Source of the DNA: a virus
Strand: one strand, 5' to 3'
Length of the DNA stretch: 31,707 nucleotides
IMG/VR virus record: IMGVR_UViG_3300042453_002699
Location: 1 to 31,707 of that record
The translations under genes were made by a program, and so were the position numbers. Below the pieces are notes generated by a model. It was given only the letters and a program-made list of their open reading frames with translations. It did no database searches and was not told where the DNA came from. This document shows, one piece after another, positions 1 to 31,707 of the stretch (position 1 is the stretch's first letter; every line of letters begins with the position of its first letter).

Positions 1-1072
1 CAAACTCCTGCGCCATTATTTGATTGCGAAGCAAGGCATACGTGCTCGGATCGTTAAGTGCAGGAGAGGCTGCCCTTAGTCTACGCAAGCTGCGGTCAAT
101 CGCCGCACGGTTCTGCGCAAACTGCTGAGACTTGGATGTCATGCCGCCGTAGGCTTGTATCTCCCTCGGGCTCAGTAACGAGCGCGGACGAGAGGTTACG
201 CTTGGCGGTGTCCACGTAAAGCCAGCACCTGTTGCTGGCCGAAGCTTCGCAGCGGGGGTGTAGTCGAACTGACCCGGCATGCCGGGGATCGCGGTGCGCG
301 GAGAACTCTCCCTGAACGCCACGTCCAAGGCAGGCTGCCCCGCAGCGTAGATGTCAGGCTGCGTGGGCAACGGCTGGTACACCGTTGGTGGGGTGTACGG
401 CGGCTGCGTCTGAGGAAACACGGGCGGCGCAAGCGTCGATCCGGGCATTGGGGGAGGTGGAGTAACCACAGGCGGTGGTACGACCTGCTGCGTAAACAAC
501 ACATTCGGATCCACGCCAGCATTGATCAAATCCTGAAACGAGTACCCACGCTCAGTGGCGTACTCCAGCATCTGCGCACGTTCCGCAGCATCGATGCCGC
601 CCTGCTGCAGGTTGGCGACATAGTCACGCCCCTGCTTGTCCAGTATCGCCCTGCCGTCCTGCCCCAGCGCAGTTAAGCGCTGCGACTCAAACGCCAAGTC
701 AGGGCTGCGCTCGTAGGCCGAGGTCATGCCCGCTGGCGTCACAAACTGCTCTTGCTTAATCGGAGCCTGAACCGTGAATATCTTGTTCAGCACCGCATCG
801 GCAACACCAGCAGCGCGAAGGTCAGAGGTGCTGATGCCAGACTCCAGCAGCAGGTTGTACGCATCTACGCCAGTCGGAGCGTTGGGATTGGCAAGGTACG
901 CCTCTGCATCCTTCCTGAGATTGGCGTAGTAGTCGTTGACCGTCTGCTGACCGCCTTTCTCCATCGCCCTGCGATACGCCGCCGACACGCCCGGAGCCGT
1001 GTCCACCGCCCCACCCTCCGCCATCCGCACAGGAAGCCGTGATAGCATTTGTCGCGCAGTTAAATTGGGCAT
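1..1072 (-). CDS. Partial phage structural protein, 3' end beyond window
   Basis: An open frame of 357 codons starts at 1072 and runs off the left edge without a stop. The start is an ATG preceded by GAGG about eight bases upstream, and it lies 37 bp downstream of the terminase stop on the same strand. The N-terminus (MPNLTARQMLSRLP) leads into a short basic stretch with MAEGG, a motif that recurs as ARGG or AKGG in the virion proteins at the right end. Residues 1-190 look mostly helical and are rich in Ala and Gln. Around residues 200-260 there is a proline-rich segment (PPPVVTPPPPMP), followed by a Pro, Thr and Ser-rich linker and another charged helical part. I do not recognise a named family. 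A structural, tail or ejection role is inferred from its place next to the terminase and the shared motif. It is not a recognisable portal protein. Confidence 0.8.
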   Translation of the reverse strand, partial: MPNLTARQMLSRLPVRMAEGGAVDTAPGVSAAYRRAMEKGGQQTVNDYYANLRKDAEAYLANPNAPTGVDAYNLLLESGISTSDLRAAGVADAVLNKIFTVQAPIKQEQFVTPAGMTSAYERSPDLAFESQRLTALGQDGRAILDKQGRDYVANLQQGGIDAAERAQMLEYATERGYSFQDLINAGVDPNVLFTQQVVPPPVVTPPPPMPGSTLAPPVFPQTQPPYTPPTVYQPLPTQPDIYAAGQPALDVAFRESSPRTAIPGMPGQFDYTPAAKLRPATGAGFTWTPPSVTSRPRSLLSPREIQAYGGMTSKSQQFAQNRAAIDRSLRRLRAASPALNDPSTYALLRNQIMAQEF

Positions 1073-1109
1073 ATCCACACCGCCTCAGCAAAATTTACAA
1101 TATTCTAGC

Positions 1110-2585
1110 CTAATAATACTCCGGCACAAGCGCTTCGTCACTACTCTCGTCATCCTCATCAGTCTGCAGCGATATAAAGTTCCCCGCCCTAAAACGCATC
1201 AACGCCTGCGTCGTGCTGTCCACAAGGTCATCATTGTCACCATTGGGGAACGACGCACACTCCTCAATCACCTCCTGCGCCCACTGCGTGTTCGGAGCCC
1301 ACACCATCCCAGACTCAAACATCGGCGCAACCGCGTTGGCGCGCGACACCTTGTCCTGCCCCGCACGGCGACCACCGGGCGTGTACATCGTCACCGGAAT
1401 CCCCATGCGCCGAAGCTCCTGCTGCAACGTCACACCCGTTGCCTTCGCCTCAATCAACACATTGTCCGGCTGCCAGTACGCATACTGATCCTTCGCAACA
1501 CGCTTAAGATCCGGAAAGTCCCACCGACCCTTGCGCATGTCCATCAGAATTATGTTCGGCCCACTATCCTCCGTCGGGTAAAACACCCCCCACGTCGTAA
1601 TCACCGAAAAGTCCGCCGTCTCCTTCTTCGAGTACGCCGTATCATACGACTGAATAATGTACTCAATCGCCGGCAACTGCTCCCGCTCCCACGTGCGCCA
1701 CCACTCCCGCTTGAGTATCGCACCCTCATCCGAGGTCGGACGCTGCTGGTACATCGCGTTCCAACGCTGAACCGACAGCGACGCCCTCACCGCCTGCAAA
1801 TCCCCCAACTTCCAGAACGACGGCCACAGCGGTTTCTCATCCGGCGTGTGCTCGTTAAAGATCGCCGGAAACTCAATCACCTCCCACTTGTCCGACCCAA
1901 ACGTGTTCTGGCTCTTGATCAGCCGCGCCGTCAGATCCTTAGTCCCCCAGCGTGTCATGATCACGACCACAGCCGCACCCGGCTGCAACCGCGAGCGCGG
2001 ACCCGCACTGTACCACTCCCACGCGTTATCCAACGCCAACGTAGACATCGCGTCCTGCTCCGAGTGCGGGTCGTCAATAATCAACAAGTCCGCACCCCGA
2101 CCCGTCATCGCACCACCAACACCAACCGCAAAGTACTCACCACCCTTGCTCGTCTCCCACCGACCCGCCGCCTTACTGTCAGCCTGCAGCTCAACCCCCT
2201 CAAACAAATCACGGTAGTTCTGCGTGTCCATCAGGTTCCTTACCTTGCGACCAAAGCGAACCGCCAACTCACCCGTGTGCGTAGCCTGTATAATCTTCAA
2301 ATCAGGCTTGCGACCCATCGCATACGCCGGCAACAAGTACGAACCAAATTCACTCTTCGTATGACGCGGCGGCATGTTGATAATCAGCCGCTTCAACGAC
2401 CCGTCAATAATCCGATCAAACGCATCAGCCATCTTGCTGTGGTGCGACGAAAATATCGCCTCCGGCCACGCATACCGAGCAAAATCCAAAAACCGTGCCT
2501 TGCTCCTCTGACGACGCTCCAACAACGCAAGCCTCAACTCCAAACGAAGACGCTCAACCTCAACCCCTTCCGGTGTCGTACTCAT
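1110..2585 (-). CDS. terL: Terminase large subunit (ATPase and nuclease)
   Basis: This 491-residue protein is the DNA-packaging motor that pumps and cuts phage DNA at the portal. The N-terminal ATPase domain has a Walker A-like loop PPRHTKSE (residues 72-79), a Walker B LLIIDD with acidic partner (about 167-172) and a coupling motif VVIMTRW (207-213). The C-terminal RNase H-like nuclease shows the acidic residues D314 (SYDTAYS), E379 (LIEAKATG) and D452-D453 (NDDLVD). The length is normal for the family. The start has AGGAG nine bases upstream. The PPRHTKS variant of the Walker A is common in this terminase family. The gene is followed on the same strand by a structural gene. Unusually, the likely small subunit is about 10 kb away on the other strand (13077-13856). 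A 629-codon antisense open frame covers this gene and is taken to be a composition artefact. Confidence 0.96.
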   Translation of the reverse strand: MSTTPEGVEVERLRLELRLALLERRQRSKARFLDFARYAWPEAIFSSHHSKMADAFDRIIDGSLKRLIINMPPRHTKSEFGSYLLPAYAMGRKPDLKIIQATHTGELAVRFGRKVRNLMDTQNYRDLFEGVELQADSKAAGRWETSKGGEYFAVGVGGAMTGRGADLLIIDDPHSEQDAMSTLALDNAWEWYSAGPRSRLQPGAAVVVIMTRWGTKDLTARLIKSQNTFGSDKWEVIEFPAIFNEHTPDEKPLWPSFWKLGDLQAVRASLSVQRWNAMYQQRPTSDEGAILKREWWRTWEREQLPAIEYIIQSYDTAYSKKETADFSVITTWGVFYPTEDSGPNIILMDMRKGRWDFPDLKRVAKDQYAYWQPDNVLIEAKATGVTLQQELRRMGIPVTMYTPGGRRAGQDKVSRANAVAPMFESGMVWAPNTQWAQEVIEECASFPNGDNDDLVDSTTQALMRFRAGNFISLQTDEDDESSDEALVPEYY

Positions 2586-2768
2586 ACACCAAAACTCCTA
2601 TCCAACATTAATCGAACGAACGCTCGACGAATAACTTTCAAAATTTGCAAAAAATTTTTTCCCCATCAACTTTTAAAAACAAGGGGGGCATCTTGCAGAA
2701 TACATGATCGTGTGCAAAAAGGGCAAAAGGTTTTCGGGGAGAGATTCATTGTGAGGAATAAGGCTAAA

Positions 2769-2796
2769 GCAGCGCCGCTCGCGCACGGGGCGCTGC
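2769..2796. repeat. GC-rich inverted repeat (8-bp stem)
   Basis: GCAGCGCC at 2769-2776 is matched by its reverse complement GGCGCTGC at 2789-2796, with a 12-base loop. No T-tract follows on either strand, so it is not a standard intrinsic terminator. It lies just before a stretch resembling the 3' end of a tRNA (about 2800-2832). Confidence 0.6.
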
Positions 2797-2856
2797 GGCG
2801 GGGTCGCGGCTCGATCCCGGCCAGCCCGCCAACCAAATCGGCGTCAGGGTACCTTG

Positions 2857-2888
2857 CTATTTCCGGTAATAGCAATTACCGGAAATAG
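2857..2888. repeat. Perfect 14-bp inverted repeat with nested alternative hairpin
   Basis: CTATTTCCGGTAAT (2857-2870) and ATTACCGGAAATAG (2875-2888) are exact reverse complements with a 4-base loop. A competing smaller hairpin, GCTATT (2856-2861) with AATAGC (2868-2873), uses the same left arm. The half-site GCTATTTCCG occurs again at 2914-2923. This may be an operator, a cruciform in an origin, or a leader structure for terminase transcription. Confidence 0.75.
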
Positions 2889-2918
2889 TGATGTCAATGA
2901 TATCAATGACTTAGCTAT

Positions 2919-2944
2919 TTCCGCATGCATCCGGGTATGCGGAA
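2919..2944. repeat. Inverted repeat TTCCGCAT/ATGCGGAA
   Basis: TTCCGCAT (2919-2926) and ATGCGGAA (2937-2944) are exact reverse complements around a 10-base centre. The left arm overlaps the repeated GCTATTTCCG half-site, linking it to the larger palindrome about 40 bp to the left. Confidence 0.65.
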
Positions 2945-3222
2945 CACTACATCTTGTGGTTTGCACCACGCAAACGGCGCGCCGGGATGCGTCCAGACCA
3001 GCTGTGCGTCGGCCCGTCATGCCGGTTGGTCGGAGGGAATTCCCCGGTTTTTCGGGGCTCGGCAAGGGCTGAGAGGGCTATTCCCAGTTCCGTCATATCC
3101 CCTGTCCAAGTAGCCATAGTCGTGTCCGGATAGCCATATTCACGTAATCAATAATACTGATGACGCTTTATAACTCTGGTGAATATCTATTTTGAGGTGC
3201 TTTGATATTGATTTGAGTGATG

Positions 3223-3510
3223 AGGGCGATCACTTTGGTGAATGCTTATGGATCGCCCTGTGTTAAGTTGTTGATACTGGTGGAATTTATGTCAAAACAG
3301 GGCGATGTAGGGCGATCAGGGCGACCACTTCTATATAGACCCCCCCTCAAGCCAGCCTAACGGCATTATTATATCTGCCGTTCACTACCCATTCTTAAGG
3401 ATAAGGTCTTTACCAATATAGATAGCCCTTGACCCTGTTTTTACTGAAAGAGTATATAAATCAACAGTTTGCCACAGGGCGATCACAGGGCGATTCAGGG
3501 CGATTCAGGG
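3223..3510. repeat. AGGGCGA iteron clusters
   Basis: AGGGCGAT occurs at 3223-3230, 3299-3306, 3309-3316, 3476-3483, 3487-3494 and 3497-3504, in reverse orientation at 3252-3259, and with one change (AGGGCGAC) at 3318-3325. A degenerate copy (AGGGTCA) begins at 3507. Within clusters the copies are about 10 bp apart, close to one helical turn, as expected for cooperative protein binding on one DNA face. A TATATA box at 3332-3337 lies just right of the first cluster and TATATAAA at 3453-3460 lies left of the second. Candidate roles are initiator-protein binding sites or an activator or repressor array. Confidence 0.8.
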
Positions 3511-3553
3511 TCACGGTTTTTGGTGTTTTCTGCCCTTTTGATGTTGAGGTTTT

Positions 3554-3600
3554 TTCGATGAAAGGGCAGAGCCTGCGGATGCTCTTCGATGAAAGGGCAG
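3554..3600. repeat. 16-bp direct repeat TTCGATGAAAGGGCAG
   Basis: TTCGATGAAAGGGCAG occurs exactly at 3554-3569 and 3585-3600, 31 bp apart (about three helical turns). An inverted partial copy, CTGCCCTTTT, lies at 3530-3539. It adds a second site family to the control region. Confidence 0.7.
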
Positions 3601-3633
3601 CACTTAATGTGTTACATGAGGTTTGTGCCCATG

Positions 3634-3650
3634 AAATATATTCACGATTG
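3634..3650 (+). repeat. 17-bp element shared with distant control region
   Basis: AAATATATTCACGATTG at 3634-3650 is found exactly, on the opposite strand, at 22980-22964. Similarity continues for about ten bases (tGTgcgAAAG here, cGTataAAAG there). Both copies lie about 80-85 bp upstream of the start codon of a gene cluster reading in the same direction as the copy (3735 here, 22881 there). Confidence 0.7.
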
Positions 3651-3710
3651 TGTGCGAAAGTAGTTGCGTTCGTGTACGGGGTCGATTAGTCTACACACAT
3701 CGGCTGCGTG

Positions 3711-3722
3711 GTGCAGCTGCAC
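3711..3722. repeat. Perfect 12-bp palindrome at ribosome-binding site
   Basis: GTGCAGCTGCAC is a perfect palindrome directly abutting AGGAGAT, the ribosome-binding site of the gene starting at 3735. It may be an operator, or a short hairpin influencing translation of that gene. Confidence 0.5.
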
Positions 3723-3734
3723 AGGAGATAGAGC

Positions 3735-4094
3735 ATGAGCCAGTACACCGTTGTTGCCGAATACCCCGCTTACAAGATTCTTGCCGGTTCTGAGAAGAAG
3801 TTCTACGCACCCGGTGATACGTTCATCATCGGCCTGACTCAGTACGAGCTGGGAGACGTACTGAGCTATGCCCTCAGCAACGGTGAGTGCCCATTTGATG
3901 CCAAGCAGCAAGCCAGCGACCGAGGCCATGAGGTCTACTACGCCTTCTCCAAGGGAGCCTGCCTGAGCAGCTCACCGAAGAAGCAGGAAGTGATTTTTGG
4001 TCAGGAGTTCGGTGACGTGATCAAGTACGCTGGCAAGAAGTTCCAGCTGGTGAAGGCACCTAACAACAACGTCAGTCTGGTGGAAGTCCAGTGA
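3735..4094 (+). CDS. Unknown phage protein, 119 aa
   Basis: This is the first gene of the rightward small-gene cluster. The ATG is preceded by AGGAGAT and a 12-bp palindrome. The protein is soluble, with alternating hydrophobic segments suggesting a beta-rich fold in its first half (SQYTVVAEYPAYKILAG, FIIGLTQYEL). It has no transmembrane helix or signal peptide. Two cysteines (in GECPF and GACLS) are not in a zinc-finger arrangement. I do not recognise a family. Its position right after the repeat-rich control region suggests early expression, which is inference. Confidence 0.75.
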   Translation: MSQYTVVAEYPAYKILAGSEKKFYAPGDTFIIGLTQYELGDVLSYALSNGECPFDAKQQASDRGHEVYYAFSKGACLSSSPKKQEVIFGQEFGDVIKYAGKKFQLVKAPNNNVSLVEVQ

Positions 4095-4143
4095 CCCTAC
4101 CGCCCCGGTTCGCTGGGGCAGCGCCACACTCAGGAGAACGGCC

Positions 4144-4371
4144 ATGATCAAGACATCAAAGAAGGCAGCACAGAAGCTTGGCGCGGATCTGGCGACAGAG
4201 CTTCATGCACAGACCAGCATAGAGCTTCGCAGCGGAGTTCTGGCGGCTCGGGGCGTAATACTAGACAACCTCGAGTACAAGACTCAGATGGCGTTCTACG
4301 CAGGGTTCGACGCAAAGATGGACGAGCTTGAGCCATTGTCATCACCACGCACCAACAGGGGTGCGTTGTGA
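4144..4371 (+). CDS. Unknown small phage protein, 75 aa
   Basis: The ATG follows CAGGAGAACGGCC, giving a good ribosome-binding site. The protein is mostly helical, with a basic N-terminus (MIKTSKKAAQKLG) and a central segment with hydrophobic residues at helical spacing. A short hairpin (GCCCC 4102-4106 with GGGGC 4115-4119) lies in the intergenic gap upstream. The gene overlaps the next start by four bases (GTGA), so the two are probably translationally coupled. No family is recognised. Confidence 0.7.
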   Translation: MIKTSKKAAQKLGADLATELHAQTSIELRSGVLAARGVILDNLEYKTQMAFYAGFDAKMDELEPLSSPRTNRGAL

Positions 4372-4580
4372 GCCTCAAGCGCATCAACGCGGCCATCGCC
4401 AAGATCGATCAGCACTGTTGGCTGGTCAGGGGTGATGGCTACCACTATTTCCAGTACGACGATCAGGATGCCGAGATCTTCGAGACTGAGTCAGTCATGG
4501 TAGCGCACACCAGCGACCATTCAAAGGATCGTTGGCTGAGTGAGGCGTATGACTTCATTAATACATGCAAGCGCAAATAA
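4368..4580 (+). CDS. Unknown small phage protein, 70 aa
   Basis: This gene begins with GTG overlapping the previous stop (GTGA). The protein has an N-terminal helix (MSLKRINAAIAKID) followed by an aromatic beta-like part (YHYFQYDD) and a C-terminal helix with WLSEAYDFIN. Small proteins of this shape are common among phage accessory genes, but I cannot name a family. The gene ends just before a promoter-like sequence at 4587-4615, so it may be the last gene of its transcription unit. Confidence 0.7.
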   Translation: MSLKRINAAIAKIDQHCWLVRGDGYHYFQYDDQDAEIFETESVMVAHTSDHSKDRWLSEAYDFINTCKRK

Positions 4581-4586
4581 AAAGTG

Positions 4587-4615
4587 TTGCAATCGTATAT
4601 ATGATCGACTATATT
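4587..4615 (+). promoter_or_regulatory. Sigma-70-like promoter
   Basis: TTGCAA (4587-4592) and TATATT (4610-4615) are separated by 17 bases, matching the consensus at four and five of six positions. It lies in the 76-bp gap before the gene starting at 4657. The spacer carries GCAATCGT, also present at the 22963-22970 control region. Confidence 0.55.
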
Positions 4616-4656
4616 ACTCACATCGGCGGCATCGAGCGGCCAGAGGGGGATGTAAA

Positions 4657-4929
4657 GTGTACAAGACAAGCCAGCAAGCAGATAAGGCAAGAGCAATTTG
4701 GCAAGAAGCCATAAGCCTTACCGATTTAGATATTTGCTGCACAGCTCTGGATGCAGGCGATAACGCAGCGGCAACTCTGCTTGATGCCGGTAAAGATTTT
4801 AGAGACCAGAACGGTGTGCAGACAGACGAATTTGTTTACTGGTGGGAACAATCACTTGTCAGCATCCTGTCTGACTCATGCGACACCCCAGCTCATGCGT
4901 ATTTCGCAAAGCGCGGTATAACTGCTTAA
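4657..4929 (+). CDS. Unknown phage protein, 90 aa
   Basis: The GTG at 4657 is chosen because AGGGGG lies eight bases upstream. Longer reading to 4540 would overlap the previous gene and cross the promoter. The protein is acidic and helical, with conserved-looking Trp residues (AIWQEAI, YWWEQS). Its middle part (ALDAGDNAAATLLDAGKDF) could be a small helical bundle. It has no membrane segment. No family is recognised. It is followed by a CGGCCA-type repeat and another small gene. Confidence 0.65.
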   Translation: MYKTSQQADKARAIWQEAISLTDLDICCTALDAGDNAAATLLDAGKDFRDQNGVQTDEFVYWWEQSLVSILSDSCDTPAHAYFAKRGITA

Positions 4930-4933
4930 CCAA

Positions 4934-4953
4934 CCAACGGCCACAACCGGCCA
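4934..4953 (+). repeat. CGGCCA-type 5' leader repeat, copy A
   Basis: CCAACGGCCACAACCGGCCA precedes the ribosome-binding site of the gene at 4972. It matches copy B (5335-5354) at 19 of 20 positions, and related copies occur at 5697-5714 and, on the minus strand, at 22178-22161. The two GGCC blocks could pair as a short hairpin. Confidence 0.75.
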
Positions 4954-4971
4954 CACACTGAGGATAACAAA

Positions 4972-5328
4972 ATGAAAATAGTCGGAAAAGAAGTTGACTT
5001 TATGATGGTAGCTCCTGAAGTGCTGCCAGAAGATGCTCGCAGATGGCATCCGGTTTCTGAAATAACTGGAACAGTTTACATGGTGACAGAGAAAGTTGGT
5101 CACGTAGTTGTCTCTGGATACGAGGCCGGAACTCATGACGGCATGAGAGATGCCGCCAGCGGCGGTTTTGAAAAATTTAACTCAATAGTCAGGATTTATT
5201 TTGACGAAGCAGGCTTAAAAGAAGCAGGCTACAAGCTCCCGCAAGCTCCTTTACCCGCGCAGGAAAAGAAAACCTGCAAAACTCACGGATGCCCTTCAGG
5301 GTTTCACATCTGTACAAAATACGCATAA
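4972..5328 (+). CDS. Unknown phage protein with Cys-rich C-terminus, 118 aa
   Basis: The ATG follows GAGGATAACAAA and a CGGCCA-type leader repeat. The first 90 residues look beta-rich (KIVGKEVDFMMVA, GTVYMVTEKVGHVVVSG), and residues 92-98 (FPLPAQ-like linker) lead to a C-terminal tail with three cysteines (CKTHGCPSGFHIC), which may bind a metal. It has no membrane segment or signal peptide. No family is recognised. The shared leader suggests co-regulation with the gene at 5385, which is inference. Confidence 0.7.
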   Translation: MKIVGKEVDFMMVAPEVLPEDARRWHPVSEITGTVYMVTEKVGHVVVSGYEAGTHDGMRDAASGGFEKFNSIVRIYFDEAGLKEAGYKLPQAPLPAQEKKTCKTHGCPSGFHICTKYA

Positions 5329-5334
5329 ACCAAA

Positions 5335-5354
5335 CCAACGGCCACGACCGGCCA
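5335..5354 (+). repeat. CGGCCA-type 5' leader repeat, copy B
   Basis: CCAACGGCCACGACCGGCCA differs from copy A (4934-4953) at one position. It lies between the stop of the 4972 gene and the AAGGAGAG ribosome-binding site of the 5385 gene. The following bases TCAACC also match the minus-strand copy at 22161-22178. Confidence 0.75.
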
Positions 5355-5384
5355 TCAACCAAAGCCAACACAAGGAGAGACCGT

Positions 5385-5693
5385 ATGACCGATTTTGCAG
5401 ACCTCGCAAGTAAGCCCGAATCAGAGATCAAAAAGATGACCAAAGCAGAACTGTCTGCAGCGGTATTAAAAAATCGCCACACGTTTGATTATTACAAAAA
5501 TAAGGTGGCTGACCTGCAAAAAAGCGTTGCTCAAAACGCGGAAAACGAGCGCGCCGCTTGCGTTGTGCTTGCGGCCTTTGTTGGAGTTGAACTGTCCCGC
5601 AACGAGTACAGCGGCCAGCTTGATACGACAAAGCTCAACATCCTTGAGCTGGTGGGGCTTGTAACGGCCAAGTGCGTTTCTGTCCGATTATAA
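5385..5693 (+). CDS. Unknown helical phage protein, 102 aa
   Basis: The ATG at 5385 has AAGGAGAG five bases upstream, which decides the start. A longer frame to 5289 would overlap the previous gene. The N-terminal part (DFADLASKPESEIKKMTKAEL) and residues 35-55 (YYKNKVADLQKSVAQNAENE) look like coiled-coil helices, followed by a more hydrophobic C-terminal half. It has no membrane helix. No family is recognised. Confidence 0.7.
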   Translation: MTDFADLASKPESEIKKMTKAELSAAVLKNRHTFDYYKNKVADLQKSVAQNAENERAACVVLAAFVGVELSRNEYSGQLDTTKLNILELVGLVTAKCVSVRL

Positions 5694-5696
5694 CAA

Positions 5697-5714
5697 CCAC
5701 GGCCAAGGATGGCA
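5697..5714 (+). repeat. CGGCCA-type repeat, copy C
   Basis: CCACGGCCAAGGATGGCA is closely similar to the minus-strand copy at 22178-22161 (TCACGGCCAAGGACGGCCA). It opens the long intergenic gap containing the structured element at 5738-5814. Confidence 0.6.
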
Positions 5715-5737
5715 CAACAAGCAAGCGCACAGCCGCA

Positions 5738-5814
5738 TGGTGACTGACATGGCTATGTATAACAGCCCAAGAACCCGGGGGCGGCCAGATGCACCGGCAT
5801 CACGTCAGTCACCA
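5738..5814 (+). ncRNA. Candidate structured RNA in 5694-5866 gap
   Basis: The 173-bp gap between genes contains a perfect 11-bp inverted repeat, TGGTGACTGAC (5738-5748) with GTCAGTCACCA (5804-5814). The 55-base interior includes a small hairpin GATGC-ACCG-GCATC (5788-5801) and the palindrome CCCGGG. The result is a closed multi-part stem typical of a structured leader or small RNA. A 46-codon frame (5737-5877) crosses it but has no ribosome-binding site. A regulatory role for the gene at 5867 is inference. Confidence 0.45.
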
Positions 5815-5866
5815 GCCGGGTGTGTGAATGCAAAACACTACCTTAACAACCAACGAGGAAAAGAAA

Positions 5867-6154
5867 ATGGCTTTTAATGTAAAACCGTTCAAAGAAATAC
5901 TGGCAATGACGAAGGAGAAAATTGACGAGGCTCTTGCACCGATCAGGGCGCGAGCTGCCAAGGCAAAAGCAGATCTGGAGTCAGCCAAGTTGGAAGAAAA
6001 AATGGTGTCGCTGGAGTCAGAAATCCACAAATTGTGCGCTGAAAAGGAACTGAACTTTGACCGAATCATCGACAAGATTGATGAGTTTGAGCTGTCCGAG
6101 CGTCGAAAAAAGCAGATCGACAAAATCATTTCTGAGCTGTTTCCGGGGGCATGA
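5867..6154 (+). CDS. Charged coiled-coil phage protein, 95 aa
   Basis: The ATG at 5867 follows ACGAGGAAAAGAAA, a good ribosome-binding site. An upstream ATG at 5828 has none. The protein is highly charged and almost entirely helical. Residues 15-60 (AMTKEKIDEALAPIRARAAK and beyond) have heptad-like spacing consistent with a coiled coil. It contains no cysteine pair, membrane helix or known catalytic motif. It may be a structural or scaffolding-type accessory protein, but no family is recognised. Its stop overlaps the next start (ATGATG). Confidence 0.7.
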   Translation: MAFNVKPFKEILAMTKEKIDEALAPIRARAAKAKADLESAKLEEKMVSLESEIHKLCAEKELNFDRIIDKIDEFELSERRKKQIDKIISELFPGA

Positions 6155-6369
6155 TGTCTGTGCATTATGAAGAAATTGTAAGAATGAGAAGGCAGCAGGA
6201 AGAGGCTTACCACAACGCCATGCGTTCACAGAAGCAAGGTATTTCTGGGCTGGTGGGAATGGGAGTAGGTGAAATGGGAATGCAGCAGGCAATACAGGCT
6301 TTTAATAATGATCGGGCGGCTCTTCCTGTCCCAGAGAAAAAACAAGAAAAGCTTCTGTTGCTACTTTGA
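6154..6369 (+). CDS. Unknown small phage protein, 71 aa
   Basis: Two adjacent ATG codons (6151 and 6154) are possible. The second is chosen because GGGGG lies four bases upstream and it forms a TGATG overlap with the previous stop. The N-terminus is a charged helix (YEEIVRMRRQQEEAYHN), the middle is a Gly and Met-rich segment (GLVGMGVGEMGMQQ), and the tail is a Leu run. It is not a clear transmembrane protein. This is the last gene of the rightward cluster, and its stop overlaps the end of the leftward gene at 6361. Confidence 0.6.
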   Translation: MSVHYEEIVRMRRQQEEAYHNAMRSQKQGISGLVGMGVGEMGMQQAIQAFNNDRAALPVPEKKQEKLLLLL

Positions 6370-6543
6370 TTGATGCTCCCGCTTAGACAGGGGAGCATGC
6401 GCCTTCTGTCGTGCAATCTTGATATGCAGTCGCACCAAGTCCTGCCACTGTGGTGGACATCCCTTGAGAGCGGCCTTCTGAGCTTCCCTGCCCTTAGCCT
6501 GAAGATAAGCCTGCGCGTAGTGTCTTGGGCTCTTCGTTGTCAC
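6361..6543 (-). CDS. Small conserved phage protein after primase, 60 aa
   Basis: This last gene of the leftward replication operon probably starts at GTG 6543, whose GTGA overlaps the primase-helicase stop. An upstream GTG at 6600 would give 79 residues but overlaps by 61 bp. The central sequence SPRHYAQAYLQAKGREAQKA and a following PPQWQDLVRLHI resemble short proteins that often follow phage primases (pattern YA..I......AR..AL..VP...R..V..H). This is recalled and not searched. Function is unknown. The C-terminus is basic. The gene converges on, and overlaps by nine bases, the rightward gene ending at 6369. Confidence 0.65.
   Translation of the reverse strand: MTTKSPRHYAQAYLQAKGREAQKAALKGCPPQWQDLVRLHIKIARQKAHAPLSKREHQSK
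6373..6398. terminator. Hairpin at convergent gene ends
   Basis: ATGCTCCC (6373-6380) and GGGAGCAT (6391-6398) form a perfect 8-bp stem with a 10-base loop, four bases after the rightward stop at 6369 and inside the end of the leftward gene. No T-tract follows on either strand, so a bidirectional terminator is plausible but not canonical. Confidence 0.45.
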
Positions 6544-8867
6544 TTGCGGTATGCTCGCGGTGGGCACAGCATGAGTCGCTGTCCATTGCTTTTTCGGCAC
6601 TGATCACCGTTTTTTGCTCTGATAAGTGTGCTGGCAATGGCGCTGTCGGTCTTCGTTGGACGCTCGATGCCGCACTCGATGAGCACCGTTGATGCCTGAG
6701 TCCAGCGCCAGATTGTGTGTGGAGCCGTCCAGTCGAGTTCATCGAGCAGGCGTTCCTCAATCGGCTCGACGGCCATGAAGTCACTGTTGTGAGCGTTCAG
6801 CGCAGTCATCTCATCCGCGCTCAGATAGTAGCCCTCCCCTGCCTGCCAGAGAGCGTAGACCTCTGCCCAGACCTGCTGCATGTTCAGGCCGTGATCGTGC
6901 TGGATGTGATCGCACTCGATTGTCCAGAAGCGCCGGTTGCCGGTGGCGTCGTGCAGGAACTCTCTGGGATTGACCGAGCCGAAGAACATCGTGCGCCGTG
7001 GGAAGCGTGACTCACGACGCGCGTAGGCGAGCCTGAGCACGTCGATCTGCTTTGTGATGAACGCCTTGAGCTGTGCGATGTCTGACTTGCGGAAGGTGCT
7101 GTCCAGCTCACCGAGCTCCACGAGCCAGTATGAGGTGCATTGCTTGACGGAGTCCTTGTCGTCTGGCTTGAGGATCATGCCCTCCTGAATCAGGTCGAGC
7201 TCTGCCGGAACCAGTGTCTTGAACCACTGAGTCTTGCCCAGATACTGAGCGCCCTGCAGCGTCAGTACGCCCGGTGCGCTGATGCCGTTGGGCATGTACG
7301 CAGCAGCCACCGCAGCGATCATCCACCGCTTGATCAGCGTGTCCTTCATGGCGTTGTCGCCCTTTGCGGTGATCGTGTCACACAGAGCCTGTAGGCGCGG
7401 CTTGCCATCCCACGCACGAGAACCTATCCATGAGACAACCGGGTTGAACTGTGTCTCGTCGGCAAGGTAGGTGATGAAGTCGCTGATGCGATCTGTCGGG
7501 AACTTGAAGAGGCTGCACTCAGACGACAGCCACGCCAGTGATGCGTTGGCCTCGTTGTCCATCGTGTAGGACTCGCCGGGGATGATGATCTCCTCTGACT
7601 TCTTGATGACGTTGTAGCGGATGACGACGCCGAGCCGGTGACAAATCTCTCGCAGGTTGTCGATGTGGCGCAGCGGTCTGAGCTTGTCGTCTGTCCACAG
7701 CAGCGGGCTCAAGTGATCGCTTTGTCGTGCTGGCTCAGTGACGTCTGTGTCAGCCGGCTCTCGCTGTATCTGCGGCGCGTTTCGCTGAGTCTGGGCTGGT
7801 GCTGTCTCCATGCCCAGCAGGTTTGCTGCAGCCTTGACGGCGCGTCTCATGTCTCCGTTGTGTTCGTAATAACAGTACAGATCGAATGCGTTGACAGGCT
7901 TGCCAGACTCCTCTGAACACAAGGGATCGCTGCTGTGGTGGATCCAGCATGAGTCGCCGCTTGGGAATATAATAACACCCGGCAGCCCGGTGCCGCTGTG
8001 TGGCGACAGGTAGCGCTTGGATCCCTTGCGCTGGTAACCGTACTGCTCGAGCAGTGTGATTAAATCGTGGGCATCAGTGAATGCGTCGATAACACTGCCA
8101 CGAACCGTGCCGGATGTGTTGGCCTTTTTGTGCAGTGAGACCTCTGGCTTTTTGTCCTCTGGTAACCACGGACACATGCCTTTGACCTGCGGCTTGAATC
8201 GTTCCCAGTCACTCCACATCGCGAGCAGCCACTGCGGTGGCTCAGGCCAGTCATCGACTGGCTGAACCAGCCACTTGTACGGCTGCCCTGTGTCCGGGTG
8301 AATTGATGGTGGCAGCACGTCTTGTCGCTGCTTACCGTCGCACGATGAACGTAGCTCGAAAACGGTGTAGCGAGCCCAACGCTGGGCAACCAAGCGTATG
8401 CGCGCCTCTCTATCAGCGTCACCGCTGACCTTCGCAGCTGCAGCTGCAGCCATCGCCTGCTTGTGCTTGTCTCCTGTGGGATCGTTGCGGGAAGGCCAGT
8501 CCAGCTTGTGATAGCCGAGCATGACGTCTGCGGGCACACGGAACATGACACGCCGCCCCTTGCTGCTACCCTGTATGACGGGGAAGGCGCTGAGGGTGCT
8601 TTCATCGATGCCGAATTCGGCGCATATGTGTGAAAAGGAAACATCGCAATCGATGTCGAGCGAGCACATGCGAGATGGTCCAAGCGCCACGCCCATGTTC
8701 CAGTCTGGCCGTTGCTGCCAGAAATTCTCTGCTTCTGCCGGGTCACTGATCGTGTTGTTGCCCCAGTCGGATGCTCGGGGGAATTTGCGACTGGGCTCTA
8801 TAGGCACAAGATGCATGCCGAAGCGTTCGGTGTACCGGCGGGCGTACCAGCTGATTGGCTTACTCAT
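6540..8867 (-). CDS. PrimPol-VirE-like primase-helicase
   Basis: A 775-residue protein likely to prime and unwind DNA at the phage origin. Residues 1-210 fit an archaeo-eukaryotic-type primase-polymerase domain: the acidic motif SLDIDCD (69-75), a region PVIQGSSKGRRVMFRV (96-111) at the place of the sGxH motif, and the family signature LPPSIHPDTGQPYKW (185-199). Residues about 280-320 (YLSPHSGTGLPG, HHSSDPL) match the linker of phage primases. The C-terminal VirE/D5-like ATPase has Walker A GAQYLGKT (539-546), Walker B YWLVELGELD (580-589) and a sensor region GSVNPREFLHDATGNRRFW (630-648). Arg replaces His in the second primase motif, which is atypical. The start ATG overlaps the previous stop (ATGA). 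The gene is in operon with a helicase and a nuclease. Confidence 0.9.
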   Translation of the reverse strand: MSKPISWYARRYTERFGMHLVPIEPSRKFPRASDWGNNTISDPAEAENFWQQRPDWNMGVALGPSRMCSLDIDCDVSFSHICAEFGIDESTLSAFPVIQGSSKGRRVMFRVPADVMLGYHKLDWPSRNDPTGDKHKQAMAAAAAAKVSGDADREARIRLVAQRWARYTVFELRSSCDGKQRQDVLPPSIHPDTGQPYKWLVQPVDDWPEPPQWLLAMWSDWERFKPQVKGMCPWLPEDKKPEVSLHKKANTSGTVRGSVIDAFTDAHDLITLLEQYGYQRKGSKRYLSPHSGTGLPGVIIFPSGDSCWIHHSSDPLCSEESGKPVNAFDLYCYYEHNGDMRRAVKAAANLLGMETAPAQTQRNAPQIQREPADTDVTEPARQSDHLSPLLWTDDKLRPLRHIDNLREICHRLGVVIRYNVIKKSEEIIIPGESYTMDNEANASLAWLSSECSLFKFPTDRISDFITYLADETQFNPVVSWIGSRAWDGKPRLQALCDTITAKGDNAMKDTLIKRWMIAAVAAAYMPNGISAPGVLTLQGAQYLGKTQWFKTLVPAELDLIQEGMILKPDDKDSVKQCTSYWLVELGELDSTFRKSDIAQLKAFITKQIDVLRLAYARRESRFPRRTMFFGSVNPREFLHDATGNRRFWTIECDHIQHDHGLNMQQVWAEVYALWQAGEGYYLSADEMTALNAHNSDFMAVEPIEERLLDELDWTAPHTIWRWTQASTVLIECGIERPTKTDSAIASTLIRAKNGDQCRKSNGQRLMLCPPRAYRK

Positions 8868-9076
8868 TGGACAGACCCTGCATTATCGGGATCGATCCAT
8901 GAGTGGATGGGTGCGTGAACCGGGATGTCCTCTGGCTTGATCCAGAGCTTCTGGTCGTGCTTATCCAGCTTGATGATACTCAAGCAATCGATGCACTGGG
9001 CACCGAAATGGAGGGATCCGTTGGGGAGCTTACGACGGCAGTATTGCCACCGTTCGTGACGACAGGGGTCATTCAT
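8864..9076 (-). CDS. Small putative zinc-binding protein, 70 aa
   Basis: The ATG at 9076 has AGAGG five bases upstream. A GTG two codons earlier is less well placed. The protein carries CRHERWQYC near its N-terminus and CIDC after about 20 residues, suggesting a small zinc ribbon made of Cys and His. It sits between a nuclease and the primase-helicase, with a 4-base overlap to the latter, so a role in replication is plausible. No family is recognised. Confidence 0.7.
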   Translation of the reverse strand: MNDPCRHERWQYCRRKLPNGSLHFGAQCIDCLSIIKLDKHDQKLWIKPEDIPVHAPIHSWIDPDNAGSVQ

Positions 9077-9116
9077 AATCACCTCTTGGGGTTAAGGGCC
9101 GCAGCCCACTTGCTTG

Positions 9117-9461
9117 TTATTGGATCAACTTTAAAGCATCTTCCACGGATCGCGCAACACCCGCGACACCGCCGGCCTTGATCACTGCGTCCATAAAACG
9201 CTGCTGCTCAGGCCGTATGCGCCCGGTGGTGGTCTTCACCTCAACGGCCAAAAACCTGCCGTCTGGTGCGATCCCGATGATGTCAGATCCGCCCTTGGTC
9301 AGACCCGCGTGAATCATGCGCGCCTCTGCAATTGTTACGGTCTTGCTGATCTGATGCACGACCCGACCAACCCATGCACCAGCGGTCTCGCATCGCCACA
9401 CAGTACAGCCGGCCTCAGAAAGCGCCAGCAATATCCTCACTTGGATTTGTGATTCTTTCAT
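9117..9461 (-). CDS. VRR-NUC domain nuclease
   Basis: This 114-residue protein fits the VRR-NUC family of PD-(D/E)XK nucleases. It has an N-terminal Glu (MKESQIQ), the core GGSDIIGIAPDGRFLAVEVK with D84-region and EVK catalytic residues, and the family's following Q..F...I...GG..GVARS pattern. Such stand-alone phage enzymes are Holliday-junction-like or flap nucleases that act in replication and recombination. The specific substrate here is inference. It overlaps the end of the upstream helicase gene by 47 bp, which suggests coupled expression and a shared pathway. The length is typical for the single-domain form. Confidence 0.9.
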   Translation of the reverse strand: MKESQIQVRILLALSEAGCTVWRCETAGAWVGRVVHQISKTVTIAEARMIHAGLTKGGSDIIGIAPDGRFLAVEVKTTTGRIRPEQQRFMDAVIKAGGVAGVARSVEDALKLIQ

Positions 9462-10884
9462 AGATTGCGCTCGCCTCTTTAAACTCTGCCGGTGTTGGCT
9501 TTCTACCCTGCCGGCTGGCGTTTACTATCGCCGCCCATGCTGCCGGGTTTTTCATTCCGCGACTGACGCCGACCGAAACCAAGTCTACGAGCCCTCGAGC
9601 TTTAGCCTGTTCCCTCCCACGCTCGCGTCTTGCTGCGTCGAGATCGACTTCGGCCAGCTGCCCGTCAACCTGCTCAATCTTGCGCCCAGTGACCTCAACC
9701 TCTGCGCCACAGTTTGGGCATTCTGACACACCTCGCTTGAAGATGTGGAAGCACTGTTTGCACTGTTGTATCTGCAGCTCCGGGTCTTCGTCGCGCGTTG
9801 ATCGCTTGCGCTTCTTGCGCCCGTCCAGAGACCATTCTCTCACGTCGTCGGGCAGCCCGTGTCTCTGCCAGTTGTTTACCTGATCAAGGATAACGAGCTC
9901 AGACTTGCCCTGCTCGGGACGCAGGCCGCGACCGATGAGCTGCAGGTACACGATGACAGACTGGGTGGGTCGCAGCTGCTGTACCGCCTCAACTGCTGGG
10001 ATGTCGAGTCCCTCGATAGCGAGCTGGACAGTGCAGAGCACAAGCGTCTGGCCTGCGCGGAACCGCTCTAATGCGTCCTCACGCTCCTTGTCTGAGTTCG
10101 TGCCGTCGATGTGCTCTGCTGGGATGCCAGCAGCGTTGTACTGCGCGCATGTGTGCTCCGAGTGCGCAATGGAAACACAGAACACCATACAGCGTTTGCC
10201 GTCCACGTACTGCCTGTATGCACGGATCGCATCGCCTGTGATCGTCGGCCTGTCCATGACCTTCTCTGCCTGCTTGATGTCGTAGTCACCGGCCTTGGTT
10301 TTTACGGAGCTCAGGTCTGGACCATTGACCGGGGCGATGAGTCGGTATGGTGACAGAAACCCCTCACGGATGAGCCAAGCCATGTCCTGTACTTCAATCA
10401 TGTCAGAGTAGAGCTCGCCCAGCCCACGGCCATCCGTGCGCTCAGGCGTTGCCGTGAGCCCTATGATGTACGCATCGGGGCAGGCATCTACGATCTGCTG
10501 ATATGAGTCGCTGACCGAGCGGTGACACTCGTCAAAGATAATCACCTTGGGTCTCTGATCGACGGGCATTGTCTGGATTCGATTGGCCGCAGTGATAACG
10601 GTAGCTATCTGCGCCAACTGGGGCGATCTGCCCTTGCCAGACATGATCATGCCGTGCGCCAGCTTTGCATCCCACAGCGCCCTGCTTGTCTGATTGCAGA
10701 GCTCACGCCTGTGGACGACAAACCAACACCGATTACCCTGCTCGACAGCTCCCTGCATGATCCTGATCGCCATGCGCGTCTTGCCTGCGCCGGTTGGTGC
10801 AACGAGTATTGACCGCTTATATTGTCTGATCGAGTCACGCAGCCTGCTCACGCCGGACAGCTGATACTCACGCAGGCTTATCAT
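9415..10884 (-). CDS. Superfamily 2 DEAD/DEAH-type helicase
   Basis: A 489-residue ATP-dependent DNA helicase of the SSL2/RecG-like SF2 group. N-terminal RecA domain: a Q-motif-like MISLREYQLSGV, Walker A APTGAGKT (29-36), motif II DECH (118-121) and motif III TATPERTDG (144-152). The second RecA domain ends with motif VI QLIGRGLRPEQG. After the helicase core there is a zinc ribbon (CKQC...CPNC) and a helical charged tail. It probably unwinds DNA for replication or recombination beside the primase-helicase. Its first 17 bp overlap the end of the regulator gene, and its end overlaps the nuclease gene, so the operon is tightly coupled. Confidence 0.93.
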   Translation of the reverse strand: MISLREYQLSGVSRLRDSIRQYKRSILVAPTGAGKTRMAIRIMQGAVEQGNRCWFVVHRRELCNQTSRALWDAKLAHGMIMSGKGRSPQLAQIATVITAANRIQTMPVDQRPKVIIFDECHRSVSDSYQQIVDACPDAYIIGLTATPERTDGRGLGELYSDMIEVQDMAWLIREGFLSPYRLIAPVNGPDLSSVKTKAGDYDIKQAEKVMDRPTITGDAIRAYRQYVDGKRCMVFCVSIAHSEHTCAQYNAAGIPAEHIDGTNSDKEREDALERFRAGQTLVLCTVQLAIEGLDIPAVEAVQQLRPTQSVIVYLQLIGRGLRPEQGKSELVILDQVNNWQRHGLPDDVREWSLDGRKKRKRSTRDEDPELQIQQCKQCFHIFKRGVSECPNCGAEVEVTGRKIEQVDGQLAEVDLDAARRERGREQAKARGLVDLVSVGVSRGMKNPAAWAAIVNASRQGRKPTPAEFKEASAIYERITNPSEDIAGAF

Positions 10885-11050
10885 TGCGGCTCTCCAGATA
10901 GTCAGAAAGCGCCTTCACCGTTTCGTAAGTCGGGCGGCTTGAGCTTTGCATAAACCGATAGATTGTTGCAGGTGAAACCTTGGATGCTTCTGCAACCTTT
11001 TGTAGATTGCGGTCTTGCAAGGCACTCCTGACCTCGTCAGGGGTCATCAT
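10868..11050 (-). CDS. Cro-like HTH regulator (first of two paralogues)
   Basis: The chosen start is ATG 11050 (MMTPDEV) with GGGAG eight bases upstream, giving 60 residues. A longer frame to 11119 crosses the promoter region. The protein has a compact HTH: LQKVAEASKVSPATIYRFMQ, followed by PTYETVKALSDYLESR. It aligns along its whole length with the plus-strand protein at 23056-23235 (T..EVR..L..R.L..VA.A...S..T.......S....VK.LSDYL). It probably represses the divergent promoters in front of it, as the first gene of the replication operon and opposite the exonuclease gene. The target is inferred from position. Confidence 0.8.
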   Translation of the reverse strand: MMTPDEVRSALQDRNLQKVAEASKVSPATIYRFMQSSSRPTYETVKALSDYLESRNDKPA

Positions 11051-11084
11051 AGTTATCACTCCCGTATAAATATTTGCACTTGAG

Positions 11085-11113
11085 TTGACAAGATTACACG
11101 CCTGCGTTAATGT
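11085..11113 (+). promoter_or_regulatory. Promoter for the rightward recombination operon
   Basis: A consensus -35 TTGACA (11085-11090) is followed after 17 bases by a weaker -10 TAATGT (11108-11113). The predicted transcription start is near 11120, just before the GGAGGG ribosome-binding site of the exonuclease gene. It overlaps the leftward promoter candidates. Confidence 0.55.
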
Positions 11114-11119
11114 TTTCAA
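11091..11119 (-). promoter_or_regulatory. Candidate leftward promoter for the regulator-helicase operon
   Basis: On the minus strand TTGAAA (11119-11114) lies 17 bases from TAATCT (11096-11091), giving a leader of about 34 bases with a ribosome-binding site. An alternative, TTGTCA (11091-11086) with TATACG (11068-11063), also has 17-base spacing but would leave an almost leaderless transcript. Either overlaps the rightward promoter, so the two directions would compete. Confidence 0.4.
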
Positions 11120-11139
11120 TACCGTTAATTGGAGGGATT

Positions 11140-11988
11140 ATGAAAATTACATCGTATTTAGATTGGGATGGCACCTACCCAGCGCTGGTTTCCGGCATGC
11201 CAAACGCTGATTACCACCTGCACGACAGCATCAGCAACAGTGGGCTCTCGCTTGTGGCGCGCAGTCCAGCGCACTATTTCCACGCACCGAAACCCAGCAG
11301 CACTCGGGCGATGGAGATCGGCACAGCCTTCCACGCTGCCCTGCTTGAGCCGGATCGTTACGCAGCTGAGTACGTTGTTGTCACTGGCTGCGATGACCGG
11401 CGGGTGAGCGCGTACAAGGATGCCGCGAAGATTTATGGCGGCGACAAAGCACTGACTGAATCTGAGGGATCTTCGGTCACTGTGATGGCTGAGTCGATCC
11501 GGTCCAACGGGCCGGCTAACATGCTTTTTACACAAGCAGGACACGCTGAACTGTCAGCCTTCGTGCGCGATCCAGAAACCGGCGTATTTATGCGGTGCCG
11601 CTTTGACTGGCTGACCGATGAAAGTGTTTGCATTGATTTGAAAAAGACTCAGGACTGCCGCGAACACGCATTCAGCCGCAGCTTGCACAACTACAGATAT
11701 CATGTGCAAGCGGCCATGTACTCGCACATCTATGAGCTGCTTTTTGGCAAACCGCTGAAGTCTTTTAAGTTGCTTGCTGTGGAAGAGGAGCCGCCATGCG
11801 CTAACGTGTTGTACGACATCGATCCGCTGGCGCTACAGCACGGGCACACACTGTACCGTCAGGCGCTGGAGTCTTACGCTAAGTCGCTCGAAACCAATAG
11901 CTGGGAATCGTACAGTGGGACAGGCGTAGTCACGCTGCCAGAGTTTGTGTTGGCAGCACTTGATAACAATGATGAGGGGATTTATTAA
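11140..11988 (+). CDS. RecE/YqaJ-like PD-(D/E)XK exonuclease
   Basis: The ATG at 11140 has GGAGGG five bases upstream, giving 282 residues. The protein matches the phage exodeoxyribonuclease VIII-like (PDDEXK) family. It has ISNSGLSLVARSPAHYFHAP near the N-terminus, GTAFHAALLEP (conserved His in a GxxxHxxxLEP motif), a catalytic core RFDWLTDESVCIDLKKT (Asp, then Asp-Leu-Lys) and the trailing YHVQAAMYSHIY helix with Gln. It would resect double-stranded DNA 5' to 3' to create single strands for recombination or replication. The next genes encode a conserved partner and SSB, which is the usual neighbourhood. No RecT or Erf annealing protein is recognised nearby unless the partner fills that role. 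Confidence 0.9.
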   Translation: MKITSYLDWDGTYPALVSGMPNADYHLHDSISNSGLSLVARSPAHYFHAPKPSSTRAMEIGTAFHAALLEPDRYAAEYVVVTGCDDRRVSAYKDAAKIYGGDKALTESEGSSVTVMAESIRSNGPANMLFTQAGHAELSAFVRDPETGVFMRCRFDWLTDESVCIDLKKTQDCREHAFSRSLHNYRYHVQAAMYSHIYELLFGKPLKSFKLLAVEEEPPCANVLYDIDPLALQHGHTLYRQALESYAKSLETNSWESYSGTGVVTLPEFVLAALDNNDEGIY

Positions 11989-11989
11989 C

Positions 11990-12586
11990 ATGGCAGACGT
12001 AAGCAAGGCGCTGGAAGCCAAGAGCGATCAGCTAAACGCGACAGACATTCTCGGAGCAGAGCCGGTCATCCGGATCCGCGCTGTTGATGTAAGGGGATCA
12101 GAACAGCCCATCTGGGTGTATTTCGACGGCGACAACAATCGTCCGTGGAAGCCCAGCAAGGGGATGCTACGAATACTGGCTGCAGGGTGGGGTCGTGACT
12201 CTGACGGATGGATCGGTAAGCATGTCCAGTTGATGTTTGAATCGTCCGTGATCTACGCAGGCAAGGAAGTTGGCGGAATCCGCGTGAAAGCCATGTCCGA
12301 TATTCCTGCAGCTGGGATGAACTGCGCGCTGACAATCAGTAAGAGCAAGCGGGAGCCTTATCACGTTCCTCTGCTGAAGGTGCAGTCAAAGATTTATCCG
12401 GCTGACAAGTTCGACGGATTGCTCCCGGTAATGGCGAAGGCGATGGCTGATGGCAAAATGACGCTGCCGCAGGTTGTTGCGCAGTGCCAGAAAACCGGCC
12501 AGCTCACGCCAGAACAACTGGCCCAGCTTGAGGCTGCAGCACCCATTGAAGTGTCACAGGACGAAAACGAAGGCGAGGTGTATTGA
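11990..12586 (+). CDS. Conserved exonuclease-partner protein, 198 aa
   Basis: The ATG at 11990 follows the exonuclease stop by one base and has GAGGGG upstream. The segment [16 protein letters not shown], then [13 protein letters not shown] and [15 protein letters not shown], matches a pattern I recall in phage proteins beside PD-(D/E)XK exonucleases (PWKPCKSMRRVL...GRSMTLY...GGIRISHMS). The fold of this part looks beta-rich, possibly OB-like, with a later helical region and an acidic tail (DENEGEVY). Acidic tails are common in single-strand-DNA binding partners. A role in recombination with the exonuclease and SSB is inferred from position, and annealing activity is not shown. Confidence 0.8.
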
Positions 12587-12588
12587 TT

Positions 12589-13032
12589 ATGTCATCAAGA
12601 GGTGTAAACAAAGTAATTCTGGTAGGCAATGTTGGCAAAGATCCAGAAACTCGATACTTGCCATCTGGCGGTGCGGTTACCAATCTTGCTATCGCCACCA
12701 GTGAATCATGGAAAGATAAAACCACAGGCCAGCAGCAGGAAAAAACTGAATGGCATCGCGTGGTTTTCTTTAACAAATTGGCGGAGATCGTCAACGAATA
12801 CGTTCGCAAAGGCAGCAAGCTTTATATCGAGGGCAGTTTACGTACCCGCTCGTGGGAGCAGGACGGTCAAACCAAGTATGCCACAGAAATTGTTGCCAGT
12901 GAGATGCAAATGCTGGACGGCAAGCGTGATGATGCCCCAGCAGCACCGAGAGCACCGGCTGCAGCACAGCCTGCTCCTGCACAATCTCGGCCAGCAGACT
13001 TTGACGACTTAGACGACGATCTTCCATTCTAG
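12589..13032 (+). CDS. ssb: Single-stranded DNA-binding protein
   Basis: A bacterial-type SSB of 147 residues. The OB-fold begins [20 protein letters not shown] and includes [15 protein letters not shown] and [11 protein letters not shown], with all typical blocks present. A flexible Ala, Pro and Gln-rich linker follows, and the protein ends in the acidic tip DDDLPF that in bacterial SSBs binds partner proteins. It coats single-stranded DNA during replication and recombination. The ATG at 12589 is preferred over TTG 12583 because GAGGTG ends eight bases upstream of it. It lies directly after the exonuclease and its partner. A full C-terminal tip suggests it recruits host or phage repair proteins. 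Confidence 0.97.
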
Positions 13033-13042
13033 AAATTATGTT

Positions 13043-13058
13043 GGCGGCGCAAGCCGCC
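13043..13058 (+). promoter_or_regulatory. Hairpin with GCAA tetraloop before small terminase
   Basis: GGCGGC (13043-13048) and GCCGCC (13053-13058) form a 6-bp GC stem closed by a GCAA tetraloop, a stable GNRA type. It lies in the 44-bp gap between SSB and the small-terminase gene, eight bases before the AGGAGG ribosome-binding site. No T-tract follows, so a processing or attenuating hairpin is more likely than a terminator. Confidence 0.45.
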
Positions 13059-13076
13059 CACAATTAGGAGGTATCT

Positions 13077-13856
13077 ATGACAAAAAGAAAACGAGTTGCC
13101 GAGCTGTTCAACAGCTCCCCGGTGAAGGTCAAGGCATTAAACGTACGACTCAATATGAAAGTCGATCCTCTGGAAGCTCAAAAGAGAACGGTCACTGCCC
13201 AGCACTGGAAGTTTATCCAAACGCTTGTTGACGGAGAGGGGAAGGTGACCTTGAAGGATGCAGCAATTGCAGCAGGATATTCGGCTGCGTCTGCGAGGGA
13301 GACGGCCTATCAACTGACCAATCCTAAGTTCAATCCCCACGTTGTCGCGGCCATCCAGCGCTACCGGCAAGACCTTGCGGAAAAGTATGGAACGACATTC
13401 GAGCGGCACATGCGAGACATGCAAACCATCAGGGACAAAGCTCTCGAAGCCGGCAACTACTCTGCAGCTGTGCAGGCAGAGTACCGCCGTGGGCAGGCAC
13501 TGGGAACCATCTACGTAGAGCGCAAAGAGATCAGACACGGCACGATTGACTCTATGGGTCTTGATGAGGTCAAGCGCAAGCTGGAGGAGATCAAGGCTAT
13601 ATATGGAGACCCTGCGGGTATCATTGACGTGACGCCGGCTGCTGAAGCGCTGATCGAAGACGATGCAGAGTATGTGGATGATGAGGATGATGATCAGGAT
13701 GACGATGAAGCGCAACCAGTGGAGTACGAGGAGCCTGAAGAAGACGAGGAGCCTGAAGAAGATGAGGGGTCATTGATGATAAAGAAAATGCGCGAGGAGC
13801 AAATCAGGATGGCAGCAGAGCGGCGGGCAAAGATGAGGAATAAGCATTTACCATGA
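13077..13856 (+). CDS. terS: Terminase small subunit
   Basis: A 259-residue protein with a strong AGGAGG site before its ATG. Residues 35-90 match the terminase small-subunit DNA-binding region: KFIQTLVDGEGKVTLKDAAI and AAGYSAASARETAYQLTNPK, the HTH that recognises phage DNA. A helical oligomerisation region and MGLDEVKRKLEEIKAIYG follow. The C-terminal part is very acidic (Asp and Glu runs, residues 200-235) and encoded by an exact tandem 18-bp repeat at 13728-13745 and 13746-13763. It ends in a basic helix. It hands phage DNA to the large subunit for packaging. It lies in the replication-recombination operon, about 10 kb from, and on the opposite strand to, the large subunit. Confidence 0.88.
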   Translation: MTKRKRVAELFNSSPVKVKALNVRLNMKVDPLEAQKRTVTAQHWKFIQTLVDGEGKVTLKDAAIAAGYSAASARETAYQLTNPKFNPHVVAAIQRYRQDLAEKYGTTFERHMRDMQTIRDKALEAGNYSAAVQAEYRRGQALGTIYVERKEIRHGTIDSMGLDEVKRKLEEIKAIYGDPAGIIDVTPAAEALIEDDAEYVDDEDDDQDDDEAQPVEYEEPEEDEEPEEDEGSLMIKKMREEQIRMAAERRAKMRNKHLP

Positions 13857-14161
13857 CAACAACTGAAGTTAAAAAGCCGCGCAAAAAACGCGCAGCACAT
13901 AGACGCCCGGGACGAAAGCTCGGAGTAAATTTTGTGAAGAAGCACATGACCGCTGTAGCTACGCGCCCGGATCACTACTACATGCTGCGTATGATGTCTG
14001 ACTACTATGACGCCCCGCTTACAAAAATCGTTGGCGCGATGATTGTCAGAGAGTACTGCCGAATCCTGTCAGAGTCGGACCCAGATAGAGCATCAAAGCT
14101 GAAGGAGACGTATGAGAACAACGAAGAGCACTCTCAGTACATCATTAGACTTGCCGATTGA
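13853..14161 (+). CDS. Unknown basic phage protein, 102 aa
   Basis: The ATG overlaps the small-terminase stop by four bases. The first 30 residues are highly basic (KKPRKKRAAHRRPGRKLG), suited to binding nucleic acid. The rest (YYMLRMMSDYYDAPLTKIVG and on) is helical and ends with KLKETYENNEEHSQYIIRL. The pattern resembles small ribbon-helix-helix or similar DNA-binding proteins, but no clear match is seen. The next gene starts inside its last 50 bases. Confidence 0.7.
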   Translation: MTTTEVKKPRKKRAAHRRPGRKLGVNFVKKHMTAVATRPDHYYMLRMMSDYYDAPLTKIVGAMIVREYCRILSESDPDRASKLKETYENNEEHSQYIIRLAD

Positions 14162-14336
14162 GATCACATACACGGTGCTCCCGGCGGAGCATGGTCTTCC
14201 GGAGCAGGCTGACATCACCAGCGTGACCATCGATGTAAAGGGCTCCAGTGGCAAGCGCCGGCAGATAGAGCTCTTGTCCAGCCTGACAGAGTCGGAGATT
14301 CTGCTGTTGGAAGACATGGTTCTTGATAGTATTTAA
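14112..14336 (+). CDS. Small conserved phage protein, 74 aa
   Basis: The start lies 50 bp inside the previous gene, which would normally be doubtful, but GAAGGAGACGT precedes the ATG with ideal spacing. The segment DLPIEITYTVLPAEHGLPEQ, then ITSVTIDVKG and a final LSSLTESEILLLEDMVLDSI, fits a phage family I recall with the layout 'DIPIEV.Y...PG...PE...I..V...G...L......ALE..I'. Its function is unknown. The fold is probably beta strands followed by a C-terminal helix. Confidence 0.75.
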   Translation: MRTTKSTLSTSLDLPIEITYTVLPAEHGLPEQADITSVTIDVKGSSGKRRQIELLSSLTESEILLLEDMVLDSI

Positions 14337-14350
14337 ATGTAGAAAAATAG

Positions 14351-14378
14351 TTGTAATAATATTTAAAGTGAATATAAT
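14351..14378 (+). promoter_or_regulatory. Sigma-70-like promoter with perfect -10
   Basis: TTGTAA (14351-14356) and a consensus TATAAT (14373-14378) are separated by 16 bases in the AT-rich gap between the genes ending at 14336 and starting at 14412. The predicted start is near 14385. This would be an internal promoter driving the accessory part of the long rightward operon. Confidence 0.65.
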
Positions 14379-14411
14379 TAAGCCTTCTACACATGCAAGA
14401 GGGTTTAAAAA

Positions 14412-14627
14412 GTGATTAGTATAGAAAAAGACGTTCCCCTGCCCCGAGGTTCTCGGTCAACGAAATACCCCTTTACCCACATGGACGTGGGCGACAGCGT
14501 GTTCTTCCCAGACGAGAAAATTGGTGGGAAGGCACACAAGGCCGCCATCAGTTGCGCCGAGCGCAACAACATGAAGTTCGTCGCCCGCCGCGAAGAAAAC
14601 GGTGTGCGCATCTGGAGACAGGAATGA
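14412..14627 (+). CDS. Small conserved phage protein (DUF7303-like), 71 aa
   Basis: This gene starts at GTG 14412, about ten bases after AGAGGG and just downstream of the promoter at 14351-14378. The sequence (IEKDVPLPRGSRSTKYPFTHM, then MDVGDSVFFP, a helix with CAERNNMKFVAR, and NGVRIWR at the end) matches a small phage family I recall (pattern KYPF..M.VGDSFFVP...A...AR..GMKF..R....G.RVWR). I associate it with DUF7303 but am not certain of the number. It may be a DNA-mimic or HTH-like protein. The function is unknown. Its stop overlaps the next ATG. Confidence 0.75.
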   Translation: MISIEKDVPLPRGSRSTKYPFTHMDVGDSVFFPDEKIGGKAHKAAISCAERNNMKFVARREENGVRIWRQE

Positions 14628-14848
14628 GTAATCGACTGCAGTTCTGGATGGGCGCGCGACAGTTTGCCCTGCACATGCTCGGCCAGCGCAACAAGCACAA
14701 GGAAAAGGAATTCATCGGCGACACGATGCGCTATGTGGGTTTCACCACACGTTGCCTTGCTGATGAGATCCGCCGTGTGGAAAAGCAACTTGGCAGGCCG
14801 CATCGTTACCTGCCCAAATCGGGATTTTATCAGGGGACTTGGATATGA
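14624..14848 (+). CDS. Unknown small helical protein, 74 aa
   Basis: The ATG at 14624 overlaps the previous stop (ATGA) and has CAGGA just upstream. A longer frame from 14552 is rejected. The protein is basic and helical (MSNRLQFWMGARQFALHMLG, CLADEIRRVEKQLG), ending in YLPKSGFYQGTWI. No family is recognised. It belongs to a chain of genes with 4-base overlaps up to 15764. Confidence 0.65.
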   Translation: MSNRLQFWMGARQFALHMLGQRNKHKEKEFIGDTMRYVGFTTRCLADEIRRVEKQLGRPHRYLPKSGFYQGTWI

Positions 14849-15111
14849 GACAGACCGTTGTAATTGAAATACCAAATGACTCGCGGCATGACCTGTTCAT
14901 GCAGATCATCGGCATGTTGTGGGACTACAACGACGCTGGATTGTGCGAGCTGGCAGATACTGCCAAGTGCCACTGGACAACGCTGTACAAGTGGAAAAGC
15001 GGCGGCACTACCGCACCTCGGCTGGACAAAATTGCTGCTGTGGCACTTGCGATGGGCTACGACATCGTGCTGAAAAAACGCGGCAAGCCAACACTTCGGA
15101 GAGTCAAATGA
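14845..15111 (+). CDS. HTH-domain phage protein, 88 aa
   Basis: The ATG at 14845 overlaps the previous stop and has GGGGA seven bases upstream. After an N-terminal strand (MRQTVVIEIPN) there is a Cro/C1-type HTH: GLCELADTAKCHWTTLYKWK, followed by APRLDKIAAVALAMGYDIVL. The recognition helix includes TTLYKWK. This is probably a DNA-binding regulator. Its targets are unknown. It differs from the two short Cro-like paralogues at 10868 and 23056. Confidence 0.75.
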   Translation: MRQTVVIEIPNDSRHDLFMQIIGMLWDYNDAGLCELADTAKCHWTTLYKWKSGGTTAPRLDKIAAVALAMGYDIVLKKRGKPTLRRVK

Positions 15112-15332
15112 AACGCGAAGACTGGATCTTTTTGGTGGTGTTCTGCACGGCTCTGGGAGCCATCTTTGTTTTACAAGACAAGACAACGCAGCGGCTAGAC
15201 GATGCTCAGGTCATCCACTGCGAGATGGTGGGTATCTATCTTAAGTCCAATGGTGAGTTTGGTTGGCCGGATTACAACAGCACGGCGCAGTACTGCCCTG
15301 CGTTGGAGCTGCCCACGGGAGAGGCGCAATGA
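15108..15332 (+). CDS. Small single-pass membrane protein, 74 aa
   Basis: The ATG at 15108 overlaps the previous stop (ATGA). Residues 6-23 (WIFLVVFCTALGAIFVLQ) form one transmembrane helix near the N-terminus. The rest is outside it, with a short motif CEMVGIYLKSNGEFGWPDY and a second Cys nine residues on, which could form a disulfide bond in the periplasm. Small phage proteins with this pattern are common, and their role is not known. The charge pattern suggests the N-terminus is in the cytoplasm. Confidence 0.75.
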   Translation: MKREDWIFLVVFCTALGAIFVLQDKTTQRLDDAQVIHCEMVGIYLKSNGEFGWPDYNSTAQYCPALELPTGEAQ

Positions 15333-15589
15333 GCAAGAAACACCGATCAATGGATGAGCATCAGTCCGACCAAAGCAAGCTGCTGCGCATCATAGGCAAC
15401 ACGCTCGACGCGTGGTCGGAAACGAACAAGAAGGAGTCTGGCTACAACGGCATCGTTATCATCGGTGCGCTGTCCTCGGCTCTGGTCGCCGTCTGTGCAC
15501 TTTACAAAGTGCCGATAGAAGACATCGCACGGCTGATGATTGAGGGCGCACCCTTTATTGATGAGGATAGCGACCATGACCTGCACTGA
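15329..15589 (+). CDS. Small membrane protein, 86 aa
   Basis: The ATG at 15329 overlaps the previous stop. Residues 41-59 (GIVIIGALSSALVAVCALY) form a hydrophobic segment long enough for one transmembrane helix. The region before it is charged and helical (SKLLRIIGNTLDAWSETNKK), and the tail is acidic (DEDSDHD). A holin-like role is possible in principle, but one membrane segment and no neighbouring lysin give no support. The next gene starts within its last codons. Confidence 0.7.
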   Translation: MSKKHRSMDEHQSDQSKLLRIIGNTLDAWSETNKKESGYNGIVIIGALSSALVAVCALYKVPIEDIARLMIEGAPFIDEDSDHDLH

Positions 15590-15764
15590 GCGCCTAAGCG
15601 CAGCCGTACACTGCAAGCGCGTGGGGCTGCGAAGCTGTAAGGAGTTTGCCCGCCTTGCAGGTGTGTCAGTCAGCTTAATAAACCTGTGGCACCGAAACAA
15701 CCCGCAACAATTCGATACCGCGCTCGCACAGGCGGCAGTGACGAGGAGAGCGCGACGTGGATGA
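15576..15764 (+). CDS. Putative Cro-like HTH protein, 62 aa
   Basis: The ATG at 15576 follows GAGGATAGCGACC and gives a 62-residue protein. The earlier start at 15540 adds a poorly coded extension. The sequence SCKEFARLAGVSVSLINLWH is a plausible HTH (first helix KEFARLAG, recognition helix SVSLINLW), followed by a basic tail (TRRARRG). It would be a small DNA-binding regulator with unknown targets. It overlaps the upstream gene by 14 bp and the downstream gene by 8 bp. Confidence 0.65.
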   Translation: MTCTERLSAAVHCKRVGLRSCKEFARLAGVSVSLINLWHRNNPQQFDTALAQAAVTRRARRG

Positions 15765-15900
15765 CTACGACTACGACGAAGCAGATTTGAAACTGGAGCG
15801 CAGCTTGATGCGGCGCAGAACCCGCCAGCAGATTGAACACTGGCACCCACAGGATCCGGACTACGTAGGGGATGAAGACGATGATAACGACAACGATTGA
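15757..15900 (+). CDS. Very small acidic protein, 47 aa
   Basis: The frame begins GTG GAT GAC at 15757, with GAGGAG about seven bases upstream, and ends at 15900. The product is short and acidic at both ends (MDDYDYDEAD and DEDDDNDND), with a basic middle (RRRTRQQIEHW). The ribosome-binding site and tight packing between neighbours support it. The shortness and low complexity lower the certainty. No family is recognised. Confidence 0.5.
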   Translation: MDDYDYDEADLKLERSLMRRRTRQQIEHWHPQDPDYVGDEDDDNDND

Positions 15901-16396
15901 TTGCACAAACATGCCCGAGGGTGCGACGCATAAAAACCAGAAAACTGGCAGGTGGTATAGGTACGAAGATGGCAGCAGTGTTCGCGCTGAAGGCTGGTAC
16001 AGGTCATCCGCAGGGTGCCACTGGACAAAGATGAGGATGGGTAAGGCGGCGCTTTCCGAGCTTGTTGAGCTGCCCGTTGGGAAAAGCAAAGCAGCGTTCG
16101 GATCAGCGCCGCTCAAGGTAGAAGGTGGGAGTTACGTGCCGTTTCCAGAGAAGACCAAGGCCCTCGACGTGCAGATCGGTGGGCAGCACTACAAGAGTTA
16201 CGCTATCCAACCTGTGGAGTTTATCCAAAAGAACAAGATTCCGTACATCGAAGGCTGCGCGATCAAGTACCTGTGCCGCTGGCGTGAAAAGGGTGGTCTG
16301 GAAGACTTGAAAAAGGCACGACACTACATTGACCTGCTGATTGAGATGGAAGCAAGCTACGGCGAAGAGCCGAAGCCACAGGGGCATGGGAAATGA
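15881..16396 (+). CDS. DUF3310-domain phage protein
   Basis: The start at ATG 15881 is preferred over 15872 because AGGGG lies nine bases upstream, giving 171 residues. The C-terminal 75 residues match the phage DUF3310 family: DVQIGGQHYKSYAIQPVEFI, then IEGCAIKYLCRWREKGGLED and LKKARHYIDLLIE. The family is often called 'nucleotide kinase' in annotations but has no shown catalytic P-loop. The N-terminal half (residues 1-90) has a Trp and Tyr-rich stretch (TGRWYRYEDGSSVRAEGWYR) like that of phage accessory proteins. It overlaps the short gene before it and the membrane protein after it. Confidence 0.88.
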   Translation: MITTTIDCTNMPEGATHKNQKTGRWYRYEDGSSVRAEGWYRSSAGCHWTKMRMGKAALSELVELPVGKSKAAFGSAPLKVEGGSYVPFPEKTKALDVQIGGQHYKSYAIQPVEFIQKNKIPYIEGCAIKYLCRWREKGGLEDLKKARHYIDLLIEMEASYGEEPKPQGHGK

Positions 16397-16569
16397 CACT
16401 AAACATACTTTTAACCGCGTTTATATTTTACATGCTGTTTTTTGCGATAGTGCAAACGGTAGAGCCAAGGGACGTATCTAATCGGGTGGCGGCTGTGATT
16501 GTCGGGGGCTACTTAATATCCGCTGCGACCATAGTCATAACTGCGCTTGTTTTGGTGTGGACGCGATGA
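16393..16569 (+). CDS. Small two-helix membrane protein, 58 aa
   Basis: An ATGA overlap with the DUF3310 stop gives the start at 16393, and the frame closes at 16569. The 58-residue product has two hydrophobic helices, ILLTAFIFYMLFFAIVQ and AAVIVGGYLISAATIVITAL, separated by a short charged loop (EPRDVSNR), and ends LVWTR. This is a typical small phage membrane protein of unknown role. The base composition is lower in GC here than in the neighbours, as expected for hydrophobic coding. Confidence 0.65.
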   Translation: MTLNILLTAFIFYMLFFAIVQTVEPRDVSNRVAAVIVGGYLISAATIVITALVLVWTR

Positions 16570-16627
16570 AACACAACCAACATTACATAACTTATTTGCT
16601 GCACCGGATTGGGTGCAGGAGGGCGAG

Positions 16628-16852
16628 ATGATTTTCTTATTCCCGTTTGCCACAGTGATCCTTGCAATTATGGCTGTGGTTGCTTTTTTAACAATGCTCC
16701 TTAACTCCAGCCTAAAAACTGACGAGAGAGTGGGGTTCTGCTGCGTTTCTGCGTTTTTCTTCCTTGCCACTTGGCTTATGACAACGGGTGGGGATTTTTA
16801 TTTAGAGCACAGTGTTCTGCAGGAACCTGTGCCAGTGGAGGCGGAGAAATGA
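16628..16852 (+). CDS. Small two-helix membrane protein, 74 aa
   Basis: The start at ATG 16628 follows GCAGGAGGGCGAG, an excellent ribosome-binding site. The product has two membrane helices, IFLFPFATVILAIMAVVAFL and VGFCCVSAFFFLATWLM, joined by a short polar loop. The C-terminus is acidic (PVPVEAEK). It is the second small membrane protein in a row and, with those at 15108 and 15329, makes four within 1.8 kb. Function unknown. It overlaps the next ATG by four bases. Confidence 0.75.
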   Translation: MIFLFPFATVILAIMAVVAFLTMLLNSSLKTDERVGFCCVSAFFFLATWLMTTGGDFYLEHSVLQEPVPVEAEK

Positions 16853-17169
16853 GTGACCTTCAGGCAGTGTTCAAAGACCCTTGGGGTGAAGTCCCAGATA
16901 TATTTGTTGATTTAAGCGTACACGATGGCTGGGGAGACAACCAGACAACGGTCAGCATTACATCGTACAGCCTGAAAAAGCTCACCTATGGCCGAGACTA
17001 CGTCTCAGTCGAGGAACTTGAAGCGCTGGTAATCTTGATGAAGTCAGCCCGAGCGGGGCTTGACGCACCGCTGTGCAGTGTATGCAAAGAGCCTCAATTT
17101 GAAACGCCCTCCGGGGTAACGTGCGTAAACGGACATGGGGGAGCTGATCCTCTGGAGGAGCCGGTATGA
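16849..17169 (+). CDS. Phage protein with C-terminal zinc ribbon, 106 aa
   Basis: The ATG at 16849 overlaps the previous stop, with GGAG nearby. The N-terminal 75 residues look like an alpha-beta domain (SLKKLTYGRDYVSVEELEAL). The C-terminus carries CSVCKEPQFETPSGVTC, then NGH, a Cys3-His type zinc ribbon. A role in nucleic acid or protein binding is likely but not defined. The stop overlaps the next start (ATGA). Confidence 0.75.
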   Translation: MSDLQAVFKDPWGEVPDIFVDLSVHDGWGDNQTTVSITSYSLKKLTYGRDYVSVEELEALVILMKSARAGLDAPLCSVCKEPQFETPSGVTCVNGHGGADPLEEPV

Positions 17170-17720
17170 GTGACAGAGAAGCGTTTGAGAAGTGGTGGCC
17201 TTCCGTGGGTCAAACCATTGGTAAAGTAGCAGCATGGGAAGCATGGCAAGCAGCCCTGCAAAGCGGGGAGTCATCCCGCGCCATGTTAGACGCAGTGACA
17301 CACGGAACTGGAATCACCAAAGGCGGCAGGCACGTACCGCTTGAGGACTTCTATGTGCAACAAAGTGGGGAGCCGGTGGTTTTTACCTGTCACGGCAATA
17401 ATGCACCAGCCTACGGATGTAATACGCCGGGCGACATGAGCGGTACGTATTACAAAGCCCCGCAGCCGGTGGTTGATCGTAAGTGCAGCGAGTGCGGCAA
17501 CGGTGAGCCTGACTTGTCTCTGTACTGCGTCAGGTGCCTAAATAATGACGGTTGGCATCTTGATGAGAACTGGACACCGCAGCCGGTGGTTGATGTTAAT
17601 CAGAAGCTGGTGGAGGCATTGCAAGCAGTGCTTGATTGCGGCAGTACAAGCGATCAGTGGTGGATTGATAAAGCCAGAGAATCCCTGCTATCAGCAGGCA
17701 AGGAGACGGATCGTGGCTAA
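17166..17720 (+). CDS. Ea-type phage accessory protein with zinc ribbon, 184 aa
   Basis: The N-terminus SDREAFEKWWPSVG with AAWEAWQAAL matches a widespread family of phage early or accessory proteins that I recall beginning 'REAFE.W....G.......W..W.A'. The middle has a zinc ribbon (CSECGNGEPDLSLYCVRC). A short repeat, PQPVVD, appears twice, encoded by an exact 17-bp repeat at 17461-17477 and 17578-17594. A C-terminal helix QKLVEALQAVLDCG is the typical end of this family. The function is unknown. The C-terminus (LLSAGKETDRG) is encoded by the first of a series of junction repeats. Confidence 0.8.
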   Translation: MSDREAFEKWWPSVGQTIGKVAAWEAWQAALQSGESSRAMLDAVTHGTGITKGGRHVPLEDFYVQQSGEPVVFTCHGNNAPAYGCNTPGDMSGTYYKAPQPVVDRKCSECGNGEPDLSLYCVRCLNNDGWHLDENWTPQPVVDVNQKLVEALQAVLDCGSTSDQWWIDKARESLLSAGKETDRG

Positions 17721-17943
17721 CAAAGACCGAGTTGAGTATTACAGCAAAAAAGGCATGGTTGCTTGGGCCGAGTCGTCAATAGTCCCTGCGCCCGGTTCAT
17801 TTATCAGCATAAGGGGTAAAACGTGGGAGGTTGAATCCGTGAGTTACGCATTAGACCACTCCGACAATCCGCTAGAGAAAGCAATGCGGGCAAACGTGGG
17901 GTTGATTTCCGCAGAAGCAGGCAAGGGAGGTGAGCAACAATGA
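17713..17943 (+). CDS. Unknown phage protein, 76 aa
   Basis: The start is GTG 17713, with AAGGAG seven bases upstream inside a junction repeat. The frame from 17545 is rejected because it overlaps the previous gene. The product is a small beta-rich protein (FISIRGKTWEVESVSYALD) with the C-terminal tag AGKGGEQQ given by the next junction repeat. No family is recognised. Confidence 0.7.
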   Translation: MANKDRVEYYSKKGMVAWAESSIVPAPGSFISIRGKTWEVESVSYALDHSDNPLEKAMRANVGLISAEAGKGGEQQ

Positions 17944-18224
17944 AAACAATTCACAAATATAAGCTGGATATGAACGGCGGTAGCTTCCGTAGCTACGAAG
18001 GAATGACGCCTTTACATGTTGATTATCAGGGCGGCTTCCTCTGTCTCTGGGCAGAGGTAGAGACAACGGCAGAAGATATTGCCGTACCATTTAGAGTTAT
18101 AGGCACTGGTTTTACTTTGCCGAGCGATAACTATAAGCATTTTGCCACAGTTCAAAACCCGCCTTTTGTGTGGCATGTTTACTTGGGGACTACTTCAGCA
18201 GGCAAGGGAGGTGAGCAACCATGA
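17940..18224 (+). CDS. DUF7352-like phage protein, 94 aa
   Basis: The ATG overlaps the previous stop (ATGA), following GGGAGGTGAGCAACA. The sequence starts MKTIHKYKLDMNGG and continues with a beta-strand pattern including GFLCLWAEVET, FRVIGTGFTLP and PFVWHVYLG. This fits a family of small phage proteins I recall with the layout 'MK.I.KY.L...........V.....CLWA.V........FGTG......YLGT....VWHV', associated with DUF7352. The number is from memory. Function unknown. It ends with the junction tag SAGKGGEQP. Confidence 0.8.
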   Translation: MKTIHKYKLDMNGGSFRSYEGMTPLHVDYQGGFLCLWAEVETTAEDIAVPFRVIGTGFTLPSDNYKHFATVQNPPFVWHVYLGTTSAGKGGEQP

Positions 18225-18631
18225 AGTACAGAAAAAAGCCGGTAGAGATTGAGGCAACACAGTGGTTTAAAAATGGCGATCATCCACTTGATTATGCGAG
18301 TGAACAGACAGGGTACCAGAACGAAAAATTGTCAACCATATCAGCCTATTACAGGAAAGCGCATAACTGGGAAGGCGCGGTTGTTCGGTATTTTAGGCAT
18401 CCTGCAGAAGCAGTTGCCCATCCTGCAGAAGCATTTGCCGGTGAGCGTAAGTGTGAAAAGTGCGGCACGATCACGCACCTGCACGGCTGGATCGACACGC
18501 TGGAAGGTGGTCACATTGTATGCCCCGGCGACTGGATTATCACAGGCGTAAAGGGCGAGCACTATCCATGCAAGCCTGACATTTTTAGCATGACGTATGA
18601 GCCGGTGGAAGCAGGCAAGGGAGGTGAGTGA
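18221..18631 (+). CDS. PGDYG-like phage protein, 136 aa
   Basis: The start MKYRKKPVEIEATQW and the later block GGHIVCPGDWIITGVKGEHY, CKPDIFSMTYEPV match a very common phage and prophage protein with the 'PGDxxI.GV.GE.YPCKPDIF...YE' pattern (PGDYG family). The middle contains CEKCGTITHLHGW, a short Cys pair region. Next to it lies an exact-length 21-bp tandem duplication (18398-18418 and 18419-18439) encoding HPAEAVA-HPAEAFA. The function of the family is unknown. The C-terminus (EAGKGGE) comes from a junction repeat, and the stop overlaps the next start (TGATG). Confidence 0.88.
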   Translation: MKYRKKPVEIEATQWFKNGDHPLDYASEQTGYQNEKLSTISAYYRKAHNWEGAVVRYFRHPAEAVAHPAEAFAGERKCEKCGTITHLHGWIDTLEGGHIVCPGDWIITGVKGEHYPCKPDIFSMTYEPVEAGKGGE

Positions 18632-18804
18632 TGAAACAATCTTGGCAGTGGACTGAAGAGGCTTTAGACCTGCTTGAGTACTCAGGCACAAACTGGTCAG
18701 CAGACCGAGAGAGGGCGGTTGAGGTTGTTGTCAGCTTGTTAAAAGAGCAGAAACAACTGCGCGATAAATTATCAGCAGGCAAGGAGACTGATCGTGAACT
18801 GTAG
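18631..18804 (+). CDS. Very small phage protein, 57 aa
   Basis: ATG 18631 overlaps the previous stop, with GGGAGG upstream from the junction repeat. The frame closes at TAG 18802-18804. The product is a short helical protein (WTEEALDLLEYSGTNWSADR, then ERAVEVVVSLLKEQKQLRD) with a predicted amphipathic helix and the tag LSAGKETDREL. The good ribosome-binding site and repeat context support it as real. No family is recognised. Confidence 0.65.
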   Translation: MKQSWQWTEEALDLLEYSGTNWSADRERAVEVVVSLLKEQKQLRDKLSAGKETDREL

Positions 18805-18949
18805 TAACTGCATATACGCGGAGTTCCAAACTCTATTTTCAATCTTTGGTGAGTGCAATAAGCATCGGATTGTTATCGCTTCCCACACATCGTGCCCAAA
18901 CTTTGTAAGTGCAATCAGCCTATCAGCAGGCAAGGGAGGTGAGGTGTGA
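18794..18949 (+). CDS. Very small Cys-rich phage protein, 51 aa
   Basis: The frame starts at GTG 18794, with AAGGAG nine bases upstream in a junction repeat, and overlaps the previous gene by 11 bp. The product has CSNC at residues 3-6, a Cys at 20 and one at 34 (spaced as in a small zinc-binding or redox protein). It ends SAGKGGEV from the next repeat copy. Phage proteins of the form 'C..C.......FG.C........C..F' exist, but I cannot name the family. Confidence 0.6.
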   Translation: MNCSNCIYAEFQTLFSIFGECNKHRIVIASHTSCPNFVSAISLSAGKGGEV

Positions 18950-19134
18950 AATGTCACCAGCCTGATGGGACGGTGTTTGAAACAAGCGTGTTTGGTACGC
19001 TGGCAGGGCGACGTTTTACTGAGGTGACGTTGACTCTTAAAGATTTTTACGACCTATACGACGCAAAACCAGAACACCTGCGCGAATGGGCTGGACATTT
19101 GGCGACGAGATTCGGACCAGAGGAGCAACCATGA
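18946..19134 (+). CDS. Unknown small phage protein, 62 aa
   Basis: The start at GTG 18946 has GGGAGG six bases upstream and overlaps the previous stop (GTGTGA). The product begins MKCHQPDGTVFETSVFG and continues with a beta-alpha pattern (FTEVTLTLKDFYDLYDAKPE). The tail is LREWAGHLATRFGPEEQP. No family is recognised. The next gene overlaps by four bases. Confidence 0.65.
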   Translation: MKCHQPDGTVFETSVFGTLAGRRFTEVTLTLKDFYDLYDAKPEHLREWAGHLATRFGPEEQP

Positions 19135-19367
19135 ACACAGACGATGACGCGACTCGCAAACGGGCAGAGCTGGATGCTGCTGAGGATGAATTGCATGCTG
19201 CGTGGGCTGCTGCGGACGCTGCGTGGGCTATTTCGGATGCGGAGTATTCTGCTGCTATGGATGCTGCGAGGGCTGCGTGGGCTGCGTGGCATGCTAAAAA
19301 GACCAAACTTATACAGGTACAACCGCTGGAGTTTGGGTTGATGATTCAGTGGACAAGGAGGGGGTGA
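19131..19367 (+). CDS. Alanine-rich helical repeat protein, 78 aa
   Basis: The ATG at 19131 follows AGAGGAGCAACC and overlaps the previous stop. Residues 13-55 are an Ala-rich helical repeat with aromatic residues (AAWAAADAAWAISDAEYSAA and on). The DNA repeat GCTGCGTGGGCT occurs exactly at 19197-19208, 19218-19229 and 19272-19283, so the repeat is recent and may vary in length. Phages often encode Ala-rich proteins of this type with unknown function. The C-terminal part (LIQVQPLEFGLMIQWTRRG) is not repetitive. Confidence 0.7.
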   Translation: MNTDDDATRKRAELDAAEDELHAAWAAADAAWAISDAEYSAAMDAARAAWAAWHAKKTKLIQVQPLEFGLMIQWTRRG

Positions 19368-19373
19368 GGAGTG

Positions 19374-21113
19374 ATGAGATACGGTAGCGTTTGTAGTGGC
19401 ATCGAAGCAGCAAGTGTGGCGTGGCATCAGCTTGGGTGGGAGGCTGCGTGGTTCGCTGAGATTGAGCCGTATCCATCCTCGCTCTTGCAGCATCACTACC
19501 CAAGCGTACCCAATTACGGCGACATGACCGCCTTGGCTGGCAGAGTCATCAAGCTGGAAATTGAAGCACCGGATGTGCTGGTTGGCGGTACGCCATGCCA
19601 AGCGTTCTCAGTCGCTGGGCTGCGTCAATCGCTTGATGATGACCGTGGACAATTAACAATTAAATTTTTGGAGCTTGCTAATGCAATTGACACTGTTCGC
19701 AGAAGTCGAGGAGAACCCGAATGCATCGTTGTTTGGGAAAACGTACCCGGCGTCCTGTCCACCAAGGACAACGCCCTCGGCTGCTTTTTGGCAGGGCTTG
19801 CAGGGGAAAGTGAGCCGCTGCTCTCAGCAGGGGGAAAATGGTCAAACGCTGGTTGTGTGTTTGGACCCACGCGAACAGTCGCGTGGCGAGTTCTCGATGC
19901 CCAATATTTCGGAGTGGCACAACGACGCCGCCGTCTGTTTGTTATCGCAAGTGCTAGAGACGACTTTAATCCCGCAGCGGTTCTTTTTGAGTTCGACGGC
20001 TTGCGCCGGGATATTGCGCCGAGCCGAACGCAGAGGAAAGACGTTGCCGGACCTATTACAGCAGGCATTGAAAAGGGTTGCAGAGGGACAGAAGGAATAG
20101 AGAGCAACTGGGCGATACCGACTTACGGTATACCCGGCAATTGGGTAGGCAGAAAGCCTGAAAACGGCGGGAATGCTGTGCAGCCGATGGATGATCTGTC
20201 TCCAAACTTAACAAGCACTGACAGGCATGCAGTGGCTTCTGCTGTCTGTTTCCAACAAAATACCCGCGATGAAGTGCGCCTGATCGGCGGAGAGGGCAAT
20301 TTGGTGGGGGCGCTGGCTGCGAGTGCGGGTATGAAGCAGACGAATTATATTGCGCAGCCTATTCCAATCAACAGTATGAACGCTTTTCGCAGCCCTGATG
20401 CCGATAAATCAACCGGCTGCGGAATTGGGGAAGAGGGCGAAGCAATGTTTACCTTAACAAAAGCAAATCATCACGCTGTTGCCGCTCTGGGTATTACACT
20501 GCACGGCACGGACGGGACGCAGTCAGTGGCTTCGTTTACTGAACTGTCCAGTAGCCTGCGAGCGAGAACCCCTAGTGGCGTGGAAAACAGCACTACTACA
20601 GCGGTCTTGCAGTCGATTGCTTTTGAGCCGGGATTCTTAAAAAGAGAGGGAAGTCATTTTTATCACGAGCACACAGGTACATTAAGGCGAGCACCCGGAG
20701 ATAACTTGATGGCTGCGGCTATCGGTTTTACGCGCTGCGATCATGGAGGTGACGCGGTGTTAAACGGGACTCCGACTATGCGCTGCGGAAGTAATTATTC
20801 AGCGCATTTGGCCGCAGCTATCGGCTGGAGCGAAGAACTTACCGCACACACGGATCTGCAAGGCACACTGCAAAGAGGCGGTGACGGCGGCAGGCACGAG
20901 GGTGTTATGCAGCCAGACATGCAAGTGCGCCGCCTGACCCCAACAGAGTGCGAACGCCTGCAAGGGTTCCCAGATGGCTACACACTGGTGCCGCATCGAG
21001 GCAAGCCCGCAGCAGATGGTCCACGCTACAAGTCTCTGGGAAACTCAATGGCCGTCCCTGTGATGGCTTGGATAGGTACGCGTATTAACCAAGCAATTCA
21101 GGGAGGTGAGTGA
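19374..21113 (+). CDS. C5 cytosine DNA methyltransferase with repeat-rich recognition region
   Basis: A 579-residue m5C methyltransferase that methylates cytosine in DNA. Motif I SVCSGIEAAS (5-14) binds AdoMet. Motif IV GGTPCQAFSVAG holds the catalytic Cys75. Motif VI is ENVPG (122-126), motif VIII QRRRRLFV (183-190), motif IX RRLTPTECERLQGFPDGY (519-536) and motif X YKSLGNSMAVPVMAWI. The region between VIII and IX (about 225-515) is unusually long and consists of about eight degenerate units with a 'LxxxLxxxxxxHAVA'-type pattern. GAGGAG lies just upstream of ATG 19374, and a GTG one codon earlier is also possible. No restriction enzyme is seen, so it is probably an orphan phage enzyme that protects DNA or alters gene control. 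A second gene is nested within it at 19681-20100. Confidence 0.95.
   Translation: MRYGSVCSGIEAASVAWHQLGWEAAWFAEIEPYPSSLLQHHYPSVPNYGDMTALAGRVIKLEIEAPDVLVGGTPCQAFSVAGLRQSLDDDRGQLTIKFLELANAIDTVRRSRGEPECIVVWENVPGVLSTKDNALGCFLAGLAGESEPLLSAGGKWSNAGCVFGPTRTVAWRVLDAQYFGVAQRRRRLFVIASARDDFNPAAVLFEFDGLRRDIAPSRTQRKDVAGPITAGIEKGCRGTEGIESNWAIPTYGIPGNWVGRKPENGGNAVQPMDDLSPNLTSTDRHAVASAVCFQQNTRDEVRLIGGEGNLVGALAASAGMKQTNYIAQPIPINSMNAFRSPDADKSTGCGIGEEGEAMFTLTKANHHAVAALGITLHGTDGTQSVASFTELSSSLRARTPSGVENSTTTAVLQSIAFEPGFLKREGSHFYHEHTGTLRRAPGDNLMAAAIGFTRCDHGGDAVLNGTPTMRCGSNYSAHLAAAIGWSEELTAHTDLQGTLQRGGDGGRHEGVMQPDMQVRRLTPTECERLQGFPDGYTLVPHRGKPAADGPRYKSLGNSMAVPVMAWIGTRINQAIQGGE
19681..20100 (+). CDS. Nested +1-frame gene inside methyltransferase, 139 aa
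   Basis: An open frame of 139 codons lies entirely within the methyltransferase gene, in the +1 frame. ATG 19681 is preceded by GGAG (19670-19673) seven bases upstream, in effect a normal ribosome-binding site. The product MQLTLFAEVEENPNAS, then SCPPRTTPSAAFWQGL, MPNISEWHNDA and IPQRFFLSSTACAGILRRAE, RRGKTLP, closely resembles stand-alone phage proteins I recall with 'P..FFLS..AC.GILRRA..RGK.LP'. The same stretch in the main frame is motif VIII and the region after it, which is also conserved. The match of both frames to known sequence argues for real dual coding, but a conserved alternative-frame artefact is not excluded. Function unknown. Confidence 0.5.
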   Translation: MQLTLFAEVEENPNASLFGKTYPASCPPRTTPSAAFWQGLQGKVSRCSQQGENGQTLVVCLDPREQSRGEFSMPNISEWHNDAAVCLLSQVLETTLIPQRFFLSSTACAGILRRAERRGKTLPDLLQQALKRVAEGQKE

Positions 21114-21277
21114 TGTTAATAAGAATGAAGTGCAACCCTTATAAGTTCAGTGTGGAGATTAGACGGCACTGCGGGATATCAAGAATACTGCTAAGAACGC
21201 AGTGGCGTAGCGATGTGCAAGGCTTATTGCGGCAAAAAAACAGGGCAAATTCTCCGGCGTTAAGGCGGTTAAAATGA
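21113..21277 (+). CDS. Very small basic protein, 54 aa
   Basis: ATG 21113 overlaps the methyltransferase stop (TGATG), with GGGAGG from a junction-type sequence upstream, and the frame ends at 21277. The product is basic (MLIRMKCNPYKFSVEIRRHC, WRSDVQGLLRQKNR), with two Cys. The overlaps at both ends and good ribosome-binding site support it. It may be a small regulatory or DNA-binding peptide, but no family is recognised. Confidence 0.55.
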   Translation: MLIRMKCNPYKFSVEIRRHCGISRILLRTQWRSDVQGLLRQKNRANSPALRRLK

Positions 21278-21480
21278 AATCACAAAAATACTACCGGCTG
21301 GTGGAGGAGACTCCACCCGAGCTGGCTGACCAGCGCAAGAAGCTGGCCGACGACATCAAGAAGTACCTTGCCAGTGGCAAGCAGATACAAGAAATACCCA
21401 AAGGCTACTCAAAGTACAGTGCGCAACCACTGCGCAGCTGGATCGAAGAATCACGTAAACGCAAGTTCGGAGAACGCTGA
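21274..21480 (+). CDS. Small basic phage protein, 68 aa
   Basis: The ATG at 21274 overlaps the previous stop by four bases. The sequence (ELADQRKKLADDIKKYLASG, then IQEIPKGYSKYSAQ) resembles short phage proteins with 'L......I..FL..GG.I..IP.G.S', recalled and not searched. It is basic and mostly helical, with a Trp (LRSWIEESRK). It is probably nucleic-acid-binding, which is inference. The stop overlaps the next start (TGATG). Confidence 0.72.
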   Translation: MKSQKYYRLVEETPPELADQRKKLADDIKKYLASGKQIQEIPKGYSKYSAQPLRSWIEESRKRKFGER

Positions 21481-21713
21481 TGAAACGCCGTATACACGTT
21501 AACCAGCACAACATCCGTGCCAATGCCAAGGGCGCTGACCTGCCCGTGCTGACCATCAAGAGCAGTCAGGGCAACACCAAGTGCAATCGGGTCACGATTC
21601 ATGGTCCAAGCACCGTGGTCTACGCACCCGACAAGCCCCTGTCCTGTGGTGCCAAGGTCTGGGTGGAGACCGATGCAGAGATCACTGTGCATGACCCAGT
21701 AGCGGATGATTAG
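21480..21713 (+). CDS. Unknown phage protein, 77 aa
   Basis: The ATG overlaps the previous stop. The product is beta-rich (MKRRIHVNQHNIRANAKGAD, VLTIKSSQGNTKCNRVTIHG, GAKVWVETDAEITV) and ends acidic. This shape is known from small phage proteins of unknown function. It is the last gene of the long rightward operon and faces the leftward cluster, 17 bp away. A degenerate CGGCCA-type sequence lies in that gap (21714-21727). Confidence 0.7.
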   Translation: MKRRIHVNQHNIRANAKGADLPVLTIKSSQGNTKCNRVTIHGPSTVVYAPDKPLSCGAKVWVETDAEITVHDPVADD

Positions 21714-21730
21714 TGGCCGTCATTGGCGGA

Positions 21731-21913
21731 TTACACCAACCCAACAAATTCGCCATCTTCGTCAAAAATCTGAATTATGCTTTTGCCGATACCCTTGGGG
21801 CAGTGCTTAACAACGTATGTCCATTCATCGTCGTTGGACTGCATTTGCGCTGCAACCTTGTCAGCCATTGCTGGTTCAAACGTGTGGGGCACATGATTCA
21901 GAAGTGCTTGCAT
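21731..21913 (-). CDS. Unknown small phage protein, 60 aa
   Basis: The ATG at 21913 has GAGGAG eight bases upstream. The product has an N-terminal helix (FEPAMADKVAAQMQS) and a C-terminal beta-hairpin-like part (WTYVVKHCPKGIGKSIIQIF) ending DEDGEFVGLV. The last part has the look of a small phage protein domain common near host-takeover genes, but no family is recognised. It is the last gene of the short leftward cluster. Confidence 0.7.
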   Translation of the reverse strand: MQALLNHVPHTFEPAMADKVAAQMQSNDDEWTYVVKHCPKGIGKSIIQIFDEDGEFVGLV

Positions 21914-21926
21914 GTTATTGCTCTCC

Positions 21927-22142
21927 TCAGTTGTAAATGTTGTAGGTCTCTTTCACAGCGTCATAAACCTGCTGTGTAACCTTGAAGTATTCGCTATCCC
22001 TTGAGACATGCGCTAACTCGTTCATGACCCAATCCGAGTCATCACTAACAATCCAGTTACCTCCTTGAGGCAGATCGTCAGGGTGGCAGTTAACGCAACC
22101 TTCGACCGCATTGGCGTAAAAAGTTTTGGTGTAATTAGTCAT
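21927..22142 (-). CDS. Unknown small phage protein, 71 aa
   Basis: The ATG at 22142 is chosen because GAGG precedes it, within a CGGCCA-type leader. The longer frame to 22298 would overlap the upstream gene. The product has CVNCHPDDLPQGGNW, with a short Cys pair, then a helical region WVMNELAHVSRDSEYFKV. No family is recognised. The following gene is 13 bp away. Confidence 0.65.
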   Translation of the reverse strand: MTNYTKTFYANAVEGCVNCHPDDLPQGGNWIVSDDSDWVMNELAHVSRDSEYFKVTQQVYDAVKETYNIYN

Positions 22143-22160
22143 TTTTTTGTCCTCGGTTGA

Positions 22161-22178
22161 TGGCCGTCCTTGGCCGTG
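22161..22178 (-). repeat. CGGCCA-type leader repeat, copy D
   Basis: On the minus strand this reads CACGGCCAAGGACGGCCA, followed by TCAACC, just upstream of the ribosome-binding site of the gene starting at 22142. It closely matches copies C (5697-5714) and B (5335-5354), which serve plus-strand genes 17 kb away. Confidence 0.75.
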
Positions 22179-22182
22179 ATTT

Positions 22183-22881
22183 TTAATAGTTCTGTTTGAT
22201 TGCCGTTTCGATTGATTCCACCAGCTCTTGAGCGCCAGCCAGAGCAGCGTCATAAGCTGCTGAACCCTTGCGACCAGATTGCTTGGCAACGATCTCAATC
22301 ACGATGTCCTTGGCGCGGCCTTGTGGTAACAAGCCGTTGCGGTAGTTCTGCGCGATACTGAAGCAGAAGTCGCCACCAGCAGCATCCAGAACGCTGACTA
22401 CCGGGGCAACGATGGCATTGGTACGCGCCAACTGCTCCTTACGTGCTGCGTATGCCTTCTTGTGGGCGACCTCAGAGTCAGTCAGGCCACCGTTGGCATC
22501 ACGCTGCGCTTGCAGCTCTGCATCGTATGCAGCCTTGCGAGCAGCCTGCTCTGCCTGACGCTTTGCATCACGTGCGGCTTTGGCTTTCTGCTTGAGCGCC
22601 AGCTTTACTTTGCTGACTACTTCAGTGTGGTTGGTTTTCTCAACGCAGTCAGTACCGACAGTAAAGCGCTTGCCGGTCGCATCAACGATGATGCAGTGGT
22701 TGTTGATGCTGGTGCCGCAATGGTCGCAGCTAAAGTGGCAGCACTCTGGCTTGTTGCGAAGCTGGGCGTTGTACGCCTCTGGGTTGGCTTCAGCCAGAGC
22801 CTTAGATGGCGCTGACCAGATAGCAACGAAGCGAAAAGGCGCTGTGCCAAACTGGAAGTTCTTGTGGATGACTGTGTTCAT
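22183..22881 (-). CDS. Zinc-ribbon and coiled-coil phage protein, 232 aa
   Basis: GGGGG precedes the ATG at 22881. The N-terminal domain (about 45-80) has HFSCDHCGTSINNHCIIVDA and GKRFTVGTDCVEK, a zinc ribbon pattern (CxxC then C and C) seen in a family of phage proteins I recall ('C.HCGT.I.....I.D..G..F.VG.DCV'). The middle (about 90-150) is an Ala, Lys and Gln-rich coiled coil. The C-terminal part (VSVLDAAGGDFCFSIAQNYR and on) resembles a helical bundle. Function unknown, though the ribbon suggests nucleic acid contact. It is the first gene of the leftward cluster, next to the second control region. Confidence 0.8.
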   Translation of the reverse strand: MNTVIHKNFQFGTAPFRFVAIWSAPSKALAEANPEAYNAQLRNKPECCHFSCDHCGTSINNHCIIVDATGKRFTVGTDCVEKTNHTEVVSKVKLALKQKAKAARDAKRQAEQAARKAAYDAELQAQRDANGGLTDSEVAHKKAYAARKEQLARTNAIVAPVVSVLDAAGGDFCFSIAQNYRNGLLPQGRAKDIVIEIVAKQSGRKGSAAYDAALAGAQELVESIETAIKQNY

Positions 22882-22921
22882 GTTACCCCCGAAGGCCGCG
22901 ACAACCGCAGCCGATGTGAGA

Positions 22922-22950
22922 ATAATAAGGCACTATGTATAAGAACACAA
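22922..22950 (-). promoter_or_regulatory. Candidate leftward promoter
   Basis: On the minus strand TTGTGT (22950-22945) lies 17 bases from TATTAT (22927-22922), about 40 bp before the start codon at 22881. The -10 is good (five of six) and the -35 is weak, so it may need an activator. It overlaps the TTATAC/GTATAA inverted repeat. Confidence 0.4.
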
Positions 22951-22962
22951 CACCTTTTATAC
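22937..22962. repeat. Inverted repeat GTATAA/TTATAC, possible operator
   Basis: GTATAA (22937-22942) and TTATAC (22957-22962) form an inverted repeat with a 14-base spacer. A further GCGTATAA lies at 23012-23019, overlapping the -10 of the rightward promoter, and CGTATAAATATTTGCAC occurs at 11063-11079 in the other divergent control region. The second Cro-like protein, encoded just to the right, is a likely binder. Confidence 0.5.
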
Positions 22963-22963
22963 G

Positions 22964-22980
22964 CAATCGTGAATATATTT
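22964..22980 (-). repeat. 17-bp element shared with the 3.6-kb control region
   Basis: The minus strand reads AAATATATTCACGATTG, exactly as in 3634-3650 on the plus strand. It is about 85 bp upstream of the leftward gene start at 22881, in the same relative place as the other copy before the gene at 3735. Confidence 0.7.
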
Positions 22981-22993
22981 AGCATCAGTCAAT

Positions 22994-23022
22994 TTGACAG
23001 GTGTCGCTGTCGCGTATAAGAT
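22994..23022 (+). promoter_or_regulatory. Promoter for the second Cro-like gene
   Basis: A consensus -35 TTGACA (22994-22999) and TAAGAT (23017-23022) are separated by 17 bases. The predicted start near 23029 gives a leader with AGGAGAG before ATG 23056. The -10 overlaps a GCGTATAA half-site, which would allow autoregulation. Confidence 0.65.
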
Positions 23023-23055
23023 TGCACACGGTCAAACACACGCAGGAGAGATGCA

Positions 23056-23235
23056 ATGTATACGCTAGAGGAAGTGCGAGAAAAGTTACAACAGAGAAGG
23101 CTGCCGGAAGTAGCCAAGGCCACTGGCCTTAGCTACGGAACCGTCAGGAAGCTGGCTGCCGGGGACGACAAGTCGGTGTCCTACATGGTGGTCAAAAAGC
23201 TTTCCGACCACCTGAAGTTTTTGGAGAGCAATTAA
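23056..23235 (+). CDS. Cro-like HTH regulator (second of two paralogues)
   Basis: A 59-residue protein starting at ATG 23056 with AGGAGAG upstream, divergent from the 22881 gene. The sequence TLEEVREKLQQRRLPEVAKA, then TGLSYGTVRKLAAGDDKSVS and VVKKLSDHLKF, aligns without gaps or with very few with the protein at 10868-11050 (same VA.A..S..T, and VK.LSDYL). The HTH spans about residues 17-37. It probably represses its own promoter and the leftward one, and may compete with its paralogue at the shared CGTATAA-type sites. Its stop codon overlaps that of the virion gene opposite (TTAA at 23232-23235). Confidence 0.8.
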   Translation: MYTLEEVREKLQQRRLPEVAKATGLSYGTVRKLAAGDDKSVSYMVVKKLSDHLKFLESN

Positions 23236-25670
23236 GCGAGTTGCAGCGTATCGTCCATCGGATAAAGCTGCTGCAGCATCTCTCTTGCCCTTGGATCAGG
23301 TGCGCCTTGTGATGCGACAGCTGGTCCAGCCGGCTGACTCATTGCTGGCACTCCTCGGGTTCGGACCGTTGGCGGCTGAACTCGTGCCTGTGGTGGCATG
23401 GGAGCAGCCTGTTCTTCAGGTGCCTCTGGTGTCAGCCCAAAGCCTACGCCGCCACCAAGGATTAACCTGTCTACGGTGGTAGGGCTCGTAGGAATCGAAC
23501 CATCGACAGCACTCAGCGCGCGCGTGTATCCATAGGATCTTTTTACGCTGTTAAGTAAAAAGAACTCTCCTGCAGCTCGGGCTGCATTTGTATTTCCCAT
23601 TGTCCTGAACAGGCTGCCAAGCATCGTGCCCATCACTGCTCCAGAGTTGGATCGGTTTTTCTCTGTGCGCATCATTCGCGCAGTAGTTGATGCAAGCGAG
23701 TTCATCATGCGCCGCTCTTCGCCAGTGAAAAGGGTTCTGATCAGCTCGGGATTGCGCCTCTGTGCGTCCGCCCACTCGCGGGAAAAGGTGTTTGATACTC
23801 GCCCTGATGCACTCGATACGATGCCGTCAGCGATCATCATAAACGCTTCTTGGCGCAGCAAATCCCACTCAGCAGCAGGCAGGGTGGTTTTCAGTGTATT
23901 CAAGGTGCGAATGGCTTCTGGTCTGCTTATCAATCCTGAGAACGTAGATCCCAAAATTGACTTTGCCGCTGCTTGCGGGGGAACGATTAGCGTTTTAGAG
24001 CCGTCAATCATGCCCTCTTTTGTCAGTGCGTTTAATATGCCACCCTTACTTTCCCAAAGATTTTTAAACCCTCGATAGTTTTTAATGGCATTAGCCCAGA
24101 GGCCAACGGCGTCATTGTTGCCATAAAACAGGTTGTGCTCTGCCATCGCAAAGAGCTTTTCGTCCAGCTGCTGTACTGCCTGCCGTGCAGCAGCGCCCTC
24201 GCTACCAAGGTTCGCTGCCTGATTCGTCAGCTGCGTCCGGATAGCCTGTATGTCATCCAGAGATCCGCCGTTTTGGAAAAGCTCGTCGAGGTCGTCCAAA
24301 ATGCCGTATGTTGTCGGAGCTGACCGAGGGTTGAAATTCGGGCGAAGACCGTTGATGATTTCGGTGCCAAAGGTTGATGCAACTGTCGGGTCAGCATACA
24401 CAGAACCTGCCTCTCGGGCTGCAGCATATAGCTCATCTGCTCTATCCTTTGCTGCCTGACGCGCCTGAACGAGGGCTGCCTGAACAGCTGCACCGCCTTC
24501 TGTTCTCGCAATTGCAGGACCGCCGCCGGCAATTATCCCCTGCATTGCGTCTATATTTTCACGCACAGCCGCCTCTTGGGCATCCATCTGCGCGCGAATT
24601 ATGTCTTTTGCCGCTTCACCGTAAACACCCTTTGCCGCCATGTCCTCGAACAGCTGCTGCTCCATGTCCCCAGTGAGCTGACCAGTGGTCAACGGTACTG
24701 GTACAGGCAAGCCCTGAGCCTGCATTTTTGCAAGTGCGTCTGGTGGTATAGCCCCTTCCCGTATCTTTCTCGCAAGATCCTCAAAGACGTTAACCTGAAC
24801 CTCTTCCGGATCTATGCCAACGCTTTTGAGGTAACGTATCGCCTCTGGCGTCAGCTTTGCATCACGGTCAATAACGCGAGCGGGGGAGTTGTTAAAAAGG
24901 TCTGCAACTGTCCCACCAATGCGCTTGAATATCTGACCAATACCGTAAATACCAGACCCCCAAGCGCCGCCCTCAATGATGGGGCCGGCCTGAACATCTT
25001 CTCCGGCAGCCAGAGCAGATCCTATTTCTGCACCACCAGCCTCGACCAGCGCAGTTGTCCCGGTTCTCAATCCGAAGGCAGTAGGTATGCCGACGCCTGC
25101 AAGACCAGCCTCAATGAGCGGCGCTGCTGCAGTCACACCAGATATCTGCGTTGCTGTCGGCATGTCGAGCCCGCGAGGGTTCGGGTAAAATGTCTTGAAG
25201 CCTAAAGTAGCGCCTCGGTCATCTTTGACCGGAACACTGACCAACACGTTGCCGAAAGTGTCGCGACTGGTCTGTGCGTTCGGCATGATCTCGACAATAC
25301 CCCGCTCAAGACGAGCCGGGTCAAGCGTAGTGCCCACCAGCGCCATCAAACGAGCCTGATCAGCAGGCGGTAAGTTCAGGGTTCTAACGCCGATACCCTG
25401 TCCAAGAATTGGGATTTCTGGATAGGTGACCTTGGCACCACGGGTCCAGTCGTATATGTCTCGACCAACAGTGGCAGCGGCCTCGCCTGTTCTCCCGGCT
25501 GCAGAGTAGATTGATGCTTTAATACCCTGCGGCTCCTGTCCGCTGACAATGCTAATTCCGCGCGCAGACATAGCTGCATAGTTTCCCCGACCGTATGCAT
25601 CAAGATCCGCATCCGACAGTTTTGTAAGATCGACCGTCGCTGGTGTTGTTGGTACTGTTTCTTCAGCCAT
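23232..25670 (-). CDS. Large virion protein, possible DNA-ejection protein, 812 aa
   Basis: The ATG at 25670 has CGGAG before it. The 812-residue product has an N-terminal part with short beta segments (about 60-165), then glycine- and alanine-rich hydrophobic stretches (about 175-245) that could insert into membranes. A long helical middle (about 260-520, KIREGAIPPDALAKMQAQGL and similar) and a helical C-terminal domain (AAEWDLLRQEAFMMIADGIV) follow. The last 80 residues are rich in Pro and end QQLYPMDDTLQLA. This layout fits the internal or ejection proteins of short-tailed phages. I recall similar proteins in aquatic phages, but the assignment is inference. It is the last gene of the leftward virion block. 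Confidence 0.8.
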   Translation of the reverse strand: MAEETVPTTPATVDLTKLSDADLDAYGRGNYAAMSARGISIVSGQEPQGIKASIYSAAGRTGEAAATVGRDIYDWTRGAKVTYPEIPILGQGIGVRTLNLPPADQARLMALVGTTLDPARLERGIVEIMPNAQTSRDTFGNVLVSVPVKDDRGATLGFKTFYPNPRGLDMPTATQISGVTAAAPLIEAGLAGVGIPTAFGLRTGTTALVEAGGAEIGSALAAGEDVQAGPIIEGGAWGSGIYGIGQIFKRIGGTVADLFNNSPARVIDRDAKLTPEAIRYLKSVGIDPEEVQVNVFEDLARKIREGAIPPDALAKMQAQGLPVPVPLTTGQLTGDMEQQLFEDMAAKGVYGEAAKDIIRAQMDAQEAAVRENIDAMQGIIAGGGPAIARTEGGAAVQAALVQARQAAKDRADELYAAAREAGSVYADPTVASTFGTEIINGLRPNFNPRSAPTTYGILDDLDELFQNGGSLDDIQAIRTQLTNQAANLGSEGAAARQAVQQLDEKLFAMAEHNLFYGNNDAVGLWANAIKNYRGFKNLWESKGGILNALTKEGMIDGSKTLIVPPQAAAKSILGSTFSGLISRPEAIRTLNTLKTTLPAAEWDLLRQEAFMMIADGIVSSASGRVSNTFSREWADAQRRNPELIRTLFTGEERRMMNSLASTTARMMRTEKNRSNSGAVMGTMLGSLFRTMGNTNAARAAGEFFLLNSVKRSYGYTRALSAVDGSIPTSPTTVDRLILGGGVGFGLTPEAPEEQAAPMPPQARVQPPTVRTRGVPAMSQPAGPAVASQGAPDPRAREMLQQLYPMDDTLQLA

Positions 25671-25685
25671 AATAAACTCCGTTTA

Positions 25686-27476
25686 CTATAAGGGTGGCAT
25701 GCCGCGAACGGCGCGCTCTGCGTTAATCGCATCGTTATCCGGAGGAACAATGCTGCTAACAGGGGCTGCTGGAACAGATCCAGACGTCGTGGGCGGTATT
25801 ACCGGCATAATAGGCGCATTACCAAGCTGATACAGTCCCAGCAGCTGACTAGCGGCGGGATCGTCTTTCAGCACATCTGCGTACTGTGCAAGTCTTCTCT
25901 CATGAGAATCAATGCGATAATTGGCTGTCTTTTCGAGCGCACCCATCAGCTCTTTAACTTCTCCCTGAGTCATCGTGGCAAGATCGCCAGCTGAAGCCCT
26001 GCGTATCAACGCGCGCTCGTTCTCAGTAATTGCCCCTTGTCCGCGCATGGCTTGTGCAGCAAGCAGCTCAAATTCTGCCAGACCCTGCATTGCCACAACC
26101 GTGTTTTGCAGCATTTCCTGACTGGTTTCTCCACCGACGCCGAGCGATTGTCCGAGCCGTGATACGAACATCGCCGACTGGCTCAGTGGACCACTAAACA
26201 ACTCTTGCTCCAGCAGAGGACGGACGTTATTCACCGTGTTCAGCGTACCCAGCGCAGCACTGGCCTGCGTGTAGGATGCATCAAGCTGATTTGCTGCATT
26301 GGTGCTCAAGACGTCGCTTAACTTTCCGCCGCCAACATTTATGTTTGTTGCAGGGCTCGGGCGCGTAATATCAAACTGTCCAGTGGCTTCGTTAACTTGC
26401 ACGATTGACTCGGGTGGCGCTCCTAAAGCAGCCAGCTCCTCCGGCGTAGCCATCCTGTACCGAGCCCGATTCGCAAGCTCATTTGCCTGCGCCTCGCGCG
26501 CAAGCAGTATCGCCCGCTGATCAGCAGACAGCGCCGTGTTTGACGCCTGTGCAGCAGCCTGCTCTGACTGCGCCTGCTGCAGTGCGGCCAGACGAGCTCG
26601 TGTCTGGTCATCCTGCATCGCTGCAGCACGGGCACCGATCTGGCCGGGTAATGCCCGTGTCGCGCCAGCAAGACGCGCAGCTTGTGACCCGCTCAGTGGC
26701 TGCCCATCAGGACCCACGTTAGAGGCGTAGCCAAGCGCGGCTTGTGCGATGTCAAAAAGCATCTGAGCCTGAGTAGCACCCCTGTCTGATATTCCCAGCA
26801 GCTCTTGATACTCTGGAGTCAGCTCTCTGGTTCGAGACATAGGATCAATGGCAGCCTGTGGTCTTCGCGCCAAAAACTCATCTATCGGCGAAATCGAATC
26901 GGTAGCACTCGCCGCTGCACCACCTCGCTCAAAATGTTGAACAATCCCACCGCGCGCCATCTGCAGCGGGGGCATTGGCAACGAAGCGATGCCCTCTGGT
27001 GGCATCTGCGCCATCATGGCTGGATCCATCTGGGGCATGCCTGCGGGAGGCGCGCCAGCAGGTGGCATCCCAGCCGGCGGCATACCCGTCATGGCATCCA
27101 TCGGCAGCGCGCCAACATCAGCGCCACCCATCGGCAGTGCAGCGATACCCTGCTGTGCCAGAATGGGCTGCAGCATCGCCAGCACTTCGTCTGGGGTCTG
27201 CTGGGCGGCGTTGTAGCCAACCCTGTCAGCCAGCTCTTCGCGCCGTGCATCGATGGAGCGGTAGTCTCCGCGCAAGTTGTTCATCAGCACTTCAGGCGAG
27301 TCTGGTGATCGGCCAAGAATTCGCGCCATGTCGGCGTCGTCACCTTCGCCTGCCATCTCCTGCTGAGTGATCTCTTCCATCAGCTCTTCGATGTCGTCCA
27401 TAAATCCGGACATGATCCCGACGTTTTCAACCTCGTCGTCATCGACCATCTGCATTTTTGCTTGATTCTTAGCCAT
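25686..27476 (-). CDS. Phage virion protein with Met/Pro-rich repeats, 596 aa
   Basis: The start is ATG 27476, with AGG eight bases upstream. GTG 27485 is less likely. The N-terminus is acidic and helical. Residues about 115-165 form a Met, Pro and Gly-rich low-complexity stretch (GMPPAGMPPAGAPPAGMP). MARGGIVQHFERGG follows, an 'ARGG' motif found in many virion proteins of aquatic phages. The rest is a long helical region rich in Ala and Gln (about 215-570), suggesting an elongated coiled structure. It probably belongs to the virion or its injected proteins, judging by neighbours and motif. The catalytic motifs of lysozymes or peptidases are not seen. Confidence 0.78.
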   Translation of the reverse strand: MAKNQAKMQMVDDDEVENVGIMSGFMDDIEELMEEITQQEMAGEGDDADMARILGRSPDSPEVLMNNLRGDYRSIDARREELADRVGYNAAQQTPDEVLAMLQPILAQQGIAALPMGGADVGALPMDAMTGMPPAGMPPAGAPPAGMPQMDPAMMAQMPPEGIASLPMPPLQMARGGIVQHFERGGAAASATDSISPIDEFLARRPQAAIDPMSRTRELTPEYQELLGISDRGATQAQMLFDIAQAALGYASNVGPDGQPLSGSQAARLAGATRALPGQIGARAAAMQDDQTRARLAALQQAQSEQAAAQASNTALSADQRAILLAREAQANELANRARYRMATPEELAALGAPPESIVQVNEATGQFDITRPSPATNINVGGGKLSDVLSTNAANQLDASYTQASAALGTLNTVNNVRPLLEQELFSGPLSQSAMFVSRLGQSLGVGGETSQEMLQNTVVAMQGLAEFELLAAQAMRGQGAITENERALIRRASAGDLATMTQGEVKELMGALEKTANYRIDSHERRLAQYADVLKDDPAASQLLGLYQLGNAPIMPVIPPTTSGSVPAAPVSSIVPPDNDAINAERAVRGMPPL

Positions 27477-27485
27477 GTTTTTCAC

Positions 27486-28616
27486 CTAAAAGAGTCCTGC
27501 TCGCTGTGCTCCGCCGGCTGCTGAAAGGGCACCAATACCCAAGCCTGCTGCGGTCTGTAATGGACTAGCCGATGGAGCCGTCTGAGCCGTCATCGCCATC
27601 TGGGTAGTAGGAGCGCCTCGGTAAATGTCGCTCACGAAGCCCAGACGCTGATAGGGGTCCATTAGCTCTTGCATCTGTGTGCCACGAATAGCATCAAGCT
27701 GCGACTGTTCAACCTGACGCTCCAGACCACCCAATCCTGCCAGCATGCCGACATCGGCTGAACCAAGCTGCTGAGTAGCCTCGCCCAACGCACCGTACTG
27801 CACACCCAATCCACCCATCTGACCACCAAGTGCGCCCAGTGCCTGAGCCTTGGACAGGTCAATACCAGCCTGTTGGGCCGTCAGCCCACCGATGCCTTGA
27901 CCTAGATTGGCAAACTGCATGCCTGCCTGACCCAGCGCCTGCCCGCCAGCCAACTGCCGACCCTGCTGCGACTCAAAACCCTGCATGGCTGCTTGCTGTG
28001 CTTGCATGTAGTTCTGCGCGTAATCCTGCATGATACGCTGCTGCATCTGGTCCTGCACGTTGCGCTCAAACTCCGCGCGCTGAACACCCTCACGAGTACC
28101 GCCGAACGCTCCTGCGCCCACGGCCTGAGCAGACTGGCCCAAACGGGCAATGTCAGCCTGCCGGCGCATTTCTTTGAGCGCCTGCTGCGTAACCTCCTGC
28201 TGATACGGGTTCATGTAGGTCTGCGCGTAGCGCGGATCGTAAGCCTGCGCAGAGCCTAGAATGCCACCAATCCCCTGACCGATGACAGGCACTGCTCGGG
28301 CCAGCATGTCTTGAGCACTCTGGAACTGAGGGGCTGTTTGCACAGATCCAGCCGCCAACGCTCCACGCTGCGTAAGATCCATCCCTTGGGTGAGACCCTG
28401 AGCGCCAGCTTGGATGTAGGGCTCAAAAGCACCAATCCCCTGACGCGCCAAATCCAGCGCCTGCTGCTCGCCAACGGACAGACCCGCTGCTTCGATGGCA
28501 GGCAGGCCAAATGGCTGCCCATACAGACGTTTTGCCTCATCCATCAGGTCAAGTTTTCTTGCCTCAAACTCAGGCGCTTCACGCTGTATCTGGGTTACAT
28601 AAGATTGTTCAGCCAT
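27486..28616 (-). CDS. Phage virion protein, Gln/Ala/Gly-rich, 376 aa
   Basis: The ATG at 28616 has GAGGG upstream and overlaps the previous gene by 8 bp. The protein is rich in Gln, Ala and Gly. The block YMNPYQQEVTQQALKEMRRQ with AVGAGAFGGTREGVQRAE is one I recall as widespread in structural proteins of uncultured aquatic phages ('MNPY...V...AL.......A..VGAGAFGGSR....AE'). The middle has glycine-rich segments alternating with helices, suggesting a fibrous or internal protein. It ends GGAQRAGLF. Its function is inferred from position between two other virion proteins. Confidence 0.82.
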   Translation of the reverse strand: MAEQSYVTQIQREAPEFEARKLDLMDEAKRLYGQPFGLPAIEAAGLSVGEQQALDLARQGIGAFEPYIQAGAQGLTQGMDLTQRGALAAGSVQTAPQFQSAQDMLARAVPVIGQGIGGILGSAQAYDPRYAQTYMNPYQQEVTQQALKEMRRQADIARLGQSAQAVGAGAFGGTREGVQRAEFERNVQDQMQQRIMQDYAQNYMQAQQAAMQGFESQQGRQLAGGQALGQAGMQFANLGQGIGGLTAQQAGIDLSKAQALGALGGQMGGLGVQYGALGEATQQLGSADVGMLAGLGGLERQVEQSQLDAIRGTQMQELMDPYQRLGFVSDIYRGAPTTQMAMTAQTAPSASPLQTAAGLGIGALSAAGGAQRAGLF

Positions 28617-30603
28617 TTTTACGGCCCTCTAGTTTTCGCATTAAAGCGTACATTCGTTGAGCGCCCTTGCGACGTGATCCGTCGCCCATGCCGCGCACGG
28701 CCTTTGCCGTGAAAACGAACTCGCCGTCGGACAGCATGGCAGGGATGTCGTCACTTGTTCCAGTACCCGGACCGTTAATCGGACCAGTCTTGCGCGGGAA
28801 CTTTTCCGTGTCCAAGCTGCCGCCCTTTGCAAGGCCCGGGGGCCGGGGAGGTGTGTACGAGTACGGGTTGAACTGTGGCGTGGTGGACGTTGTGTAAGCC
28901 CCGCCGTAGCGTATCCTCTGGTCTGGATTCTGCTCCAGATAGCGCTGTCCGGGGCTACCTGACATAAAGTCTTCAAAGCCCTCTGGAGGCGCAACCTCTT
29001 CCTCTTTAAAGCCGCCTGTGAGTGCCATGATGCCGAGGCCGGTGGCGGCGAGGGGTGCAAACTGCTGGATCATACCGGGCAGTGCAGCTTGGTATGCCGT
29101 GCTGATCGCATCGGAGCTACCGTCCACCAAAGCCGCGCGAACCCTTTCCGGGGATATGTTGAAATCTCTGGCGACTTTATCTATTGCTTTCGCTGGCCCA
29201 GTATCCCGAATTCGATTCGGCAGAACTCTGTCCAATCCCTGCTGGAATATACCTTTTTGGGTATTATCCTGTATCCCACCCTGCACCCCACGCGCCATAT
29301 TCTGCGCGGTAAGAGAGGCGGCGTCTGATCCCATAAGCTCCGGTCTCAAAACGCCACTTCCCGGGGCATTTAGTGATGGAGTTGATCTTTGGGCGGCAGC
29401 AACAGCCGGGCTTGCGGGTGGTCGTATCGGCGATTGCATTCGAGCAGCCGCCTGCGTCGGCAGTGGGGCGGCTCCCGGACCCATGTCTACTGTAAAGTCT
29501 GGCAACCCTTCAATTCCCATCGCACTGCGTGTAATCGGAGACGGTTGCCCAATGCCGTAACTGGTCGCACCTGTCTGAGCAGGCGCAGTGCCCATATCAA
29601 CAGGAGCCGGTGCCGCTGCAGCTTCTGCTGGCGCACCCGTGAAGAACTCCTTGGCCTTGGAGAACTGTCCGCCAACGGTGGTAGGTCCGGTGTAGCTGCC
29701 TGCCTGAAACGCCTGTGCTCCGCCCATCACGCCAGCACCGGCACCTGCAGTAAGACCACCAAGCGCACCTGCCCTGAGTGATTCTTTCAAACTTCCGCCG
29801 CCCAGTGCAGTAGAGCCTGCTGATCCGACAAAGCCAGACACCGCTGCAACGCCAGCCGTGGAGCTTATGCCCATAGCCGTGGCAGCCGCCGGTCCGAGGA
29901 AAAAGGCCAGCGCCATCGTTGTTACGATTTTACCCACACTTGAGCTTGCGAATTTCTTGACCGCCTGACCAACCTTCTTTAACGCCTTTTTGGCACCTTT
30001 GAAGATTTTCTTGATGAAGAACTCAGGCATGCCGGTCATTGGGTTAATCGTGCCGCTGCCGCCCATGTCCTTGAGCATTGCTGCTTCGCGCGGAGAGATA
30101 TGCGCCAGCATCGTGTCGCCGTAACGACCTTGCTGCGCCATTGCTGCTGCGAGTGGGTTCAGTGACGCGATACCGCCACGAGCAAAGCCCTGCGGGGGCA
30201 TAGGCATATTGGTTGTGGCGCGTATTTGGTCAACAGCGAGGTTAAGCGCACCAAAGAACTCTGGGTCAAAGGCCGGTGGCAACAGGTCTTCTGGAATGTC
30301 CTGTGCAAGGTACTTGGCGCGGATCTGCGGATACTGATCCGGTGCTGCCAAGACCTCGTCCAACATCTGATTGAGCACATCCAGCACTTCGGGCGGCAAC
30401 GCCAGATCCTGCAGTTCTGCTCTGAACTCAGCAACGGCTACTGGGTCGGCTTCCTGTGCACTGTCAAGGATGTCTGCCGTGAACTCAGACGGAGGCATCT
30501 CCTGCCGCAGTTGCTCGAAAGCAGCGAGATTGTCCGGTGACATTGAATCTTGAGCGGCGGCTTGGGGAGGGAGTTGCGCCATTCCCGGCATAGCATTAAC
30601 CAT
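28609..30603 (-). CDS. Phage virion protein with conserved GPGTGTSDDIPAML tail motif, 664 aa
   Basis: The ATG at 30603 has AAAGGA upstream. The product has an acidic helical N-terminal part (30-130), a FARGGIASLNPLAAAMAQQG motif (about 145), and a basic stretch FIKKIFKGAKKALKKVGQAV near 200. A long hydrophobic Ala and Gly-rich region follows (about 220-300, TTMALAFFLGPAAATAMGIS), which could act on membranes. The C-terminal domain has GPGTGTSDDIPAMLSDGEFV, then FTAKAVRGMGDGSRR and RMYALMRKLE, a recurring motif of virion proteins in aquatic phages. The basic amphipathic plus hydrophobic segments suggest a DNA-ejection or membrane-penetrating role, which is inference. Confidence 0.85.
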   Translation of the reverse strand: MVNAMPGMAQLPPQAAAQDSMSPDNLAAFEQLRQEMPPSEFTADILDSAQEADPVAVAEFRAELQDLALPPEVLDVLNQMLDEVLAAPDQYPQIRAKYLAQDIPEDLLPPAFDPEFFGALNLAVDQIRATTNMPMPPQGFARGGIASLNPLAAAMAQQGRYGDTMLAHISPREAAMLKDMGGSGTINPMTGMPEFFIKKIFKGAKKALKKVGQAVKKFASSSVGKIVTTMALAFFLGPAAATAMGISSTAGVAAVSGFVGSAGSTALGGGSLKESLRAGALGGLTAGAGAGVMGGAQAFQAGSYTGPTTVGGQFSKAKEFFTGAPAEAAAAPAPVDMGTAPAQTGATSYGIGQPSPITRSAMGIEGLPDFTVDMGPGAAPLPTQAAARMQSPIRPPASPAVAAAQRSTPSLNAPGSGVLRPELMGSDAASLTAQNMARGVQGGIQDNTQKGIFQQGLDRVLPNRIRDTGPAKAIDKVARDFNISPERVRAALVDGSSDAISTAYQAALPGMIQQFAPLAATGLGIMALTGGFKEEEVAPPEGFEDFMSGSPGQRYLEQNPDQRIRYGGAYTTSTTPQFNPYSYTPPRPPGLAKGGSLDTEKFPRKTGPINGPGTGTSDDIPAMLSDGEFVFTAKAVRGMGDGSRRKGAQRMYALMRKLEGRKNG

Positions 30604-30704
30604 GTCTTTTTCCTTTGAAAGTTAAAAGCCACACGGGGCTGCGCGCCGGGGAGGGTCGCGAAAATACCTAAAATTATCAACGAAGATGCCTTCATTGTCT
30701 ACTG

Positions 30705-31037
30705 TTAAGACCGATCAGTCTCTAAATAGGACAGCACAAACGTCACATTTGCTACGCTGGCCGTCACCTTCAGCACGTCTGTAGCTTCTAAGATACAGGG
30801 CACTCCGCTGAAGACGTCCATCGTCTGGCTTGTGGGCAGCTGGTAGGTTTTAAGCAACGAGTGCGCAGTGGCAGCACCAAGCGGAAAAAGATTGACCGAA
30901 ATAGCCGCAACCGAGGCGTTGGTATTGGTCACGCGCAGCGACGACAGCACTGCTGAGTTAGCAGCCGGCACGGTGTATATGGTGGTTTCTGTCGTTGCAG
31001 CAGGTATAAGCGGTTTTCTAAAGTATTTATTCGCCAT
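30705..31037 (-). CDS. Small beta-rich virion protein, 110 aa
   Basis: The product starts MANKYFRKPLIPAATTETTI and alternates hydrophobic strands (YTVPAANSAVLSSLRVTNTN, AISVNLFPLG, VTASVANVTFVLSYLE). It has a compact beta-sandwich look, like small phage decoration or tail-tip proteins. The start ATG lies five bases after the stop of the partial gene at 31043. The protein resembles sequences I recall from aquatic phage structural blocks, but no named family is given. Confidence 0.78.
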   Translation of the reverse strand: MANKYFRKPLIPAATTETTIYTVPAANSAVLSSLRVTNTNASVAAISVNLFPLGAATAHSLLKTYQLPTSQTMDVFSGVPCILEATDVLKVTASVANVTFVLSYLETDRS

Positions 31038-31042
31038 GCTGA

Positions 31043-31707
31043 TTACCCGGCTGACACAAAGTTGATGGTGAGGATCACAGACGGTATCGCTGGCCGTGTG
31101 GGGCTTGTGCCGGCAGCGTAGTGCTCAATATACACGTCAGCATTGTCAGACCACCACGCGATTTCCAGATAGTTCACTGCAGGGTCGGTGACCGTAAAAA
31201 TTCCAGTCACGGCAGGCACTACATGCGACCAAATTAGTGCTGTTTTCCGCGCCGGTATATCAAATCTGGTATTACTGAGCGGGTAATTGACCCCAGTGTC
31301 CTTGGCCCAGATCTCAAACTCCGCTGCGGTGTTGCTGCGGTTGGTCATCTGCAGGGTAAAGGTCACCAGATACTGACCGCTACAGGGCACAAAGATCTTG
31401 GTGTTGTCCACCACACGAATGCCGTTGGTCAGCGCGACCGTGTTATAGGTGAGCAGGTTCTCGCTGGTGATGCCGGCGCTTGTCTGATCAACGTCGGACA
31501 GCAGCATTGCGTGTGGCTGCAGCATGCCGTTGGATAACTGAAACCCGCGCACACCCCCAGCAAACCCGCCGCCCGCTCCGCTGCCCGCGCTCATCCACGT
31601 TGCCGCACCAGCAGTGTCTTGGCTGACGATGGGCGTGTAGCTGGAGTTAAGCTGCAGAATAACCTGCTCCAGAGAGCGCACAAGCTGGTTAAACTGCTCT
31701 GGGCTGT
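31043..31707 (-). CDS. Partial structural protein with jelly-roll-like end, 5' end beyond window
   Basis: The frame is open to the right edge (reading SPEQFNQLVRSLEQ before the first internal GTG), so the true start is outside. The first visible part is a helix (LVRSLEQVILQLNSS), then a Gly-rich linker, followed by about 140 residues of alternating beta strands (FVPCSGQYLVTFTLQMTNRS, AEFEIWAKDTGVNYPLSNTR, YLEIAWWSDNADVYIEHYAA). This resembles a TNF or C1q-like jelly-roll domain, common in phage tail and head fibres that meet the host surface. The name is by pattern only. The next gene follows after five bases. Confidence 0.82.
   Translation of the reverse strand, partial: SPEQFNQLVRSLEQVILQLNSSYTPIVSQDTAGAATWMSAGSGAGGGFAGGVRGFQLSNGMLQPHAMLLSDVDQTSAGITSENLLTYNTVALTNGIRVVDNTKIFVPCSGQYLVTFTLQMTNRSNTAAEFEIWAKDTGVNYPLSNTRFDIPARKTALIWSHVVPAVTGIFTVTDPAVNYLEIAWWSDNADVYIEHYAAGTSPTRPAIPSVILTINFVSAG

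Follow-up and report, generated by a model that had tools for sequence, protein, structure and literature searches.

The small gene of the C5-cytosine methyltransferase M.EcoHK31I, as reportedly described by Lee, Kam and Shaw in 1995, lies within the large one in another reading frame. Among phages, the Rz/Rz1 lysis genes likewise form a functional pair of which one member is nested in the +1 frame of the other, with proteins and a function unrelated to those of the pair treated here. M.EcoHK31I and M.AquI are both C5-methyltransferases of two polypeptides, and M.AquI is split in sequence order with no overlap (PMC3404938). In Streptococcus thermophilus phages of the 5093 group, two C5-methyltransferase products encoded in different frames have been reported to show "apparent total overlap", with similar cases in a pneumococcal phage and in Tn5252 (PMC5601072).

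The methyltransferase locus

The window, i.e. the whole 31,707 nt stretch of viral DNA that was analysed, contains at 19371..21113 (plus strand) a gene for a C5-cytosine DNA methyltransferase of 580 amino acids (PF00145, 1.3e-36; PHROG 116, 4.2e-86), the translation of which includes the motifs up to X and which is proposed here as the alpha subunit. Fully within it, on the same strand and at an offset of +1, lies an ORF of 139 amino acids (19681..20100), the proposed beta subunit. This is the layout of the streptococcal and Tn5252 type, in which the second product is also wholly within the first at offset +1 (PHROG 16143), and the streptococcal nested products appear to share a core, CSLSxILE..KYFLS, with the family of the window. 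The lineage of the window differs from the streptococcal type by an extra hairpin, ACxGILRRAxKRGKxLP, often by a QLxLF-like N-terminus, and by a long variable region in alpha.

Unlike in M.AquI, both halves of the enzyme (motifs I-VIII and IX-X) are within one main-frame ORF, here and in 223 loci. Motif IX (RRLTPTECERLQGFPDGYT, 20928..20984, plus strand), identified in the main-frame translation along with C-terminal matches to PHROG 16528/26324, is absent from the nested product, whereas the small subunit of M.EcoHK31I is reported to carry motif IX, the two being compared by description.

Immediately 5′ of the methyltransferase gene is a small Ala/Trp-rich ORF (19132-19367) with a repeated AAW/AAA pattern (MNTDDDATRKRAELDAAEDELHAAWAAADAAWAISDAEYSAAMDAARAAWAAW), the product of which is probably a coiled coil. 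The methyltransferase shares the window with a replication module of ordinary phage type, comprising a VapE-like primase-polymerase (6540-8867, minus strand), a helicase (9415-10884, minus strand) and a DUF3799 PDDEXK nuclease (11110-11985, plus strand).

Layout and predicted structure of the nested ORF

On re-reading of the sequence, the 139-amino-acid ORF in the +1 frame and the GGAG (19670..19673, plus strand) seven bases before its ATG were as given in the original prediction, and the peptide singled out there, FFLSSTACAGILRRAERRGK (aa 101-120, 19981-20040), lies exactly as described over the main-frame VLFEFDGLRRDIAPSRTQRK. The GGAG is the likely ribosome-binding site, in line with Shine-Dalgarno (SD) enrichment in relatives, and the start codon (19681..19683, plus strand) is formed by AAT/GAT plus the G that follows methyltransferase codon 104.

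Three parts can be told apart in the product. Amino acids 2-6, QLTLF (19684..19698), resemble the pentapeptide that binds the beta sliding clamp. They are followed at amino acids 18-48 (19732..19824) by a weakly constrained stretch over methyltransferase motif VI, with an observed/expected synonymous ratio of 0.6-0.8, which is predicted to be a disordered linker (pLDDT ~50). The conserved core in turn covers amino acids 74-133 (19900..20079), includes a helical hairpin (LLSQVLE..IPQRFFLSSTACAGILRRAERRGK), and overlaps motif VIII of the main frame, VAQRRRR (19914..19934); all these features are on the plus strand. The structural model of the nested product is weak as a whole (pLDDT 62), with a disordered N-terminal part (residues 1-17 below 50) and a confident helical hairpin at amino acids 101-130 (pLDDT ~90).

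When the codons of the methyltransferase gene were shuffled synonymously, exactly the 19681-20100 stretch stayed open in 1.2% of the trials, and a +1 run of equal or greater length was found anywhere in the gene in 3.6%. For this one sequence, the open frame is thus no more than moderately surprising, and a single sequence is insufficient to settle the matter.

Selection on the +1 frame

Selection was followed in 77 non-redundant methyltransferases of close relatives and in a second, distant set of 65 non-redundant sequences from Bacillota (Firmicutes) prophages and contigs; the counts are non-independent because of shared ancestry, yet they agree between two widely separated sets. Among the 77 relatives, four-fold synonymous difference was 0.63-0.69 over methyltransferase codons 1-100, dropped over codons 101-240 to values from 0.43 down to 0.05 (0.54 at maximum), and was again 0.65-0.69 directly past codon 241. 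At a resolution of five codons, the observed/expected synonymous ratio fell from 0.97 to 0.66 at the nested ATG (codon 102-104), reached 0.09-0.27 over the nested core, mostly staying at 0.1-0.3, and was back to 1.04 at the nested C-terminus, at about codon 237. The same profile was repeated in the Bacillota set, so that in both sets the strong reduction of synonymous variability is confined to the nested ORF.

Interruptions of the +1 frame are very rare: it is open in 76 of the 77 close relatives and in 64 of the 65 Bacillota sequences, against 9.9 and 8.6, respectively, expected from synonymous resampling, and a single stop was found among the 77 sequences where 2.28 per sequence were expected. 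Purifying selection was evident as well when changes were counted by their effect in both frames, the C-terminal half of the nested ORF having an alternate-frame dNN/dNS of 0.24 and 0.27, compared with 0.83-0.91 outside the ORF. In the Bacillota set, the methyltransferase is even less conserved at its codons 211-230 (identity 0.43 and 0.30) than the +1 product (0.81 and 0.66), and the DNA there is therefore kept mainly for the nested protein.

Synonymous constraint could also be caused by an RNA element, an antisense gene or biased codon use, with the ORF itself not real, and an antisense ORF of 160 codons (19625-20107, minus strand) is indeed present over the nested region. Of the 77 close relatives, 50 have one of the antisense frames open, versus 3 of the 65 Firmicutes, so that the antisense ORF probably arises as a side effect of composition and dual coding. 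Against such an explanation, selection acts via the amino acid effect in the +1 frame (dNN/dNS 0.24-0.27). In both sets, stops abound in the +2 frame and in one of the antisense frames, and hardly any of the Firmicutes have the remaining antisense frames open, a set in which 64 of 65 sequences keep the +1 frame open. The stops rule out the antisense and +2 frames as the source of the constraint, and the explanation as a whole is extremely improbable.

Accordingly, the annotation artefact that the original prediction had offered as its alternative was rejected on the basis of the synonymous constraint and the open +1 frame. The positive claim made there, that the same bases are conserved in two frames of an overlapping pair common among phages, the second product of which might act with the methyltransferase, is supported, with a constraint confined to the ORF, an open +1 frame and a wide spread of the family, and 19681-20100 is almost certainly a genuine overlapping gene.

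Start site and initiation

Of the 77 relatives, 75 have Asn or Asp at methyltransferase codon 104, and in 73 of these 75 the codon ends in T, which creates the nested ATG; at the nearby codon Asp107, GAC is used in 68 cases versus 9. An SD-like match of at least 4 nt is located 5′ of the nested ATG in 46% of the relatives versus 8% in synonymous shuffles, and in the Firmicutes set in 98% versus 34%. Additionally, codon 103 is Arg AGG in 60 of the 65 sequences of the Bacillota set. The conservation of both the ATG and the SD match favours initiation of its own over frameshifting.

Were programmed frameshifting in the methyltransferase gene instead the route to the +1 frame, a shortened fusion would be formed, and in two contigs (L054 and L127) the nested frame does extend through to the enzyme's C-terminal half. 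These exceptions are compatible with indels, the ATG and SD sequence are kept beyond the needs of the methyltransferase, the constraint sets in exactly at the ATG, and a shift near motif VIII would lose the recognition region together with motifs IX-X, all of which make frameshifting very unlikely. In L054 and L127, the main frame ends after motif VIII and the nested frame runs on; the arrangement looks like either an indel or a true AquI-like split.

Distribution of the nested family

Searching with the nested product (tblastn) returned 152 phage records and 532 plasmid records, the latter mostly P1-like. The family is present in P1 (dmt), in P7, and in phages of Vibrio, Mycobacterium, Streptococcus, Caulobacter, Akkermansia and Pseudomonas, and in the inspected records with a methyltransferase annotated over the match, the offset was +1 by coordinate arithmetic. 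As an unbiased test, 79 viral contigs were selected by the N-terminal half of the methyltransferase only, and the nested family was found in all 79 of these contigs picked by the methyltransferase alone (HMM E ≤ 6e-61). At the level of loci, it was at +1 of the methyltransferase in 243 of 243 and in a further 113 of 113. The nested gene is unannotated in the inspected P1-like, Vibrio and other records. The nested arrangement was also observed in the archaeal Methanobacterium virus Drs3, where the methyltransferase is annotated as hypothetical and the nested ORF has no annotation.

Stand-alone copies of the nested gene, in turn, were absent from the 243 loci, the 113 further loci (80 prophages included) and 300 Bacillota genomes. 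The many stand-alone phage proteins to which the original prediction ascribed the motif were not confirmed, all relatives found being at +1 of a methyltransferase or, for a small number, part of one in cis. The gene is not thereby refuted; the absence of independent copies points to an obligate partnership with the methyltransferase.

One candidate for a stand-alone copy, gp104 of Mycobacterium phage Thibault, was dismissed, as the methyltransferase gene in which it sits is split by an HNH endonuclease gene, with both frames present there. In Thibault and in Mycobacterium phage Schatzie, the HNH gene interrupts the methyltransferase near the nested region, and the intron boundaries could not be set by the annotators; gp104 is the leftover C-terminal portion of the nested frame.

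Relation to the cis segment of Sau96I-like enzymes

The nested product had no match in Pfam or NCBIfam, and nothing relevant was found among PDB structures by sequence or, with the weak model (pLDDT 62), by fold. PHROG 16143 is a family of annotated nested ORFs, e.g. P0091 gp40 ("DNA methyltransferase"; match 1.6e-86), and it matches 53 of 68 relatives (best 2.5e-10); the window's own product had no PHROG match. The wider nested family, with P0091, L333, L363, L365 and Drs3, has the core W.GMM.NG.CLT...CSLS.ILE..V..KYFLS. A resembling segment, NAGxMxNGxxYT...TLGxILExxVDEKYYLS, is part of the methyltransferases of L334, L372 and L393-L401, which we take to be Sau96I-like. In these enzymes it follows motif VIII in cis and no +1 ORF is present over that motif (28-58 open codons), whereas in the type of the window the resembling core is nested.

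Profile alignment of the nested core with the cis segment (hhalign) gave P 2.6e-7 over 55 columns, and that of PHROG 16143 gave 2.7e-4. An HMM of the cis hinge of the Sau96I-like enzymes matched nested products at 1.5e-9, 1.6e-9 and 3e-7, and had zero matches among 142 main-frame partner proteins. For ten genes, the real cis-hinge score was reached by none of 200 synonymous shuffles each. Moreover, predicted helices are concordant in order and spacing (nested 88-93, 99-101, 105-118; cis 279-282, 289-291, 295-304). For the product of the window itself the match to the cis hinge is weak, at 0.4 bits, and the link goes through the relatives of that product.

Synonymous shuffles occasionally score 15-17 bits against the cis hinge, which means that a bias towards this pattern may be built into the +1 reading of motif VIII and that the resemblance may be convergent. 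The nested core is located over motif VIII, which was necessarily ancestral in frame 0, and simple descent from the cis hinge is thus hard to picture. A recent tandem duplication was rejected as the origin of the cis segment, the methyltransferase-frame reading of which shows stops and no motif VIII. The nested ORF and the cis domain have a complementary distribution, as the main frames of the nested type are without the cis domain in the genes examined, and this suggests that the hinge is supplied in trans by the nested product.

A proposed two-subunit methyltransferase

The best-supported mechanism, and on these sequence comparisons a fairly probable one, is that the nested product is a small second subunit (beta) of the methyltransferase. 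Beta would be started from its own ATG inside the alpha gene. Its role would be to provide in trans a segment located, in other C5-methyltransferases, between motif VIII and the target-recognition region; the segment missing from alpha would be the hinge joining the catalytic and recognition domains. A single mRNA would yield both alpha and beta, by which the two subunits would always be co-inherited. We infer that beta is expressed, binds alpha and is needed for methylation. Certain alphas have long variable regions with potential room for another hinge, which speaks against the model.

The gene may also be real and its product not a subunit, i.e. a small protein that uses the methyltransferase mRNA, such as a regulator, an anti-restriction factor or a clamp-binding adaptor. 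Such a role would suit the enriched N-terminal QLxLF-like motif, variable in position, the seemingly disordered linker, and the C-terminal hairpin ACxGILRR, which is found neither in the Sau96I-like cis domain nor in the streptococcal type. It fits less well with a core that resembles a methyltransferase domain absent from the main frame, and with the lack of any copy found away from the methyltransferase, and we regard it as possible, if somewhat unlikely.

The N-terminal motif is the part of the two-subunit scheme for which a further function can be proposed. The consensus for beta-clamp binding was reportedly set out by Dalrymple and colleagues in 2001, and the pattern Q[LIVFM].[LMIFW][FL] is present within the first 22 residues of 54 of the 98 family members, at position 2, 5, 8 or 10; in the comparison with synonymous shuffles, its observed frequency was 65% versus 2.2%. 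In the product of the window, QLTLF is in the predicted disordered end. Because many members share ancestry and 44 are without the motif, it is a lead only. Judged from the motif, the nested subunit might be a clamp adaptor, with the N-terminal QLxLF-like motif binding the host beta sliding clamp and the C-terminal core docking on the methyltransferase, in analogy to eukaryotic DNMT1, which is tethered to PCNA. Phage DNA would then be methylated during copying, a proposal that we consider doubtful and tentative.

Significance

In a literature search that covered few subscription journals, the nested gene was unreported in P1 or the Gram-negative lineage. Since overlaps in streptococcal elements have already been reported (PMC5601072), the claim of novelty is softened: the kind of arrangement itself is known and little noticed, and new here are the wide unannotated lineage, the evidence for selection, the domain identity and the beta-clamp-like N-terminal motif in many members. 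The family is present in hundreds of phage records, P1 included, and is nearly absent from annotation, having been missed because it is out of frame within another gene. Should activity depend on beta, certain cloned phage methyltransferases recorded as "inactive" may have lost beta, and knock-out of such a methyltransferase gene eliminates two proteins. The alpha/beta pair is a natural system for one stretch of DNA constrained by two proteins simultaneously.
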